Both the position numbers and the translations under genes were made by a program. 64,000 nucleotides of DNA. Source: an uncultured Pelagibacteraceae bacterium. Its GTDB lineage: Bacteria > Pseudomonadota > Alphaproteobacteria > Pelagibacterales > Pelagibacteraceae. The stretch is from contig CACHQX010000004.1 in the NCBI GenBank assembly GCA_902582235.1, positions 53,054 to 117,053 on the forward strand, read 5' to 3'. Position 1 is the stretch's first letter; every line of letters begins with the position of its first letter. The notes below the pieces were generated by a model, which saw only the letters and a list, made by a program, of their open reading frames with translations, was not told where the DNA came from and ran no database searches. Below are positions 1-64,000 of this stretch, one piece after another.

Positions 1-1300
1 TTATGTAGCCATCTGGGTGCACTACAGCTAAATCTCCGGAGTGAAACCAGCCGTGAGCCATAGCTTTGTCAGTTGCTTCTTTATCTTTAAAATAACCTTT
101 CATAACTATGTTTCCTTTGATCATGATTTCGCCAATCGTTTTGCCATCTTTGGGCACAGGACTCATAGTTTCTGGATCAATTACTTTTGTGTCCTCTGTA
201 TTTGGATATCTTACACCTTGTCTGGCTTTAATTTCATTTTTTTTATCTTCATCATAAGAATTCCAGTCGTCATTCCAAGCACATTGTAAAATATGACCAT
301 ACGTTTCGGTTAATCCGTAAACATGCATTACTTCAAAACCCAAATTTTCCATTTTCTTAAAAATAATACTTGGGGGTGGGGCACCAGCGGTTAAAACAAA
401 AACTTTTTTCTTCAACTTTTTCCTCTCAGATTCTGAAGCACCAGTGATCATATTAAGAACTATTGGTGCACCCCCGAAGTGACTGATGTCATGTTTTTCA
501 ATTAATTCAAAAATTTTTTTAATATCTATAGCTCTTAAACATATAGTTTTTCCGTTCAACATTGGAATTGTCCAAGGATATCCCCATCCATTACAATGAA
601 ACATTGGAACGACTGTTAAAAAATTTAATCTATTAGGCATATTCCAAGCAACTGCACTCCCTGTTGACATTAAATAAGAACCTCGATGATGATAAACTAC
701 ACCTTTTGGATTACCTGTTGTTCCCGAAGTGTAACTTAATGAAATTGCCTGCCATTCGTCTTTTGGTTTTTTCCAGGTATAATTTTCATCTCCAGTATTT
801 AAAAAATCTTCATATTCTTTATCTCCAATTTTTTTAAGCAAAGATTGATCTGCTTTATCGTCTTGGATATCGATTATTAAAGGCTTAGATTTTACGCTTT
901 CTAATGCTTTGTTTATTACTGAGTGAAGTTGTCTATCTACTATAAGAACTTTTGCCTCTGCGTGGTCTAAAATATAGGAGACTGTTTTTGCATCCAATCT
1001 CGTATTAATAGTATTAAGAACTGCTCCTGTCATTGGCACAGAATAGTGAGCTTCAAATATTTCAGGGGTATTGAAAGCCATTACCGAAACAGTATCTCCC
1101 TCTTTAATTCCTATCTTCTCAAGCGCGCTAGCAAACTTAATACAGCGATTATATATTTGTAACCAAGTATATGAACGATTTTCGTATACCAGTGCCTCAT
1201 AATTTGGATATATATCTTTTGCTCTTTCTAGAAAACTTAAAGGGGTTAACGGAACAAAATTAGCATTATTTTTATCTAAATTTTGGTTGTATTTATTCAT
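1..1300 (-). CDS. AMP-binding acyl-CoA ligase, partial at left edge (DmdB-like methylmercaptopropionate-CoA ligase candidate)
   Basis: Manual minus-strand translation from ATG at 1300 (MNKYNQNLDKNNANFVPLTPLSFLERAKDIYP...) contains the AMP-binding motif SYTSGTTGNPKGV and YGLTETYG. Open to the window edge. Adjacent to a DmdC-like dehydrogenase. Confidence 0.9.
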   Translation of the reverse strand, partial: MNKYNQNLDKNNANFVPLTPLSFLERAKDIYPNYEALVYENRSYTWLQIYNRCIKFASALEKIGIKEGDTVSVMAFNTPEIFEAHYSVPMTGAVLNTINTRLDAKTVSYILDHAEAKVLIVDRQLHSVINKALESVKSKPLIIDIQDDKADQSLLKKIGDKEYEDFLNTGDENYTWKKPKDEWQAISLSYTSGTTGNPKGVVYHHRGSYLMSTGSAVAWNMPNRLNFLTVVPMFHCNGWGYPWTIPMLNGKTICLRAIDIKKIFELIEKHDISHFGGAPIVLNMITGASESERKKLKKKVFVLTAGAPPPSIIFKKMENLGFEVMHVYGLTETYGHILQCAWNDDWNSYDEDKKNEIKARQGVRYPNTEDTKVIDPETMSPVPKDGKTIGEIMIKGNIVMKGYFKDKEATDKAMAHGWFHSGDLAVVHPDGYI

Positions 1301-3060
1301 TAATTAAATTTGGCATTCATAGTTGTATGACTACCACTTGTTCCAACTATATAATGTGACTGTGCCCTAGGTAAAATTTTTTCAAAATAATACTTTCCTG
1401 TATTTATTTTATCCTCATAAAATTCTTTATTTGTATTTTGTTTTTCAAAACTTATTTTTAAAGTTTTAATCCAAGCAAAAGCCAAAGCCGTGTAACCTAA
1501 CACTTTTAAATAATCATTACATGCTGCGCTCGCATCGTCCTTATTTGAATTAATTTTTTCTCTCATCCACTTTGTAAAAGACACCAAGATTTCTTTATAT
1601 TTCTCAAAGATGTTTAAAAAACTTTCTAAATTTTTTTCGTTTTTATAATTTTTGATTTCATTATCCATTGATTTTATAAAGTTTTCAAATATGCCTTCTG
1701 AAGAAATTTTTCGGTACACAAGGTCAATTGCCTGAACAGAATTTGTACCTTCATATATTGGTGTTATTCTATTATCTCTGAATAATTGTTCGATCCCTTG
1801 ATCTTTTGTATAACCATAGCCGCCAAATACCTGAATTGCATCGTTGGTAATTTCTACACCATTATCTGTAAAAAATGATTTAATAACTGGAGTGAGCAAT
1901 GCAACCATATTTGATGCATCACCTCTTACATCTTTATCATCGTGAGATAAACTTACATCAATTTGCTGTGACAACCAAAAGGCAAAAGATCTTTGGCCCT
2001 CAATAATTGATTTCATATTCATTAGACTTCGTCTTATATCTGCATGTTTGATAATTAAATCTGTTTCTCCATTTTTGCTGTTGTTTGCTTTTCCTTGCTT
2101 TCTCTCTTTTGAATATGCAACAGCGTTTTGGTAAGCAGTTTCAGCAATTCCTAAACCTTGTACACCAACTACAATTCTTTCTAAATTCATCATTGTGAAC
2201 ATGGAGTTCAAACCTTTGTTTTCAGGTCCAATCATAATACCTTTCGAATTTTCAAAATTTAGAACACAAGTTGGTGAACCTTTAATTCCCATCTTGCTCT
2301 CAATTGAGTTTGTGCTGACACCATTTCTAGAACCTACAACTCCATCGTCACTGACCTCAAATTTTGGTACAAGAAATAAGCTTATTCCCTTTGTTCCTTT
2401 TGGTGCATCTGTTGTTCTTGCTAAAACTAAATGAATTATATTTTCCGTTAAATCATGGTCCCCAGAAGTAATAAAAATTTTTTGTCCAGTTATTTCATAG
2501 GTTCCATTGCCTTTTGGAACTGCTTTTGTTTTTAATAAGCCTAAATCAGTTCCACACTGTGGTTCTGTTAAGCACATTGTTCCACTCCATTTTCCCTCTA
2601 CTATTTTTGGAAGAAATTTATCTTTTATGCTTTGCTCAGCATGAGTAAGTATACAATTGTAAGCTCCAATACTTAGTTCACTATACAATTTAAATGCTAA
2701 ACTTGATGATGACAACATTTCCTCGAAAAAAGTACTTACGGTTTTTGGAATACCTTGACCTCCATATTTTGGGTCACAAGAAAGGGAAGTCCAGCCATCT
2801 TCAATAAATTTTTTATAGACTTCTTTGTAGCCTGGAGGTGTTCTAACAACACCGTTTTCATATACACAAGGATTTTCATCTCCTGCTTTGGCTAATGGCA
2901 AAATCAGATCTTGGTTTATTTTTGCTGCCTCTTCTAAAATCCCTTTAACAAGTTCTGAATTTATTTCTTTATACTTTTCAATTTCTTTATATCTTTGATT
3001 ATCTTTAAGATTATCAAAAAGAAACATCATTTCTTCTACTGGTGCAGTATAAATAGTCAT
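1300..3060 (-). CDS. acyl-CoA dehydrogenase, DmdC-like (3-methylmercaptopropionyl-CoA dehydrogenase candidate)
   Basis: 586 aa with acyl-CoA dehydrogenase motifs (MCLTEPQCGTDLG, QVFGGYGYTKDQGIEQLFRDNRITPIYEGTNSVQAIDL). The N-terminus MTIYTAPVEEMMFLFDN resembles DmdC-type enzymes. Confidence 0.9.
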   Translation of the reverse strand: MTIYTAPVEEMMFLFDNLKDNQRYKEIEKYKEINSELVKGILEEAAKINQDLILPLAKAGDENPCVYENGVVRTPPGYKEVYKKFIEDGWTSLSCDPKYGGQGIPKTVSTFFEEMLSSSSLAFKLYSELSIGAYNCILTHAEQSIKDKFLPKIVEGKWSGTMCLTEPQCGTDLGLLKTKAVPKGNGTYEITGQKIFITSGDHDLTENIIHLVLARTTDAPKGTKGISLFLVPKFEVSDDGVVGSRNGVSTNSIESKMGIKGSPTCVLNFENSKGIMIGPENKGLNSMFTMMNLERIVVGVQGLGIAETAYQNAVAYSKERKQGKANNSKNGETDLIIKHADIRRSLMNMKSIIEGQRSFAFWLSQQIDVSLSHDDKDVRGDASNMVALLTPVIKSFFTDNGVEITNDAIQVFGGYGYTKDQGIEQLFRDNRITPIYEGTNSVQAIDLVYRKISSEGIFENFIKSMDNEIKNYKNEKNLESFLNIFEKYKEILVSFTKWMREKINSNKDDASAACNDYLKVLGYTALAFAWIKTLKISFEKQNTNKEFYEDKINTGKYYFEKILPRAQSHYIVGTSGSHTTMNAKFN

Positions 3061-3094
3061 ATTTTTTCTAATTATCTAGGGTAAGTTAATTTAT

Positions 3095-4205
3095 TTATTT
3101 TTGCAAACACGCAATAATCGCATCTCCCATCTGAGAGGTAGAAACTTCTTTTTTTCCCTTAGAAATAATATCTTTTGTCCTTAATCCATCATCCAATACC
3201 TTTTGAACAGCGTTATCTAAGGCTTTAGATTCTTTATCTAAATTTAATGAATATTTTAATGCCATTGAAAAACTTAATATAGTTGCAATAGGATTTGCAA
3301 TTCCTTTACCAGTTATATCAGGAGCTGAACCATGCACAGGTTCATACATCGATCTCATATTTCCATCTTTGTCTTTAGCTCCTAATGATGCAGATGGTAA
3401 TAATCCTAAAGAGCCTGTCAACATTGCAGCTTCGTCTGATAGGATATCTCCAAATAAATTATCAGTTACGATTACATCAAATTGCTTTGGATTTCTTAAT
3501 AATTGCATAGCACAATTATCTGCCAACATGTGAGTTAGCTCTACGTCTTTATATTCTTTGTCATGTAAAATTTGAACTTCTTCTTTCCAAAGCTGACCTG
3601 CTTCCATCACATTGGATTTTTCACATGATGTAACTTTATTATCTCTTTTTTTAGCTAAATCAAAAGCAACTCGCGCAACTCTTTCAATTTCTTTTGTAGT
3701 ATAAGTGTGGGTATTTATTCCCTTTCGTTCACCATTATCTATCGGTTTGATCCCTCTCGGCTCCCCGAAATATATTCCGCCTGTTAATTCTCTTACTATC
3801 ATAATATCTAAACCTGAAACAATTTCTGGTTTTAAACTTGAAGCGTCCACTAATTGCTTAAAGCAAATGGCAGGTCTTAAATTAGCAAAAAGTTTTAATT
3901 CTTTTCTAAGTTTAAGAAGTGCTCTTTCAGGTTTTTTTTGAGAATTCAAGCTTGTCCCATTTAGGTCCTCCTACAGCACCAAGTATTACTGCTTCACTCT
4001 CTAAAGCTTTATAAAACACTTCATCGGTTATGGGTGTTTTGTATTTATCATATGCTGCTCCACCAACAAGATCTTCATCAATTTCAAAATCTAAGGATTT
4101 GTTTTTGTTAAACCACTGAATAATCTTTTTAACTTCGGCGATAACCTCTGGGCCTATTCCATCTCCTGGTAAAAGAAGAATTTTTCTTTTTTTAACTTTA
4201 ATCAT
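3095..4205 (-). CDS. leuB: 3-isopropylmalate dehydrogenase, reading frame interrupted by a frameshift near 3931-3940
   Basis: Two ORFs (3927..4244 and 3095..3949) together cover Leu[22 protein letters not shown]...[15 protein letters not shown] joins [26 protein letters not shown]. The frame changes at an A8 tract. Confidence 0.9.
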
Positions 4206-4803
4206 TAAAAATCCAAGGCCTTGCTGACTTAACCTTTTTTTCAAACTCGTTGATATGGGATGATTTTTCTAATGATAAAGCAATATCATCTAGACCTTCA
4301 ATCAAGCATTTCTTTTTAAAGGGATCTATTTTAAATTTTAATTCATTATTTCCAAAAAGAATTTTTTCTTCTTTTAAATCAACTTCAATTTCCTCTTTTC
4401 TCTTTGAATATTCAGCTAACTCTTTTATTTTTTCTTCATCGAGAATTATCGGCAAAATACCATTTTTAAAACAATTGTTATAGAAAATGTCGGCATAGCT
4501 TGAGCTTATAACACATGTTATTCCAAAGTCTAAAAGTGCCCACGGAGCATGTTCTCTCGATGATCCACAGCCAAAATTATTTCCAGCTATTAAAATTTTT
4601 GAATTATTGTATGGGGATTTGTTTAATATGAAATTATCGATATTTTTTCCATCATCATCGTACCTCATTTCATGAAATAAGTTTTTTCCTAATCCTGTTC
4701 TTTTAATAGTTTTTAAAAACTGTTTAGGAATAATCATGTCTGTGTCTATATTTACAATCGGTAAATAAGCTGGAATGCTTTTAAGTGAGGTGAATTTTTT
4801 CAT
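4198..4803 (-). CDS. leuD: 3-isopropylmalate dehydratase small subunit
   Basis: 201 aa; NIDTDMIIPKQFLKTI and GCGSSREHAPWAL motifs; between leuB and leuC. Confidence 0.96.
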   Translation of the reverse strand: MKKFTSLKSIPAYLPIVNIDTDMIIPKQFLKTIKRTGLGKNLFHEMRYDDDGKNIDNFILNKSPYNNSKILIAGNNFGCGSSREHAPWALLDFGITCVISSSYADIFYNNCFKNGILPIILDEEKIKELAEYSKRKEEIEVDLKEEKILFGNNELKFKIDPFKKKCLIEGLDDIALSLEKSSHINEFEKKVKSARPWIFND

Positions 4804-6206
4804 TAGTTTTGATATTTTCTAACATCATCTAAATTTCCGGCGATAGCAGCAGCAGCTGCCATACCTGGGCTTACTAAGTGGGTTCTTCCTCCTCTTCCCT
4901 GTCTTCCTTCAAAGTTTCTATTCGAAGTAGACGCACATCTTTCTTGAGGTTTTAATTTATCGGCATTCATTGCTAAACACATTGAACATCCAGGTTCTCT
5001 CCATTCAAAACCAGACTCTATAAATATTTTATCTAGACCTTCTTGTTCAGCTTGTTCTTTAACTAAACCAGAACCAGGGACAACCATTCCATGTACATGT
5101 GAAGCCTTTTTCTTATTTTTTAATATTTGTGCAGCCTCTCTTAAGTCCTCAATTCTTCCATTCGTACAACTTCCTATGAAAACTTTATCAATTTTAATGT
5201 CTTGAACTTTCACATCAGGTTTAAGCCCCATATAATCAAGCGATCTATTTATTGAATTCTTTTTATCAATATTTTTTTCATTTTCTGGATTGGGGATTTT
5301 TCCATTAATTGAAACTACATCCTCAGGCGAAGTTCCCCATGTAACCATAGGCGCTATTTCATCACCTTTTAAATTAATTTCTTTATCAAATTTTGCATCA
5401 CTATCACTTTTTAACTTACTCCAATAATCAAGAGCTTTTTCCCAGTTTTCTTTTTTTGGAGACATTGGTCTATCTTTTAGATAATTAAAAATCTTTTCAT
5501 CGGGTTGAATTAATCCTGCTCTAGCTCCACCCTCTATAGACATATTACAAATAGTCATTCTCTGTTCGACAGAAAGATTTGATATGACCGAACCAGCATA
5601 TTCTAATACACATCCCGTTCCTCCGGCTGTTCCTATTTTTCCAATAATTTGAAGAATTACATCTTTTGAAGTTACTCCTAAAGGAAGTTTTCCATTAACA
5701 TTAATTCTAAAATTTTTTGCTTTTTTCTGAACAAGGGTTTGTGTTGCTAAAACGTGTTCAACTTCTGAAGTTCCTATTCCAAACGCTAAGGCCCCAAAAG
5801 CGCCGTGAGTTGCGGTGTGGCTGTCTCCGCAAACAATAACTGTTCCTGGTTGAGTAAAGCCTTGCTCGGGTCCTACTATATGAACTATTCCTTGTCTTTT
5901 ATCATTCATTCCAAAAAGTTTGATATCAAAATCTTTGCAATTTTTTTCAAGTGTTTCTACTTGAATTCTAGAGTCGTTGTCATCAATTCCTTTAGATCTA
6001 TCAGTAGTAGGTATATTATGATCAACAACAGCAAGGGTTAAATTTGGATGTCTTACATCTCTTTTACTATTTCTAAGTCCTTCAAAAGCTTGTGGGCTAG
6101 TCACCTCATGTATCAAATGTCTGTCCACAAATAGTAAAGATGTACCATCATCCTGTTGGTGGACTAAGTGATCACTCCAGATTTTATCGTATAAAGTCTT
6201 TGGCAT
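4803..6206 (-). CDS. leuC: 3-isopropylmalate dehydratase large subunit
   Basis: 467 aa; [40 protein letters not shown] and GCSMCLAMN aconitase-family motifs. Confidence 0.97.
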
Positions 6207-6217
6207 TTAAAAAAAGA

Positions 6218-6766
6218 TTATTTTTTTAATTCAGTAGAAATCTTACTATCTTCTTTTTTCTCTTCAAGTTTTTTGGGTGTCTCAGCGACTTTTGTCTCAG
6301 TTTTTTCCTCAGTATTCTTTTGTTCTGTTGCTGGTAACACATTTTCTTCTGTAACCTGCTCAGGTTTGGCCTCAATATCAATACCAATTTTCTTTTTTAT
6401 CTTTTCTGCAATTCTTGCTGATTTACCGGTTCTTTCTCTTAAATAGTATAATTTTGCACGTCTTACTTTACCAGATCTTATAACTTTGATTGTATCAACT
6501 ATTGGACTATAAAGTGCAAAAGTTCTTTCAACACCTTCTCCAAAAGAAATTTTTCTAACTGTAAAGGATGAATTTAAGTCTCTATTTTTCTTTGCTATGC
6601 AAACACCTTCAAAATACTGAATTCTATCTCTTTTTCCTTCAGTAATTTTTACACCAACTTTTATAATATCTCCTGGATAAAACTCTGGGAGTTTTTTTTC
6701 AGCTGAAATTTTTTTAACATTTGCTTTATTTATGTCTTCAATATTTTTCATGTTTAAATTTTGCAA
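6218..6766 (-). CDS. rplS: 50S ribosomal protein L19 with a charged C-terminal extension
   Basis: L19 core ([33 protein letters not shown]...[19 protein letters not shown]) followed by about 60 charged low-complexity residues. Confidence 0.96.
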
Positions 6767-6768
6767 TT

Positions 6769-7455
6769 TTAATCCTTTTTATATTTTTGCCATAAATCTG
6801 GTCTTCGGTGCCGTGTTATAGCCTCAGATTGTGATAAACGCCAGCTTTTAATTTTATTATGATCTCCAGATAAAAGTATGTCAGGAACACTTAATTTCTC
6901 CCATATTTGAGGTTTGGTATATTGTGGATACTCCAAAAGCCCATTTTCAAAACTTTCATCTTTTGTAGAATTTATATTTCCTAATACTCCAGGCACTAAT
7001 CTTAAAACTGTGTCTAAAACAACAAAAGAAGCCATCTCTCCTCCAGAAAGGATAAAGTCACCTATACTTATCTCCTCTACATTTCTAGAGTCTAGAACTC
7101 GTTGATCAACTCCCTCGAAGTGCCCACATAAAATATTAACTTTATTTTTTTTAACAATATCCTTTGCAATATCTTGATTAAAAATTTTACCTTTTGGTGT
7201 TAGATAATAAACTGTTTCTTTTTCACCCAAATTTGCGTCCAAAGATTTTGCTACTACATCTGGTCTCATTAACATGCCTACACCACCACCATATGGAGTA
7301 TCATCAACAGTTTTATGTTTATCATCTGCGTAATCCCTAATATTTATAAGTTTTAAATCCCAAAGCTTTTTTTCAAAAGCTTTTTTGCAAATACCTATTT
7401 CGAAAGGTCCTGGAAAATATTCAGGATACAAAGTAAAAATTTTCGCTTGAAACAT
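6769..7455 (-). CDS. trmD: tRNA (guanine-N1)-methyltransferase
   Basis: 228 aa; [41 protein letters not shown]; in the rplS-trmD-rpsP context. Confidence 0.97.
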
Positions 7456-7457
7456 AG

Positions 7458-7991
7458 TTATTTTTTCTTTTCTTCCTTAGGGGCCTCTGCTTTCTTTTCT
7501 ACTTTTGGTGCTTCAGCTTTTTTCTCTTCCTTAGGGGCCTCTGCTTTCTTTTCTGCTTTTGGTGCTTCAGTTTTTTTCTCTTCTTTAGGTGCATCCGCTT
7601 TCTTTTCTGCTTTTGGTGCATCAGCTTTTTTCTCTTCCTTAGGGGCCTCTGCTTTCTTTTCTGCTTTTGGTGCTTCAGACGAGTCTTTCTTTCTATCTTT
7701 TTTCGGAACAGCTTTATTTGGATTATTTCCTGGTTTAGGCATTTCCATTAAATTATTTTCTCCAAGTAATCGAGCAACTCTAGTTGTTGGCTTTGCTCCT
7801 TGGCTAAGCCAGTACTTTATTCTTTCTGATTGCAATCCAACTCTTTCCTTTTTTTCTTTTGGCATTAGAGGATTAAAAAAACCTAATTTTTCTATAAATC
7901 TCCCATCTCTTGGGAATCTACTGTCTGCAACCACAATTTTATAAACTGGTCTTTTTTTTGTTCCTCCCATTGATAATCTTAACTTTAACAT
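7458..7991 (-). CDS. rpsP: 30S ribosomal protein S16 with a long repetitive C-terminal tail
   Basis: S16 core [41 protein letters not shown], followed by tandem EAPKxEKKA units. Confidence 0.96.
7461..7676 (-). repeat. Intragenic tandem repeat: eight 27-bp (9-aa EAPK[AEV]EKKA-type) units encoding the S16 tail
   Basis: [72 protein letters not shown] read directly from the translation. Confidence 0.93.
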
Positions 7992-8004
7992 TTGTTTCTC
8001 CTTT

Positions 8005-9363
8005 TTATTTAAGTTGATTGAATAGCTCAGGTGGAATTCCTTTTTCCATTAAGCCTTTTGTATTTCCTTTTGACATCTTTTTCATCATGTCAGACATCAT
8101 TTTAAATTGTTTTAACAATTTATTGATAGTGGCAATATCTGTTCCAGAGCCATTAGCAATTCTTTTTTTTCTTGAACCATCGATAATTTTTGGATTTTCT
8201 CTTTCTTTCTTAGTCATTGAAAGTATTACCGCTTCATTTTGTGTAATTATTTTTTCGTCAACACCGGCTTGGTCCATTTGTGATTTTATTTTTGAAACTC
8301 CAGGTAAAAAAGACATCACGCCCTCTAGCCCTCCCATTTTTTTCATTTGTCTTAATTGAGAAAGATAATCTTCTAAAGAAAACTGACCTTTCCTTAAACT
8401 CTCTTCAGTTTCTTTAAGTTTTTCCTCGTCAATTTCGTCTGCTGCTTTTTCTACAAGGGATACGATATCCCCCATTCCTAAAATTCTGTTAGCAATTCTA
8501 TCAGGATGAAAACTTTCAAAATTTTCTATTTTTTCTCCAATACCTAAAAATTTAATTGGAACATTGGCAATATGTTTCATGCTCAATGCAGCTCCACCTC
8601 TACCATCACCGTCAGCTCGAGTTAATATTATTCCAGTAACCTTTACTGTATTGGAAAATTCTTTTGCAACACTCGCTGCTACTTGTCCAGTTAATGAGTC
8701 CGCAACAAGTATAGTCTCTGTTGGTTTTATTACTTCTTCGATTTGTTTTATCTCAGACATCATCTGTAGATCTATTTGAGTTCTTCCAGCAGTGTCAAAA
8801 ATAATTACATCAGATCCATTTAAATTAGCTGCAGATAGGGCTCTTCTGCAAATGTCAGCTGGAATTTGATCTTTTATCACTGGCAAGGTTTGGATATTAT
8901 TTTGATCACCCAAAATTTTTAGTTGTTCCTGAGCAGCTGGTCTATAAATATCTAAACTTACCATCATAATTTTTTTCTTATTATTTTTTTCTAAAAATTT
9001 TGAGAGTTTTGCAGTTGTGGTTGTTTTTCCTGAACCTTGTAAACCAACCATCATTATTGTTACCGGGGGATTGGACTTTAAATTAATTTCTTGATTGCTG
9101 TCACCTAAAAATGAAACAAGCTCATCGTGAACAATTTTTACAACCATTTGTCCTGGAGCTGTAGATCTTATTATTTCTTTTCCTAATAATTTTGGTTTAA
9201 CTTTTGTTACAAAGTCTTTTACTACCTCTAGCGATACATCTGCCTCTAGTAAAGCTTGTCTAATAAGCTTAAGACCCTCATCAACCTGTTTTTCATTTAG
9301 AGATGGCGCCTTTTTAAATGTATCGAGTATTCCCTCGAATTTATTTGTCAAATTTTCAAACAT
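8005..9363 (-). CDS. ffh: signal recognition particle protein
   Basis: [20 protein letters not shown] start at 9363; [32 protein letters not shown]-terminal M domain ending [25 protein letters not shown]. The track's start at 9444 is upstream of the likely true start. Confidence 0.96.
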
Positions 9364-9470
9364 AATTTCTTCCAGCAGCAATCGCACCAGTGGGCGAACC
9401 CTCGCTGACTGGTGTCGATCTCTTTGTTTCCAAAGACACCGCAAAATGCTGTTTTTGCGGAAGTTGTGAG
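9364..9470 (-). ncRNA. Structured 5' leader RNA of ffh (candidate ffh cis-regulatory motif)
   Basis: On the minus strand: CCGCAAAA-ACAGCA-TTTTGCGG (9460-9439); GGTGT/ACACC enclosing CTTTG-GAAA-CAAAG (9440-9411); CACCAGT/ACTGGTG (9414-9385) enclosing GGG-TTCG-CCC. GGAAG lies just upstream of the ffh ATG. Confidence 0.75.
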
Positions 9471-9474
9471 AAAC

Positions 9475-9480
9475 TATAAT
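9475..9480 (+). promoter_or_regulatory. Possible -10 element (TATAAT) in the divergent ffh/dapF intergenic region
   Basis: Exact TATAAT 41 nt upstream of the dapF ATG at 9521; no convincing -35 seen. Confidence 0.3.
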
Positions 9481-9520
9481 AGAGGTTCAAAAAGTCAATA
9501 AATAAGTTAAGTATTATTAT

Positions 9521-10333
9521 ATGGATTTTAAAGCTTATAAAATGGATGGACTTGGAAATGACTTCGTCATAATTGATCAACGTGAAAAAAAATATGATTT
9601 AGACAATTCTCAAATAAAAAAAATTTGTAACAGAGGCAATATTGGTTGTGATCAACTAATTCTTATTAATAAAAGTGATAAATTTGATGCATTTCTCACT
9701 TTTAAAAATTCAGATGGCTCGGACTCCGCAGCATGTGGAAATGGAACTAGATGTGTAGCTAGCTTGTTATCAAAAGAAAGTTCAAAAAACTTTATTACTG
9801 TTGAAACTTCTTCAGGAAAATTAGAGTCGAAAATTTTAAAAAATAATTTGATTCAAACAAATATTGGAAAACCAAAAACTAATTGGGATCAAATACCTCT
9901 AAGCGAGAAAATTGATACAAAAAAAATAAAAGTTATGGTTGGTGATATTGAGTTTTTAGGAACAGCAATTAATGTTGGAAATCCTCACATTATTTTTTTT
10001 ATAAACGAATTAGAAAAGATCGAAATTAAAAAAGTTGGACCGATCTTAGAAAATCATGAATTATTTCCTGAAAAAGTTAATGTTACTTTTGCAAAAGAGC
10101 AAAGTAAAAATCATTTTAAAGTATTGCACTGGGAAAGAGGAGCTGGTCTTACAAAAGCATGTGGAACTGCAGCATGTGCAACTGCTGTAGCTGGTGAAAT
10201 TAACGGTATTTCAAAATTTCCAACTGAAATAGAGTTTAAATTAGGAAAAATTAAAATCAATAAAGATGAACAAGGAAACGTTATTATGGAAGGTTCAGTC
10301 TCAGAAATTGAACATATTAATATAAATATATGA
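9521..10333 (+). CDS. dapF: diaminopimelate epimerase
   Basis: KMDGLGNDFVIID, SACGNGTRCVA, ERGAGLTKACGTAACATAV motifs. Confidence 0.97.
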   Translation: MDFKAYKMDGLGNDFVIIDQREKKYDLDNSQIKKICNRGNIGCDQLILINKSDKFDAFLTFKNSDGSDSAACGNGTRCVASLLSKESSKNFITVETSSGKLESKILKNNLIQTNIGKPKTNWDQIPLSEKIDTKKIKVMVGDIEFLGTAINVGNPHIIFFINELEKIEIKKVGPILENHELFPEKVNVTFAKEQSKNHFKVLHWERGAGLTKACGTAACATAVAGEINGISKFPTEIEFKLGKIKINKDEQGNVIMEGSVSEIEHININI

Positions 10334-11259
10334 TTAATATTTTTCAAAAATTTAAGGATGGTTTAAAAAAAACTACATCAAATTTTTCAAAAGGTATAAA
10401 GGATATTGTTGTTAACAAAGAAATTGACGATAAAACTTTAGAGGAAATTGAAGAATTTTTAATTCAATCAGATGTTGGGGTTGAGGCTTCATCAGAGATT
10501 AGACAACAAATAGCTAATAGCAGAATTGATCCAAGTAAAAATAAACTGGATGAGATTAACAAAATTCTTAAAGAATATATTCTCTCATTAATGAAACCTT
10601 TAGAAAATAAAAATTTTTTTCATCAATCCAACGAGAATAGAACAATTTTAGTTTCAGGTGTCAATGGAGTAGGAAAAACAACCACAATTGGGAAAATGTC
10701 TAAAATATTTCAAAATAATAATAATAAAACAGTACTAGCTGCTTGTGACACATTTAGAGCTGCAGCAATAGAACAATTAGAAAACTGGTCAAAAAAAGTT
10801 GGAAGTGAAATAATAAAATCAGATGCAGGAAGTGATCCTGCGTCTGTCGCTTTTAAGGCAATGGAATATTCAAAAAAAAATAAAATTCATACAGTTTTGA
10901 TAGACACAGCAGGTAGATTGCAGAACAAGAAAAACTTGATGGATGAGTATAAAAAAATCGCAAATGTAGTTAAAAAAGTTGACAACAATGCGCCTCATGA
11001 TGTTGTTCTAATCTTGGATGCAACCTCAGGACAAAATGTAATAAATCAAGTGACAGAATTTAATAATATTATCCCTTTAACTGGTCTTGTTATGACAAAA
11101 CTTGATGGAACGGCAAAAGGGGGAATACTAATTGCTGCTGCAAAAAAATTTAAACTTCCAATAATTGCAATTGGTCTCGGCGAAAAAGAGGACGATTTAC
11201 AATCCTTTGATGCTGAAACTTTTGCAGAAAATTTTTTAAGTTTAGAAAAATCAATTTAA
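10330..11259 (+). CDS. ftsY: signal recognition particle receptor FtsY
   Basis: GVNGVGKTTTIGKMS, ACDTFRAAAIEQLENW, DTAGRLQNKKNLMDE, TKLDGTAKGG. Confidence 0.97.
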   Translation: MINIFQKFKDGLKKTTSNFSKGIKDIVVNKEIDDKTLEEIEEFLIQSDVGVEASSEIRQQIANSRIDPSKNKLDEINKILKEYILSLMKPLENKNFFHQSNENRTILVSGVNGVGKTTTIGKMSKIFQNNNNKTVLAACDTFRAAAIEQLENWSKKVGSEIIKSDAGSDPASVAFKAMEYSKKNKIHTVLIDTAGRLQNKKNLMDEYKKIANVVKKVDNNAPHDVVLILDATSGQNVINQVTEFNNIIPLTGLVMTKLDGTAKGGILIAAAKKFKLPIIAIGLGEKEDDLQSFDAETFAENFLSLEKSI

Positions 11260-12063
11260 TTCATTGATAAAATTTTTTATATTCCCTAAAAGATCTTGGT
11301 CAAAATCCATCATATGATCATCGCCTGACTTAAAATAACTAAATTTTGGTTCTGAAAAACTCTCAAACATTCTTTTTCCCATACTAAATGGAACAATGTT
11401 ATCTTTATCTCCGTGCATAACGAGTTTAGGGAATGTTATTTTGCTAATTTTATTAATGGAGTCATATCTATCTTTCAACAGTAAGTTCACTGGTAAATAA
11501 GGATAATAAATTTTTGAAAGTTCTACCATTGAGGTAAAAGGGGACTCTAAGATTATTCCTGCAAATGGAAATTTTGAACCAAGGTCAACTGCAACTGCTG
11601 TTCCTAGAGATTCTCCGTAAAGAATGATATTGCTATCATCAATGTTGTTTGAATTTAACCACCTTTTCGCTGCCATTGAATCATTATACAAACCTTCTTC
11701 TGTTGGTCTTCCCTCATTTCCACTGAAACCTCTGTAAGCAATAATTAAATAATTTATCTCTAATTCAGCTATCTCGTTTAATTTGTAAATTCTATTTTGT
11801 AGATTTCCTGCATTCCCATGAAAAAATAGTAATGTCTTATATTTCCTGTTTTTAAAATGGTACCAACCAATTAATTTATTATCTGACTTAACGAACACCT
11901 TTTCAATCTTATGTGTCAGTTTGTTCTCATCTAAATAGTTATTTTCGTTAGGATGATATAATAATTTTCTCTGCGACAGAAAAATTACCAAACAAATAAT
12001 TACATAAATAGTGATTAAACCAATTAAAATATTGAAGATAAGCATAATTTTTTTATTAAACAT
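11251..12063 (-). CDS. alpha/beta hydrolase (BEM46-like)
   Basis: LLFFHGNAGNLQNR, YGESLGTAVAVDLGS nucleophile elbow, MHGDKDNIVP. Confidence 0.85.
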   Translation of the reverse strand: MFNKKIMLIFNILIGLITIYVIICLVIFLSQRKLLYHPNENNYLDENKLTHKIEKVFVKSDNKLIGWYHFKNRKYKTLLFFHGNAGNLQNRIYKLNEIAELEINYLIIAYRGFSGNEGRPTEEGLYNDSMAAKRWLNSNNIDDSNIILYGESLGTAVAVDLGSKFPFAGIILESPFTSMVELSKIYYPYLPVNLLLKDRYDSINKISKITFPKLVMHGDKDNIVPFSMGKRMFESFSEPKFSYFKSGDDHMMDFDQDLLGNIKNFINELN

Positions 12064-12064
12064 T

Positions 12065-12949
12065 CTAAGCCTTTTTTCTTACCAAATAAACTCCAAGGAA
12101 AACAAGAAATGTTCCATATAAATGGAAAAGTTCTAAGGTCTCACCAAAAAATAATATGCCATAAAATGCTCCATAAACTGTAAATAAATACAAAGTAAAT
12201 CCTGTCGTTGTAGCACCGAGATATTTTTGAGTGTAAGTGTACAATATAAAAGCAATTATTCCTGGTGAAATTGCAGCAAATATAACCCAAAAGAAAAATT
12301 TCAAATCAAATGTAGTTACGTTGATAAAATTTTGTTCAAATATATAAAATGGTAACAAGCTTAATGCTCCAAAAAAAGAAATGGCTGTAAACCTTTCAAA
12401 AACATTTAGGGAAGATTTCCAATTAAAAAGAAATATAGAATATAATGCCCAACCAATTGAAGCTCCTAACATCCATAAATCTCCCTTTGTAAATTTTAAA
12501 GATATCAAAGTAGAATATTGGCCTCTTACAATAATAATTAAAACTCCTAGAAGGCATGATAAAAGGCCAATGAATTTGAAAAAATTCATTTTTTCTTTAA
12601 AAAAAAAATAAGAAATTAAAATTATAAAAATTGGTGAAGAAGTATAAATAATTCCCATGTTTATTATTGTAGTTGTCTGACCAGCTATAAATGGAAAAGC
12701 TCCACAAACTCCACATCCCATTAATCCTAAAAAGAAAAGTTCTTTATATTCTTTTAATAAAATTTTTTTTTTAGATAAAATTCCGTAATTGAACAGCATC
12801 AATAAAAGAAATACTGATAACCATCTCCAAAAAGCTAGGGAGATAGGAGGAACAAATTCTACACCCCCTCTTGCAACTACAAGATTGCTCGCCATAAAAA
12901 TAGGTTGAATAAAAAGAAGTGTGTAAGGTAAAAAATCCTTTTTTTTCAC
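12065..12949 (-). CDS. EamA/DMT-family transporter
   Basis: 294 aa; ten hydrophobic segments in an EamA-like arrangement, ending LGVYLVRKKA. Confidence 0.85.
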   Translation of the reverse strand: MKKKDFLPYTLLFIQPIFMASNLVVARGGVEFVPPISLAFWRWLSVFLLLMLFNYGILSKKKILLKEYKELFFLGLMGCGVCGAFPFIAGQTTTIINMGIIYTSSPIFIILISYFFFKEKMNFFKFIGLLSCLLGVLIIIVRGQYSTLISLKFTKGDLWMLGASIGWALYSIFLFNWKSSLNVFERFTAISFFGALSLLPFYIFEQNFINVTTFDLKFFFWVIFAAISPGIIAFILYTYTQKYLGATTTGFTLYLFTVYGAFYGILFFGETLELFHLYGTFLVFLGVYLVRKKA

Positions 12950-12953
12950 TTAG

Positions 12954-13133
12954 TTACTTAGACTTGTCAAAAAAAGCTTCGTAAATCATCATGACAATTG
13001 CACAGCCCATTAATATGTAAACAGGCAATACATCAAGAAAACCAATCATCATTGATCTTGTTAATGTAGTAGCTAGTCCTATTAAAAAGAAGATCGCAAA
13101 AGATAATCCAACTAGTGTAGTAATTTTATTCAT
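12954..13133 (-). CDS. Small two-TM hypothetical protein (59 aa), not in the supplied ORF track
   Basis: Manual translation MNKITTLVGLSFAIFFLIGLATTLTRSMMIGFLDVLPVYILMGCAIVMMIYEAFFDKSK*. Its start overlaps the 3' end of the amidase. Confidence 0.7.
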   Translation of the reverse strand: MNKITTLVGLSFAIFFLIGLATTLTRSMMIGFLDVLPVYILMGCAIVMMIYEAFFDKSK

Positions 13134-14463
13134 TAAATTTTTTACTTTCTTTTTCTAGCCAATTAGCAACACCTAAAAATCTTTGATCATCATATTTGTC
13201 ACCAATTAACTGAAGTCCTAATGGTAAGTTATTTTCCCCCTGAAGTAAAGGAAGAGAAATTGCAGGTGTGTGCATATAAGACCAAACTCTATTGAAATCA
13301 GCGCTTCCAGTGCTTTTCAAACCTTTATCAGCCACACCCGTGCTACATGGACTTAGTACTCCATGATAGTCCTCAAAAACTTCTTTATATGACTCATAAC
13401 TTCTGCTCATAAAATCGACTGCATCAAGATATTCTTTTGCAGAATGTTTCATTCCTCGAGAAATTGCTGTTTGCATTTCTTTTGAAAGTTTATTTTTAGA
13501 TTTCTTATAATAAACTTGAAAATTATTTGCTAAATCAGTTTCGTGAACAATCTGATGATATTTATCAATATCTTTAAAATAAGAGGGTGTATCAAATACC
13601 TCAATATTTTTTTTAAAAGATTTAATAAAAAATTCAAAGGACTCTCTTGATTTTTTATCAATTTTTTTCCAACTTTCAGTTTTATAAAAAATAAATTTTG
13701 GATCAAACATTGGACCTTTTTTACACTCCTCCAACATAAATTCAGATGAATAATGAATGGTTGCTTTATCATATGAGTCTTTCTTAATTAAAACTCTAGC
13801 TAGTAACGCAACATCTTCTACAGTTTTTCCAAATACTCCAATATGGTCTAAATGATAGGATGTTCTTAAAACTCCATTTCGTGAAATTAAACCATAACTT
13901 GGTTTATAACCCACTACCCCACAGTAAGATGCAGGCCTTATTACCGAACCTCCAGTTTGTGATCCAATTGATAGTGGTGCCATGTGGGATGCTATAACAG
14001 CAGCAGAACCACTTGAGGATCCACCTGGTGTTCTAGAATAATCATGAGGGTTTCTAGTTTCTGGAGGAGCAAGAAATGCTAGTTCCGATGTATTAGTTTT
14101 ACCCATTATAAGAGCTCCAGCAGATTTTAATAAGTCTACTATTTCAGCATTTTGAGACTCAGTTTTACCTTTTCTTAAAACAGTTCCACATTCAGTTGGC
14201 ATATCGTAGGTTCCAATTATATCTTTAAGTGCTACTGGAATGCCATGAAGAGGACCAACAGACTTTCCAGATCTTCTATGTTCATCTGCCTCCTCGGCTT
14301 TTTCTAAAAGAAGTTTTTTGTCAAAATGTGCCCATGCCTTTACATCTTTTTCGAATTTATTTATTTGCTCAATATATGATTTACATAAATCAACAGAGTT
14401 TAAATCTGAATTTCTAATTTTTTCCGCAATTTCGGAAACTGATAATGAAAAGATATTGGACAT
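13126..14463 (-). CDS. amidase (amidase signature family)
   Basis: GPLHGIPVALKDII, GKTNTSELAFLAPPETRNPHDYSRTPGGSSSGSAAVIA, SIGSQTGGSVIRPASYCGVVGYKPS. Confidence 0.94.
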   Translation of the reverse strand: MSNIFSLSVSEIAEKIRNSDLNSVDLCKSYIEQINKFEKDVKAWAHFDKKLLLEKAEEADEHRRSGKSVGPLHGIPVALKDIIGTYDMPTECGTVLRKGKTESQNAEIVDLLKSAGALIMGKTNTSELAFLAPPETRNPHDYSRTPGGSSSGSAAVIASHMAPLSIGSQTGGSVIRPASYCGVVGYKPSYGLISRNGVLRTSYHLDHIGVFGKTVEDVALLARVLIKKDSYDKATIHYSSEFMLEECKKGPMFDPKFIFYKTESWKKIDKKSRESFEFFIKSFKKNIEVFDTPSYFKDIDKYHQIVHETDLANNFQVYYKKSKNKLSKEMQTAISRGMKHSAKEYLDAVDFMSRSYESYKEVFEDYHGVLSPCSTGVADKGLKSTGSADFNRVWSYMHTPAISLPLLQGENNLPLGLQLIGDKYDDQRFLGVANWLEKESKKFNE

Positions 14464-14468
14464 TAAAT

Positions 14469-15830
14469 TTACTCTGCAAATAACGCATCAGGTAGCCATA
14501 AAGCTATACCAGGAAATATGTACATCAAAACCATTGCAAGAATTACTATTGCTAAGAAAGGCATAATTCCAGTGAATATTTGCATAAGCTCTACATTTCT
14601 ACTCTGAACACCTTTTAAGTAATAAGCAGACATTGCCATTGGTGGCGTTAAAAAAGAAGTTTGTAAATTTAAAGCAATTAGCATTGCAAAGAAATAAGGG
14701 TTAACTCCAAAAAACTCAACAAGGGGTAAGAATATTGGAACAAAGATAATTAAAATTTCTGTCCACTCAAGTGGCCATCCTAATAGGAAGATTATTATTT
14801 GGGTAATTACTAAAAATTGCCATGGTTGAATATCCATTGACTTAAAGAAAGTTTCAAAAACCTCGTGTCCTCCAAGGTATGAAAACACAGAAGCAAAGGT
14901 CCATGAACCCACAAATAACCACATTATCATCGCACTTGTTTTTGCAGTTAGAAAAACCGACTCTTTAAAGTTTTTCCATTTTAAAGATTTATAAAAATAT
15001 GAAAGCACTAATGCTCCAAAAGCACCAACTGCAGCAGCCTCAGCTGGAGTGGCAAGTCCTGCTAAAATTGTACCAAGAACTAATATTATTAATGAAAATA
15101 ATGGGACAAAAGATACTAAGACCTCTTTTAAAATTTCTGCTCTAGGAGGAATTTCCTCAGCGGCAGGTCTAGGTGCTAAAGATGGATTAAAATATGCTCT
15201 TATGATTACATAAAGAATATACAATCCAGCTAACATTAAACCTGGAAAGATTGCAGCTGCAAAAAGTCTTAAAGGTGACAGCTGAGCTATAACAGCATAA
15301 ACGATTAACATAATGCTTGGTGGAATTAGTATTCCTAAACAACCTCCAGAACAAATCACACCTGATGCAAATTTTTTATCATATCCAGCTCTTATCATTG
15401 CCGGCCAAGCTAGAAGTCCCATTAAAGTTACAACAGCACCAATAATTCCTGTTGCTGTCGAAAATAAAGCGCAAGTTACAAGTGCTGCAACAGCCATTGA
15501 CGCTGGCAGTCGATGAGATGCTAATCTAATTGCAAAAAATAATTTTGCTACAATTCCTGCTCTTTCTACAAGATAGCCCATAAAAAGAAATAAGGGGACT
15601 GCAGTTAAAACGGTGTTATCCATTATCGTATAGGTATTTTGCACCAATAAAGAAAATATCCGATTATCGAGTAAATGATCCATCCTACTTGGATCAAAGT
15701 AAGCATAATAACCAAATCCAACTCCCATCGCTAATAAAGTAAATGCAATTGGAAAACCTAATAGGACAGCAAACAAAAATAAACTCATCATTAAAATTGC
15801 TATCTCAGGATTTGTAAGTTCAAATAACAT
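14469..15830 (-). CDS. TRAP transporter large permease subunit (DctM family)
   Basis: 453 aa polytopic; GCLGILIPPSIMLIVYAVIAQLS, ATPAEAAAVGAFGAL, LTPPMAMSAYYLKGV. Confidence 0.95.
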   Translation of the reverse strand: MLFELTNPEIAILMMSLFLFAVLLGFPIAFTLLAMGVGFGYYAYFDPSRMDHLLDNRIFSLLVQNTYTIMDNTVLTAVPLFLFMGYLVERAGIVAKLFFAIRLASHRLPASMAVAALVTCALFSTATGIIGAVVTLMGLLAWPAMIRAGYDKKFASGVICSGGCLGILIPPSIMLIVYAVIAQLSPLRLFAAAIFPGLMLAGLYILYVIIRAYFNPSLAPRPAAEEIPPRAEILKEVLVSFVPLFSLIILVLGTILAGLATPAEAAAVGAFGALVLSYFYKSLKWKNFKESVFLTAKTSAMIMWLFVGSWTFASVFSYLGGHEVFETFFKSMDIQPWQFLVITQIIIFLLGWPLEWTEILIIFVPIFLPLVEFFGVNPYFFAMLIALNLQTSFLTPPMAMSAYYLKGVQSRNVELMQIFTGIMPFLAIVILAMVLMYIFPGIALWLPDALFAE

Positions 15831-16407
15831 CTGCTTGATCGTCCTTTTGTGAAGTTCTCATTAATACTTTTTCTGTTTCCTCAGCGTCTGCTGATAATCT
15901 TTCTGGCCAGTGACCTGTTTTAATACATATAATTGCTCTAAACACTTCGCTAACACCCTGAATTGCTAATAACAATCCAGACAAAGGTATTATAGATTTT
16001 GCCATATAAATTTGTATTTGTGCTGGACTATTCCAGCTAGTTTCTTTTATTTTCCAAGCCAATGCTGCGTATTCGTATCCGTAAAATACTAAAGCTAAAA
16101 TACCTGGAAAGAAAAAAATAAAATATAAAACTAAATCAATCCAACCTTGAACTCTTGTTGGAAATAATCTGTAAATAACATCTCCTCTAACATGCGCTTC
16201 AGTCGATAAACAGTAAGCGCCTGCCATCATGAAAATTGCTCCATACATTTGCAAACTAAAATCAAAATTCCATAAAGTTGGGCTGTTAAAAGCATAAGCC
16301 ATTATTACTTCATAACATGTTCCGCCCATTAAGATTACTATGCACCATGAAAAAGCTTTACCCATTGATGCACTTAAAGTGTCTGCAAATTTTATGAAAG
16401 ATTTCAT
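15820..16407 (-). CDS. TRAP transporter small permease subunit (DctQ family)
   Basis: 195 aa, four hydrophobic segments; AYCLSTEAHVRGDVIYRLFP; next to DctM and DctP. Confidence 0.93.
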   Translation of the reverse strand: MKSFIKFADTLSASMGKAFSWCIVILMGGTCYEVIMAYAFNSPTLWNFDFSLQMYGAIFMMAGAYCLSTEAHVRGDVIYRLFPTRVQGWIDLVLYFIFFFPGILALVFYGYEYAALAWKIKETSWNSPAQIQIYMAKSIIPLSGLLLAIQGVSEVFRAIICIKTGHWPERLSADAEETEKVLMRTSQKDDQADVI

Positions 16408-16443
16408 AGTACTACTTTATGTTAAGTTCTACCTATTAATCAA

Positions 16444-16473
16444 ATAAAAAAAAGGGGGCCAAAAGGCCCCCTT
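16444..16473 (-). terminator. Rho-independent terminator between dctP and dctQM
   Basis: Minus strand AAGGGGGCC-TTTT-GGCCCCCTT followed by a T-run: 9-bp stem, 4-nt loop. Confidence 0.88.
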
Positions 16474-16493
16474 AATTTAATTAAGATAAATCT

Positions 16494-17648
16494 TTAGATT
16501 TTAACTTTTCCTAAAGGTCCGAACTCATTTTCATAAGCTAATCTGTAATTAGGCTGATTCATCAGCAAGTACTTCATTACTCTTTTAGCGTATGCTTTTT
16601 GAGAATCGACGATTTTCTTAAAGAAAGCATCTTTCTTATTGAAATCACCGATAACTTTATCCCAACCTTTTAATTGTTGAGCTAAAATTTCATCAGACGT
16701 TTGGTAAACGTTTACTTTATGTTGGTTCATTAGTTTAGATAAATCTGCTGAATATCTTACTAATGCTTTAAAGTAGTTATCTGTGTTCGCAGCATAAGCA
16801 GCATTTTTCAATATTGCTTTGTTTGCTGGAGACAGACCGTTAAACGTTTTATTGTTAATTGGTATTTCAAACATCTCTTGTGATTGGTGGAAGCTTCCTA
16901 AGTGATAATGCTTAGAAACATCTTGCATACCAAACTGAGAGTCTGAAGTTGGGTTGTTAAACTCAGCTGCTTCAATCAAACCAGTCTTCATAGCTGGCTG
17001 GATTTCACCACCTGGCAACTGTCTTACGACCATTCCCATTGCAGTAAGAACGTTAGTAGCAAGACCAACTGTTCTGTACTTCATACCTTTAACGTCAGAT
17101 ACTTTTGTTACGTTCTTTTTAAACCAACCGAAAGGTTGAGCTGGCATAGGCATATGGAAAACACCTGTGTAATCGAAACCAACTTTTTTTAAAGTTTCTT
17201 CATACAGTTTTCTTCCTCCACCGTACTCCATCCATCCCATAACTTCTTGAGATGACATTCCGTAAGATGGTCCAGTTCCAAATAAAGATGCGGCTGGGTT
17301 TTTACCATACCAATACGCAGTTACCCAGTGTCCCATATCTACAGCACCTGAACTTACTGCTTGGCCGATCTCACTTGTTTTTACAACTGCCCCTACAGGT
17401 TGAAGATCAATTTTAAGTGATCCACCTGACATGTCGCTAACCATTTTGCAATAGTCTCCTGCCATTTCAAAAAAGATGTTAGCACCACTTGGCCATGCCG
17501 CTTGCATTTTTAGAGTTTGTGGCGCTCCAAATGCAATGTTTGGCATTGCTACTGCTGCTGTTGCTGCTGCACCAGTTGCTGCTGCTGCCTTAAAGAACTT
17601 TCGTCTTGAAGGAATTTTTCCCTTCAATGATTTTTTTTCTTTAATCAT
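16494..17648 (-). CDS. TRAP transporter substrate-binding protein (DctP family), Tat signal
   Basis: SRRKFFKAAAATGAAATAAVAMPNIAFGAPQTLKMQAAWPSG: twin-arginine signal followed by a DctP-type start; MKTGLIEAAEFNNPTSDSQFGM. Confidence 0.94.
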   Translation of the reverse strand: MIKEKKSLKGKIPSRRKFFKAAAATGAAATAAVAMPNIAFGAPQTLKMQAAWPSGANIFFEMAGDYCKMVSDMSGGSLKIDLQPVGAVVKTSEIGQAVSSGAVDMGHWVTAYWYGKNPAASLFGTGPSYGMSSQEVMGWMEYGGGRKLYEETLKKVGFDYTGVFHMPMPAQPFGWFKKNVTKVSDVKGMKYRTVGLATNVLTAMGMVVRQLPGGEIQPAMKTGLIEAAEFNNPTSDSQFGMQDVSKHYHLGSFHQSQEMFEIPINNKTFNGLSPANKAILKNAAYAANTDNYFKALVRYSADLSKLMNQHKVNVYQTSDEILAQQLKGWDKVIGDFNKKDAFFKKIVDSQKAYAKRVMKYLLMNQPNYRLAYENEFGPLGKVKI

Positions 17649-17768
17649 TATTTTCTCCTCTTGTTAAGTTAATTAACTTGCAACTATTTAAGCATAATAA
17701 TGAAAAAGAGTCCTACTGTTAATTCGCGCGTAGGTAATTTATTTACAACTACGAGTGGTATTATTTTA

Positions 17769-18722
17769 TTAATTTACTTTATTTTTACATGAACCTGTTT
17801 GGAAAAATTCGCCAATGTTATCAATCGCTAGATTTGCCATTGCGGTTCTAGTTTCTTTAGTAGCACTACCTAAATGGGGAAGAATAAAAGCACTTTTGTG
17901 TTTAAGATAACCAGGATTTAAATTTGGTTCATTTTTATAAACATCTAAACCAACTGCGTAAACTTTTCTTCTATTTAATGCATCAATTAAAGCTTCATCA
18001 TCTACAATATCTCCCCTTGCAACATTGGTGACAACTGCGCCTTTTGGTAAAAGCTCTAAACTATCCTTATTGATTAAATTAATTGTTTCTTTTGAAGCAG
18101 GACAACAAACTGAAAGAACATCTGAAACAGACAACAAACTTTCTAATTTTTCATGATAGATAGCCCCTTGCTCTTTTTCAGAATTTAATTTTGATCTGTT
18201 ATGATAATGAATAATCATTCCTAGGGATTTTGCAATTTTAGCTATTTTTTGACCAATTCTTCCCATTCCTAAAATACCTAATCTTGATCCTGTAAGCTGT
18301 TTTCCAATCAAATAGTCTGCTGACCACTTCCAGTCTCCAGCTCTTGCTCCCTCTATCCCCTCTGAAGCTCTTCTGCATGCTCCAAGAATTAAAAGAATGC
18401 CTATTTCTGCTGTAGCATCTGTTAGAACTTCTGGTGTATTTGTAACGGTAATATTTCTTTTTTTTGCAGCATCAAGGTCAATGTTACCAAATCCAACCGC
18501 AAAGTTGGAAAGAATTTTCACGCTTTCTGGTAACAAATTTATAGTTTCTTTGTCTAATTTATCGGTCAACGCAGAAAGAATACCATCACAACCTTGGCTC
18601 ATTTCTATTAATTTTTTTTGAGAATATAATTCATCATTTGAATTTAGTTTCACATCATAAAGCTTTTTTAATTTTTCCTCATTAGAGTCAAGTAATTTTC
18701 TAGTAACTAATATTTTTTTCAT
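17769..18722 (-). CDS. D-2-hydroxyacid dehydrogenase (glyoxylate/hydroxypyruvate reductase-like)
   Basis: GRLGILGMGRIGQKIAKIAKSLGM-type NAD motif, VTNVARGDIVDDEALIDAL, LPHLGSATKETR. Confidence 0.93.
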   Translation of the reverse strand: MKKILVTRKLLDSNEEKLKKLYDVKLNSNDELYSQKKLIEMSQGCDGILSALTDKLDKETINLLPESVKILSNFAVGFGNIDLDAAKKRNITVTNTPEVLTDATAEIGILLILGACRRASEGIEGARAGDWKWSADYLIGKQLTGSRLGILGMGRIGQKIAKIAKSLGMIIHYHNRSKLNSEKEQGAIYHEKLESLLSVSDVLSVCCPASKETINLINKDSLELLPKGAVVTNVARGDIVDDEALIDALNRRKVYAVGLDVYKNEPNLNPGYLKHKSAFILPHLGSATKETRTAMANLAIDNIGEFFQTGSCKNKVN

Positions 18723-18729
18723 AGTTTAA

Positions 18730-20103
18730 CTAATTTAGGTCAAAAATTTTACCAGGATTCATTATGTTGTTTGGATCCATAGTTCTTTTAATTAATTTCA
18801 TTGTTGGAAGATTATCGGCGTGTTCTTTTTTTAGATACTCCTTTTTATGTAATCCCACTCCGTGTTCGCCAGTTATTGTTCCCTCAAGTTCTAATGTTTT
18901 CTCAATTAAAATGTCACTGAATTTTCTTATCTTTTCGTAAGTTTCTTTTTTTTCAGGATTGTAAGGGAGTAAAACATGGAAATTTCCATCTCCTAAGTGA
19001 CCAACCATTGGGGCTCTTAATCCAAATTTTTTAACCTCTTCTTCCGCAAATTTTACACATTCAGTTATTTTTGAGATCGGTAAACACACATCTGTTGAAT
19101 AAACCCTACCATTATCTATTAAAGCTTTAACTGAATAATATACATCCCATCTTGCTTTCCATAGTTTATTTCTTTCCTCTAAACTTTTTGCCCACTTGAA
19201 TGAACTTCCATTATTATTTTTTGATAATTCTTCCACTATTTTGATAGATTCTTTATTTGATACCTCTGAACCGTGAAATTCAAAAAATAATGTCGGGAGC
19301 GCTTTAACATCTTCCAATTTTGAATAGTTTATACTTATTTCCATTTGATCTTTATTGAGCATTTCAATTCTTGCAATTTGGATACCATATTGAATAACCT
19401 CTTGTGCAGTTTTCACTGCATCTTCTAAAGATGAAAAATGACAAACAGCACTCATTATACTTTCGGGAATAGGAGATAACCTCAATTGAATTTCAGTTAT
19501 AATTCCTAAAGTACCTTCTGATCCTACAAATAAATTTGTTAAATTATATCCAGCAGAAGTTTTTTTTGTTCTTCCTCCTGTATTCATTATTTCGCCATTA
19601 GGAAGAACAACTGTTAAACCAGTTATTACAGTTTTCATGGTACCGTATTTAACTGCCATCGTTCCAGAGGCAGATGTTGAAGCCATTCCTCCTATTGCAG
19701 CGTCTGCACCAGGGTCAATTGGGAAAAAAACACCATCCTCTCTCAAATAATCATTTAGTTGTTCTCTTGTTACACATGCTTGAACCCTACAGTCGAAATC
19801 TTGTGTGTTTACAGTTAAAATTTTATTCATTTTTTCTAAAGAAATTGTTATTCCTTTATCATTGCCGACTACATTTCCCTCAAGAGATGTGCCGGTACCA
19901 AAAGGGACGACTGGTACTTTGTGTTCATTGCAAAGCTTTAGTATTTTCGACACTTCTTCGTTCGTTTCTGGGAAAACTACTGCTTTAGATAAAATCGGAT
20001 CGTAAGTATCTTCTCCTCTAGAATAATTTAAGCGTGTAGACTCTGATTGAGAAAATCTACCATTCAAAATTTTTTTTAATTCTTGTTGAAGAATGGTGTT
20101 CAT
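18730..20103 (-). CDS. FAD-linked oxidase (GlcD/D-lactate dehydrogenase-like)
   Basis: PVVPFGTGTSLEGNVVG, GLFVGSEGTLGIITEI-like segment, GHLGDGNFHVLLPY, GEHGVGLHKKEYL. Confidence 0.93.
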   Translation of the reverse strand: MNTILQQELKKILNGRFSQSESTRLNYSRGEDTYDPILSKAVVFPETNEEVSKILKLCNEHKVPVVPFGTGTSLEGNVVGNDKGITISLEKMNKILTVNTQDFDCRVQACVTREQLNDYLREDGVFFPIDPGADAAIGGMASTSASGTMAVKYGTMKTVITGLTVVLPNGEIMNTGGRTKKTSAGYNLTNLFVGSEGTLGIITEIQLRLSPIPESIMSAVCHFSSLEDAVKTAQEVIQYGIQIARIEMLNKDQMEISINYSKLEDVKALPTLFFEFHGSEVSNKESIKIVEELSKNNNGSSFKWAKSLEERNKLWKARWDVYYSVKALIDNGRVYSTDVCLPISKITECVKFAEEEVKKFGLRAPMVGHLGDGNFHVLLPYNPEKKETYEKIRKFSDILIEKTLELEGTITGEHGVGLHKKEYLKKEHADNLPTMKLIKRTMDPNNIMNPGKIFDLN

Positions 20104-20146
20104 AAGATTTGATATTATCTAATATTTTTTGGAAATACTATTAAAA

Positions 20147-21310
20147 CTATTTCAGCATTTTTTTGATATTTTCTAACGCTTGAGAAATATTATCTCTTGA
20201 TGCAGCAAAACTGAATCTAACGTAATTTTGGCAAGTTTCGCCAAAAGCTGATCCAGGAACTATGGCTACTCCTGCTTCGTGCATAGCCTTCCTCGCAAAT
20301 TCAGCACCGTTCATACCAGTTCCAATTACTTTTGGAAATGCATAAAATGCTCCACCTGGTAAGCTACACTCGACACCTGGTAAATCATTTAACCCTTTAT
20401 AAATTAAATCTCTTCTTTGAGTAAATTTTTCCATCATTGCATTAATTGAGTCATCTGGTCCATCTAAAGCGGCAATACCTGCAAACTGAGCTGCAGCATT
20501 AACACATGAAACACTATTGATTAATAATTTATTAACGTGCTCGATTAAGTGTTGAGGCCAAAAACTCCAACCAAGCCTCCAACCTGTCATTGAATAAGCT
20601 TTACTCCATCCCTCTAAAACAATTAATCTTTCCCTTAATTCTGGATAATGGAAAAAAGATGGCATTTCTTTATTATCAAAAATTTGTCTGCTATAAATTT
20701 CGTCGCTTAATATTGTTACATGGGGATATTTTTTTAAACCATCAGCTAAGAAATCAATATCTTTTTTTTCAACAAAACTTCCTGTTGGATTGTTTGGATT
20801 AATTAAGACTAACAATCTAGTCTTGTCAGTAATTAAAGATAATATTTTATCCGGATTAAATTTTAAATCTTTATCCTCCGTTAAATCATAAGGTACAGAT
20901 GTTGAGCCAGTATAATTTATCATCGACTCATATATTGGGAAAGCAGGTGTAGGATGTATTATTTCTGCTCCTGGTTCACCAAAACATTGGATAGCATAGC
21001 TCATAGTAGGTTTTCCACCTGGCATGATGAGAATTCTGTTGAAATCAATATCAACATTGTAACGTCTTTTTATCCACCTTGTGACTGCCTGACGACATTC
21101 TGGAATACCATTTGACATTACATATCCATGATGTCCATCATCAAGTGCTTTCTTTGCTGCTTCAACAACATGTTTTGGAGTTTTAAAATCTGGTTGACCT
21201 AATCCTAAATGGATCATGGGTTTACCTTGAGCCTCCAATTTTTTTGCCTCTGCAAGGACGGTAAATGCAGACTCAGTTCCCAACCTATCTAAGCTTCTAG
21301 CCAATTTCAT
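20147..21310 (-). CDS. PLP-dependent class I/II aminotransferase
   Basis: LGLGQPDFKTPKHVVEAA, NPNNPTGSFVEKKD, LEGWSKAYSMTGWRLGW, VRFSFAASRDNI. Confidence 0.93.
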   Translation of the reverse strand: MKLARSLDRLGTESAFTVLAEAKKLEAQGKPMIHLGLGQPDFKTPKHVVEAAKKALDDGHHGYVMSNGIPECRQAVTRWIKRRYNVDIDFNRILIMPGGKPTMSYAIQCFGEPGAEIIHPTPAFPIYESMINYTGSTSVPYDLTEDKDLKFNPDKILSLITDKTRLLVLINPNNPTGSFVEKKDIDFLADGLKKYPHVTILSDEIYSRQIFDNKEMPSFFHYPELRERLIVLEGWSKAYSMTGWRLGWSFWPQHLIEHVNKLLINSVSCVNAAAQFAGIAALDGPDDSINAMMEKFTQRRDLIYKGLNDLPGVECSLPGGAFYAFPKVIGTGMNGAEFARKAMHEAGVAIVPGSAFGETCQNYVRFSFAASRDNISQALENIKKMLK

Positions 21311-21349
21311 AAAATTATTCTATAAATTAATTTTAAACTATTCAACTCT

Positions 21350-22501
21350 TTATCTTCTAAATCTTAAATTGCTTCTATTGAGATCTGAAATTTTTGTACA
21401 TCCCATTAATTTCATATTTCTTTGTAGTTCTGCTTTATATTGTCCTAAAGCTCTTTCAACACCTGCTTGACCAGCTGCAGCTAAAGCATAAAGATATAAT
21501 CTTCCTCCTGCACAGGCCTTAGCACCAAGAGATAATGCTTTTAACATATGTGTTCCTCTTTGAAATCCGCCCTCGCAGATAACATCTAATTTGTCTCCAA
21601 CTGCATCTACAATTTCTGCAAGTTGATCGAAAGGCGATCTAGATCCATCAAGCTGTCTTCCCCCATGGTTCGAAACCATTATACCTGTACATCCAATATC
21701 AACAGCCTTTTTTGCGTCCTCTACGCTCATAATTCCTTTTAATGCAAAGTGACCTCCCCATTGAGAACAAAGTTTTTCTGCATCTTTCCAATTCATAGAT
21801 TGATCTAACATAGTAGAAAAATAATTTCCGATTGAAGAATTTGTGCTTGTACCTTCCTTTACGAAATCTTGAAGATGGGGTAGTTCAAACTTTCCTTTTG
21901 TTAAGTAATTTATTCCCCACATTGGTTTAGTCGCAAAACTAAATAAACTTGATAATGTCAATTTGGGAGGTGATGTAAAACCAGTTCTTAAATCTCTTTC
22001 ACGATTTCCTCCAGTTATAGTGTCGACTGTCAGAGCCATGACATCAAATTTTGCAGCTTTTGCTCTTTCTAAACACGAAGTATTTAATCCTCTATCTTTA
22101 TGAAAATAAAATTGAAACATCTTAGGAGTATCTATCATTGATGATATTTCCTCTACACTGACTGTAGCTAAAGCAGAAACTCCAAACATTGTATTAAATT
22201 TTTGGGCTGCTTTTCCAACTGCTCTTTCCCCATCATAGTGAAAAAGTCTTTGAAGTGCTGTAGGTGAACAGTAAAAAGGTAGATCAAGTTTTTTTCCAAA
22301 TATAGTTGTTGATAGATCAACATTCTCTACACCTCTTAGGACATTTGGAACTAAATCCACATCATCAAACGCACTTGTGTTTCTAGCATATGTAATTTCA
22401 TCATCCGCCGCACCATCAATATAATGGAATATCGGTGACGGAAGTTTTTTCTTAGCTAGTTTCCTAAAATCTCTAAAGTTATGACAATTTGAAAGTCTCA
22501 T
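21350..22501 (-). CDS. FMN-dependent alpha-hydroxy acid oxidase (LldD-like)
   Basis: FHYIDGAADDEITYARNTSAFDDVDLVPNVLRGV, GIMVSNHGGRQLDGSRSPFDQLAEI, GGFQRGTHMLKALSLGAKACAGGRLYLYALAAAGQAGV. Confidence 0.95.
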   Translation of the reverse strand: MRLSNCHNFRDFRKLAKKKLPSPIFHYIDGAADDEITYARNTSAFDDVDLVPNVLRGVENVDLSTTIFGKKLDLPFYCSPTALQRLFHYDGERAVGKAAQKFNTMFGVSALATVSVEEISSMIDTPKMFQFYFHKDRGLNTSCLERAKAAKFDVMALTVDTITGGNRERDLRTGFTSPPKLTLSSLFSFATKPMWGINYLTKGKFELPHLQDFVKEGTSTNSSIGNYFSTMLDQSMNWKDAEKLCSQWGGHFALKGIMSVEDAKKAVDIGCTGIMVSNHGGRQLDGSRSPFDQLAEIVDAVGDKLDVICEGGFQRGTHMLKALSLGAKACAGGRLYLYALAAAGQAGVERALGQYKAELQRNMKLMGCTKISDLNRSNLRFRR

Positions 22502-22510
22502 AAGTATAAT

Positions 22511-23029
22511 TTAAAAACTTTTCATAAAATTGAACATATAACTATTTGCCCCAGGATTTTTTTCCCCTAAACTTGCATTTGATAAGTGATTATATGAGAA
22601 ACCCAGCTCAGAATTTGGTGAAACGTCAAGTGAAAGTTGAAGCTCACTTTTAAATTCTATAGGATGACCCAAGTCTTTTCCATCGCCCTCAGAATATAAA
22701 CCGGGTGTAAAACTTGGTGTAATATTTAATTTACCTAAATCATACTCTGCTTGAATTCCGGTATAAAAATAACTTGCAGAGTCTGCTGTTATCATAAATC
22801 CTGTAACTGGTTTAATTTTACCTAAAAAACTATCTCTGAATAAATCTTCATTTAAATGTTGTACGCCAATTATCTCAGAATTTTTTCCTTTATCACTAAA
22901 ATCAAAGATTCCTGAAAAAAAACTAAATTGGTGATTATCTTTAGGCTTTAATTCATCAGTATAAACGCTCTTAGTAAGTCCAATGAGTATTGTAATAGCC
23001 ATTAAAATTTTAATTATTGTTTTATTCAT
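22511..23029 (-). CDS. PagL-like lipid A 3-O-deacylase/outer-membrane beta-barrel protein
   Basis: Signal peptide; C-terminal ELGFSYNHLSNASLGEKNPGANSYMFNF contains the PagL His-x-Ser signature. Confidence 0.75.
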   Translation of the reverse strand: MNKTIIKILMAITILIGLTKSVYTDELKPKDNHQFSFFSGIFDFSDKGKNSEIIGVQHLNEDLFRDSFLGKIKPVTGFMITADSASYFYTGIQAEYDLGKLNITPSFTPGLYSEGDGKDLGHPIEFKSELQLSLDVSPNSELGFSYNHLSNASLGEKNPGANSYMFNFMKSF

Positions 23030-23414
23030 ATTTTTTTAAAATTCTTTTTCCTATTATGGCACCTCCAATTAAAAATAACAATAAGGGCAAAGCCCACAAT
23101 AAAAGGGTATTTCTTGATATACCTGGATCATATACTATCCACTGACCATATTTCTCGACAAGAGATGAAAATATTTCCTCATCGGTTTTCCCGTTCTCTA
23201 ATTCGCCTTTAATATATTTTTTCATACTTTCGGCAAAATCTGAGTTAGACTCGTGAATTGTTTGACCCTGGCAAATTAAACATCTCAAATTTTTAGTAAT
23301 GTTTATAGTTTGCTCTTCAGAAAAAGTTGATGCCATAGTGATATTTTTTAAACTTAAAGAAATTAAAATAGAAATTATTAAAATTTTAATGGTTAGTAAT
23401 ATTTTTGATTTCAT
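23022..23414 (-). CDS. ccmH: cytochrome c-type biogenesis protein CcmH
   Basis: LRCLICQGQTIHESNSDFAESMKKYI motif with a C-terminal TM; start moved to MKSKILLT from the track start at 23429. Confidence 0.92.
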   Translation of the reverse strand: MKSKILLTIKILIISILISLSLKNITMASTFSEEQTINITKNLRCLICQGQTIHESNSDFAESMKKYIKGELENGKTDEEIFSSLVEKYGQWIVYDPGISRNTLLLWALPLLLFLIGGAIIGKRILKKYE

Positions 23415-23928
23415 AAACATCCTTATCATTTAATGGTCCTATATATTTTTTCAATACTTTATTGTCCTCGTCAACTAAAAATGTTTCTGGAACACCGTAA
23501 GCACCAAAATTAATTGATATTGTTCCTTGTTTATCAATAAAGATTTGGTCAAATGGATCTCCATGTAATTTCAAAAAGTTTAATGCATTTTTCTTTTTAT
23601 CTTTATAGTTTATTCCAATCATCATAATTGAAGTATCGTTCTTTAATTCTAAAAGTTTGTCACTTTCATCCTTACAAGGTTCACACCACGAAGACCAAAT
23701 ATTTATCAAATAAAAATTTTTCCCAAAAAGAACTTTATTAAAATTAATTTTCTTTTCATCAATTAATTCTACAACTTCAAAATCAGTAAAAATTTGATTT
23801 TCGCTCATTTTGGGGAAGTAAATTTTTTCCTTTTGGAGTGCGAATTTTAAAATAAAAAATGATATTATTAAAAGTGTTAATATTATTAAACTAAATATTG
23901 ACTTCTTTATTTTTTCTAAAAATTGCAA
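23386..23928 (-). CDS. ccmG: thiol:disulfide interchange protein CcmG/DsbE
   Basis: N-terminal TM, WSSWCEPCKDES thioredoxin-like CxxC, GVPETFLVDEDN. Confidence 0.93.
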   Translation of the reverse strand: MQFLEKIKKSIFSLIILTLLIISFFILKFALQKEKIYFPKMSENQIFTDFEVVELIDEKKINFNKVLFGKNFYLINIWSSWCEPCKDESDKLLELKNDTSIMMIGINYKDKKKNALNFLKLHGDPFDQIFIDKQGTISINFGAYGVPETFLVDEDNKVLKKYIGPLNDKDVYEIKNITNH

Positions 23929-25777
23929 ACATGCCTCCTAGCATAATTATTAAAGTTGAAATCCATATCCAAATCATAAAAGGCTTGTGTTGGTATCTCA
24001 CGTTAAAAAAATTTTGATCTTTAATTATGTTTATTGTAATAAATCGGTCTTTAAATAATGTAGTTTTAATTGATGCTTCACTAGTAGCCATTTCTGGTTC
24101 ATTATAAATTCTAATTTCAGGTTGAAGATTAATAATTTTATTTTTCTCATCAAGTACTTCAAAAAAACCAATGATTGATTCGTAATTTTTTTCTTTTTCT
24201 ACTGCGATTTTTTTAAAAATTATTTTTTCATTTTTAAGTGTAAAACTTTCTCCAACTTGAATATTCTTAACAATCTCTTTCGATGAAAAACTATTTAATA
24301 ATATAGATATTAGAAGTAACGAAAATCCAGTATGTGAAAATATTTGTGCAAAATTTTTTGTTTTCTCTCTAAATTGATCTAAACTTTTGAAAAGCAAGTA
24401 AAAAAAACCAACAAATAATAAAAGAACAAATATATTTTTTTCTCCAATATAATAAACAGTAATAAGGGATAAAATTAGTGTAAATACGATTACAAGAAAA
24501 CTTTTAACTCCAATCTTAAAGTTTGTTTTAATCCATTTCAAACTAGGGCCAATAGACATAAAAAGAACGAATGGAATAAGGAAAGGTAAAATTAGCTTAT
24601 TATAAAATGGTGGCCCCACCGAAATTTGCTCATCTAATATTACATCAAGAAATATTGGGTAAATCGTACCAATTAAAACAACACTTAAGAAATACAATAT
24701 AAACCAATTATTTATTAGGACCGCAGTTTCTTTACTTAGTGTAAAAATTTCACTTTTTTGAGTAAAGTTTTTATTTTCATAAGTTATAAAAATTACAAAT
24801 GATAATAAAACTAAAACTAATAAAAACGTTAATATATAAATTCCTCTGGATGGATCATTTGCGAAAGTATGAACTGAATTTAGAATTCCAGATCTTACCA
24901 AAAAAGTTCCAACCATACTTAATGCAAAAGTAATTATACATAAAACAATTGTCCATTTTTTGAAAAACTCTCTTTTTTCTAGAGTTAAAATACAGTGAAG
25001 CAATGCAGTTAAACTTAACCACGGCATTAGAGATACGTTCTCAACTGGGTCCCAAAACCAAAAACCACCCCACCCAAGTTCATAATATGCCCAAATCGAA
25101 CCTAACAGAATTCCACCTGTCAAAAAAATCCAAGAAAATAAAATCCAAAATTTAATATTTTTAGCCCAACTTTTGTTTACATAATTTGAAATCATTGAAG
25201 CTAATGCAGCTGAAAAAATTATGGATGTTCCAACATAACCCAAATATAAAATTGGAGGGTGAATACCTAATGCAGGATCTTGTAAAATAGGATTAAGTCC
25301 AAGTCCTTCTTTTTGAACAGGAAAAATTTCGTTAAAAGGATTTGATGTTTTTAAAACAAAGATGAAAAAACCAATTACAATAATCTGATGAAACAATGTA
25401 GTTAACAGTCTGTAATTATTTGGTTCGTTTCTAGATTTAAAAATAAATCCTAATAACACTCCAGTTAGAACCAATAACCATAAAAGTAAACTACCTTCAT
25501 GATTTCCCCAAGTCCCTGTAATTTTATAAAATAAGGGTTTCGTTGTGTGAGAGTTATTATAGACAGTCTCGTTGCTAAAATCTGAAATTATAAAAGAATA
25601 AATTAAAGAAATAAAAGAAATAAAAACAAAAAAAAACTGGAAACCAATTAAACCAAACGTTTTATTAGAAATAACCAAGTTGTTTTTTTTTAATTGGATC
25701 GAGGAATTAAAAAAAATAAATACTGATGTCAACAATCCAAAAATTAACGAATAATATCCTAATTGTGAAATAACCAA
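23891..25777 (-). CDS. ccmF: heme lyase CcmF
   Basis: 628 aa polytopic; ELGWGGFWFWDPVENVSLMPWLSLTAL (WWD domain), SVHTFANDPSRGIYIL. Confidence 0.96.
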   Translation of the reverse strand: MVISQLGYYSLIFGLLTSVFIFFNSSIQLKKNNLVISNKTFGLIGFQFFFVFISFISLIYSFIISDFSNETVYNNSHTTKPLFYKITGTWGNHEGSLLLWLLVLTGVLLGFIFKSRNEPNNYRLLTTLFHQIIVIGFFIFVLKTSNPFNEIFPVQKEGLGLNPILQDPALGIHPPILYLGYVGTSIIFSAALASMISNYVNKSWAKNIKFWILFSWIFLTGGILLGSIWAYYELGWGGFWFWDPVENVSLMPWLSLTALLHCILTLEKREFFKKWTIVLCIITFALSMVGTFLVRSGILNSVHTFANDPSRGIYILTFLLVLVLLSFVIFITYENKNFTQKSEIFTLSKETAVLINNWFILYFLSVVLIGTIYPIFLDVILDEQISVGPPFYNKLILPFLIPFVLFMSIGPSLKWIKTNFKIGVKSFLVIVFTLILSLITVYYIGEKNIFVLLLFVGFFYLLFKSLDQFREKTKNFAQIFSHTGFSLLLISILLNSFSSKEIVKNIQVGESFTLKNEKIIFKKIAVEKEKNYESIIGFFEVLDEKNKIINLQPEIRIYNEPEMATSEASIKTTLFKDRFITINIIKDQNFFNVRYQHKPFMIWIWISTLIIMLGGMFAIFRKNKEVNI

Positions 25778-25778
25778 T

Positions 25779-26198
25779 TTATTCTCCTAAAGATTTTTTA
25801 ACTTCTGGTGGCATATAATTTTCATCATGCTTAGCTAAAATTTTATCCGCTACCAGAAATTTTTTATCATTTAGAAATCCTTCTGCGACAACTCCTTTTT
25901 CTTCTTCAAATAAATTTGGAACTGTTCCAGAAAAGGTTACATATAACTCATTTTTAAAATCAGTAATTATGAAGTTGATTTTGTTATTGTTCATCATAAC
26001 TGAGTCTTTTTTTACCATGCCTCCAACTCTAATTTTTTTGTTTGAAATTTCTGACAAAAGATTAATTTCACTTGGGGATTTAAAATATACGACATTATCT
26101 TTCAAAACTTTAAGAACTGTAAAGGTTGTAAGAGCAATTAATGTTAAAAATACGGTGATGAAAACGAATCTTAACTTAACTTTTTTGCTGTACATCAA
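25779..26198 (-). CDS. ccmE: cytochrome c maturation heme chaperone CcmE
   Basis: N-terminal [28 protein letters not shown] (heme-binding HxxxY). Confidence 0.95.
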
Positions 26199-26204
26199 TT
26201 ATAA

Positions 26205-26435
26205 TTAGATTTTTTGTGCAGCGTTACTTGAAACTAATACCTGGTTAGTTCTCTGTTTGTAGGCCTCTTTGTATTTAATTTTTTCTAAATGATTAAATTT
26301 TAATTCAAATTTTTTATTTTCTTTTACTAATTGTCGATTGATTATTATATATAGTGTAGAAAAATTAATTAGCGTAAATGCAAACGCCGACCATACAAAC
26401 AATCCATAACCATTCATTAATAATAAGTTTATCAC
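26205..26435 (-). CDS. ccmD: heme exporter protein CcmD
   Basis: Small single-TM protein (NGYGLFVWSAFAFTLINF) between ccmC and ccmE. Confidence 0.85.
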   Translation of the reverse strand: MINLLLMNGYGLFVWSAFAFTLINFSTLYIIINRQLVKENKKFELKFNHLEKIKYKEAYKQRTNQVLVSSNAAQKI

Positions 26436-27139
26436 AATCTATCTAGTCCTTTAGTCTTAATCTTTATCAATTCTATATTATATTTCATTAAAAAAATTAA
26501 TACAGAGAACAGAGCAAATGCCGCAGTCATGAGCAATAATGGTGTCAACATCGAGGAATGAATTGTAGTTTCGGAAAGAATTTTAACTGAGGACGGTTGG
26601 TGAAGACTCGCCCACCAATCTACAGAAAATTTAATTATAGGCACATTAACAAAACCAGCTATGGCCACTAAACTCGAAATTTTTGCAGCTTTATCATTTT
26701 CAAATAATCTCCATGATGCAATATAAAGAATATAAAACAAAAATAGCACCAACATTGAAGTAATTCTAGGATCCCAAGCCCACCATGTTCCCCACGTTGG
26801 TATACCCCAAATAGAACCTGTCACTAAAGCAATAAGGTTAAAAACTAAGCCTGATGGTGCAAAACTTTTTGCAATGATTACAAAATTTTTATTTTTAAAG
26901 ATAAAAATACCTAAAGAAAGGAAAGCTATGAATGAAAATATTCCTAAAGAAATCCATGCTGCCGGAACATGTACATACATAATTCTCACTGCATCACTTT
27001 GGATATAATCTTCTGGTGATAACAATAAAGATTCAAAAAGACCAAGTGTAAGGAATATAACGAAAAGAGAGAATACAATTATTCTCGTTAATTTTGAGAG
27101 TGAAATTATTTTTAGTATTTCAAAAATTTTGTTCAACAT
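26432..27139 (-). CDS. ccmC: heme exporter protein CcmC
   Basis: MYVHVPAAWISLGIFS, WGIPTWGTWWAWDPRITSMLVLFLFY, VDWWASLHQPSS. Confidence 0.96.
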   Translation of the reverse strand: MLNKIFEILKIISLSKLTRIIVFSLFVIFLTLGLFESLLLSPEDYIQSDAVRIMYVHVPAAWISLGIFSFIAFLSLGIFIFKNKNFVIIAKSFAPSGLVFNLIALVTGSIWGIPTWGTWWAWDPRITSMLVLFLFYILYIASWRLFENDKAAKISSLVAIAGFVNVPIIKFSVDWWASLHQPSSVKILSETTIHSSMLTPLLLMTAAFALFSVLIFLMKYNIELIKIKTKGLDRL

Positions 27140-27175
27140 TTGTGTAATTGTAAGGATTTTATTATAAACAAATTA

Positions 27176-27233
27176 ACTGATCAAGAACGTTGAGGGAGAT
27201 AATGTTGGGAAATATTTAACATCCTTGATCAGT
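27176..27233. other. Inverted-repeat/structured intergenic element between ccmC and hspQ
   Basis: Perfect 10-bp arms ACTGATCAAG (27176-27185) and CTTGATCAGT (27224-27233) with an inner ATGTT...AACAT pairing; no U-run typical of a terminator. Confidence 0.6.
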
Positions 27234-27301
27234 AAATAAACTATAAATCAAAGGTATGTCTAAGATTTGAAAGAATTGTGTTTAAATGATGACCCTGCTA
27301 A

Positions 27302-27622
27302 TTAATTCGACTGTTTGAAGTAAGAAGACCCTTTTTTTCCAGAAAATATCTCATTAATTAATGGATGTTTAATTGGTTCTTTTGAATCATCTTTGAGAAG
27401 ATTTTGTTCAGAAACATATGCCTCATAAGTAACATCCTCATTTTCAGCTAATAGGTGATAAAATGGTTGGTCTTTCCTAGGTCTTACATTTTTCGGTATA
27501 GACTCATACCATTCTTCAGAATTATTAAACTCAAAGTCTACATCGTAAATAACACCTCTGAAATCAAAGTGTTTGTGTTTTACAACGTCGCCGATTGAAA
27601 ATTTTGCTTTTTGAACACTCAC
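27302..27622 (-). CDS. hspQ: HspQ/hemimethylated DNA-binding (YccV-like) protein
   Basis: FSIGDVVKHKHFDFRGVIYDVDFEF, QPFYHLLAENED, YVSEQNLLKD. Confidence 0.9.
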   Translation of the reverse strand: MSVQKAKFSIGDVVKHKHFDFRGVIYDVDFEFNNSEEWYESIPKNVRPRKDQPFYHLLAENEDVTYEAYVSEQNLLKDDSKEPIKHPLINEIFSGKKGSSYFKQSN

Positions 27623-27700
27623 ACTAAATAATATGGGTATTTGGGATAAAAAATCAATAAAAAAATTATTAAAAGTTTATAAATCTGATAATATTAAGTT

Positions 27701-28252
27701 GTGAATAAGTCGCTAATAAAATTTTTAACTGACTTTGGTCCATTAGTAATTTTCTTTTACTTTTACTATAATTCTGGAAAAGATCTTCAAGTAGCTATAC
27801 CGCCTCTTATAGTTGCGACAATAATTTCTGTCTTGATTGTTTGGTTTTTTGAGAAAAAAATTCCTACAGTACCTCTAGCGGGAGGTATTCTTATAACTCT
27901 TTTTGGAGGATTAACTATCTACTTCAATAATCCAATTTTTATTTATATGAAGCCAACAATAATTAATATTTTATTTGGCTTGTCACTTTTTTTTGGAAAA
28001 TATTTCACCAAGGAGCCTCTTTTAAAATTAATTTTGGGAAAGTCATTGCCCTTAAATGATGAAGGATGGAATATTTTAAATTTTAGATGGATATGGTTTT
28101 TCTTTGGCTTAGCCATTTTGAATGAACTTATTTGGCGAACACAAACTGAGGAATTTTGGGTAAATTTTAAAGTATGGGGTATGCTTCCAATTACTTTTAT
28201 TTTTACAGCTTTTCAAATTCCATTAATTAAAAAATATTCTCGAAATGAATAA
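27701..28252 (+). CDS. yciB: inner membrane-spanning protein YciB (septation protein A family), GTG start
   Basis: DFGPLVIFFYFYY, LTIYFNNPIFIYMKPTIIN, LNILWRTQTEEFWVNFKVWG-like segment. Confidence 0.92.
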   Translation: MNKSLIKFLTDFGPLVIFFYFYYNSGKDLQVAIPPLIVATIISVLIVWFFEKKIPTVPLAGGILITLFGGLTIYFNNPIFIYMKPTIINILFGLSLFFGKYFTKEPLLKLILGKSLPLNDEGWNILNFRWIWFFFGLAILNELIWRTQTEEFWVNFKVWGMLPITFIFTAFQIPLIKKYSRNE

Positions 28253-28583
28253 AAATTTAAAATTAGTTATTAATAACTCAATTAAAAAATACGAAGAAAA
28301 ATTTTTTTTCGAAAAAAGTGAGCTTAAAATTATTTTAGATTTATACGCAAAAATGGTTTCGAACGGTTCTTGGAAAGACTATGGTCTTAATATTTCAAAC
28401 AAACAAATAAGTTTTAGTGTTTTTAAAAATGCTGCTGAAAACGCAATTTATAATATTTGCAAAAATTTCAAACCAAATAGCAAAAACTTAAAGTATTGTA
28501 TTACTGATAGTAGGGGCCGTATATTAAAAAATTCACACGATCTTGAAAATTTGATTAATAAAGTGAATTGGAAAAAACTTTAA
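28245..28583 (+). CDS. DUF2794-like protein
   Basis: LDLYAKMVSNGSWKDYGLNISNKQISFSVFKNAAENAIYNICKNF and GRILKNSHDLENLI. Confidence 0.7.
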   Translation: MNKNLKLVINNSIKKYEEKFFFEKSELKIILDLYAKMVSNGSWKDYGLNISNKQISFSVFKNAAENAIYNICKNFKPNSKNLKYCITDSRGRILKNSHDLENLINKVNWKKL

Positions 28584-29336
28584 TTATCTTCTCTGACCAA
28601 AAAGCCTTAGAAGCATTATGAATAGGTTTATAAAGTCTAAGTAAAGTGTTAATGCACCCATTATTGCTTTTTTGCCAGATATTTCGACAGTATCTGAAGC
28701 TGAATACATATTTTTAATCTTTTGTGTGTCATATGCAGTCAGACCGACAAAAATTAAAACACCTAATATTGAAATTACAAAATACATCATCGCAGATTTT
28801 AAAAAAATATTTACTAATGAAGCAATTATAATTCCTATCAATCCCATCATTAAAAATGAACCAAACTTAGTTAAGTCTCTTTTAGTTGTGTAACCATAAA
28901 TACTCATAGCACCAAAAGTTGCTGATGTAATAAAAAATACTCTCGCAACACTTACTCCTGTGTAAACTAAAAGTATCCATGATAATGATAATCCCATTAA
29001 AGAAGCAAATACCCAGAAAACTGTTTGTGCTTTAGCTGCTGACATTTTGTTAATACCGAAACTCATATAAAAAACTATTGCTAGGGGTGCTAGCATAATT
29101 ACCCATTTTAAACCTGAAAAGAAAATTGCGTTACCAAAACTTGTAAATGAAGCGATCGATCCTGCAGAATCTGTAACTACAGACATTTTAAATGAAATTA
29201 ATGAAATTATCCCAGTTAAAAGCACTCCAGTTGCCATGTAGTTATACACTTTTAGCATGTAAGCTCTTAAACCAGCATCCCAGACTGCAGTTTTTGCAGA
29301 AGTTGCTTGGAAAATATTTTGTCTGTTAAAATCCAT
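28584..29336 (-). CDS. Bax inhibitor-1/YccA family membrane protein
   Basis: Seven hydrophobic segments; LTAYDTQKIKNMY and ALTLYLDFINLFIMLLRLFGQRR C-terminus. Confidence 0.93.
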   Translation of the reverse strand: MDFNRQNIFQATSAKTAVWDAGLRAYMLKVYNYMATGVLLTGIISLISFKMSVVTDSAGSIASFTSFGNAIFFSGLKWVIMLAPLAIVFYMSFGINKMSAAKAQTVFWVFASLMGLSLSWILLVYTGVSVARVFFITSATFGAMSIYGYTTKRDLTKFGSFLMMGLIGIIIASLVNIFLKSAMMYFVISILGVLIFVGLTAYDTQKIKNMYSASDTVEISGKKAIMGALTLYLDFINLFIMLLRLFGQRR

Positions 29337-29401
29337 AAATCGAATATATTAATTTTACAAAAATTTTCAATGGTCTAAAGGTACCAAATTATAATAATTT
29401 T

Positions 29402-30442
29402 ATGAATTATAAGAAACTAGGCAGTACAGACGTCGATGTGAGTACAATTTGTCTCGGAACCATGACTTGGGGGGAGCAAAACTCAAAGGCTGATGGTTTT
29501 GAGCAAATGAATTATGCAATTGAAAATGGTGTAAATTTTTGGGACACAGCAGAAATATATGCGATACCAATGAGAGAAGAAACTTATGGTGAGACTGAAA
29601 ACATCATAGGTGAATGGTTCAAAAAAACAAAAAAGAGAGACAAAGTTATTTTGGCTACTAAAGTTTCAGGTCCTACTAGTAAAGAATACATAAGAGGTGG
29701 TGGATGCAGTTATGATAAAAAAAGTATGTCTGAGGCATTAGAGAAAAGTTTAAAAAGAATGCAAACTGATTATATCGATTTATATCAATTACATTGGCCT
29801 GAAAGAAATACTAATTTTTTTGGTCAACAAGGATATGAACACGACTCAAATGAAAAAAATTGGATTGCTTTTGAAGAGATTTTAGAAAATTTGAAAAAGT
29901 TTGTAGATGCAGGGAAAATTCGATATGTAGGTCTTTCAAATGAAACTGCATGGGGTTTGGCAAAGTGTCTTGAGCTCTCAAAGTTAAAAAATTTACCCAA
30001 GATGATGGCTGTTCAAAATCCCTACAACTTACTCAATAGGACTTATGAAGTTGGTCTTGCTGAAATATCGGTAAGAGAACAAAGTGGTTTGTTGGCTTAT
30101 TCTCCATTAGCTTTTGGTTATCTCACAGGAAAATATAGAAATAATAATATGCCAAAAGGTTCAAGGATTGATCTTTATAAAGATTTCACTCGCTACAATA
30201 ATGAAAATAGCATTAAAGCTATCGAAGAATACTATAAGATTTCTCAAAAATTTAATTTGGATTTTGCTCAAATGTCTATAAAATTTTGTGAAATACAGCC
30301 TTTTGTTACAAGTGTAATAATTGGTGCTACGACCATGCAACAGTTGAAAACAAATGTAGAAAGTGTAAATGTAAAATTAAATAATGAAATTATTAATGAA
30401 ATTAACGAAATTCAAAAAAAATATCCAAACCCATGCCCTTAA
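29402..30442 (+). CDS. aldo/keto reductase (Tas-like)
   Basis: YKKLGSTDVDVSTICLGTMTWGEQN, FWDTAEIYAIPM, DYIDLYQLHWPERNTNFFGQQGYEH. Confidence 0.93.
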   Translation: MNYKKLGSTDVDVSTICLGTMTWGEQNSKADGFEQMNYAIENGVNFWDTAEIYAIPMREETYGETENIIGEWFKKTKKRDKVILATKVSGPTSKEYIRGGGCSYDKKSMSEALEKSLKRMQTDYIDLYQLHWPERNTNFFGQQGYEHDSNEKNWIAFEEILENLKKFVDAGKIRYVGLSNETAWGLAKCLELSKLKNLPKMMAVQNPYNLLNRTYEVGLAEISVREQSGLLAYSPLAFGYLTGKYRNNNMPKGSRIDLYKDFTRYNNENSIKAIEEYYKISQKFNLDFAQMSIKFCEIQPFVTSVIIGATTMQQLKTNVESVNVKLNNEIINEINEIQKKYPNPCP

Positions 30443-30939
30443 TAAATAAAATCACAGCTTTACTATTTTGTCTTCTAATTTTCTCTGAAGCCTCAGCTCA
30501 GGAAATTAAAAAAGTTGGTAAATTCAAAGACTGGGAAACAATAGTTGTTACAGATGGAGCAAAAAAACTATGCTTTGCGCAATCGAAACCAGTTTTACAA
30601 TCACCAAAAAAAAATCCAAGAGAAGCAAGATTGTTTATTAGTTTCAGGCCAGCTGATAAAATTAAGGATGAAGTAAGTATAACGTCTGGTTATCAATACA
30701 ACACTCAAAATTCAATTACAGCTAAATCTGGAAAAAATAAGATTAAGTTTGATGTTAAAAAAGAAAATTTTGCCTGGATAGGCGATACAGGTTTAGAAAG
30801 AAAGATGGTTAATGTTATGAAAAAGGGATCAAGAATTATGATCACAGGCTATAATCAATCAGGATCTCAAACAATTGATCACTATTCTTTAATGGGTTTC
30901 ACAAAGGCTTACAATACTGCAAAAAAAAGTTGCGCTTAA
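30433..30939 (+). CDS. invasion-associated locus B (IalB) family protein
   Basis: Signal peptide followed by KVGKFKDWETIVV, CFAQSKPV, ARLFISFRP; LERKMVNVMKKGSRIMITGYNQSGSQTIDHYSLMGFTKAYN. Confidence 0.8.
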   Translation: MPLINKITALLFCLLIFSEASAQEIKKVGKFKDWETIVVTDGAKKLCFAQSKPVLQSPKKNPREARLFISFRPADKIKDEVSITSGYQYNTQNSITAKSGKNKIKFDVKKENFAWIGDTGLERKMVNVMKKGSRIMITGYNQSGSQTIDHYSLMGFTKAYNTAKKSCA

Positions 30940-30947
30940 TATCTTAA

Positions 30948-32132
30948 ATGAAAAAAAACAAAAAAATTGTTTTAGCCTACTCAGGCGGACTTGATACATC
31001 TATAATTCTAAAGTGGTTACAAGAAAATTACGATAGCGAAGTAATTGCCTATACTGCAGACATCGGTCAAGAAATGAACCGAAAAAAAATTATTAAAAAT
31101 GCAAAAAAACTTGGTGTTAAGAAAATAATAATTAATAATTTAAAAAACACATTTGTAAAAGAGTACGTGTTTCCAATGATTAGAGGTCATGCAATTTATG
31201 AAGGGGTTTACCTTCTTGGAACATCAATTGCGAGACCATTAATTGCAAAAGATCAAATTATGGTCGCAAAAAAATTTAAAGCTTTCGCTGTTTCACATGG
31301 TTCAACAGGTAAAGGAAATGACCAAGTTAGATTTGAACTTGGATATCATTATTTTGGTCCAAAAATAAAAGTTATTGCTCCTTGGAGAATTTGGAAATTA
31401 AAATCAAGAACAGATTTAATTAGTTATGCAAAAAAACACAACATCCCAATTCCAAAAGATAAAAAAGGTGCACCACCTTTTTCAGTAGATGACAATTTAT
31501 TTCACACATCTACTGAGGGTAAAGTATTAGAAAATCCAAAAAATTCAGCCCCTGAATTTATTTTTCAAAGAACAACTTCTCCTGAAAAAGCACCTAATAA
31601 ACCCAGTTATGTTTCCATTGGTTTCAAAAACAGTGATCCAGTTAGTATTAATGGAAAAAAATTAAATCCAGAAAAACTTTTAGAAAAATTAAATAATATT
31701 GGTGGAAAGAATGGAGTTGGAAGAGTTGATTTAGTTGAAAATAGATTTATCGGAATTAAATCAAGAGGTGTTTATGAAACACCAGGTGGAACGTTACTTT
31801 TAATTGCTCATAGGGCAATAGAGTCTGTGACACTTGATAAAGATACAATGCACAAAAAAGATTCTATTATGCCAAGATACGCAGAATTGATTTACAATGG
31901 TTATTGGTTTTCAAGAGAAAGATTTAAACTACAAAAAATTGTGGATCTTAAAAAAAATAAGGTAAATGGAAGTGTTAAGCTTAAACTTTATAAAGGGAAT
32001 GTTACAATTCAATCGAGAATGACAAAAAGCAATGCTTACTCAATGAAAAAAGTTTCTTTTGAAGAAAATAAAACTTTTAATAAATCTAATGTTGAAAGAT
32101 TTATAAATTTCCATAAAAAAAAAATAAAGTAA
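30948..32132 (+). CDS. argG: argininosuccinate synthase
   Basis: KIVLAYSGGLDTSIILKWLQE, GTSIARPLIAK, SHGSTGKGNDQVRFE. Confidence 0.97.
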   Translation: MKKNKKIVLAYSGGLDTSIILKWLQENYDSEVIAYTADIGQEMNRKKIIKNAKKLGVKKIIINNLKNTFVKEYVFPMIRGHAIYEGVYLLGTSIARPLIAKDQIMVAKKFKAFAVSHGSTGKGNDQVRFELGYHYFGPKIKVIAPWRIWKLKSRTDLISYAKKHNIPIPKDKKGAPPFSVDDNLFHTSTEGKVLENPKNSAPEFIFQRTTSPEKAPNKPSYVSIGFKNSDPVSINGKKLNPEKLLEKLNNIGGKNGVGRVDLVENRFIGIKSRGVYETPGGTLLLIAHRAIESVTLDKDTMHKKDSIMPRYAELIYNGYWFSRERFKLQKIVDLKKNKVNGSVKLKLYKGNVTIQSRMTKSNAYSMKKVSFEENKTFNKSNVERFINFHKKKIK

Positions 32133-32138
32133 AAAAAA

Positions 32139-33281
32139 ATGAATTTCGTAACCTCCAGAGCGAAAGCTATTGAAAAATTAGATAATTTTGTAGAAAAAAA
32201 TCTTTCAGATTATTCAAGGTTAAGAAACTTTGATTTTGGTCCTGATAAAAGAAGTAACGTTTCGTGCCTATCCCCCTATGTTACGCATGGGGTTCTTAAT
32301 GAAATTGAAATTATCAAAAAATCACTTACAAAGTTTTCCTTTTCAAAAAATGAAAAATTTATTCAGGAAATTCTTTGGAGAACTTACTGGAAGGGTTGGC
32401 TTGAGTTAAGACCAAACGTATGGGCTGATTATTTAATAAGTTTAAACAATATAAGAGAGAAATTTAAAAATAATAAAGAATACTTAAACGCAATAAGGGG
32501 AAACACTAATATTGAATGCTTTAATGAATGGGTAAAAGAACTAAAAGAAAACAATTATCTTCATAATCATACGAGAATGTGGTTTGCAAGTATCTGGATA
32601 TTCACATTGGATTTACCTTGGCAACTAGGTGCAGAATTTTTTATGCAACATCTTTATGATGGTGATGCTGCATCTAATACTCTTGGATGGAGATGGGTTG
32701 CTGGAGTACAAACTCAAGGAAAACATTATTTAGCAAGTGAATGGAATATTAAAAAATTTACTAATAATAGATTTAACAATATTAAATTAAATGAAAACGC
32801 ACCACCAAAAATTTCTGAAAAAACATACTCAATTGTAAAACAAAATTTTGCAAATTCTCAAGATATTTATCAAAATAATTTATTAGTTTTTGAAAATAAC
32901 TTGTCTTTTGAAACAACTGATTTTAAAGATTTTAAATTTAAAAAGATTTATTTGATATCAAACAAAAATGAAAACAGATCCATTAAACTAAGTGAGAAAG
33001 TAATTGAATTTAAGTCTCATTTAATTAAAGACCAAGAACAAAGAATAAAAAATCAGTCAATTGAGTGTGAGATTAAAGATATAAGTGAGGTCAAAAATAT
33101 AGGTGAAAATATTGTTGGTTTATATCCCACAGTTGGTGAAAATTTAGATTATTTAAATTCAAATAACATTAAACTCAATTTTTTATACAGAAAATTAGAT
33201 CAGTTTTCTTGGCAATATTGTAATAGGGGTTTTTTTAATTTTAAAAATTATATCCCAAAAATTATTACAATGTTTACTTAG
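32139..33281 (+). CDS. Photolyase-like FAD-binding domain protein lacking the usual N-terminal antenna domain, with an uncharacterised C-terminal domain
   Basis: [96 protein letters not shown]. Confidence 0.88.
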
Positions 33282-33399
33282 ACGAACATCTTTTTGAGCA
33301 ATATTTAACTTTATCCCAATTTAATCTCCATTTTTTTCTCCATTTAAATGGTCTTTGACAAACTGGACAAATTTTAGTTGGAAGGTTTTGTTTCTTCAT
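33274..33399 (-). CDS. DUF2256-family small zinc-ribbon-like protein (41 aa), not in the supplied ORF track
   Basis: Manual translation [41 protein letters not shown]; CxxC and CxxxC with the RPFxWRKKW signature. Confidence 0.92.
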
Positions 33400-33745
33400 T
33401 AAGTTGATGTTTGTTTTTCAGAAAAAGAAAGTAAGCAACAAATTCATAAAGATAATGAAAAATTATAAATAAAGGTTTGAAGCTAAATATTTTAGCTAAA
33501 AATTTATATTTTGGAATTTTAGACCAAATTATTACAAATGCTTTGGCGCCACCTATAACCTCGCCGTTATCGATTACATGTAATCTTCTTAATAATTCTG
33601 CTGACGATTTTGAAGTGAGGTTTATTGCTTCCTGATTATTTGTAATATCAACCCATTCCAATTTATTATCTGAGTGTTTTTTATAATGGTCAATTTCCAT
33701 TTTGCAGATATTGCATGAGTTATTAAAAAAAACTTTTATTTTCAT
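33374..33745 (-). CDS. DUF393/DCC-family thiol-disulfide oxidoreductase-like protein
   Basis: [22 protein letters not shown] (CxxC), [35 protein letters not shown]. Confidence 0.85.
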
Positions 33746-34974
33746 TAAAATTTATCTCTAATAAAATATTTATAAAATTTATAAGGAGTGGCATAAATAG
33801 GCTTTGACGCCACATCATCAACCATCACAACTTTAGGGTTCCAGCCGAATGCAAATAAAAAAAACACTATTATAAAAAACTTTTTTGTAATTTTTGAAAT
33901 ATAATTTGTTTGAATTTTTTGATTGGAAAGTTGAATAAAATTTTCTTTTAATAAATACAAAAATGTAAGTAGAGAAAAAGTGTAGCTAATGTGAACTACT
34001 CGCGCCCAATCATACATGGCTAGATATAAAATTGTACTTGGTAAAAAAGCAAATAAAAAAGGGAAAAAAAGATTTTTAAATTTTGAAATAATCAATATCT
34101 TATTTTCGCTGTTAATTTTTGAATAAAGAGAGAGTAGATAAAGAGGAAAAAATCCGACCACAATTATAATTAAATACCTTAAAGCATAGGTAAGTTTAAA
34201 TTTATTTAAAAAATCTTTATAAAGTTCAGAGAAAGAGTTTGCAGACTGATTTCCAACATAGTGACAGGACATGTAACATTTTTCACCAAATTGATTTTTG
34301 AGAAAATCACTCATAACAGAATAATTCTCCTGGGAAAATGGATTTAGATAAATTAGTATCACAAAAAATATTGATACAAAATAACTGATTAAAATATATA
34401 AAAGTTTTTTATCGAATCTATGAATCTTAAAAACAAATAAATCAATTAAAAAAATAAAGGGAAAAAATAAAAATACCGGTTCCCATGTTAAAATACTTAT
34501 TGGAAATAAAACCAATTTATAAATATACTGAGTCTTTAAATTTTTAATATCAAAGAATAGATAAGATAAAAAAATAGTAAAAATTATTAGTTCTTTTCGT
34601 CCCAATACCTCTATTTCTGCGACTGGGTATAAAATAAAAATTGGAGAAAAAATTCCTAAAATTATTAATCGGTTTTGAAACAAATTTTTACAAAATAGAA
34701 TAATCAAAAGGTAATAGCTTATGAAAAAGAATAATTGAAATAATAATATCGAGTCTCTTAGTTTAAGGGACAAAAAAATTGAAAAATTTGTAATTATTTC
34801 CCCTATTAGACCCCGGCGAACAAAACCTCCTTCATAATTTATAAGCCAATCTGAAAGACTAGAGTCATTTCCAACATCGTGTTTTGAATAAAGAAAAAAA
34901 ATTCCAAAAAAAATAAGTGTTAGGACATAAATTTGGAAATAATTTGACCAATTTTTTTTTATATTCTCAATCAT
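33745..34974 (-). CDS. Polytopic membrane protein of unknown family (possible GT-C-like)
   Basis: 409 aa with many TM segments and an N-terminal NYEGGFVRRGLIGEI motif; coding overlap with a downstream GT2. Confidence 0.7.
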   Translation of the reverse strand: MIENIKKNWSNYFQIYVLTLIFFGIFFLYSKHDVGNDSSLSDWLINYEGGFVRRGLIGEIITNFSIFLSLKLRDSILLFQLFFFISYYLLIILFCKNLFQNRLIILGIFSPIFILYPVAEIEVLGRKELIIFTIFLSYLFFDIKNLKTQYIYKLVLFPISILTWEPVFLFFPFIFLIDLFVFKIHRFDKKLLYILISYFVSIFFVILIYLNPFSQENYSVMSDFLKNQFGEKCYMSCHYVGNQSANSFSELYKDFLNKFKLTYALRYLIIIVVGFFPLYLLSLYSKINSENKILIISKFKNLFFPFLFAFLPSTILYLAMYDWARVVHISYTFSLLTFLYLLKENFIQLSNQKIQTNYISKITKKFFIIVFFLFAFGWNPKVVMVDDVASKPIYATPYKFYKYFIRDKF

Positions 34975-35683
34975 ATTGATGCATCAATAAATCAAACTTT
35001 ATTCTCAATAATCCTATAAAATTGATTAGTGCAATTTTTGGTAGCCTCCAAACATGAAAAATTTGGGTGTCACCGTATTTTCTTTTTTTATGTTTAATTC
35101 CTATTTCTAATATTTTGTAACCCTTGTAGATCGCCCGAGCGTTATATTCCCAAAAAAATCCCTCTGGCATAGATGGAGTAAAACTTTGAAGAGATTTGTA
35201 AACATCTTTTCTAATTAGAGAAAAGGCAAAACTGGGATCTTTTAGTTTAACTTCAAAAAAAACTCCATAAACAAATCTTGCAAAATCTGAAAAAAATTTT
35301 CTATATAAAAAGTCTCTTCTTTTTATTCTATATCCAACAACTAAATCAGCTTTTTTTCGTACGTTCCAAAACTTAAAGATTTGTCTTGGATCACATTGGC
35401 CATCTGAGTCCATTATTAATAAATAATCAGCGTTAGCTTTTTTAATACCTGACATCACTGCTGTTGAGTACCCTTGTTTTGTTTTTTTGGATAATATTTG
35501 AATTTTGAATTTTTTTTTCAACTTTTCTAGAATTTCTAACGTATTATCTGAACTACCATCCTCACAAATTAAGAAGGAAAATTTAATTTTCTTTTTTAAA
35601 ATATTATTAACTTTTGTTATGAGATTTTTAATATTTTTACCCTCGTTGTGAGCGGGCATTAAAATCTGCAAAGAATTAGACAT
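34967..35683 (-). CDS. glycosyltransferase family 2 (polyprenyl-phosphate sugar transferase-like)
   Basis: QILMPAHNEGKNIKNLI, CEDGSSDNTLEIL, ADYLLIMDSDGQCDPRQI. Confidence 0.9.
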   Translation of the reverse strand: MSNSLQILMPAHNEGKNIKNLITKVNNILKKKIKFSFLICEDGSSDNTLEILEKLKKKFKIQILSKKTKQGYSTAVMSGIKKANADYLLIMDSDGQCDPRQIFKFWNVRKKADLVVGYRIKRRDFLYRKFFSDFARFVYGVFFEVKLKDPSFAFSLIRKDVYKSLQSFTPSMPEGFFWEYNARAIYKGYKILEIGIKHKKRKYGDTQIFHVWRLPKIALINFIGLLRIKFDLLMHQYD

Positions 35684-35710
35684 CTTTGACTTTTGTACAC
35701 TATTATGATT

Positions 35711-37198
35711 TTAAAAAGTATTTTTTTTAATGAAATTATCGGCTTCTTTTAATATTAATTTCTTTCTATCTAGGTTCATTTTATCATAAATTCTTACCAT
35801 CATTGACAGTCTTGGATTATTTAAAAAAAATTTTCTGTTTTTGTTGATGAATCTCCAATAGAGACCATCCATAATATTGCACCAATCCCCTTTTTTAAAA
35901 TCCATCATTTTTAAAAAATAGCTTGAACCACAGATATATGGTTTAGTTGCAAATATTCCCCCATCGCTAAAGAGCCCCATGCCGTAAACATTTGGTGACA
36001 TTACCCAGTCAGATGAGTCAACAAACATTTCCATAAACCATTTATAGACAAAAATTGGTTTAATCTCGCAAAGATTCATTATATTTGATAAAATCATTAA
36101 TCTTTCAATATGGTGAGACCAGCCATGATCATTAGCATTTTTAATTGCATAATCTAAAGGAGGCAACCCTGTGTTTCCCTCATACCATGAAGGTTTCATT
36201 TTTCGATTATGTTTAAAAAAATTTCCAGTTTCTAATTTATTATCAAAATTTTGATAAATTCCTCTCATAAATTCACGCCAACCTATTACCTGTCGTATGT
36301 AACCTTCCAAAGAATTAATTCTAATTTTTTTCTTTTTATGACTTGTTAAAATTCTATCTAATATAACTTCAGGTGTAATTATCCCTAAGTTTAAATAAGG
36401 ACTAAGTGCACTATGAAATAATATATTATTACTCTGATCAACAGCATCCTCATAATCTCCAAATAAATTTGATTTTTCTTTGATAAAAAAATCTAATAAT
36501 CTAATTACATCTTTAAATTCGGTTGCAAACCAGAAATTTTTTGTTGAACCAGGATGTTTTGAAAAATTTTTTTCTATTATCGTTTTTAAGTTTTTTGTGT
36601 GAGTAGTCTCATTTATTTTTGGAAAAGCCGGTATTTTTGTTCCTTTGGGAAGTTTTTTTCTATTATCTTCATCAAAGCTCCATTTGCCCCCAACTGGATC
36701 TTCACCATTCATTAAAATATTCATTTTTTTTCTGGTTTCCTTATAAAACACTGCCATGAATGGTTTTTTTGATTTATATAAATATTTTTTAAAATCATCT
36801 CTTGAATTCAAAAACATTGGAGTTTTTATTATGTTTAGTTTAATCTTATTTTTTTTGATAAAATCCAAAATTTTCTTCTCAAACGGTTTATCTTCTATTT
36901 CAAAAAAAGAAATTTCTTTAATTTTATTCCTTTTAACAACCTTTTGTATTTTTGTTAAATAGTCACTTTTAAAATCAGCGTTATCAATCCTTGAATAAGT
37001 TAGTTTGAAACTATTTTTCTTTAAATTATCTGCATATGATCGCATCGAAGATAAAAATAGTAATATTTTTAGTTTATGATGTTTTTCATATGTGCATAGG
37101 CCAAAATCTTCTGCCATAAAAAAAAGATGGTCATTTTTGAAGCGGCTTAAGTATTTTAATGGAAAAAGTTGGTTTCCAAGTGTAATAAACAATTTCAT
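35711..37198 (-). CDS. FeS-BCP/CryB-type photolyase-related protein
   Basis: MKLFITLGNQLFPLKYL, EGYIRQVIGWREFMRGIY, DYAIKNANDHGWSHHIERLMILSNIMNLCEI, MFVDSSDWVMSPNVYGMGLFSDGGIFATKPYICGSSYFLKM. Confidence 0.92.
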   Translation of the reverse strand: MKLFITLGNQLFPLKYLSRFKNDHLFFMAEDFGLCTYEKHHKLKILLFLSSMRSYADNLKKNSFKLTYSRIDNADFKSDYLTKIQKVVKRNKIKEISFFEIEDKPFEKKILDFIKKNKIKLNIIKTPMFLNSRDDFKKYLYKSKKPFMAVFYKETRKKMNILMNGEDPVGGKWSFDEDNRKKLPKGTKIPAFPKINETTHTKNLKTIIEKNFSKHPGSTKNFWFATEFKDVIRLLDFFIKEKSNLFGDYEDAVDQSNNILFHSALSPYLNLGIITPEVILDRILTSHKKKKIRINSLEGYIRQVIGWREFMRGIYQNFDNKLETGNFFKHNRKMKPSWYEGNTGLPPLDYAIKNANDHGWSHHIERLMILSNIMNLCEIKPIFVYKWFMEMFVDSSDWVMSPNVYGMGLFSDGGIFATKPYICGSSYFLKMMDFKKGDWCNIMDGLYWRFINKNRKFFLNNPRLSMMVRIYDKMNLDRKKLILKEADNFIKKNTF

Positions 37199-37226
37199 AA
37201 TTTATTTATAAATACTATTATAAGAT

Positions 37227-37943
37227 ATGTCAGGAAGATATTTAATATTTGGTGCGACAGGTTCTATCGGCTCAAATTTATCAAAAATGATGGCTAAAAA
37301 TAATGAAGATGTTCAACTTATTGGAAGAGATGAGGTAAATTTAAAAAGTATTTCTTCTGAAACAGGTTATAAATATTCTGTCGTAGATGTTCTTGACTCT
37401 GCAAAAATTGAAAGTTTAAAAAATGAATTCGCAAATGATGAAATAAAAGGAATTGCATATTGCGTAGGTTCAATAGACCTAAAACCATTAAGAATGGTAA
37501 AAAAAGAAGATTTTCAAAAGTGTTTCGATTTAAATTTTTATCCAATAGTTGAAACAATTAAAAATTTCCAAGAAAGTTTAAAAAAAAATAAAGGCTCTGT
37601 TGTAATTTTTTCAACTGTTGCTGTCAGAAGAGGTTTTACTAATCACAGCATTATCGCATCTGTCAAGGGAGCGTTGGAAGGATTAACTGTTTCTTTAGCA
37701 GCTGAACTTGCTCCAAACGTTAGAGTAAATTGTATTGCACCAAGTTTAACTAAATCAAAAATTGCTGAACCGATGCTCAGAAACAAATTAATCGCAGAAG
37801 GTATTGCTAAGGCTCATCCCATGAAAAGAATTGGTGAAGGTAAAGACGCTGCAGCGATGGCAAAGTTCTTGTTGACCGATGAAAGTTCATGGATTACAGG
37901 TCAAATAATAGGTGTGGACGGTGGAAGATCAAAGTTAACTTAA
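37227..37943 (+). CDS. SDR-family oxidoreductase
   Basis: IFGATGSIGSNLSKMMAK (divergent Gly motif), NCIAPSLTKSKIAEPM, SSWITGQIIGVDGGRSKLT. Confidence 0.92.
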   Translation: MSGRYLIFGATGSIGSNLSKMMAKNNEDVQLIGRDEVNLKSISSETGYKYSVVDVLDSAKIESLKNEFANDEIKGIAYCVGSIDLKPLRMVKKEDFQKCFDLNFYPIVETIKNFQESLKKNKGSVVIFSTVAVRRGFTNHSIIASVKGALEGLTVSLAAELAPNVRVNCIAPSLTKSKIAEPMLRNKLIAEGIAKAHPMKRIGEGKDAAAMAKFLLTDESSWITGQIIGVDGGRSKLT

Positions 37944-37996
37944 TCTAAATTATTAAAATACCATTTTTATAAAAATAATATATTCTTTTTAATATT

Positions 37997-39676
37997 GTGA
38001 ACAAATATTCAGCAAATGAGCTTTTTAAGATAGCTTATAATCATCTCAAAAAAAAAAATTTTGGAAAATCCGCAGGTCTTTTTGAAAAACTCATAAATGA
38101 TTATCCACAAAATTTATCTATACTTAGAAATTTAACTAATTGTTATATGCACATGGGGGAATTTGAAAAAGCCGAGACTTCCATAAAAAAGGTGATTAGT
38201 ATTAAACCAGATGAACCATTTGTATATCAAACTCTTGTATCTATATTAAAAGATCAAGACAAATTAGAAGAAGCAGCCTTAATTATTAATCAAGGTTTAA
38301 AAAATAAATTAATTAATGAAAAATGGGAAATTCAAAAAAATTTTTTTTTTCCTAAAATTCCACTCAATAAGAATGAAATTAAAAAATATAGACAAAAAAT
38401 AGAAGAAGAAATTGAAAAAATATTAAATATAAATTTCCAAACAGAACTGGATTACGATAAAGATCAGATAATTGTTCCACCTCATGTTGATCTTTCCTAT
38501 AGTGATCATGATAATTTAGAATTGAATAAAAAAAATGTTCTTGCATTTAAAAAATTATTTAAAATTTTAAATGACGAGACTTTCTCTAAAAAGAAAATTC
38601 AAGAAAAAATAAAGATCGGAGTGATATCAGAATTTTTTACTGATCATACGATTGGTAAACTATACAAAGATATCATCTTCAGTCTTGATAAAAATAAGTT
38701 TGAAGTTTTAATTTTTCACTCTCAAAAAACTAATCCTGGTGAAATATTTAATGAGTTCAAGAAAAAAGAAGAAGAAGGTATTTTAAAAAATAAATTACTT
38801 CCAATAAAATTATTAGAAAAAATTAATGTTATAAAAAATTTTGAACTTGATATAATTTTTTATCCAGATATAGGTCTTTCTGTAGAGTTTTATTATCTTG
38901 CTCTTATGAGATTGGCAAGATATCAAATTACTACTTTTGGACACCCAGAAACAACAGGCAGTAAATCTATTGATTATTATTTGATCTCTAAAAACTGTGT
39001 AAATAAAAATACTCAAAAACACTACTCTGAAAAATTACTTTTAATGAATTATTTGCCAATGGTTTATCCTAAACCAATCGTTAAAAAAAAACTTTCTAAA
39101 AGCGATCTTGAAAGGAAAAATATCTATTCTTGTCCGCAAACTTTATTTAAAATCCATCCGGATTTTGATCAAATAATTTTTGATATAATTGAAATGGATA
39201 AAAAAGCCATTGTATATTTGATTAAAGATAGAAATAAAGTATGGTATAAAAAATTAATAAACCGATTAAGTAACAACAATAAATATGATCCAACAAAGAT
39301 AATATTTCTAGATCCGTTATATTATGAGGATTATCTTCTACACATTGGAAAGGCCTCAGTCCTACTCGATCCAATTTATTATGGAGCAGGAAATTCTTTT
39401 TTTGAGTCAATGCTTTTTGGAACCCCAACTATAACTCTTCCTACTGATCATATTAAATCAAGATTAGTGTTGGGTGCTTATAAACAAATGGAAATTGAAA
39501 ATCCTCCGATTGCAAAAAATATTAAGAATTACGTTGATTTAGCTGTTGATTATGCAAATAGAGATGACATTGGTAAATTAAAAAAAATTTATCGTGAAGC
39601 AGCAGAAAAAAAATTGTTTAATACAAAAAAAGCTGGCGAGGAGTTCAATAAAATTTTATTAGATTTATTTAATTAG
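37997..39676 (+). CDS. TPR-containing O-GlcNAc transferase-like (GT41/SPINDLY-like) protein
   Basis: N-terminal TPR repeats; GVISEFFTDHTIGKLY, LARYQITTFGHPETTGSKSIDYYLISKNCV, DPIYYGAGNSFFESMLFGTPTITLPTDHIKSRL. Confidence 0.87.
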   Translation: MNKYSANELFKIAYNHLKKKNFGKSAGLFEKLINDYPQNLSILRNLTNCYMHMGEFEKAETSIKKVISIKPDEPFVYQTLVSILKDQDKLEEAALIINQGLKNKLINEKWEIQKNFFFPKIPLNKNEIKKYRQKIEEEIEKILNINFQTELDYDKDQIIVPPHVDLSYSDHDNLELNKKNVLAFKKLFKILNDETFSKKKIQEKIKIGVISEFFTDHTIGKLYKDIIFSLDKNKFEVLIFHSQKTNPGEIFNEFKKKEEEGILKNKLLPIKLLEKINVIKNFELDIIFYPDIGLSVEFYYLALMRLARYQITTFGHPETTGSKSIDYYLISKNCVNKNTQKHYSEKLLLMNYLPMVYPKPIVKKKLSKSDLERKNIYSCPQTLFKIHPDFDQIIFDIIEMDKKAIVYLIKDRNKVWYKKLINRLSNNNKYDPTKIIFLDPLYYEDYLLHIGKASVLLDPIYYGAGNSFFESMLFGTPTITLPTDHIKSRLVLGAYKQMEIENPPIAKNIKNYVDLAVDYANRDDIGKLKKIYREAAEKKLFNTKKAGEEFNKILLDLFN

Positions 39677-40517
39677 TTTGAGTTCTCTTAAAGCAGTCTA
39701 TTGTGTTTTTTATCAAGCATGCAATTGTCATCGGACCAACTCCGCCAGGAACTGGTGTTAATGCTTTGACCTTTTTTGAAACTTGTTCAAAATCCACGTC
39801 TCCAACTATACCTTCGTCAGTTTTATTAATACCGACGTCAATAATTATAGCATCTTTCTTTACCCAATCACCTTTTACCAATTTTGGAATACCTACAGCA
39901 GCAATTATTATATCTGCCATTAGGCATTCGGATTTAAGGTTTTTTGTTTTAGAATGAGTGATTGTAACAGTACAATTTTCTTTAAGAAGTAACTGTGCCA
40001 TTGGTTTCCCGTTTAAGTTAGATCTGCCAATAATTACAGCTTTTTTGCCGCTTAAGTTTGGTTCAATCTTTTTTAATAAAAAATAACATCCGAGAGGTGT
40101 GCAAGGTATTGAGCTTTCGTAACCAGAAGATAAATTTCCTACGTTTATAGGATGAAAACCGTCAACATCCTTGCTAGGAATAATTGCTTCAATCACTTTT
40201 TTTTTATTAATATGTTTTGGAAGGGGCAGTTGAACAAGAATACCAGATACTGAGTTATCCTTGTTTAAATCATTTATTTTTTTTAAAATAGTTTTTTCAT
40301 CAACATCATTTGGATATCTTATAACATGAGAATTTAAACCAACTTCATTGGCAGATTTTTCTTTATTTCGAACGTAGATTTGGCTCGGTGCAAGTTCACC
40401 TATTAATATTACGGTTAAACCAGGTACATTATTAAACTTTTTTTTCAACTCAATAACTTCGTCTTTAAGTTTAAGTCTGAGTGAGGCTGCCTCTTTTTTT
40501 CCATCAATTAAAATCAT
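39669..40517 (-). CDS. folD: methylenetetrahydrofolate dehydrogenase/cyclohydrolase
   Basis: GILVQLPLPKHINKKKVIEAI, KDVDGFHPINVGNL, VIIGRSNLNGKPMAQLLL, TPVPGGVGPMTIACL. Confidence 0.97.
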   Translation of the reverse strand: MILIDGKKEAASLRLKLKDEVIELKKKFNNVPGLTVILIGELAPSQIYVRNKEKSANEVGLNSHVIRYPNDVDEKTILKKINDLNKDNSVSGILVQLPLPKHINKKKVIEAIIPSKDVDGFHPINVGNLSSGYESSIPCTPLGCYFLLKKIEPNLSGKKAVIIGRSNLNGKPMAQLLLKENCTVTITHSKTKNLKSECLMADIIIAAVGIPKLVKGDWVKKDAIIIDVGINKTDEGIVGDVDFEQVSKKVKALTPVPGGVGPMTIACLIKNTIDCFKRTQTN

Positions 40518-40518
40518 T

Positions 40519-40806
40519 TTATAAAATTGGTCTTATATAATATTCCATACACATTTGCATAATCCATATCAACATTAGTAATATTACTGGTGAAATATCA
40601 AATGCACCAAGATTTGGTAAAAAGGCTCTTATTCTGTTAAGAAAAGGTTCAGTCATCCGATAAGTAAAGTCTAAAACTGAATAAACAAATCTGTTTCCGG
40701 TATTAATTATATTAAAAGCAACTAACCAACTTAAAATGACATTTGCAATTACTATATATGAATAATACTTGAGTATCGTCATAAAGACTATGTAGATTAT
40801 TATCAT
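40519..40806 (-). CDS. YggT family membrane protein
   Basis: YSYIVIANVILSWLVAFNI, RMTEPFLNRIRAFLPNLGAFDISPVILLMLIW. Confidence 0.9.
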   Translation of the reverse strand: MIIIYIVFMTILKYYSYIVIANVILSWLVAFNIINTGNRFVYSVLDFTYRMTEPFLNRIRAFLPNLGAFDISPVILLMLIWIMQMCMEYYIRPIL

Positions 40807-41888
40807 TTTTTTTCTACGTAAATTGATTGACTAGGAAACGCAAACGATGCTTTATTTTTTTCTACAATTTCCTTAATACCAATTGCTAATCTTTCTTTAA
40901 CTCTTAGCCACTCATTCCAGCTATTTGTTTGTGTAAAACATCTTACATACATATCTATTGAGCTATCCGAAAATTTATCCACTCTTACTGCTAAGCCAAC
41001 TTTTGTGTCAAAATCTTTACTTTCTTTAATAAAATTTTCAATTTGGTCCCGTACATTTTTTAACTGTTCTATAGTAGTGTCGTACTGAAGTGTTATTGTC
41101 CAGCTTATAAGCCAGTTTGTAGTTTGGCTTATGTTTATTACAGCGTTTTCAGCAAATTGAAAATTAGGTATTATAGCTAATGATTTATCAAACTTTCTGA
41201 TAGTAGTTGATCTAAATCCAATTTTTTCAACAATGCCCTCTATAGTACCTTCAACTAAAATCCAGTCACCCATTTTAAATCTTTTTTCAACAAGAACCAA
41301 AATTCCTGAAATTAAGTTTTTAAATAAGTCTTGTGCACCTAACGCAACTGCAACACCAAATAACCCAAGTCCTGCTATAATTGGACCGATCTTAATTCCC
41401 CATAGTTCTAATACAGCTGCAGCACCGAGTATAAAAATAAGTATTTTTAAAGACTTAATTATCCAGCCAATTAATTCACGTGTTAAAATTCTATCTAATC
41501 CACTTAAGATATAAGAAATTGGTTCTATTATCTGATGAATAATCCAGAACAATAAAATAGTAATCAATGTTCTATTTACGTTATCAACGAATGAACTAGT
41601 TTCATCACTAAAGGTCATATAATAACTTGCAAAAAAGAAACCTAGCACTATTGGCAAAAATCTTGCTGGACCAACTAAAGATTTTACGAATGTATCATCT
41701 AATTTATTAGTTGTTTTATTAGATATGATTTCCAATTTTTTTAAAATTAGTTTGCTAATAAGGCCTCTGAAAATTAAAAATATCAAAAATATTCCTAAAC
41801 CAATCAGAATTTGGCCAATATCAATTCCTAAAATTCCTTGGTCCCAAACAGAAAGAAATAGATCTTTAAAATTTATAAAAACTTCCAT
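40803..41888 (-). CDS. MscS-family mechanosensitive channel
   Basis: AGLGLFGVAVALGAQDLFKNLISGILVLVEKRFKMGDWILVEGTIEGIVEKIGFRSTTIRKFDKSLAIIPN. Confidence 0.95.
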   Translation of the reverse strand: MEVFINFKDLFLSVWDQGILGIDIGQILIGLGIFLIFLIFRGLISKLILKKLEIISNKTTNKLDDTFVKSLVGPARFLPIVLGFFFASYYMTFSDETSSFVDNVNRTLITILLFWIIHQIIEPISYILSGLDRILTRELIGWIIKSLKILIFILGAAAVLELWGIKIGPIIAGLGLFGVAVALGAQDLFKNLISGILVLVEKRFKMGDWILVEGTIEGIVEKIGFRSTTIRKFDKSLAIIPNFQFAENAVINISQTTNWLISWTITLQYDTTIEQLKNVRDQIENFIKESKDFDTKVGLAVRVDKFSDSSIDMYVRCFTQTNSWNEWLRVKERLAIGIKEIVEKNKASFAFPSQSIYVEKK

Positions 41889-41890
41889 AT

Positions 41891-42589
41891 CTAAATTTTA
41901 TATAATAAAAATTCTTCTTCACCAGGATTAAATAAGAAGATTTTCTTCCATTTTAGCTCATTTAATACAGATGATGTTTTTTCACCTATACACATTAAAT
42001 TGGTTTCCATCCAATAATCGTCCAACTCATATTTTTTAATCAAATTTAAAAAACTTACAGCGCTATTTTGAGAATAAATATAAACAATATCTGGAATTTT
42101 TTTTTTTAGTTCACTTAAAAAATTAGAACTTAAATCCTCAATGTGAGAAACGCTGTAATTTATTAGTCTTTGAACATTTAATCCCTCTTTAATTAGATCT
42201 TTATCTAAATCATATGAAACTAATTCACCACTAACATACAAAATTTTCCCAGTTTTTTTTTCTAAATTTTGCAAGATTAATTCTCGCAAATTTTTTACAT
42301 TTCCCCCGGCTGAAAATGTGTTATAGAAACCTTTTTGTTTTGCAGTTTTTTCTGTTGCATCACCGACACAAAAACATAAACTTTTTTTATCAAAATCTTT
42401 TGTATTTAAATTTCTAATTGCATTTGAGCTCGTAAAAATGATGATCTTATATTCTGAACTATTAAGTTTAGGGTAGTCTAATTTATTTATTTTAATTAAA
42501 GGAAGATGAGATACAGTAAAACCTTTGTCTTTGAATCTGTTGATTAAATCTATTGAGTCTTCTAAAGGTCTAGTTAACAAAACATGCAT
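41891..42589 (-). CDS. hemD: uroporphyrinogen-III synthase
   Basis: VLLTRPLEDSIDLINRF, IIFTSSNAIRNL, adjacent to hemC. Confidence 0.88.
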   Translation of the reverse strand: MHVLLTRPLEDSIDLINRFKDKGFTVSHLPLIKINKLDYPKLNSSEYKIIIFTSSNAIRNLNTKDFDKKSLCFCVGDATEKTAKQKGFYNTFSAGGNVKNLRELILQNLEKKTGKILYVSGELVSYDLDKDLIKEGLNVQRLINYSVSHIEDLSSNFLSELKKKIPDIVYIYSQNSAVSFLNLIKKYELDDYWMETNLMCIGEKTSSVLNELKWKKIFLFNPGEEEFLLYKI

Positions 42590-43489
42590 TTATTTATCCA
42601 TCTCAAACTGTTTTTTTAAATCATTGCCAGCTTTTGTAGCAATTTTTAAAGCTTCTTCTGTTTTACATTCATCTTTGTAAGTAAATTTTTTTTTTCCATC
42701 ATCAGAAAATAACTCAGCTATAATGTTTACATTTTTACCTCTTACATTAGCATATATGCCTGCAGCGGTGTTGCAGTCACCCCCTAATAAACTTAAAATT
42801 TTTCTTTCAACTTTTGCTTCGATTGAAGTTTCAAAATGGTTAATTTTTGAAAGGATGTTATTTAATTTATCATCGTCTGCTCTTGACTGTATAACAATTG
42901 TTCCTTGACCAGCTGGAGGAACTATTTTCTCACATTCAAAAACCTCTGATATTCTGTTTTCTATAGATAAAGATAATAAACCTGCTTTTGCCAAAATAAT
43001 CGAGTCATATTGATTCTCATCTAATTTTTTTATTCTGGTGTCAATATTGCCCCTAATTAATTTAAAGTTTAAGTCTGGTCTTAAATGTTTTAATTGAAAT
43101 TCTCTTCTTAATGAGGAGGTGCCGATTACTGAATTTTTTTTAATTTTATCAAGTGTTAATTTTTCTTTATTAATTAAAACTTCTTGAGGATCATTTCTTT
43201 TTAGAAAACACTCCATCTTTAGACCTTTGGTTTTAAAGGATGGAACGTCTTTTAAAGAGTGAACAGCTACATCAATATTTTTACTTATAAGTTCTTTTTC
43301 AATATTTTTTATGAACTCTCCTTTGCCTCCAATCTCACTAGTCCTTCTATCTAAAACTAAATCACCATCTGTGATAATTTTTTTAATTTCTATTTCAATA
43401 TCAAGTTCTTTAAGAAAAGCTTTTTTTGCAATTTCAGCATATTTTAATGCTAATTTACTTCCTCGAGAACCAATTATAAGTTTTTCCAT
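42590..43489 (-). CDS. hemC: hydroxymethylbilane synthase
   Basis: IGSRGSKLALKYAEIAK, VAVHSLKDVPS, SVIGTSSLRREFQL, GGDCNTAAGIYA. Confidence 0.96.
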   Translation of the reverse strand: MEKLIIGSRGSKLALKYAEIAKKAFLKELDIEIEIKKIITDGDLVLDRRTSEIGGKGEFIKNIEKELISKNIDVAVHSLKDVPSFKTKGLKMECFLKRNDPQEVLINKEKLTLDKIKKNSVIGTSSLRREFQLKHLRPDLNFKLIRGNIDTRIKKLDENQYDSIILAKAGLLSLSIENRISEVFECEKIVPPAGQGTIVIQSRADDDKLNNILSKINHFETSIEAKVERKILSLLGGDCNTAAGIYANVRGKNVNIIAELFSDDGKKKFTYKDECKTEEALKIATKAGNDLKKQFEMDK

Positions 43490-43539
43490 TTATTTAATTT
43501 TTTTATTTTTAGAGTAAATTACATTAATAAAAACCTTTT

Positions 43540-44610
43540 ATGAAAAAAAAAACAATCATTATTGGCATAGAAACTAGTTGTGATGAGACTGCTGTATCCA
43601 TATTGAGAGATAATGGAAAAAATAGACCAAAAATTTTATCAAATGTTGTTTCAAGTCAATTTGAAGTTCATAAAAAATTTGGCGGAGTAGTTCCAGACTT
43701 AGCTGCTAGAGCACATCTTGATAAGATTGACATCATGACTAAGAAAGCTTTAAAAATTAGTAAAGTAAAATTGAAAGATATTGATGCTGTTGCAGCAACT
43801 GCTGGGCCTGGTTTAATAGTTTGTTTGTCAGTTGGTTTAAATTTTGCAAAAGCTTTGTCTTTATCTTTAAATAAACCTTTAATAGCCGTAAATCATTTGG
43901 AGGGACATGCCTTAAGTCCAAAATTAAATTTTGATATCAAATATCCATATCTACTTTTTTTAATTTCGGGTGGACATACTCAATATTTAACTGTTAAAAA
44001 ATTAGGTGACTACAAAAGGCTTGGCACAACGATAGATGATGCGCTTGGTGAGGCATTCGATAAAACAGCAAAACTTTTAAATCTTGGTTACCCAGGAGGA
44101 CCTGAGATCGAAGAATTGGCAAGGAAGGGTGATGAGAATAGGTTCGTGCTACCAAAGCCTATTTTAAATAGAGGCGGGTCTAACTTATCTTTCGCTGGTC
44201 TGAAAACAGCAATCTTAAGATTAAAAGAGTTCATAAAGACAGACAAAGATAAAAATGATCTTGCTGCAAGTTTTCAAAAAACTGTTCTTGATATTTTGTA
44301 TAAAAAAACAAAAAAAGCTATTGAACAACATTTAGATCTTTATCCAAAAAATAGAATTTTGGTGGTTGCAGGAGGTGTTGCTGCTAACAAACAAATCAGA
44401 ATTACTATAGAAAAATTATGCCAAGAAGAAAAATTTAAAGTTTATTTTCCTGATTTAAAATTGTGTACCGATAATGCAGCGATGATAGCGTTGGCAGGTC
44501 TGGAGAGATACAAGAAGAAAAAATTTGATAAACATGATTTTGAAGCGAATCCAAGGTGGCAATTGGATAGCAAAGCAAAGTTTCTCAAAGGTGCTGGAGT
44601 AAAAATTTAA
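43540..44610 (+). CDS. tsaD: tRNA N6-adenosine threonylcarbamoyltransferase
   Basis: IIGIETSCDETAVSILRD, VNHLEGHALSPKL, LISGGHTQYL, VAGGVAANKQIR. Confidence 0.97.
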   Translation: MKKKTIIIGIETSCDETAVSILRDNGKNRPKILSNVVSSQFEVHKKFGGVVPDLAARAHLDKIDIMTKKALKISKVKLKDIDAVAATAGPGLIVCLSVGLNFAKALSLSLNKPLIAVNHLEGHALSPKLNFDIKYPYLLFLISGGHTQYLTVKKLGDYKRLGTTIDDALGEAFDKTAKLLNLGYPGGPEIEELARKGDENRFVLPKPILNRGGSNLSFAGLKTAILRLKEFIKTDKDKNDLAASFQKTVLDILYKKTKKAIEQHLDLYPKNRILVVAGGVAANKQIRITIEKLCQEEKFKVYFPDLKLCTDNAAMIALAGLERYKKKKFDKHDFEANPRWQLDSKAKFLKGAGVKI

Positions 44611-45024
44611 ATGCAATATTGGTTAATTAAGTCTGAGCCAGACGTATGGTCTCTTACTCAACAAGAAAAAGCAGGTGTCAAAGGAGCAATATGGGATGGT
44701 GTAAGAAATTATCAAGCAAGAAATAATTTAAAAAAAATGAAAAATGGTGATCTTTGTTTTTTTTACCATTCAAATATTGGGAAAGAAATTGTTGGTATAG
44801 TAGAAGTGATAAAAGAAGCTTTCTTAGATCCAACTGACAAAAAAAAGATGTTCGTTGCAGTCATGGTTAGATTTAAGCAAAAATTAAAAAATCCCATAAA
44901 ATTAGAGGATATTAAAAAAAATAGCTCTTTAAGTGAAATCCCCCTTATTAAACAAAGCAGATTATCAGTTATGCCAATTGACTCTAAAAGCTGGAAAATA
45001 TTAAATAAAATGGGTAATATTTAG
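44611..45024 (+). CDS. EVE domain-containing protein
   Basis: [62 protein letters not shown]. Confidence 0.95.
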
Positions 45025-45025
45025 C

Positions 45026-47131
45026 ATGCCAAAAAAAACTAGAAAAAAGAAAAAAGGTAAAAAGATTAAAAAGAGAAAACCTACAAAGAGGAAAAAAAAG
45101 GTTTCTAATAAAACAAAAAAAAGAAGGTCTTTAAAACCTAAAAAGAGAAAAATAAAGAGAAAAGTAAAATCATCTGTTAGTCAGCCTAAAGAAGATGGTG
45201 AAAAAATTTATAAGACAAAATCTGAATGGATTAAAAAAGCTTTAGTTACGAAAAGCTTGTATGAAAAGAAATACAATCAATCTTTAAAAGAAAATGACTC
45301 TTTTTGGAGAAAAGAAGGAAAGAGAATAAGTTGGATTAAGCCATATTCTAAGATTAAGGACGTCAAGTATAGTAAATCTGATGTGCATATTAAATGGTTC
45401 TATGATGGAACTCTTAATGCCTCAGCAAATTGTATAGATAGACATCTTAAAAACAATAAAGATAAGACTGCAATAATTTGGGTTGGGGATGATCCAAAAG
45501 TTCAAAAGAAAATAAGTTACAAACAACTTCACTCGGAAGTATCTAAAATTGCAAACGGACTTAAAAATATTGGTGTTAAAAAAGGTGACAGAGTTACAAT
45601 TTATTTGACTATGATACCAGAGCTTGCATACACTATGCTGGCATGTGCAAGAATTGGTGCAATACACTCTATAATTTTTGGAGGATTTTCGCCCGACAGT
45701 ATCGCAGGTAGAATTAATGACTGTAACTCAGATTATGTTGTGACTGCTGATGAGGGGGTCAGGGGTGGAAAAACAATTCCATTGAAAGAAATTACAGATG
45801 AAGCCTTATTAAGTTGCACGAACGTAAAAAAATGTGTTGTTGTTAAAAGAACAGGAAATAGAATTAATTGGAATGATGACAGAGATGTCTGGTACCATGA
45901 CATAACAAAAAATGTCCCTGCTGTGTGTGAACCTGAGGAGATGAATGCGGAAGATCCTCTTTTTATTTTATACACATCTGGTTCAACAGGTAAGCCTAAA
46001 GGTGTGCTTCATACTACGGGCGGTTATATGGTGTATGCCTCGATGACTCATCAGTATATATTCAATTATAAACAAAAAGATATTTATTGGTGTACCGCAG
46101 ACATAGGTTGGGTCACAGGACATAGTTATATCATTTATGGACCTTTAGCTAACGGAGCAACAACAATTATGTTTGAAGGAATTCCAACTTATCCTGATAG
46201 CTCAAGGTGGTGGCAAATTGTTGACAAATATAAAGTTAATATTTTTTATACAGCTCCTACCGCAATTAGAGCTTTAATGAGAGAAGGTGAAGGTCCTGTT
46301 AAAAAAACTTCTAGAAAAAGCTTAAAACTTTTAGGGACTGTAGGAGAGCCAATCAACCCAGAGGCATGGGAATGGTATTACAAAACAGTCGGTGATAGTA
46401 AGTGTCCAATTGTTGATACCTGGTGGCAAACAGAAACAGGCGGTATACTAATTAGTCCACAGACTGGAGCAATAGATCTTAAACCAGGTTCAGCAACAAA
46501 ACCTTTTTACGGAATAAAACCTGTAATAGTTGATAAAGATGGAAATGTTTTAAAAGGCGAAGCCCAAGGAAGATTATGTATTGCTCAATCATGGCCTGGT
46601 CAAATGAGAACTGTCTATGGAGACCACAATAGATTTATTGAAACATATTTTTCTCAATTTGATGGAAAATATTTTACTGGTGATGGATGTCGAAGAGATA
46701 AAGATGGTTATTATTGGATCACTGGAAGAGTTGACGATGTTATAATCGTATCAGGTCACAACTTAGGTACTGCTGAAATAGAAAGTGCTTTCGTGGCTCA
46801 TCCTAAAGTAGCAGAAGCTGCAGTTGTAGGCTATCCTCATGACATCAAAGGAAACGGCTTGTATTGTTATGTGACTCTTAATGTGGGTGAAAATCCTGAT
46901 GGTGATTTGGAAAGAGATTTAAAGCTTTGGGTAAGAAAACAAATTGGACCGATAGCTACGCCCGACATAATACATTTTTCACCAGGACTTCCAAAAACAA
47001 GATCTGGAAAAATAATGAGAAGAATTTTACGAAAGATTGCAGCCAACGAACATGATCAACTTGGTGACACTACAACCTTAGCAGATCCTAGTGTTGTGAA
47101 AAGTCTTGTTGATGAAAGAAAAAATATTTAA
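45026..47131 (+). CDS. acs: acetyl-CoA synthetase with a Lys/Arg-rich N-terminal extension
   Basis: [72 protein letters not shown]; first roughly 50 aa dominated by K/R. Confidence 0.96.
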
Positions 47132-47751
47132 AAATTAATTCTCTTTTCGAATTCTTCTTTAATATTATCCCACTTAAGTATCATAGAGTTTAAAACAATT
47201 TTTCTATCTAAAGTTTTTAGTTCTTCAGCAATTGGCGCCCATTCATATAAAGCCAAAGCGCTCTTATTAAATGGTAAAGAGCTAAAATATTTTTTCCAAT
47301 CAATTTCTTCTAATCTTTTGTCAAAAGTGGCTTTGCCTTTTGCAATAATATCATCTGGCATTCCATTCTTAAGTTCATCATGCATGATCTCTTCATAAAT
47401 CATTTTGGATTTTGCTGTGTCTTCGTATTTAAAGAAATAATTCAAGTATGAGAAGCTGTAGAAAGTAAGATCTTGAAGGGCCACATAATAAATATTCCAT
47501 TTTGCTTTATTTATTGAAGATAAAAACACTTCATTATCAAAATGCAAAACGTATCTAGTTCCCATTCTGGTTTTTAAATAACTATAAAGAGTTACCTGTG
47601 TCACCCAAGCTGATTTTTGTTGAATAAATTTTTTTAAGTCGTCCAAATTCCTCAATTTGCTCTTTGGGAGCACTGCTTTAAACATTGCAACGAAATAGAC
47701 TTTAAAATCAGAAAGACTTATATCTTTTAGATTGAATTTGTATTTTAGCAT
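47128..47751 (-). CDS. Hypothetical protein of unknown family (207 aa)
   Basis: Intact [36 protein letters not shown]... between acs and a symporter pair; no motif recognised. Confidence 0.75.
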
Positions 47752-47873
47752 TATTTTCTACTACAAGTTGTCTAATTGTGTAAAAACACACTCAATTGTA
47801 ACATTTTTAGGGGTTCCAATCTATGTCATTTTGGGTAATGTTTCGTCTTTTAACCTATAGGGAGGGAAAAAAA

Positions 47874-48137
47874 ATGTCAAAACAACAACAACACTGGGAA
47901 AAAACTAGAATGTTGCTATTTATAACATTAGCAATCTGGTTTGTTTTCTCTATTGGCATCTTTTTCTTCGGCGCCGAGATGGAAGCGTCATCAATAAGAC
48001 CACTTGGATATCCGTTGTCTTATTACATGACATGTCAAGGTTCTCTTGGAATTTTCGTAATACTAATTTTCTGGTTTGCGAATAGACAAGAAAAAATTGA
48101 CGAAGAGTTCGGCTACACTGAAAGAGAGGATGACTAA
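47874..48137 (+). CDS. DUF4212 family protein (small subunit of sodium:solute symporter)
   Basis: MSKQQQHWEKTRMLLFITLAIWFVFSIGIFFFGAEM...PLSYYMTCQGSLGIFVILIFWFANRQEKIDEEFG; stop overlaps the symporter start. Start moved from the track's 47823 to ATG at 47874 after AGGGAGG. Confidence 0.92.
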   Translation: MSKQQQHWEKTRMLLFITLAIWFVFSIGIFFFGAEMEASSIRPLGYPLSYYMTCQGSLGIFVILIFWFANRQEKIDEEFGYTEREDD

Positions 48138-49957
48138 TGTTTAAAGGTAAATTTATAGACAATCTTCCTAAGATTTATGGAACATACACCGGCGGGTTTA
48201 TTGTTTTCATAATCTTAATGGCGATTGCTGAACAAGCTGGAATGTCGGCGAAGTTAATTGGTATTTTCTTTGTTGCGTTCACAGTTTTAATTTATGCGTT
48301 AATTGGTTACCTATCACGTACAATGCAAACAGATGCATATTACGTAGCTGGAAGACAGGTTCCAACAGTATTCAACGGAATGGCTACTGCAGCAGACTGG
48401 ATGTCTGGTGCTTCATTCGTTGCGATGGCTGGAGGAATTTACTTTAAAGGTTACGGCTATATGGCACTGCTTGTTGGTTGGACGGGTGGATACGTACTAG
48501 TTGCTTCGCTATTAGCACCATACTTAAGAAAGTTTGGTTGCTACACAGTTCCAGATTTTATCGGAACTAGATATGGCGGAAACTTAGCTAGACTATCTGC
48601 GGTAATAGTCTTAACAGTTGCATCATTCACATACGTGACTGCACAGATAAACGCGACAGGAACAATTGCATCAGTTGCACTTGATATTCCTTTCGAGATT
48701 GCTGTGTACGTTGGTCTTGCAAGTATATTGATGTGTTCAATGCTTGGTGGAATGAGAGCAGTTACTTGGACGCAAGTTGCTCAGTACATCGTACTGATTA
48801 TAGCATACTTGTTACCAGTTTTCTGGATCAGTAACAAAATGGGTGCGGGAGTATTTCCACACTTTATGTTAGCAGATGAAGTAGCAAGGATCGCTGAGTT
48901 AGAAGCTCAGTTTGGTCTTGGCGAAATTAAAAACTCTGCAGCTGACCTAAAACAGGTGCCAAAAGGCTTAGCAGGTATAACTAAAGCGCACGCAGAAGTT
49001 AACACAACACCTTGGAAATTTATTTCATTAGCGGTTTGTATGATGGCTGGAACAGCTTCATTACCACACGTTATGATGAGATATTTCACAACTCCAAGTG
49101 TGAAAGCTGCAAGAAGATCAGTAGGTTGGTCACTATTCTTTATATTCCTACTATACTCTTCAGCACCAATGTTAGCGACTTTGTCTAAACTATCACTAAT
49201 GGATCCAAATTTAGCTACTGGAATTATTGGTAAATCAATTGCTGAAGTTCAAGCGATTGACTGGTATCAAAACTGGAACCAAGCAAACTTAATGTTTGTA
49301 AGCGACTTTAACGGAAATGGAACACTTGAATTGAACGAGTTTTTCATGGGTGGTAAAGCCGTTGTATTGGCTACTCCAGAGATAGCAGGATTACCATATG
49401 TAATTTCTGGTCTAGTTGCTGCTGGAGGTATGGCTGCTGCCATGTCAACAGCTGACGGATTAGTGTTAGCGATATCAAATGCTCTATCGCATGACGTTTA
49501 CTACAAGATGATTAACCCTAAAGCAGAGACAGCGAAAAGACTTATCGTTGCAAGGGTATTACTTGTATTAATTGGTTTTGCAGGAGCAACAATTGCAGCT
49601 CTTGAGATTCAAGGTATCTTAGGTTCAGTCATCTGGGCTTTTGACTTTGCGATGTCAGGATTGTTCTTCCCACTTGTATTAGGAGTATGGTGGAAGAGAG
49701 CTAATGCTCAAGGAGCAGTCGCTGGAATGTTAGGTGGTTTAATTGCTGGTACAGCATATCTAATTGCTGTAAGAAGTGGTTACCCTGGATTCTGGGGAGT
49801 TACTCAATTAACATTTGGTATTGTTGGATCTTTAGTAAGCTTAGTATTAATGGTGGTAGTCAGCTTGATGACTAAAGCACCTGATGCTGCTACTCAAAGA
49901 ATGGTTGACGAAGTACGAATACCTAGCGGTAAAGCGATACTTGGTAAACAACACTAA
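48137..49957 (+). CDS. sodium:solute symporter family protein (acetate permease ActP/VC_2705-like)
   Basis: DAYYVAGRQVPTVFNGMATAADWMSGASFVAMAGGIYFKGYGYMALLVGWTGGYVL, SLPHVMMRYFTTPSVKAARRSVGWSL, MAAAMSTADGLVLAISNALSHDVYY. Confidence 0.94.
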   Translation: MFKGKFIDNLPKIYGTYTGGFIVFIILMAIAEQAGMSAKLIGIFFVAFTVLIYALIGYLSRTMQTDAYYVAGRQVPTVFNGMATAADWMSGASFVAMAGGIYFKGYGYMALLVGWTGGYVLVASLLAPYLRKFGCYTVPDFIGTRYGGNLARLSAVIVLTVASFTYVTAQINATGTIASVALDIPFEIAVYVGLASILMCSMLGGMRAVTWTQVAQYIVLIIAYLLPVFWISNKMGAGVFPHFMLADEVARIAELEAQFGLGEIKNSAADLKQVPKGLAGITKAHAEVNTTPWKFISLAVCMMAGTASLPHVMMRYFTTPSVKAARRSVGWSLFFIFLLYSSAPMLATLSKLSLMDPNLATGIIGKSIAEVQAIDWYQNWNQANLMFVSDFNGNGTLELNEFFMGGKAVVLATPEIAGLPYVISGLVAAGGMAAAMSTADGLVLAISNALSHDVYYKMINPKAETAKRLIVARVLLVLIGFAGATIAALEIQGILGSVIWAFDFAMSGLFFPLVLGVWWKRANAQGAVAGMLGGLIAGTAYLIAVRSGYPGFWGVTQLTFGIVGSLVSLVLMVVVSLMTKAPDAATQRMVDEVRIPSGKAILGKQH

Positions 49958-49968
49958 ATAATTACTTT

Positions 49969-50002
49969 CGAAGGGGCGAAAATTCGCCCCTTCAATCTTT
50001 TT
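49969..50002 (+). terminator. Rho-independent terminator after the symporter gene
   Basis: GAAGGGGCGAA-AA-TTCGCCCCTTC (49970-49993) followed by a T-rich run. Confidence 0.9.
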
Positions 50003-50008
50003 AAATTC

Positions 50009-50359
50009 ATGTACGCAAATTTTCATCCAATGGTTTATTTAATCGACTACGTCATGGGCGTAATTATGTGGACACTAATTGGAAGAGTTGCGATGAACAT
50101 ATTTCAAAGAGAGGACTCTAATTTCTTCTTTATGAAGATATTTGTGAAGATGACTGATCCATTTATAAGAATATTTGCATTTATCACTCCGTCCTTCATC
50201 ATAAAGCCTTTGGTGCCACTTTATGTTGCTTGGTTCTTCTATATGTTTAGATTTTACTTAATGCCTTATCTATTAGGCTATTCTGTAATGGGAATGTTGT
50301 CATTTCCATTAGAAAGTGAAATTGCTATTCAGATATACCAAATTTTCGGTAAAAATTGA
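50009..50359 (+). CDS. YggT-like/uncharacterised small membrane protein
   Basis: MYANFHPMVYLIDYVMGVIMWTLIGRVAMNIF...MTDPFIRIFAFITPSFIIKPLVPLYVAWFFYMFRFYLMPYLL: YggT-like pattern. Confidence 0.7.
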   Translation: MYANFHPMVYLIDYVMGVIMWTLIGRVAMNIFQREDSNFFFMKIFVKMTDPFIRIFAFITPSFIIKPLVPLYVAWFFYMFRFYLMPYLLGYSVMGMLSFPLESEIAIQIYQIFGKN

Positions 50360-50402
50360 TTCAAAAAAAAAACAAAAATTGATACTAGTATTCTAAGTAT
50401 CA

Positions 50403-51062
50403 ATGAAAAAAATTCAAATATCTCCATCAATTCTTTCAGCTGATTTCAGTAATTTAGAAAAAGATATAAAGAAACTTGAAACGGCAGGAGCAGACATGAT
50501 TCATGTAGATGTGATGGATGGTCACTTTGTGCCCAATATTACTATTGGTCCACCTGTTATTAAAGCGCTGAGAAGCAAAACTTCACTTCCATTTGACGTT
50601 CATTTAATGATTAGTCCAGTTCATAAATATATAAAGGATTTTGCAAATGCAGGAGCAGATATTATTACAATTCATCCAGAGGCTACTCCTAATTTACAAG
50701 AGTCCATTGATGAAATAAGAAGTTTTAAAAAAAAAGTAGGCATATCTTTAAATCCAGATACTAAAATTGATATTGTTGAAGATTACTTAGATAAAGTAGA
50801 TCTAATACTTATCATGAGTGTTTATCCAGGTTTTGGTGGTCAAAAATTTATATCTGATGTTTTAGAAAAAATTAAAAGCTTAAAAAATTTAAAAGATAAA
50901 AAAAAATTAAATTTTGATATTGAAGTTGATGGTGGAATTAATTTTTCAAATTTCAAATCAGTAATTGATGCTGGGGCAAATGTCTTGGTATCAGGGACTA
51001 CAATTTTTAAAGAGAACAATGGAGATATAAAAAAGAATATAGATTTTCTAAAATCGATTTGA
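50403..51062 (+). CDS. rpe: ribulose-phosphate 3-epimerase
   Basis: ISPSILSADFSNLEKDIKKLETAGADMIHVDVMDGHFVPNITIGP, MSVYPGFGGQKFI, VDGGINFSN. Confidence 0.97.
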   Translation: MKKIQISPSILSADFSNLEKDIKKLETAGADMIHVDVMDGHFVPNITIGPPVIKALRSKTSLPFDVHLMISPVHKYIKDFANAGADIITIHPEATPNLQESIDEIRSFKKKVGISLNPDTKIDIVEDYLDKVDLILIMSVYPGFGGQKFISDVLEKIKSLKNLKDKKKLNFDIEVDGGINFSNFKSVIDAGANVLVSGTTIFKENNGDIKKNIDFLKSI

Positions 51063-51068
51063 TTTATC

Positions 51069-52694
51069 ATGATAGCTAAAGAAAAATTTTTGAATAATTC
51101 TCTTTCTTATCTTTATAAACAAATTAGAAAAGTATATCTCAACTCAAATATTTATAACCGGAAGATATCTAGAGTATTTGACGGAGGGTTGAATTATGTT
51201 CCAAATTTGAGTTTACTAAATTGTATTATTAAATCGAAAGAGAGAAATTTTAGGATTGAAGATTTTAGTCTTGAAGATGTTTGGAACAAAATTGATCTTA
51301 ATGATAAAGATTTTAAAAAGATTCATAGTTTTTATTGGTTGTTTACAATTAACTTAAAATCATCAAAAAAAATTACTCAAAATATAATATCGAACTGGAT
51401 TGGAAATTATGAAAGCTATTCACCTAAAAGTTGGGAAACAGATACCTTGGCAAAAAGAATTATTTCATGGATTGCTAATAGCCAGATTACTTATGAAAAC
51501 GCGACAGAAAATTATAAAATTTTATTTTCTAGAAACATTAAAAAACAGGTAAATCATTTAATTAATGAGATTGATAACTCTTCAACTTTAAACGACAAAA
51601 TGTTGGGGTGTGCTGCGATAATTCTTGCCAGTTTATCTTTTAATGGCCAAACAAAATATCTAGACTTTGGACTAAATTTGTTAAAAAAAATTATTAATTC
51701 ATCTTTTGAATTAGATGGATTTCCAAAATCTAGAAGTCCAAGACAACTACTTTTTTACATGAAATATTTGATATTTATAAGGGAACTACTTAGAGACTCA
51801 CAGAATGAAATTCCTGAACATCTAAATGAAATTATCTATTACTTAGGAAAATGTTATGCATTTTTCTTTAAAGAAAATGAAAAGAAATTTTTATTTAATG
51901 GTAATCAAGAAATAAATAACCGTGATTTTCAAAATTTTCTTAAAATCCATGACTATAAATTTAAAAATAACTTAAATTGTTTGGGTGGTTACGCAATTCT
52001 CTCGCATAAAAAAAATTGTTTGGCTATGGATGTTGGATCATCCCCAGAAAAGAAAAATTCATCAGAATATCAATCTGGGGCATTATCTTTTGAATTTTTT
52101 TATGACAATGAAAAACTCATTACTAATTGCGGTTACTATCAAGATTTTAAGCATAAATTAAATATTATTTCAAAATCAACGGCATCACATTCAACTATTT
52201 CAATTGATGACAGTTCTTCATGTTCTTTTTCAAAAAATCCTAATGGTCAAAATTTTCTCAAAAGTAAACTAAAAATATTCGATAAAAAAATAGAGGACGA
52301 TCAAGATAAATGGCATATCTCAGCAAAACATGATGGTTACCAAAAAAAATATGGCCTAAATATTCAAAGAGATCTTATTTTTTTCAAAAATGAAAACAAA
52401 TTTGTTGGAACTGATAAAATTATATCTAAAAGAGGTTTCCAAAATTTGGAGTATGAAATTCGATTCCATCTTATGCCTGGTACAAATGCGATTAAAACAC
52501 AAGATCAAAAATCTATATTAATACAACTAAAAAAATCTGGTTGGAAATTTACTTGTGATAAAGAAATTTTTGATATTGAAAAAGGTCTTTATTTTGGGAG
52601 AAAAAACTCTTTTTCAGAAAATCTAAATATATTTATAAATGGGTTTATCTCGAATGAAGAGGAAGAGATAAATTGGGTGATTGAAAAAATATGA
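51069..52694 (+). CDS. heparinase II/III family protein
   Basis: FGGY-type C-terminal domain (GALSFEFFYDNEKLITNCGYYQDF, STASHSTISIDDSSS); located between rpe and purH. Confidence 0.87.
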   Translation: MIAKEKFLNNSLSYLYKQIRKVYLNSNIYNRKISRVFDGGLNYVPNLSLLNCIIKSKERNFRIEDFSLEDVWNKIDLNDKDFKKIHSFYWLFTINLKSSKKITQNIISNWIGNYESYSPKSWETDTLAKRIISWIANSQITYENATENYKILFSRNIKKQVNHLINEIDNSSTLNDKMLGCAAIILASLSFNGQTKYLDFGLNLLKKIINSSFELDGFPKSRSPRQLLFYMKYLIFIRELLRDSQNEIPEHLNEIIYYLGKCYAFFFKENEKKFLFNGNQEINNRDFQNFLKIHDYKFKNNLNCLGGYAILSHKKNCLAMDVGSSPEKKNSSEYQSGALSFEFFYDNEKLITNCGYYQDFKHKLNIISKSTASHSTISIDDSSSCSFSKNPNGQNFLKSKLKIFDKKIEDDQDKWHISAKHDGYQKKYGLNIQRDLIFFKNENKFVGTDKIISKRGFQNLEYEIRFHLMPGTNAIKTQDQKSILIQLKKSGWKFTCDKEIFDIEKGLYFGRKNSFSENLNIFINGFISNEEEEINWVIEKI

Positions 52695-54238
52695 ATTTAA
52701 AAAAAATTAATCGAGCCCTAATTTCAGTTTCTGACAAATCTGAACTTACAAAAGTTTTAAAAATTCTTAAAAAATTTAAAGTTGAAATATTAAGTTCTGG
52801 AGGTACTTATAAAAAAATTAATAGTCTTGGTTATAAAAGTATTGAAATAAGTGATTTTACTAATTCTCCAGAAATATTAGATGGAAGAGTAAAAACATTA
52901 CATCCAAAGCTTTATGGAGGAATCTTATTCAAAAGGAACAACAAAAAACATCAAAAACAAATTAAAAAAATTGATGTCAAAAAGATAGATTTAGTTATTG
53001 TAAATTTTTATCCTTTTGAAGATACAGTAAAAACAGGAAATGATAAAAAAATAATCGAAAATATCGATATTGGGGGACCAACCTTAGTTCGAGCAGCAGC
53101 AAAAAATTATGAAGATGTAACAGTTATTACAGACACAAATCAATATATTGCACTTCAAAATGAAATGAACAAATATAGAGGATCAACAAGTCTTGATTTT
53201 AGAAAAATATTATCAAGAGACGCTTTTCTTGAAACAGGGTATTACGATACAAAAATTACTGAATATTTGAACAAATCTAATAATTACTCTCCACCACCAA
53301 AAAGAAAATTGATTGGTGGAAATTTAGTTGAAAATTTAAGGTATGGAGAAAATCCTCATCAAGGCGCAAGTGTCTATTCTTTAAATAAAGAAATAAATAT
53401 AAAACAACTAAATGGAAAAAAATTAAGTTACAATAATTATAACGATATTTTTACAGGTATATCCTTATCAAAATCATTTACTAAAGATTATTCGACAGTA
53501 ATTATCAAACATGCAAACCCTTGTGGAGTTGCATTAGATAAAAGAAAAATTAATAGCTATCTAAAAGCATATGAGTGTGACCCCACAAGTGCTTTTGGAG
53601 GTATTATTTCATGTAATTATAAAGTTGATAAAATTGTTGCAAAAGAAATTTCAAGTAAGTTTTATGAAGTAGTTGTTGCTAACGGTTTTGAAAGTGGCGC
53701 TTTAAAAATATTAAAAAGGAAAAAAAATTTAAGATTGATTGACTCTAGTTCATTGAAAGAACTCGATTTTGAACAAAATACATCAATTTTGAATAATTTT
53801 CTTTCGCAGACTTCTGATACTAGGATATTTAAAAAAGGTGACTTTAAAGTTGTCTCTAAAGTTAGACCTTCCAATGAGACTCTGAAAAATCTTTTGTTTA
53901 CATTTAATGTATGTAGATTTGTAAAATCAAATGCAATAGTAATCTCTCAAAATAATTCAACTATTGGAATAGGATCTGGACAACCAAGTAGACTGGATAG
54001 CTGCAAGATCGCTGTTAGTAAAATGAAAAAATTAAGAAAAATTGATAGTAAAGAAAAAGTTGTAGCTGCATCTGACGCTTTTTTTCCTTTTGTAGATGGG
54101 ATTGAAACTTTAGTACAAGCTGGTGTTGAGGCTATAATTCAACCAAGTGGATCTATTAGAGATAAAGAAATTATAAATTTTGCAAATAAAACAAATACTA
54201 TTCTTGTCTTTTCCAAGACAAGACATTTTAAACATTAA
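52691..54238 (+). CDS. purH: bifunctional AICAR formyltransferase/IMP cyclohydrolase
   Basis: ALISVSDKSELTKVLKIL, ILDGRVKTLHPKLYGGIL, IIKHANPCGVA, DAFFPFVDGIE, GVEAIIQPSGSIRDKE. Confidence 0.97.
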   Translation: MNLKKINRALISVSDKSELTKVLKILKKFKVEILSSGGTYKKINSLGYKSIEISDFTNSPEILDGRVKTLHPKLYGGILFKRNNKKHQKQIKKIDVKKIDLVIVNFYPFEDTVKTGNDKKIIENIDIGGPTLVRAAAKNYEDVTVITDTNQYIALQNEMNKYRGSTSLDFRKILSRDAFLETGYYDTKITEYLNKSNNYSPPPKRKLIGGNLVENLRYGENPHQGASVYSLNKEINIKQLNGKKLSYNNYNDIFTGISLSKSFTKDYSTVIIKHANPCGVALDKRKINSYLKAYECDPTSAFGGIISCNYKVDKIVAKEISSKFYEVVVANGFESGALKILKRKKNLRLIDSSSLKELDFEQNTSILNNFLSQTSDTRIFKKGDFKVVSKVRPSNETLKNLLFTFNVCRFVKSNAIVISQNNSTIGIGSGQPSRLDSCKIAVSKMKKLRKIDSKEKVVAASDAFFPFVDGIETLVQAGVEAIIQPSGSIRDKEIINFANKTNTILVFSKTRHFKH

Positions 54239-54573
54239 GAAATTTTATCTATTTTAGCTGCAAGAATGAAGTCACTTTCAGCAAGACCGTTTATAGCGTG
54301 AGTAAAAATTTTAATTTTTGCATATCCCCAACCAAACCAAATATCAGGATGATGACCTTCGCTTTCAGCAATGCCTCCAACTTTGTTGACAAATTCCTGG
54401 CTTTCAAGAAAATTTTTAAATTTAAATTCTTTAATTAAATAATAGTTTTTACTTTCGTCAGGTTTAACATCCCAACCGTCAACTTTTTTAAGATATTTAT
54501 GTATCTCATCAATCTTAAAACTTGGAATTCCACCTTCGCACGGAATACATTTTTTTTCTGCTAAATCACTCAT
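54235..54573 (-). CDS. 4a-hydroxytetrahydrobiopterin dehydratase (pterin-4a-carbinolamine dehydratase)
   Basis: Start MSDLAEKKCIPCEGGIPSF; EFKFKNFLESQEFVNKVGGIAESEGHHPDIWFGWGYAKIKIFTHAINGL. Confidence 0.93.
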   Translation of the reverse strand: MSDLAEKKCIPCEGGIPSFKIDEIHKYLKKVDGWDVKPDESKNYYLIKEFKFKNFLESQEFVNKVGGIAESEGHHPDIWFGWGYAKIKIFTHAINGLAESDFILAAKIDKIS

Positions 54574-54584
54574 AATACTTAAAA

Positions 54585-54659
54585 TGGAGCGGGCAATGGG
54601 ACTTGAACCCACGACCTTCTCGTTGGCAACGAGACGCTCTACCACTGAGCTATGCCCGC
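54585..54659 (-). tRNA. tRNA-Gly (anticodon GCC)
   Basis: GCGGGCATAGCTCAGTGGTAGAGCGTCTCGTTGCCAACGAGAAGGTCGTGGGTTCAAGTCCCATTGCCCGCTCCA; complete cloverleaf, loop TTGCCAA, CCA encoded. Confidence 0.96.
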
Positions 54660-54785
54660 CTATTTAATTAAATTGAAGTTAAAGGCTTTTTAAAAATTAA
54701 GCAAGCGACAAATTGATTGGTCTAAATTAAGAATTCTTTAGGCTTTGGTATAGATATTATTTAAACTCTTTGCTACAATTTATTT

Positions 54786-55430
54786 ATGAATAACGAAACA
54801 AAATTACCGAAAAAAATACCAGTTTTTCCTTTATCAAATTTTATATTTTTTCCAAATACAAGCGCTCCTCTAAATATTTTTGAACCAAGATATATTCAAA
54901 TGATAGACGACAGTATGAAGAGTGACAGGATCATTGGAATGATACAGCCAAAAAAATCTGGGGATACAAAAAAACCTGATCTATTTAAAATTGGATGTAT
55001 GGGAAAAATTACAAGTTTTAATGAGACTGATGATGGTAGGTATATAGTTATCTTAAATGGTTTAATAAGATTTAAAATAATCAATGAAATTGAAAGTGAT
55101 AAATCATATAGAATGTGCGAAGTTGATCATAAAGATTTTGAACAAGACCTTAGTGAGAAAAAGGAACCTATTAAATTTTCAGACTTAAGACTTATCTTTG
55201 ATAATTTAAGATCATTATTTGAAAAGCAGGGTTATTTGATTAATTGGAAAGAATTCGAAAAACAAGACTTAAGTCAAACAATTAATACTTTAGCGATGGC
55301 TTCACCGTTTACGCTTGAAGAAAAACAAATGCTTCTAGAAACAAAGAATCTTAATTATAGAAAAGAAAAATTAGAACAAATAATTAATACATATCTTAAA
55401 GATAACTTTAGTAATAAAACTATTCAGTAA
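54786..55430 (+). CDS. LON peptidase substrate-binding domain protein
   Basis: IPVFPLSNFIFFPNTSAPLNIFEPRYIQMIDDSM, IGCMGKITSFNETDDGRYIVILNGLIRFKI. Confidence 0.93.
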   Translation: MNNETKLPKKIPVFPLSNFIFFPNTSAPLNIFEPRYIQMIDDSMKSDRIIGMIQPKKSGDTKKPDLFKIGCMGKITSFNETDDGRYIVILNGLIRFKIINEIESDKSYRMCEVDHKDFEQDLSEKKEPIKFSDLRLIFDNLRSLFEKQGYLINWKEFEKQDLSQTINTLAMASPFTLEEKQMLLETKNLNYRKEKLEQIINTYLKDNFSNKTIQ

Positions 55431-56519
55431 TTAAAAATTAAATCCCTTATTTGCAAATTTCTCTGAAATTTTCTTTAAGAAAAAACTGTTATCTAAAGTC
55501 TCTGAAATTTTTTTGTTATCTAATATTTTAAATCTGTTTTCTTTTTCAAAAAAATTGTGGATAAAATCAATGCCATACGCAAAAAAGAAATTATTATGTT
55601 TCCTGTCTTTTTCAAAAGCTATGATAGCAGTTGATAGCTCTAAACCTAGATCAATATTCTTTTGAATTTGATCAGTTAAAGATTTTATATCTCTTACTGT
55701 CATGTTAAATCCTTGCCCTGCTAAAGGATGAACTTTATGAAGAGTGTCTCCAAAGGATAAAATATTTTTATAAGTATATTTTTTTGATAAAAAGAAATTT
55801 AACTTAAATTTATCTACATTAAAAAATTTTTTAATTTTATAAAATTTGTTATATTTTTTAACAAGCTCTTTAAATTCATTTTCATTTATATCTAGCTTAT
55901 CGGCTACCGAATAAACTAGGGAAGTTTTCGAATTAGAAATTGGTAAGAAAGCTAAGGGACCCCTTTTTGTAAAAATCTGAACTGATGTATTATTTTTTAA
56001 TTTTTGATGATCAATCACGGAAATATAGGATGTGCTTTTGTAATCTTTTTTTATGTTTTGAAAAAAGAATTTTTTGTTAATAATGTTATTTGTTTCTGAA
56101 TTAACAAAAAATTGAAAATCTTTCTTATTTAATAATTTTAAGTAATCAGAATCCTTTTTGATATTGCTTTCTTTGAAATCTTTTCTTTTCTTTAATTTTT
56201 TATAAACACTGTCAAATAAAAGGTGATTTTTCACTATAAAGAAAAGCGAATTTTTATTATCAAACTTTAAAAAAGTTTCTTTGGAATCATTTTTGTAAAG
56301 AAAAATTTTACTTATTTTTTGACTAATTTTTTCAACATCTAAGTCGTACTTTTTCAAAAACTTAATATTTTCAAGAGATAACCCAATAGTCCTGTTATAG
56401 TTAATTTTTGCTAACTTATTTTTTTTTTGATGGTACAGATGAACTGATATCCCTTTTTTAATTAAAACTTGAGATAAAATTAAGTTCGTTAAGTTTTTTC
56501 CAAATAAGCAAATTTTCAT
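55431..56519 (-). CDS. UbiH/COQ6-like FAD-dependent monooxygenase homologue, divergent
   Basis: LSFGDTLHKVHPLAGQGFNMTVRDIKSLTDQI is the UbiH-family FAD motif; the N-terminal dinucleotide motif is degenerate (MKICLFGKNLTNLILSQ). Start moved from 56540. Confidence 0.8.
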   Translation of the reverse strand: MKICLFGKNLTNLILSQVLIKKGISVHLYHQKKNKLAKINYNRTIGLSLENIKFLKKYDLDVEKISQKISKIFLYKNDSKETFLKFDNKNSLFFIVKNHLLFDSVYKKLKKRKDFKESNIKKDSDYLKLLNKKDFQFFVNSETNNIINKKFFFQNIKKDYKSTSYISVIDHQKLKNNTSVQIFTKRGPLAFLPISNSKTSLVYSVADKLDINENEFKELVKKYNKFYKIKKFFNVDKFKLNFFLSKKYTYKNILSFGDTLHKVHPLAGQGFNMTVRDIKSLTDQIQKNIDLGLELSTAIIAFEKDRKHNNFFFAYGIDFIHNFFEKENRFKILDNKKISETLDNSFFLKKISEKFANKGFNF

Positions 56520-56579
56520 AAATATTTTTAATTTTAACAATAAATATTAAATGATACAAAGTGATAAATTTGATTCTTT

Positions 56580-58634
56580 ATGAATTTAAAAATTAAGAAT
56601 ATCGATCTAAAAGCATTTATATTTAATCGCTTAATTGAAATTTTTGCAATTGGGCTGTTTATATTAGCAATTTTAGTGACTTTGGCAGTGGTAACTTACA
56701 CGCCTGATGATCCAAATTTTATTTTTTCTGAGGGAAAACAAGTTAAAAATTTGCTTGGAATTAATGGAAGTATAATATCAGACTTTTTTTTTCAATCGGT
56801 CGGATTAATAAGTTATTTCATTCCTATTACAATTATCTTTTCAGCAATTAATATTTTTTTTAAAAAGACGCCAAGTATAATTGTAAATAATATTTTTTTA
56901 ATAGTTTGTTATAGTTTAATCGGAACTTTCTTTTTAAGTGTTTTTTTAACATCACCCTACTTTCTTTACATTAATGGAAATGGTGGATTTGTTGGTAATT
57001 TCTTAAATGAGTCAGTTTTTTTAAAACTTGAGTTTTTGAATAATAAAATTACTTATTATTTTTCTTTAATAACTTTTATTCTCTTATTTGTATTAAGCTT
57101 AAATCCAAATTCTTATTGGATTAAAATATTTATAAGAAAGAAAAAAGGTGATCGAGTTAAAGATCAAACCTTAAGTCAGGATCCACAACTTAAAGAAAAA
57201 GAAACTGTTCAAGAAACTTTTAACCTCAGCGAGTCCATTTCTGAGCCAAAAAAAGTAGGTGCTTTTAAACTTCCATCACTTGATTTCCTCAAGATTCCAG
57301 AAAAGAAAGTTAAAAATGCAAAAGAAGAAAAAAAAGTTGATGCTGATTTTTTGGAAAAAGTATTGTTAGATTTTGGTGTGCAAGGAAAAATAACAAAAAT
57401 AAGTACGGGTCCAGTTGTTACTCTTAATGAGTTTGAACCTGCTGCGGGAGTTAAAGTCTCAAAAATCGTAAACCTCTCTGAAGATATAGCGAGAAATACA
57501 AGTTCTGAGTCTGCGAGGATTTCTACAATTCCAGGATCTAGTACTATCGGTATTGAGCTCCCAAATTCGTCTCGAGACAATGTTATGTTAAGAGAAATAA
57601 TATCTAGTCCAAAATTTAACAATAAGGATTTAAAATTACCGATAGCTCTTGGTAAAAGTATTTCTGGTCAACCATTAATTGGAGATTTAACCTCAATGCC
57701 ACATCTTTTGATTGCTGGTACCACCGGCTCTGGTAAATCTGTATGTATAAATACGATTATTCTTTCATTGCTATACAGACACAAACCAGAAATTTGTAAG
57801 TTCATTTTAATTGATCCTAAGATGTTAGAGCTTTCGACATATGAAGGAATTCCCCATCTATTATGTCCTGTGATAACTGAGGCAAAAAAAGCTGCCTCAG
57901 TTTTAGGTTGGGTAGTAAAAGAAATGGAAAATAGATACAAATTAATGACAAAGGTTGGCGTTAGAAATATTGACAGTTACAACGCTAAACACAAAATTTC
58001 TATGCCTTACATTGTAGTTATAGTAGACGAAATGTCAGATCTTATGTTGGTTGCTAGTAAGGACATTGAAAATTGTATTCAGAAACTCTCTCAAATGGCA
58101 AGGGCCGCAGGTATTCATATAATAATGGCAACGCAAAGACCAAGTGTTGATGTAATAACGGGTACTATCAAAGCAAATTTCCCAACTCGTATATCTTTTC
58201 AAGTGTCTTCAAAAATTGATAGTAGAACAATTCTCGGAGAACAAGGTGCTGAACAATTATTAGGGAAAGGGGATATGCTTTTCATGTCTTCAGCTAATCG
58301 AATTACAAGAATCCATGCGCCATTTGTTTCGGATAATGAAATTGAAAAAATAAATTCTTTTCTTAAATCACAAGGAGATCCGGAATATGTTGATGAAATT
58401 TTAAATTTATCTTCTGAAAGTCCATCTGATGATGAATCTGACAACTCAGATCAAGATGATGAGCTTTACAATAAAGCCCTTGAAATAGTCAAATCTGAGG
58501 GAAAAGCATCAACCTCCTTTTTGCAAAGAAAACTTCAAATAGGTTACAATAGGGCCGCGAGAATAATAGATATTATGGAAAGTAGAGGCATTGTCAGTAA
58601 AGCTAATCATGTTGGCAAAAGAGAATTGTTGTAA
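56580..58634 (+). CDS. ftsK: DNA translocase FtsK
   Basis: Four N-terminal TM segments; MPHLLIAGTTGSGKSVCINTIILSLL, IVDEMSDLM, TQRPSVDVITGTIKANFPTRISFQVSSKIDSRTILGEQGAEQLLGKGDML; C-terminal gamma domain. Confidence 0.97.
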   Translation: MNLKIKNIDLKAFIFNRLIEIFAIGLFILAILVTLAVVTYTPDDPNFIFSEGKQVKNLLGINGSIISDFFFQSVGLISYFIPITIIFSAINIFFKKTPSIIVNNIFLIVCYSLIGTFFLSVFLTSPYFLYINGNGGFVGNFLNESVFLKLEFLNNKITYYFSLITFILLFVLSLNPNSYWIKIFIRKKKGDRVKDQTLSQDPQLKEKETVQETFNLSESISEPKKVGAFKLPSLDFLKIPEKKVKNAKEEKKVDADFLEKVLLDFGVQGKITKISTGPVVTLNEFEPAAGVKVSKIVNLSEDIARNTSSESARISTIPGSSTIGIELPNSSRDNVMLREIISSPKFNNKDLKLPIALGKSISGQPLIGDLTSMPHLLIAGTTGSGKSVCINTIILSLLYRHKPEICKFILIDPKMLELSTYEGIPHLLCPVITEAKKAASVLGWVVKEMENRYKLMTKVGVRNIDSYNAKHKISMPYIVVIVDEMSDLMLVASKDIENCIQKLSQMARAAGIHIIMATQRPSVDVITGTIKANFPTRISFQVSSKIDSRTILGEQGAEQLLGKGDMLFMSSANRITRIHAPFVSDNEIEKINSFLKSQGDPEYVDEILNLSSESPSDDESDNSDQDDELYNKALEIVKSEGKASTSFLQRKLQIGYNRAARIIDIMESRGIVSKANHVGKRELL

Positions 58635-59179
58635 TGAGAACAATTTTTCTTATTTTAATCATTTTTTTTATATTCGCTCAAAAACATGCTTACACAGAAC
58701 CTAAAATTATTAAAAAAATTTCTGAGATTGAAAATTTTACATTTGATTTTGAACAACTAATTAACGATAAAAAAGAAACTGGTAACTGTATTATTTCGTT
58801 CAATAATAAAATGATGTGCAAATACGATAAGACTGGGAAGTTAATCGTATCTAATGGAAAGACACTTTTAATCAAAAACAAAAGCTCAAATTTTGCGAAC
58901 ACTTATAAAACTGAGAATACTTACTTTAAATATTTTCTTAATAAAGAATTTTTAATCTCGAAAATTGTGGGAAATGTAGTCGAAAAAGAACAAAATTTTC
59001 TCCTATTAATTAATGATCAAAGTAATCAATTAAGTATTTTTTTTGATAAAAAAAATTACTTAATTAAAGGCTGGGAAACTATTGATTTATATGGCAACAG
59101 AGTGAGGTCCAATATTATCGTTAAAAATATTAATCAAGAGTTGTCTGATAATATTTTTAACCTTAATCTTTATAACTAG
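58634..59179 (+). CDS. lolA: LolA-family outer-membrane lipoprotein carrier protein
   Basis: Signal peptide, NFTFDFEQLINDKKETGNCIISFNNKMMCKYD; downstream of ftsK. Confidence 0.85.
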   Translation: MRTIFLILIIFFIFAQKHAYTEPKIIKKISEIENFTFDFEQLINDKKETGNCIISFNNKMMCKYDKTGKLIVSNGKTLLIKNKSSNFANTYKTENTYFKYFLNKEFLISKIVGNVVEKEQNFLLLINDQSNQLSIFFDKKNYLIKGWETIDLYGNRVRSNIIVKNINQELSDNIFNLNLYN

Positions 59180-59685
59180 TTAGCTCTGATATTAAGGTTT
59201 TCCTCTTTAAAAATTTTCATCCCTCTTGCTAAATAATTTTTTATCGCATTAGGATGATCTAGTGTACAAGTATGAACCCACATTCTTTTAATTTTTTTTT
59301 CAAAGGATTTTAAAATTGCAGTTGTTAAAGCATAACCACCAACTCCTTTGCCAAAATAATCTTCAAACAAACCTAAGTATGCAAGTTCTGTCTCATTTTT
59401 TTCTGGATGATGTATAAGTTCAAAATATCCAACTAAATCTTTACCATTCTTTATTACGTAGGTTTCTAGATTTTTATTTGAGACATAATTGGACCACTGA
59501 AGATCTGTCCAAATCAATCTATCAGTCCATCGATATTTCTTACCAATTTGTTTATAGAAAAACTTGTTCAGTTGGAAATCTGGTTTTGTTTTTTCCACGG
59601 AATAATTATCTTCTGGCTTATCTTTTTTAATTAGATCATTAATATTTTTTAATTCTAAAAAATTTCTTTTTACACTAATTATCAT
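59176..59685 (-). CDS. GNAT-family N-acetyltransferase
   Basis: ELAYLGLFEDYFGKGVGGYALTTAILKSF acetyl-CoA binding motif. Confidence 0.87.
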   Translation of the reverse strand: MIISVKRNFLELKNINDLIKKDKPEDNYSVEKTKPDFQLNKFFYKQIGKKYRWTDRLIWTDLQWSNYVSNKNLETYVIKNGKDLVGYFELIHHPEKNETELAYLGLFEDYFGKGVGGYALTTAILKSFEKKIKRMWVHTCTLDHPNAIKNYLARGMKIFKEENLNIRAN

Positions 59686-60047
59686 TGAACCATTCTCCCT
59701 ACTTTTTCACCACCAAACAAATGAAAATGTAAATGCGGCACTTCTTGGCCACCATTATCTCCTACGTTTGATAAAGTTCTAAATCCTTCATTATCGATGC
59801 TCGATATACCAATCTTTTTTGCAACAGTTGAAATTCCTTTCATAAGTCCAACTATTTCGTCTGAACTTGCTTTAGAAGTAAAATCCTCTAAATTTACATA
59901 TTTGCCTTTTGGAATTACCAAAGCATGAACTTTTTTTTGTGGATTTATATCATGAAAAGATAAAACAAATTCGTCCTCATAGATTTTTTTGCATGGTATC
60001 TCGCCTCTCAGGATTTTTGCAAAAATGTTATTGTCGTCGTAGCTCAT
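59682..60047 (-). CDS. HIT family protein (HinT-like)
   Basis: IFAKILRGEIPCKKIYEDEFVLSFHDINPQKKVHALVIPK, GGQEVPHLHFHLFGG. Confidence 0.95.
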   Translation of the reverse strand: MSYDDNNIFAKILRGEIPCKKIYEDEFVLSFHDINPQKKVHALVIPKGKYVNLEDFTSKASSDEIVGLMKGISTVAKKIGISSIDNEGFRTLSNVGDNGGQEVPHLHFHLFGGEKVGRMVQ

Positions 60048-60316
60048 TTTTTTCTTTTATCTAGTTCTTTCATAACATCTTCAATTTTGACGTTATTTGC
60101 TTCGAGATATACAATCAGATGATACAATACATCGGCTGTCTCATGAACTTTATTTGTATTATTTTCCACAGCCTCAATTAATTCTTTAACTTCCTCTTTG
60201 ACCTTTTCTACTGACAATTCTTTGTTAGCTAATAATTTATTTGTATAAGATTCACTTTGAGGTTTAGTCTTCCTTTCTCTTACCATTAAAATTATATCTT
60301 CCAGAGTTTTTAGCAT
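60044..60316 (-). CDS. hisE: phosphoribosyl-ATP pyrophosphatase
   Basis: SYTNKLLANKELSVEKVKEEVKELIEAVEN...ETADVLYHLIVYLEANNVKIEDVM; next to hisF. Confidence 0.93.
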   Translation of the reverse strand: MLKTLEDIILMVRERKTKPQSESYTNKLLANKELSVEKVKEEVKELIEAVENNTNKVHETADVLYHLIVYLEANNVKIEDVMKELDKRKK

Positions 60317-60317
60317 G

Positions 60318-61073
60318 TTAAGTTCTAACAGGAATTCCTTTAGACTCCAAATATTGCTTTGCTTCTTTCACAGAGTATTTCCCATAATGAAATATTGATG
60401 CTGCAAGAACTGCGCTAGCTTTACCTGATTTAATACCCTCTACTAAGTGATCAAGATTTCCAACGCCACCAGATGCAATTAAAGGAATATTTACCTTGGA
60501 AGATATTTTAGACATTAACTCAATGTCGTAACCAACCTGCGTTCCATCTCTATCCATCGAGGTAACTAAAAGCTCACCAGCTCCACTATCTTCCATTTTT
60601 TTTGCATATTCTAACGCATCAATTCTACTATTATTTCTTCCCCCATGAGTGAAAACTTCCCACTTATCTCCATTTTTTTTAGCATCTATTGCAACAACAA
60701 TACATTGTGAACCAAATTTTTTAGAACTATCGACTACGACTTTGGAATTTTCTACTGCAGCAGTATTAATTGAAACTTTATCAGCACCGCAGTTTAATAA
60801 TTTATTTATATCATCAACGCTTCTTACTCCACCACCTACTGTTAAAGGCACAAAACATTTCTTTGATGTCTTCTCAACAACCTCATAAATTGTATCTCTA
60901 TTCTCGTTTGAAGCTGTAATATCCAAGAAACAAATTTCATCTGCTCCACCATCACTGTAAATTTTTGCTTGTTCAACAGGATCTCCGGCATCTTTTAGAT
61001 CAACAAAGTTAATACCTTTAACAACACGACCATTTTTGACATCTAAACAAGGTATAATTCTATTTTTAAGCAT
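60318..61073 (-). CDS. hisF: imidazole glycerol phosphate synthase cyclase subunit
   Basis: [57 protein letters not shown]. Confidence 0.97.
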
Positions 61074-61782
61074 CTTCTTTAACCAGCTCCTCTAGTTTAA
61101 TATCACCATCGTATATTGCTTTGCCTACTATAACACCTTCAATATTTTTTAATGTCTTAGCTTTTTTGATATCCTCTATTGAGGATACTCCACCAGAAAT
61201 TATTACAGGGCAATTTGAAATCTCAGCAACCTTTAATGTTTCCTCAAAATTTGGACTTTCTTTTGTTCCATCCCTATTAATATCAGTAAAAATTAATCTA
61301 CTAATACCGTAGTCATTTACCTCGGTTAAAAAATCTAAAGTTGATATGCCTGAACTTTCTTTCCAGCCTGATAAAGAGAGTTTTCCATCTTTTGCGTCCA
61401 AACCCAATGCAATTTTTTTTGGAAATTTCTTACAAGCTTTTTTCAAAAAGTTTTTATCTTTAATAGCCGCACTTCCTAAGATTACTTTATCTACACCTAT
61501 ATCAGCATATTCTTGAATACTATCAAAATCTCTCACACCTCCGCCTACCTCTACTTTGAAATCAAATTTACTTACTATCTCCTTAATAATATCAAGATTA
61601 ACTGTTTCTCCCGCTAAGGCACCATCAAGATCAACAATGTGCAAATTTTTAAATCCTTTATCAATAAATTGTGCTGCCTGATCGACTGGTGACATTTGAT
61701 ATTCTGTCTTTTGACTAAAATCACCTTTAATTAATCTTACACACTTTTCATCTTTAATATCAATTGCTGGAAATATCTTCAT
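61066..61782 (-). CDS. hisA: ProFAR isomerase
   Basis: [54 protein letters not shown]. Confidence 0.97.
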
Positions 61783-62409
61783 TTATAAATTTATAAAGTT
61801 GTTGATTATTTTTAATCCAGTTTTATCGCTTTTTTCTGGATGGAATTGGGTGCCAAAAATATTTTCTTTTTCGACTGCACAAACATGATTTGATGAATAA
61901 TCGGTTGTTGCTAAGATAGAATTTTTGTCGGTTGGGACAAACTCATAACTGTGAACAAAGTACATGTGTGACTTATCTTTTATATCTTTAAAAATTTTAC
62001 TTTCTTTAACTATATTTATTTGGTTCCAGCCTATGTGAGGGAGCTTATACTTGCCCTTTTTATTATCAATTTTTGTCACTTTACCAGGTATCCAACCTAA
62101 TCCCTTTGTCTCTGACTCTTCATATCCAACATCAGCGAACATTTGTAATCCAACACATATTCCAAGAAGAGGTTTTTTTTTATTCATTACAAAATCATTT
62201 AGGCAATCCACAAGTCCATTAATAGATTGCAGTGCATCCACACAACTTTTGAATGATCCCTGTCCTGGCAAAACAACTTTGTCAGTAGATTTAATTTTCC
62301 CTAGATCAGAAGTTACCTCAATTTTAACTTTATTTTTAGCTACCTCTTTAAATGAATTAATAACAGAGCTTATGTTCCCTGATTTGTAATCAACAATTGT
62401 TACGTTCAT
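61783..62409 (-). CDS. hisH: imidazole glycerol phosphate synthase glutamine amidotransferase subunit
   Basis: VTIVDYKSGNISSV, LLGICVGLQMFAD, NIFGTQFHPEKS. Confidence 0.97.
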   Translation of the reverse strand: MNVTIVDYKSGNISSVINSFKEVAKNKVKIEVTSDLGKIKSTDKVVLPGQGSFKSCVDALQSINGLVDCLNDFVMNKKKPLLGICVGLQMFADVGYEESETKGLGWIPGKVTKIDNKKGKYKLPHIGWNQINIVKESKIFKDIKDKSHMYFVHSYEFVPTDKNSILATTDYSSNHVCAVEKENIFGTQFHPEKSDKTGLKIINNFINL

Positions 62410-62415
62410 TTATAT

Positions 62416-63006
62416 TTATAAAGAGCCTTTAGTAGATGGCACGACTTTTTTATTTTTTGGATCTATTTCTAATGCAGCTCTAAGTGATCTTGCTAAACCT
62501 TTAAAACACGACTCTACTTTGTGGTGACTATTATCGCCATATAAATTTTCAATATGTAGTGTAATTCCTGCAGATTGTGAAAAGGCTTGAAACCATTCTT
62601 TGAATAGTTCCGTATCCATTTCCCCAAGTTTTTCCACTTTTAAATCTACTTTCCAAATTAAATATGGCCTGTTTGAAACGTCTAATGCAACTCTAGTTAA
62701 AGTTTCATCCATTGGTATCATTGCGTGAGCATATCTTTTAATTCCAATGAATTTTTTTGATGCTTTTTTAAGACATTCACCAATAGCAATACCAGTATCT
62801 TCTGTTGTGTGATGGAGATCTATGTGTGTATCTCCTTTTGCTTTAACCTTTAAATCAATTGATGAATGTTTAGAAAGTTGTTCAAGCATATGATCAAGAA
62901 AACCTATTCCAGTATCGATTTTGTATTGACCTTTACCGTCAATATTTAATTCAACGTCAATTTTTGTTTCTTTTGTTTTTCTTGTTATTGATGCTTTTCG
63001 CTTCAT
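62416..63006 (-). CDS. hisB: imidazoleglycerol-phosphate dehydratase
   Basis: [57 protein letters not shown]. Confidence 0.97.
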
Positions 63007-63095
63007 ATATACCTACGTATATCTATATTATTTAGTCATATCAACAAAACTAATTTGCCACTTGAAGAATAGAAATTCATATCCATCTATACCTC

Positions 63096-63611
63096 ATGAC
63101 AACAATTGTATTAGTAAGAAAAAAAAATGACGTAGTTGTGGCAAGTGATGGCCAGGTCAGTATGGGAAATACGGTAATTAAAAGCAATGCGAACAAAGTT
63201 CGTAAAATTGAGAAACGAAATGTGATTGCAGGTTTTGCTGGTTCAACAGCAGATGCGTTAACTCTTTTTGAGAGACTAGAAGCTAAACTTGAAAAACATG
63301 CTGGAAATTTAACCCGTGCCGCAGTCGAACTTGCTAAAGATTGGAGAACCGATAAATATTTAAGGAGACTTGAAGCATTAATGGCAATTGGTGATAAAGA
63401 AAAAAGTTTTATTATTTCAGGAACCGGAGACGTTTTAGAACCTGAAGGAGATGTTATTGGAATTGGATCAGGTGGAAACTACGCTCTTGCAGCTGCAAAG
63501 GTTTTAATGGATACAGAATTGAATGCTGAAGAAGTGGCGAAAAAAGCAATTAAAGTTGCAGCTGATATTTGTGTATTTACAAATGATAATATTAGAATTG
63601 AGAAAATATAA
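63096..63611 (+). CDS. hslV: ATP-dependent protease peptidase subunit
   Basis: [53 protein letters not shown]. Confidence 0.97.
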
Positions 63612-64000
63612 TGGAAAAATCAAATATTAAATCATTTCCAAAAAAAAATTCTGAGGAAAAGAAGAATCACATAGATTCTCTTTCGCCAAGAGAAATTGTA
63701 TCTGAGTTAGACAGATACGTTGTAGGGCAAAACAAAGCCAAAAGAGCTGTTGCTATTGCTCTTAGAAATAGATGGAGAAGACAAGCTTTAAAAGGCGAAA
63801 TGAGAGATGAAGTTTTGCCTAAAAATATATTAATGATTGGGCCAACTGGGGTCGGTAAAACTGAGATATCAAGAAGGCTATCTAAATTAGCAGAAGCCCC
63901 TTTTGTAAAAGTTGAAGCCACAAGATTTACAGAGGTCGGTTATGTTGGAAGAGACGTAGAACAAATCATTAGAGACTTGCTTGAAATTGCTATTGCAATG
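63611..64000 (+). CDS. hslU: ATP-dependent protease ATPase subunit, partial at right edge
   Basis: Manual translation [58 protein letters not shown]...[44 protein letters not shown]; open to the window edge. Confidence 0.96.

Follow-up and report, generated by a model that had tools for sequence, protein, structure and literature searches.

The RF01793 leader of the ffh-rpsP-trmD-rplS operon in Pelagibacteraceae: a corrected structure and a candidate effector among the operon products

Introduction

RF01793, the 'ffh' motif, was published in 2009 from 'Cand. P. ubique', where it was drawn as one bulged hairpin and assigned no function (PMC2704228). The motif was noted there to be unlike the part of 4.5S RNA that is bound by Ffh. 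An RF01793 'ffh' sRNA has also been placed in an intergenic region of a Mesorhizobium huakuii plasmid, with no mention of ffh nearby (PMC5596092). In S. meliloti, the sRNA candidate sm5 comes from the dapF/ffh intergenic region, and the portion of that source available to us makes no link to RF01793 (PMC2573895).

The leader described here is the same RNA, before the same gene and in the same organism group, as that of Meyer et al. 2009 (PMC2704228), with the same P3 hairpin and conserved cytosines. It differs from the published form, which lacks P1, P2 and P0 and in which an A.C position that covaries as a pair here is left unpaired. The name of the family suggests a ligand linked to Ffh, and our results disfavor such a ligand. 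With sm5 the leader shares the dapF/ffh intergenic position, a promoter and the size range (PMC2573895). The riboswitches SAM-II and SAM-V of SAR11 are likewise compact leaders close to the ribosome-binding site (RBS); their fold is different, and no ligand is known for the ffh leader. The autoregulatory leaders of ribosomal proteins (rpsB/S2, S15, L20) are cis-acting and head operons that contain ribosomal protein genes. The present leader resembles them in this respect, but it is only a putative binder of S16 and no rRNA mimicry was found in it. We know of no S16 leader.

Results

The window is the whole 64,000-nucleotide stretch analyzed. On its minus strand, positions 9364–9470 form a real structured leader before ffh, whose ATG start is at 9363. 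Its GC content is 49.5 %, compared with 30.6 % for the window, and its folding energy is −38.2 kcal mol−1 versus −28.4 kcal mol−1 for shuffled sequences (z −3.3). A cmscan search against Rfam, which had been proposed as a check, matched RF01793 at 9377–9429 (minus strand) with 58.3 bits (gathering cut-off 35, E 1.6e-8). The element is therefore RF01793 in its SAR11 form. It is already known, and the drawn structure is corrected and extended here. The candidate ffh leader motif of Pelagibacter mentioned in the first-pass annotation exists and is RF01793 (PMC2704228). The sequences and coordinates quoted in that annotation are all correct, and the folding comparison and the conserved hairpins support the claim made there of a conserved structured leader adjoining the ffh RBS.

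The transcript runs in the order promoter-like element, hairpin 1, hairpin 2, hairpin 3, GGAAG and ATG. The promoter-like element (9471–9498, minus strand) consists of TTGAC (9498–9494), a 17 nt spacer and TAGTTT (9476–9471). It is conserved upstream of SAR11 leaders, and a similar TTGACT-N16/17-CTAGTT/CATAAC stands upstream of the RNA in other alphaproteobacteria. A simple consensus promoter scan missed TTGAC-N17-TAGTTT; if it is used, the transcript would start near 9463–9468. The Shine–Dalgarno-like GGAAG (9369–9373, minus strand) lies 5 nt before the ATG and is also the 3′ strand of P0. It overlaps a 3′ box, CGAUUGCUGCUGG (9372–9384, minus strand), whose YUGG is fixed 9–10 nt after P3 in most sequences.

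The comparison spans about 200 genomes, some of them incomplete. RF01793 matches were found in 169 of 197 genomes in the family of the window (Pelagibacteraceae) and in 106 of 385 in the class, and the loci were fetched; one region without the motif (L218) was left out. All 80 matches of a phylum-wide search fall in Alphaproteobacteria. Like these, the window leader is a single copy upstream of ffh in an alphaproteobacterium, and it has the bulged, covarying P3 hairpin and the two conserved cytosines of the family. From 80 SAR11 ffh leaders gathered, 56 non-redundant ones were aligned and scored pair by pair. Because control shuffles ignore relatedness, we put weight on double changes, on declustered swapped-partner tests and on independent lineages. 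The class-wide swapped-partner test covers non-SAR11 alphaproteobacteria; the SAR11 part, which collapsed to one or two sequences, was not used.

Hairpin 1 (P1, CCGCAAAA-ACAGCA-UUUUGCGG, 9439–9460, minus strand) is real and conserved as first annotated, with 98 % of alignment cells paired. In a fixed-window comparison, the lengths of the P1 region vary over the class. Its base, which we call P1ext, joins CCG (9460–9458) with CGG (9441–9439), and here a G-C to A-U double change occurs in 12 of the 56 leaders, all in a single clade. A terminator scan flagged hairpin 1 as terminator-like with the tail TGTCTTTGGA, which is probably a coincidence of the loose tail rule of the scan.

The two other stems were partly redrawn. 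P2 (9416–9441, minus strand) pairs CGGU (9441–9438) and UCUUUG (9436–9431) with CAAAGA (9426–9421) and AUCG (9419–9416), around a mismatch at 9437/9420. In the SAR11 alignment 99.3 % of its cells are paired, and seven of its ten pairs show double changes. Outside SAR11, matched partners are more complementary than species-swapped ones (z −7.9, p 0.0002; p 0.003 for the base strand alone). The inner UCUUUG/CAAAGA of hairpin 2 was thus correctly seen, but the outer GGTGT/ACACC was not: none of the 56 leaders shows a double change in it, 18 of them have lost its last pair, and outside SAR11 its matched partners are no better than swapped ones (z +1.1). Its predicted pair probability is 0, and changes of CACC to CACT or CATC track stem 3, not GGTGT.

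P3 (9385–9414, minus strand), drawn from the Rfam structure and covariation, pairs CACCAGU (9414–9408) with ACUGGUG (9391–9385) and GCGA (9405–9402) with UCGC (9397–9394). All of its cells are paired in the 56 leaders, with compensatory changes. RNAalifold draws the same P2 and P3 from the alignment alone, and this architecture is established computationally. The outer stem of hairpin 3 was annotated correctly, but its GGG-TTCG-CCC cap has no double change and is paired in 77 % of SAR11 cells and in 125 of 213 over the class. The alternative cap GCGA/UCGC is always paired, and class-wide it shows covariation. Two mismatches separate the halves of P3 in the window, C.C (9407/9392) and A.C (9406/9393). 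The C.C mismatch is kept in 70 of the 71 distinct class-wide P3 sequences. The position next to it is A.C in 52 of these, G.U in six, C-G in five, U-A in four and other in four; since it varies in this way, it is best read as a base pair. With this pair counted, the "internal loop" of P3 shrinks to one C.C mismatch, which is almost invariant.

The earlier observation is accordingly confirmed in part. The leader and hairpin 1 stand and two stems do not, and in the covariation check on SAR11 the outer stem 3 and the inner stem 2 covary whereas GGTGT/ACACC and GGG/CCC do not. The proposed competition of stems 2 and 3 for GGTG (9411–9414) is unsupported, as GGTGT/ACACC lacks covariation. The overlap of hairpins 1 and 2 is real, although it runs through CGG(U) (9441–9438) with AUCG (9419–9416) and not through the pairing first drawn. 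Base 9441 pairs with either 9458 in P1ext or 9416 in the P2 base, so that P1ext cannot coexist with the P2 base or, in SAR11, with P0. Conserved mutually exclusive pairings of this form are supported, with a putative effect on the RBS. A joint G-C-G to A-U-A triple change is found in 12 of the 56 SAR11 leaders and, on the Ffh tree, is one event within SAR11. Several other families of alphaproteobacteria have U-A or A-U as the outer pair of P2, with counterexamples at L140 and L210.

P0 pairs CUUCCG at the 5′ end (9458–9463, minus strand) with UGGAAG (9374–9369), which contains the Shine–Dalgarno sequence. In the SAR11 complementarity test, own partners beat swapped ones (z −3.9 to −6.7), and the composition-corrected test gives p 0.0002 for 51 leaders and p 0.004 for 18. 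A count in a fixed register gave no support, but it mis-registers the CCC leaders, and the register-free test is positive. The existence of P0 in SAR11 is thus statistically supported at the sequence level. Its register varies: 68 % of cells are paired in the fixed register, and many Ia relatives have only 3–4 pairs. No excess complementarity was found for P0 in the other alphaproteobacteria. Nearest-neighbor calculation gives −35.4 kcal mol−1 for the RBS-closed fold, which combines P0, a short P1, the full P2 and P3, and −31.4 kcal mol−1 for the RBS-open fold with extended P1. Along the transcript, hairpin 1 is the first to form. Because the two modeled energies are close, a bistable RBS is plausible in SAR11.

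Three further pairings were tried and rejected. A pseudoknot between ACAGCA in the loop of hairpin 1 and UGCUG before the RBS is attractive in the clade of the window; it is not above shuffles and loses support without near-copies. The centroid prediction for the window shows an extension of P3 by GAUCG/CGAUU, which is unsupported after declustering. Pairing of the leader with 4.5S RNA is no better than in shuffles.

The leader is followed on the minus strand by ffh (8005–9363; PF00448, PF02978, PF02881), the first gene after it, then by rpsP for ribosomal protein S16 (7458–7991; PF00886), the second gene and the candidate effector, trmD (6769–7455; PF01746) and rplS for ribosomal protein L19 (6218–6766; PF01245). 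The usual order is RNA-ffh-rpsP-(rimM)-trmD-rplS, and it is kept wherever the fetched alphaproteobacterial loci cover these genes. In some species, 300–540 nt lie between the aligned ends of the two genes, ffh and rpsP. RF01793 is found anywhere from 17 to more than 200 nt before the start codon, but it invariably comes right after the presumed promoter. According to a 2024 review, rpsP-trmD is a rare ribosomal protein operon whose regulation is unknown (PMC10931766).

Some further features of the locus were observed. In the window, rimM is absent between rpsP and trmD (7455–7458), and a search of the assembly, which is 88 % complete, turned up no RimM domain. In other alphaproteobacteria the rpsP-trmD gap has the size expected for rimM, and in L169 rpsP is followed by a RimM-like ORF. 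The S16 (7458–7991) and L19 (6218–6766) proteins of the window have long low-complexity C-terminal tails rich in K, E, A and P past their Pfam domains; the S16 tail in L169 has AP-rich repeats. Across the leader, dapF and ftsY (the SRP receptor) form a divergent unit (9521–11259), which places the genes of both SRP proteins around a single intergenic region. The 4.5S RNA of the genome (L001 1501–1599; G000:C5:55285–55383) scores 39.9 bits, just below the Rfam cut-off of 40, and its apical domain reads CAGG CUU GAAA AAG AGCA.

The next gene is ffh in about 170 RF01793 loci. The only exceptions belong to one alphaproteobacterial family with genomes of 0.9–1.4 Mb, here called f50 (genomes G245, G369, G464, G540 and G937–G950; loci L143, L148, L169, L231 and L291–L304). 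RF01793 is present in 14 of its 18 genomes, in all 14 directly upstream of rpsP. On the other side, dapF is divergent in 13 of the 14 loci, and L298 starts too near a contig end. When the 18 genomes were searched for the SRP54 GTPase, no protein of this type (Ffh, FtsY) scored above the profile cut-off in any of them; the same profile matches 14 of 14 control genomes. Below the cut-off, the trace in f50 is one 20.5-bit fragment in G939. The 4.5S RNA is absent in four of the four f50 genomes tested (93–97 % estimated completeness), and SecY is present in six of six. From these searches f50 is apparently an SRP-less bacterial family. Its P2 base carries further compensatory changes, CAGU/AUUG and CAAU/AUUG, and its Shine–Dalgarno sequence lies outside the RF01793 RNA.

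Discussion

We favor, tentatively and with slightly less than even confidence, the reading that RF01793 serves the entire operon as its leader: a 5′ multi-helix RNA that would act in cis as an RBS switch, with an operon product, above all S16, as effector. The RNA with P1, P2 and P3, and in SAR11 also P0, would head the ffh-rpsP-trmD-rplS transcript. In SAR11, the 5′ end CUUCC would pair with the Shine–Dalgarno sequence in P0 and close the RBS; alternatively, the extended hairpin 1 (P1ext) would free it. An effector that binds the conserved P2/P3 core would favor one of the two forms, closed or open. Switching at the RBS, a protein effector and its identity as S16 are what we infer from the sequence comparisons.

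The retention of the RNA ahead of rpsP in f50, which is itself a computational observation, is the reason that an operon product, above all S16, is a more likely effector than Ffh. S16 is encoded next to the RNA there. An autoregulatory leader for S16 would be expected to lie 5′ of an operon that contains rpsP and to stay with this gene when others are lost, and this is the pattern found. Several observations count against this reading. The P0 helix is variable, weak in many Ia relatives and unsupported outside SAR11, the Shine–Dalgarno sequence of f50 is not part of the RNA, and the G-C-G to A-U-A change that would link the exclusive helices is a single SAR11 event. Outside f50, ffh and not rpsP is next to the RNA, and in some species the 300–540 nt between ffh and rpsP intervene. 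No convincing mimicry of 16S rRNA by the leader was found in a crude test; the assembly of the window gave no 16S match, so the 16S rRNA of two SAR11 relatives was used. A more specific form of the proposal is less probable: RF01793 would be an autogenous S16 leader and the first known control of rpsP-trmD, SAR11 would have added P0 as a translational on/off switch, and ffh would be controlled merely as the first gene.

The main rival is a general 5′-UTR element with no specific effector, which would shield the 5′ end or determine how stable the operon mRNA is and how well it is translated. The constant position just downstream of the presumed promoter, despite the variable distance to the start codon, agrees with it, as does P0, which hides the 5′ end in SAR11. 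Such an element has no need of Ffh and fits f50 as well as S16 does. However, a stability hairpin does not need an invariant C.C mismatch, a conserved core and a 3′ box, and we consider this explanation somewhat unlikely.

Less likely still is that the leader yields, by termination or processing, a small RNA that acts in trans or is the product of attenuation. In S. meliloti, sm5 from the dapF/ffh gap was enriched among RNAs shorter than 200 nt; its length is predicted as 108–258 nt, and a terminator is also predicted (PMC2573895). An ffh leader RNA is listed in Bartonella RNA-seq data (PMC7717549), small RNAs were seen in metatranscriptomes (PMC2704228), and in other alphaproteobacteria the bases after P3 are partly U-rich. 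The S. meliloti and Bartonella RNAs show that the leader is transcribed and that a short form of it may accumulate. However, P3 of the window is followed by CGATTGC without a U-tract, the terminator scan calls no terminator at P3, and each genome has a single copy, placed at the head of the same operon.

Autoregulation by Ffh or SRP RNA, which the first-pass annotation had suggested, now appears very doubtful. Ffh binds RNA, and its gene follows the leader in about 170 loci. Against this, RF01793 is kept before rpsP in f50 with no detectable Ffh or FtsY and with no 4.5S RNA in the four genomes checked, and for this reason the suggestion is disfavored. The leader also has no likeness to 4.5S RNA: no SRP family matches it even at E values up to 5, and it has no excess complementarity to the 4.5S RNA of its own genome. 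Of that interpretation as a whole, the structured leader with conserved exclusive pairings is retained, whereas the named stems and the Ffh/SRP effector are not. The exact switch first drawn, GGTGT/ACACC versus CACCAGT/ACTGGTG, is scarcely credible: the window sequence permits the pairing and 93 % of SAR11 cells can form GGTGT/ACACC, but it has no compensatory change, is weakened by variants that preserve stem 3, is unsupported outside SAR11 and has a pair probability of 0.

The leader, first published in 2009, is a well-conserved structured RNA in the most abundant bacteria of the ocean. The corrected stems matter for its study, as mutants based on the published single hairpin or on the stems first annotated would target the wrong pairs. 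An apparently SRP-less lineage that keeps the RNA separates the Ffh hypothesis from that of a ribosomal protein, both of which the position of the RNA suggests, and it makes S16 the leading candidate effector.
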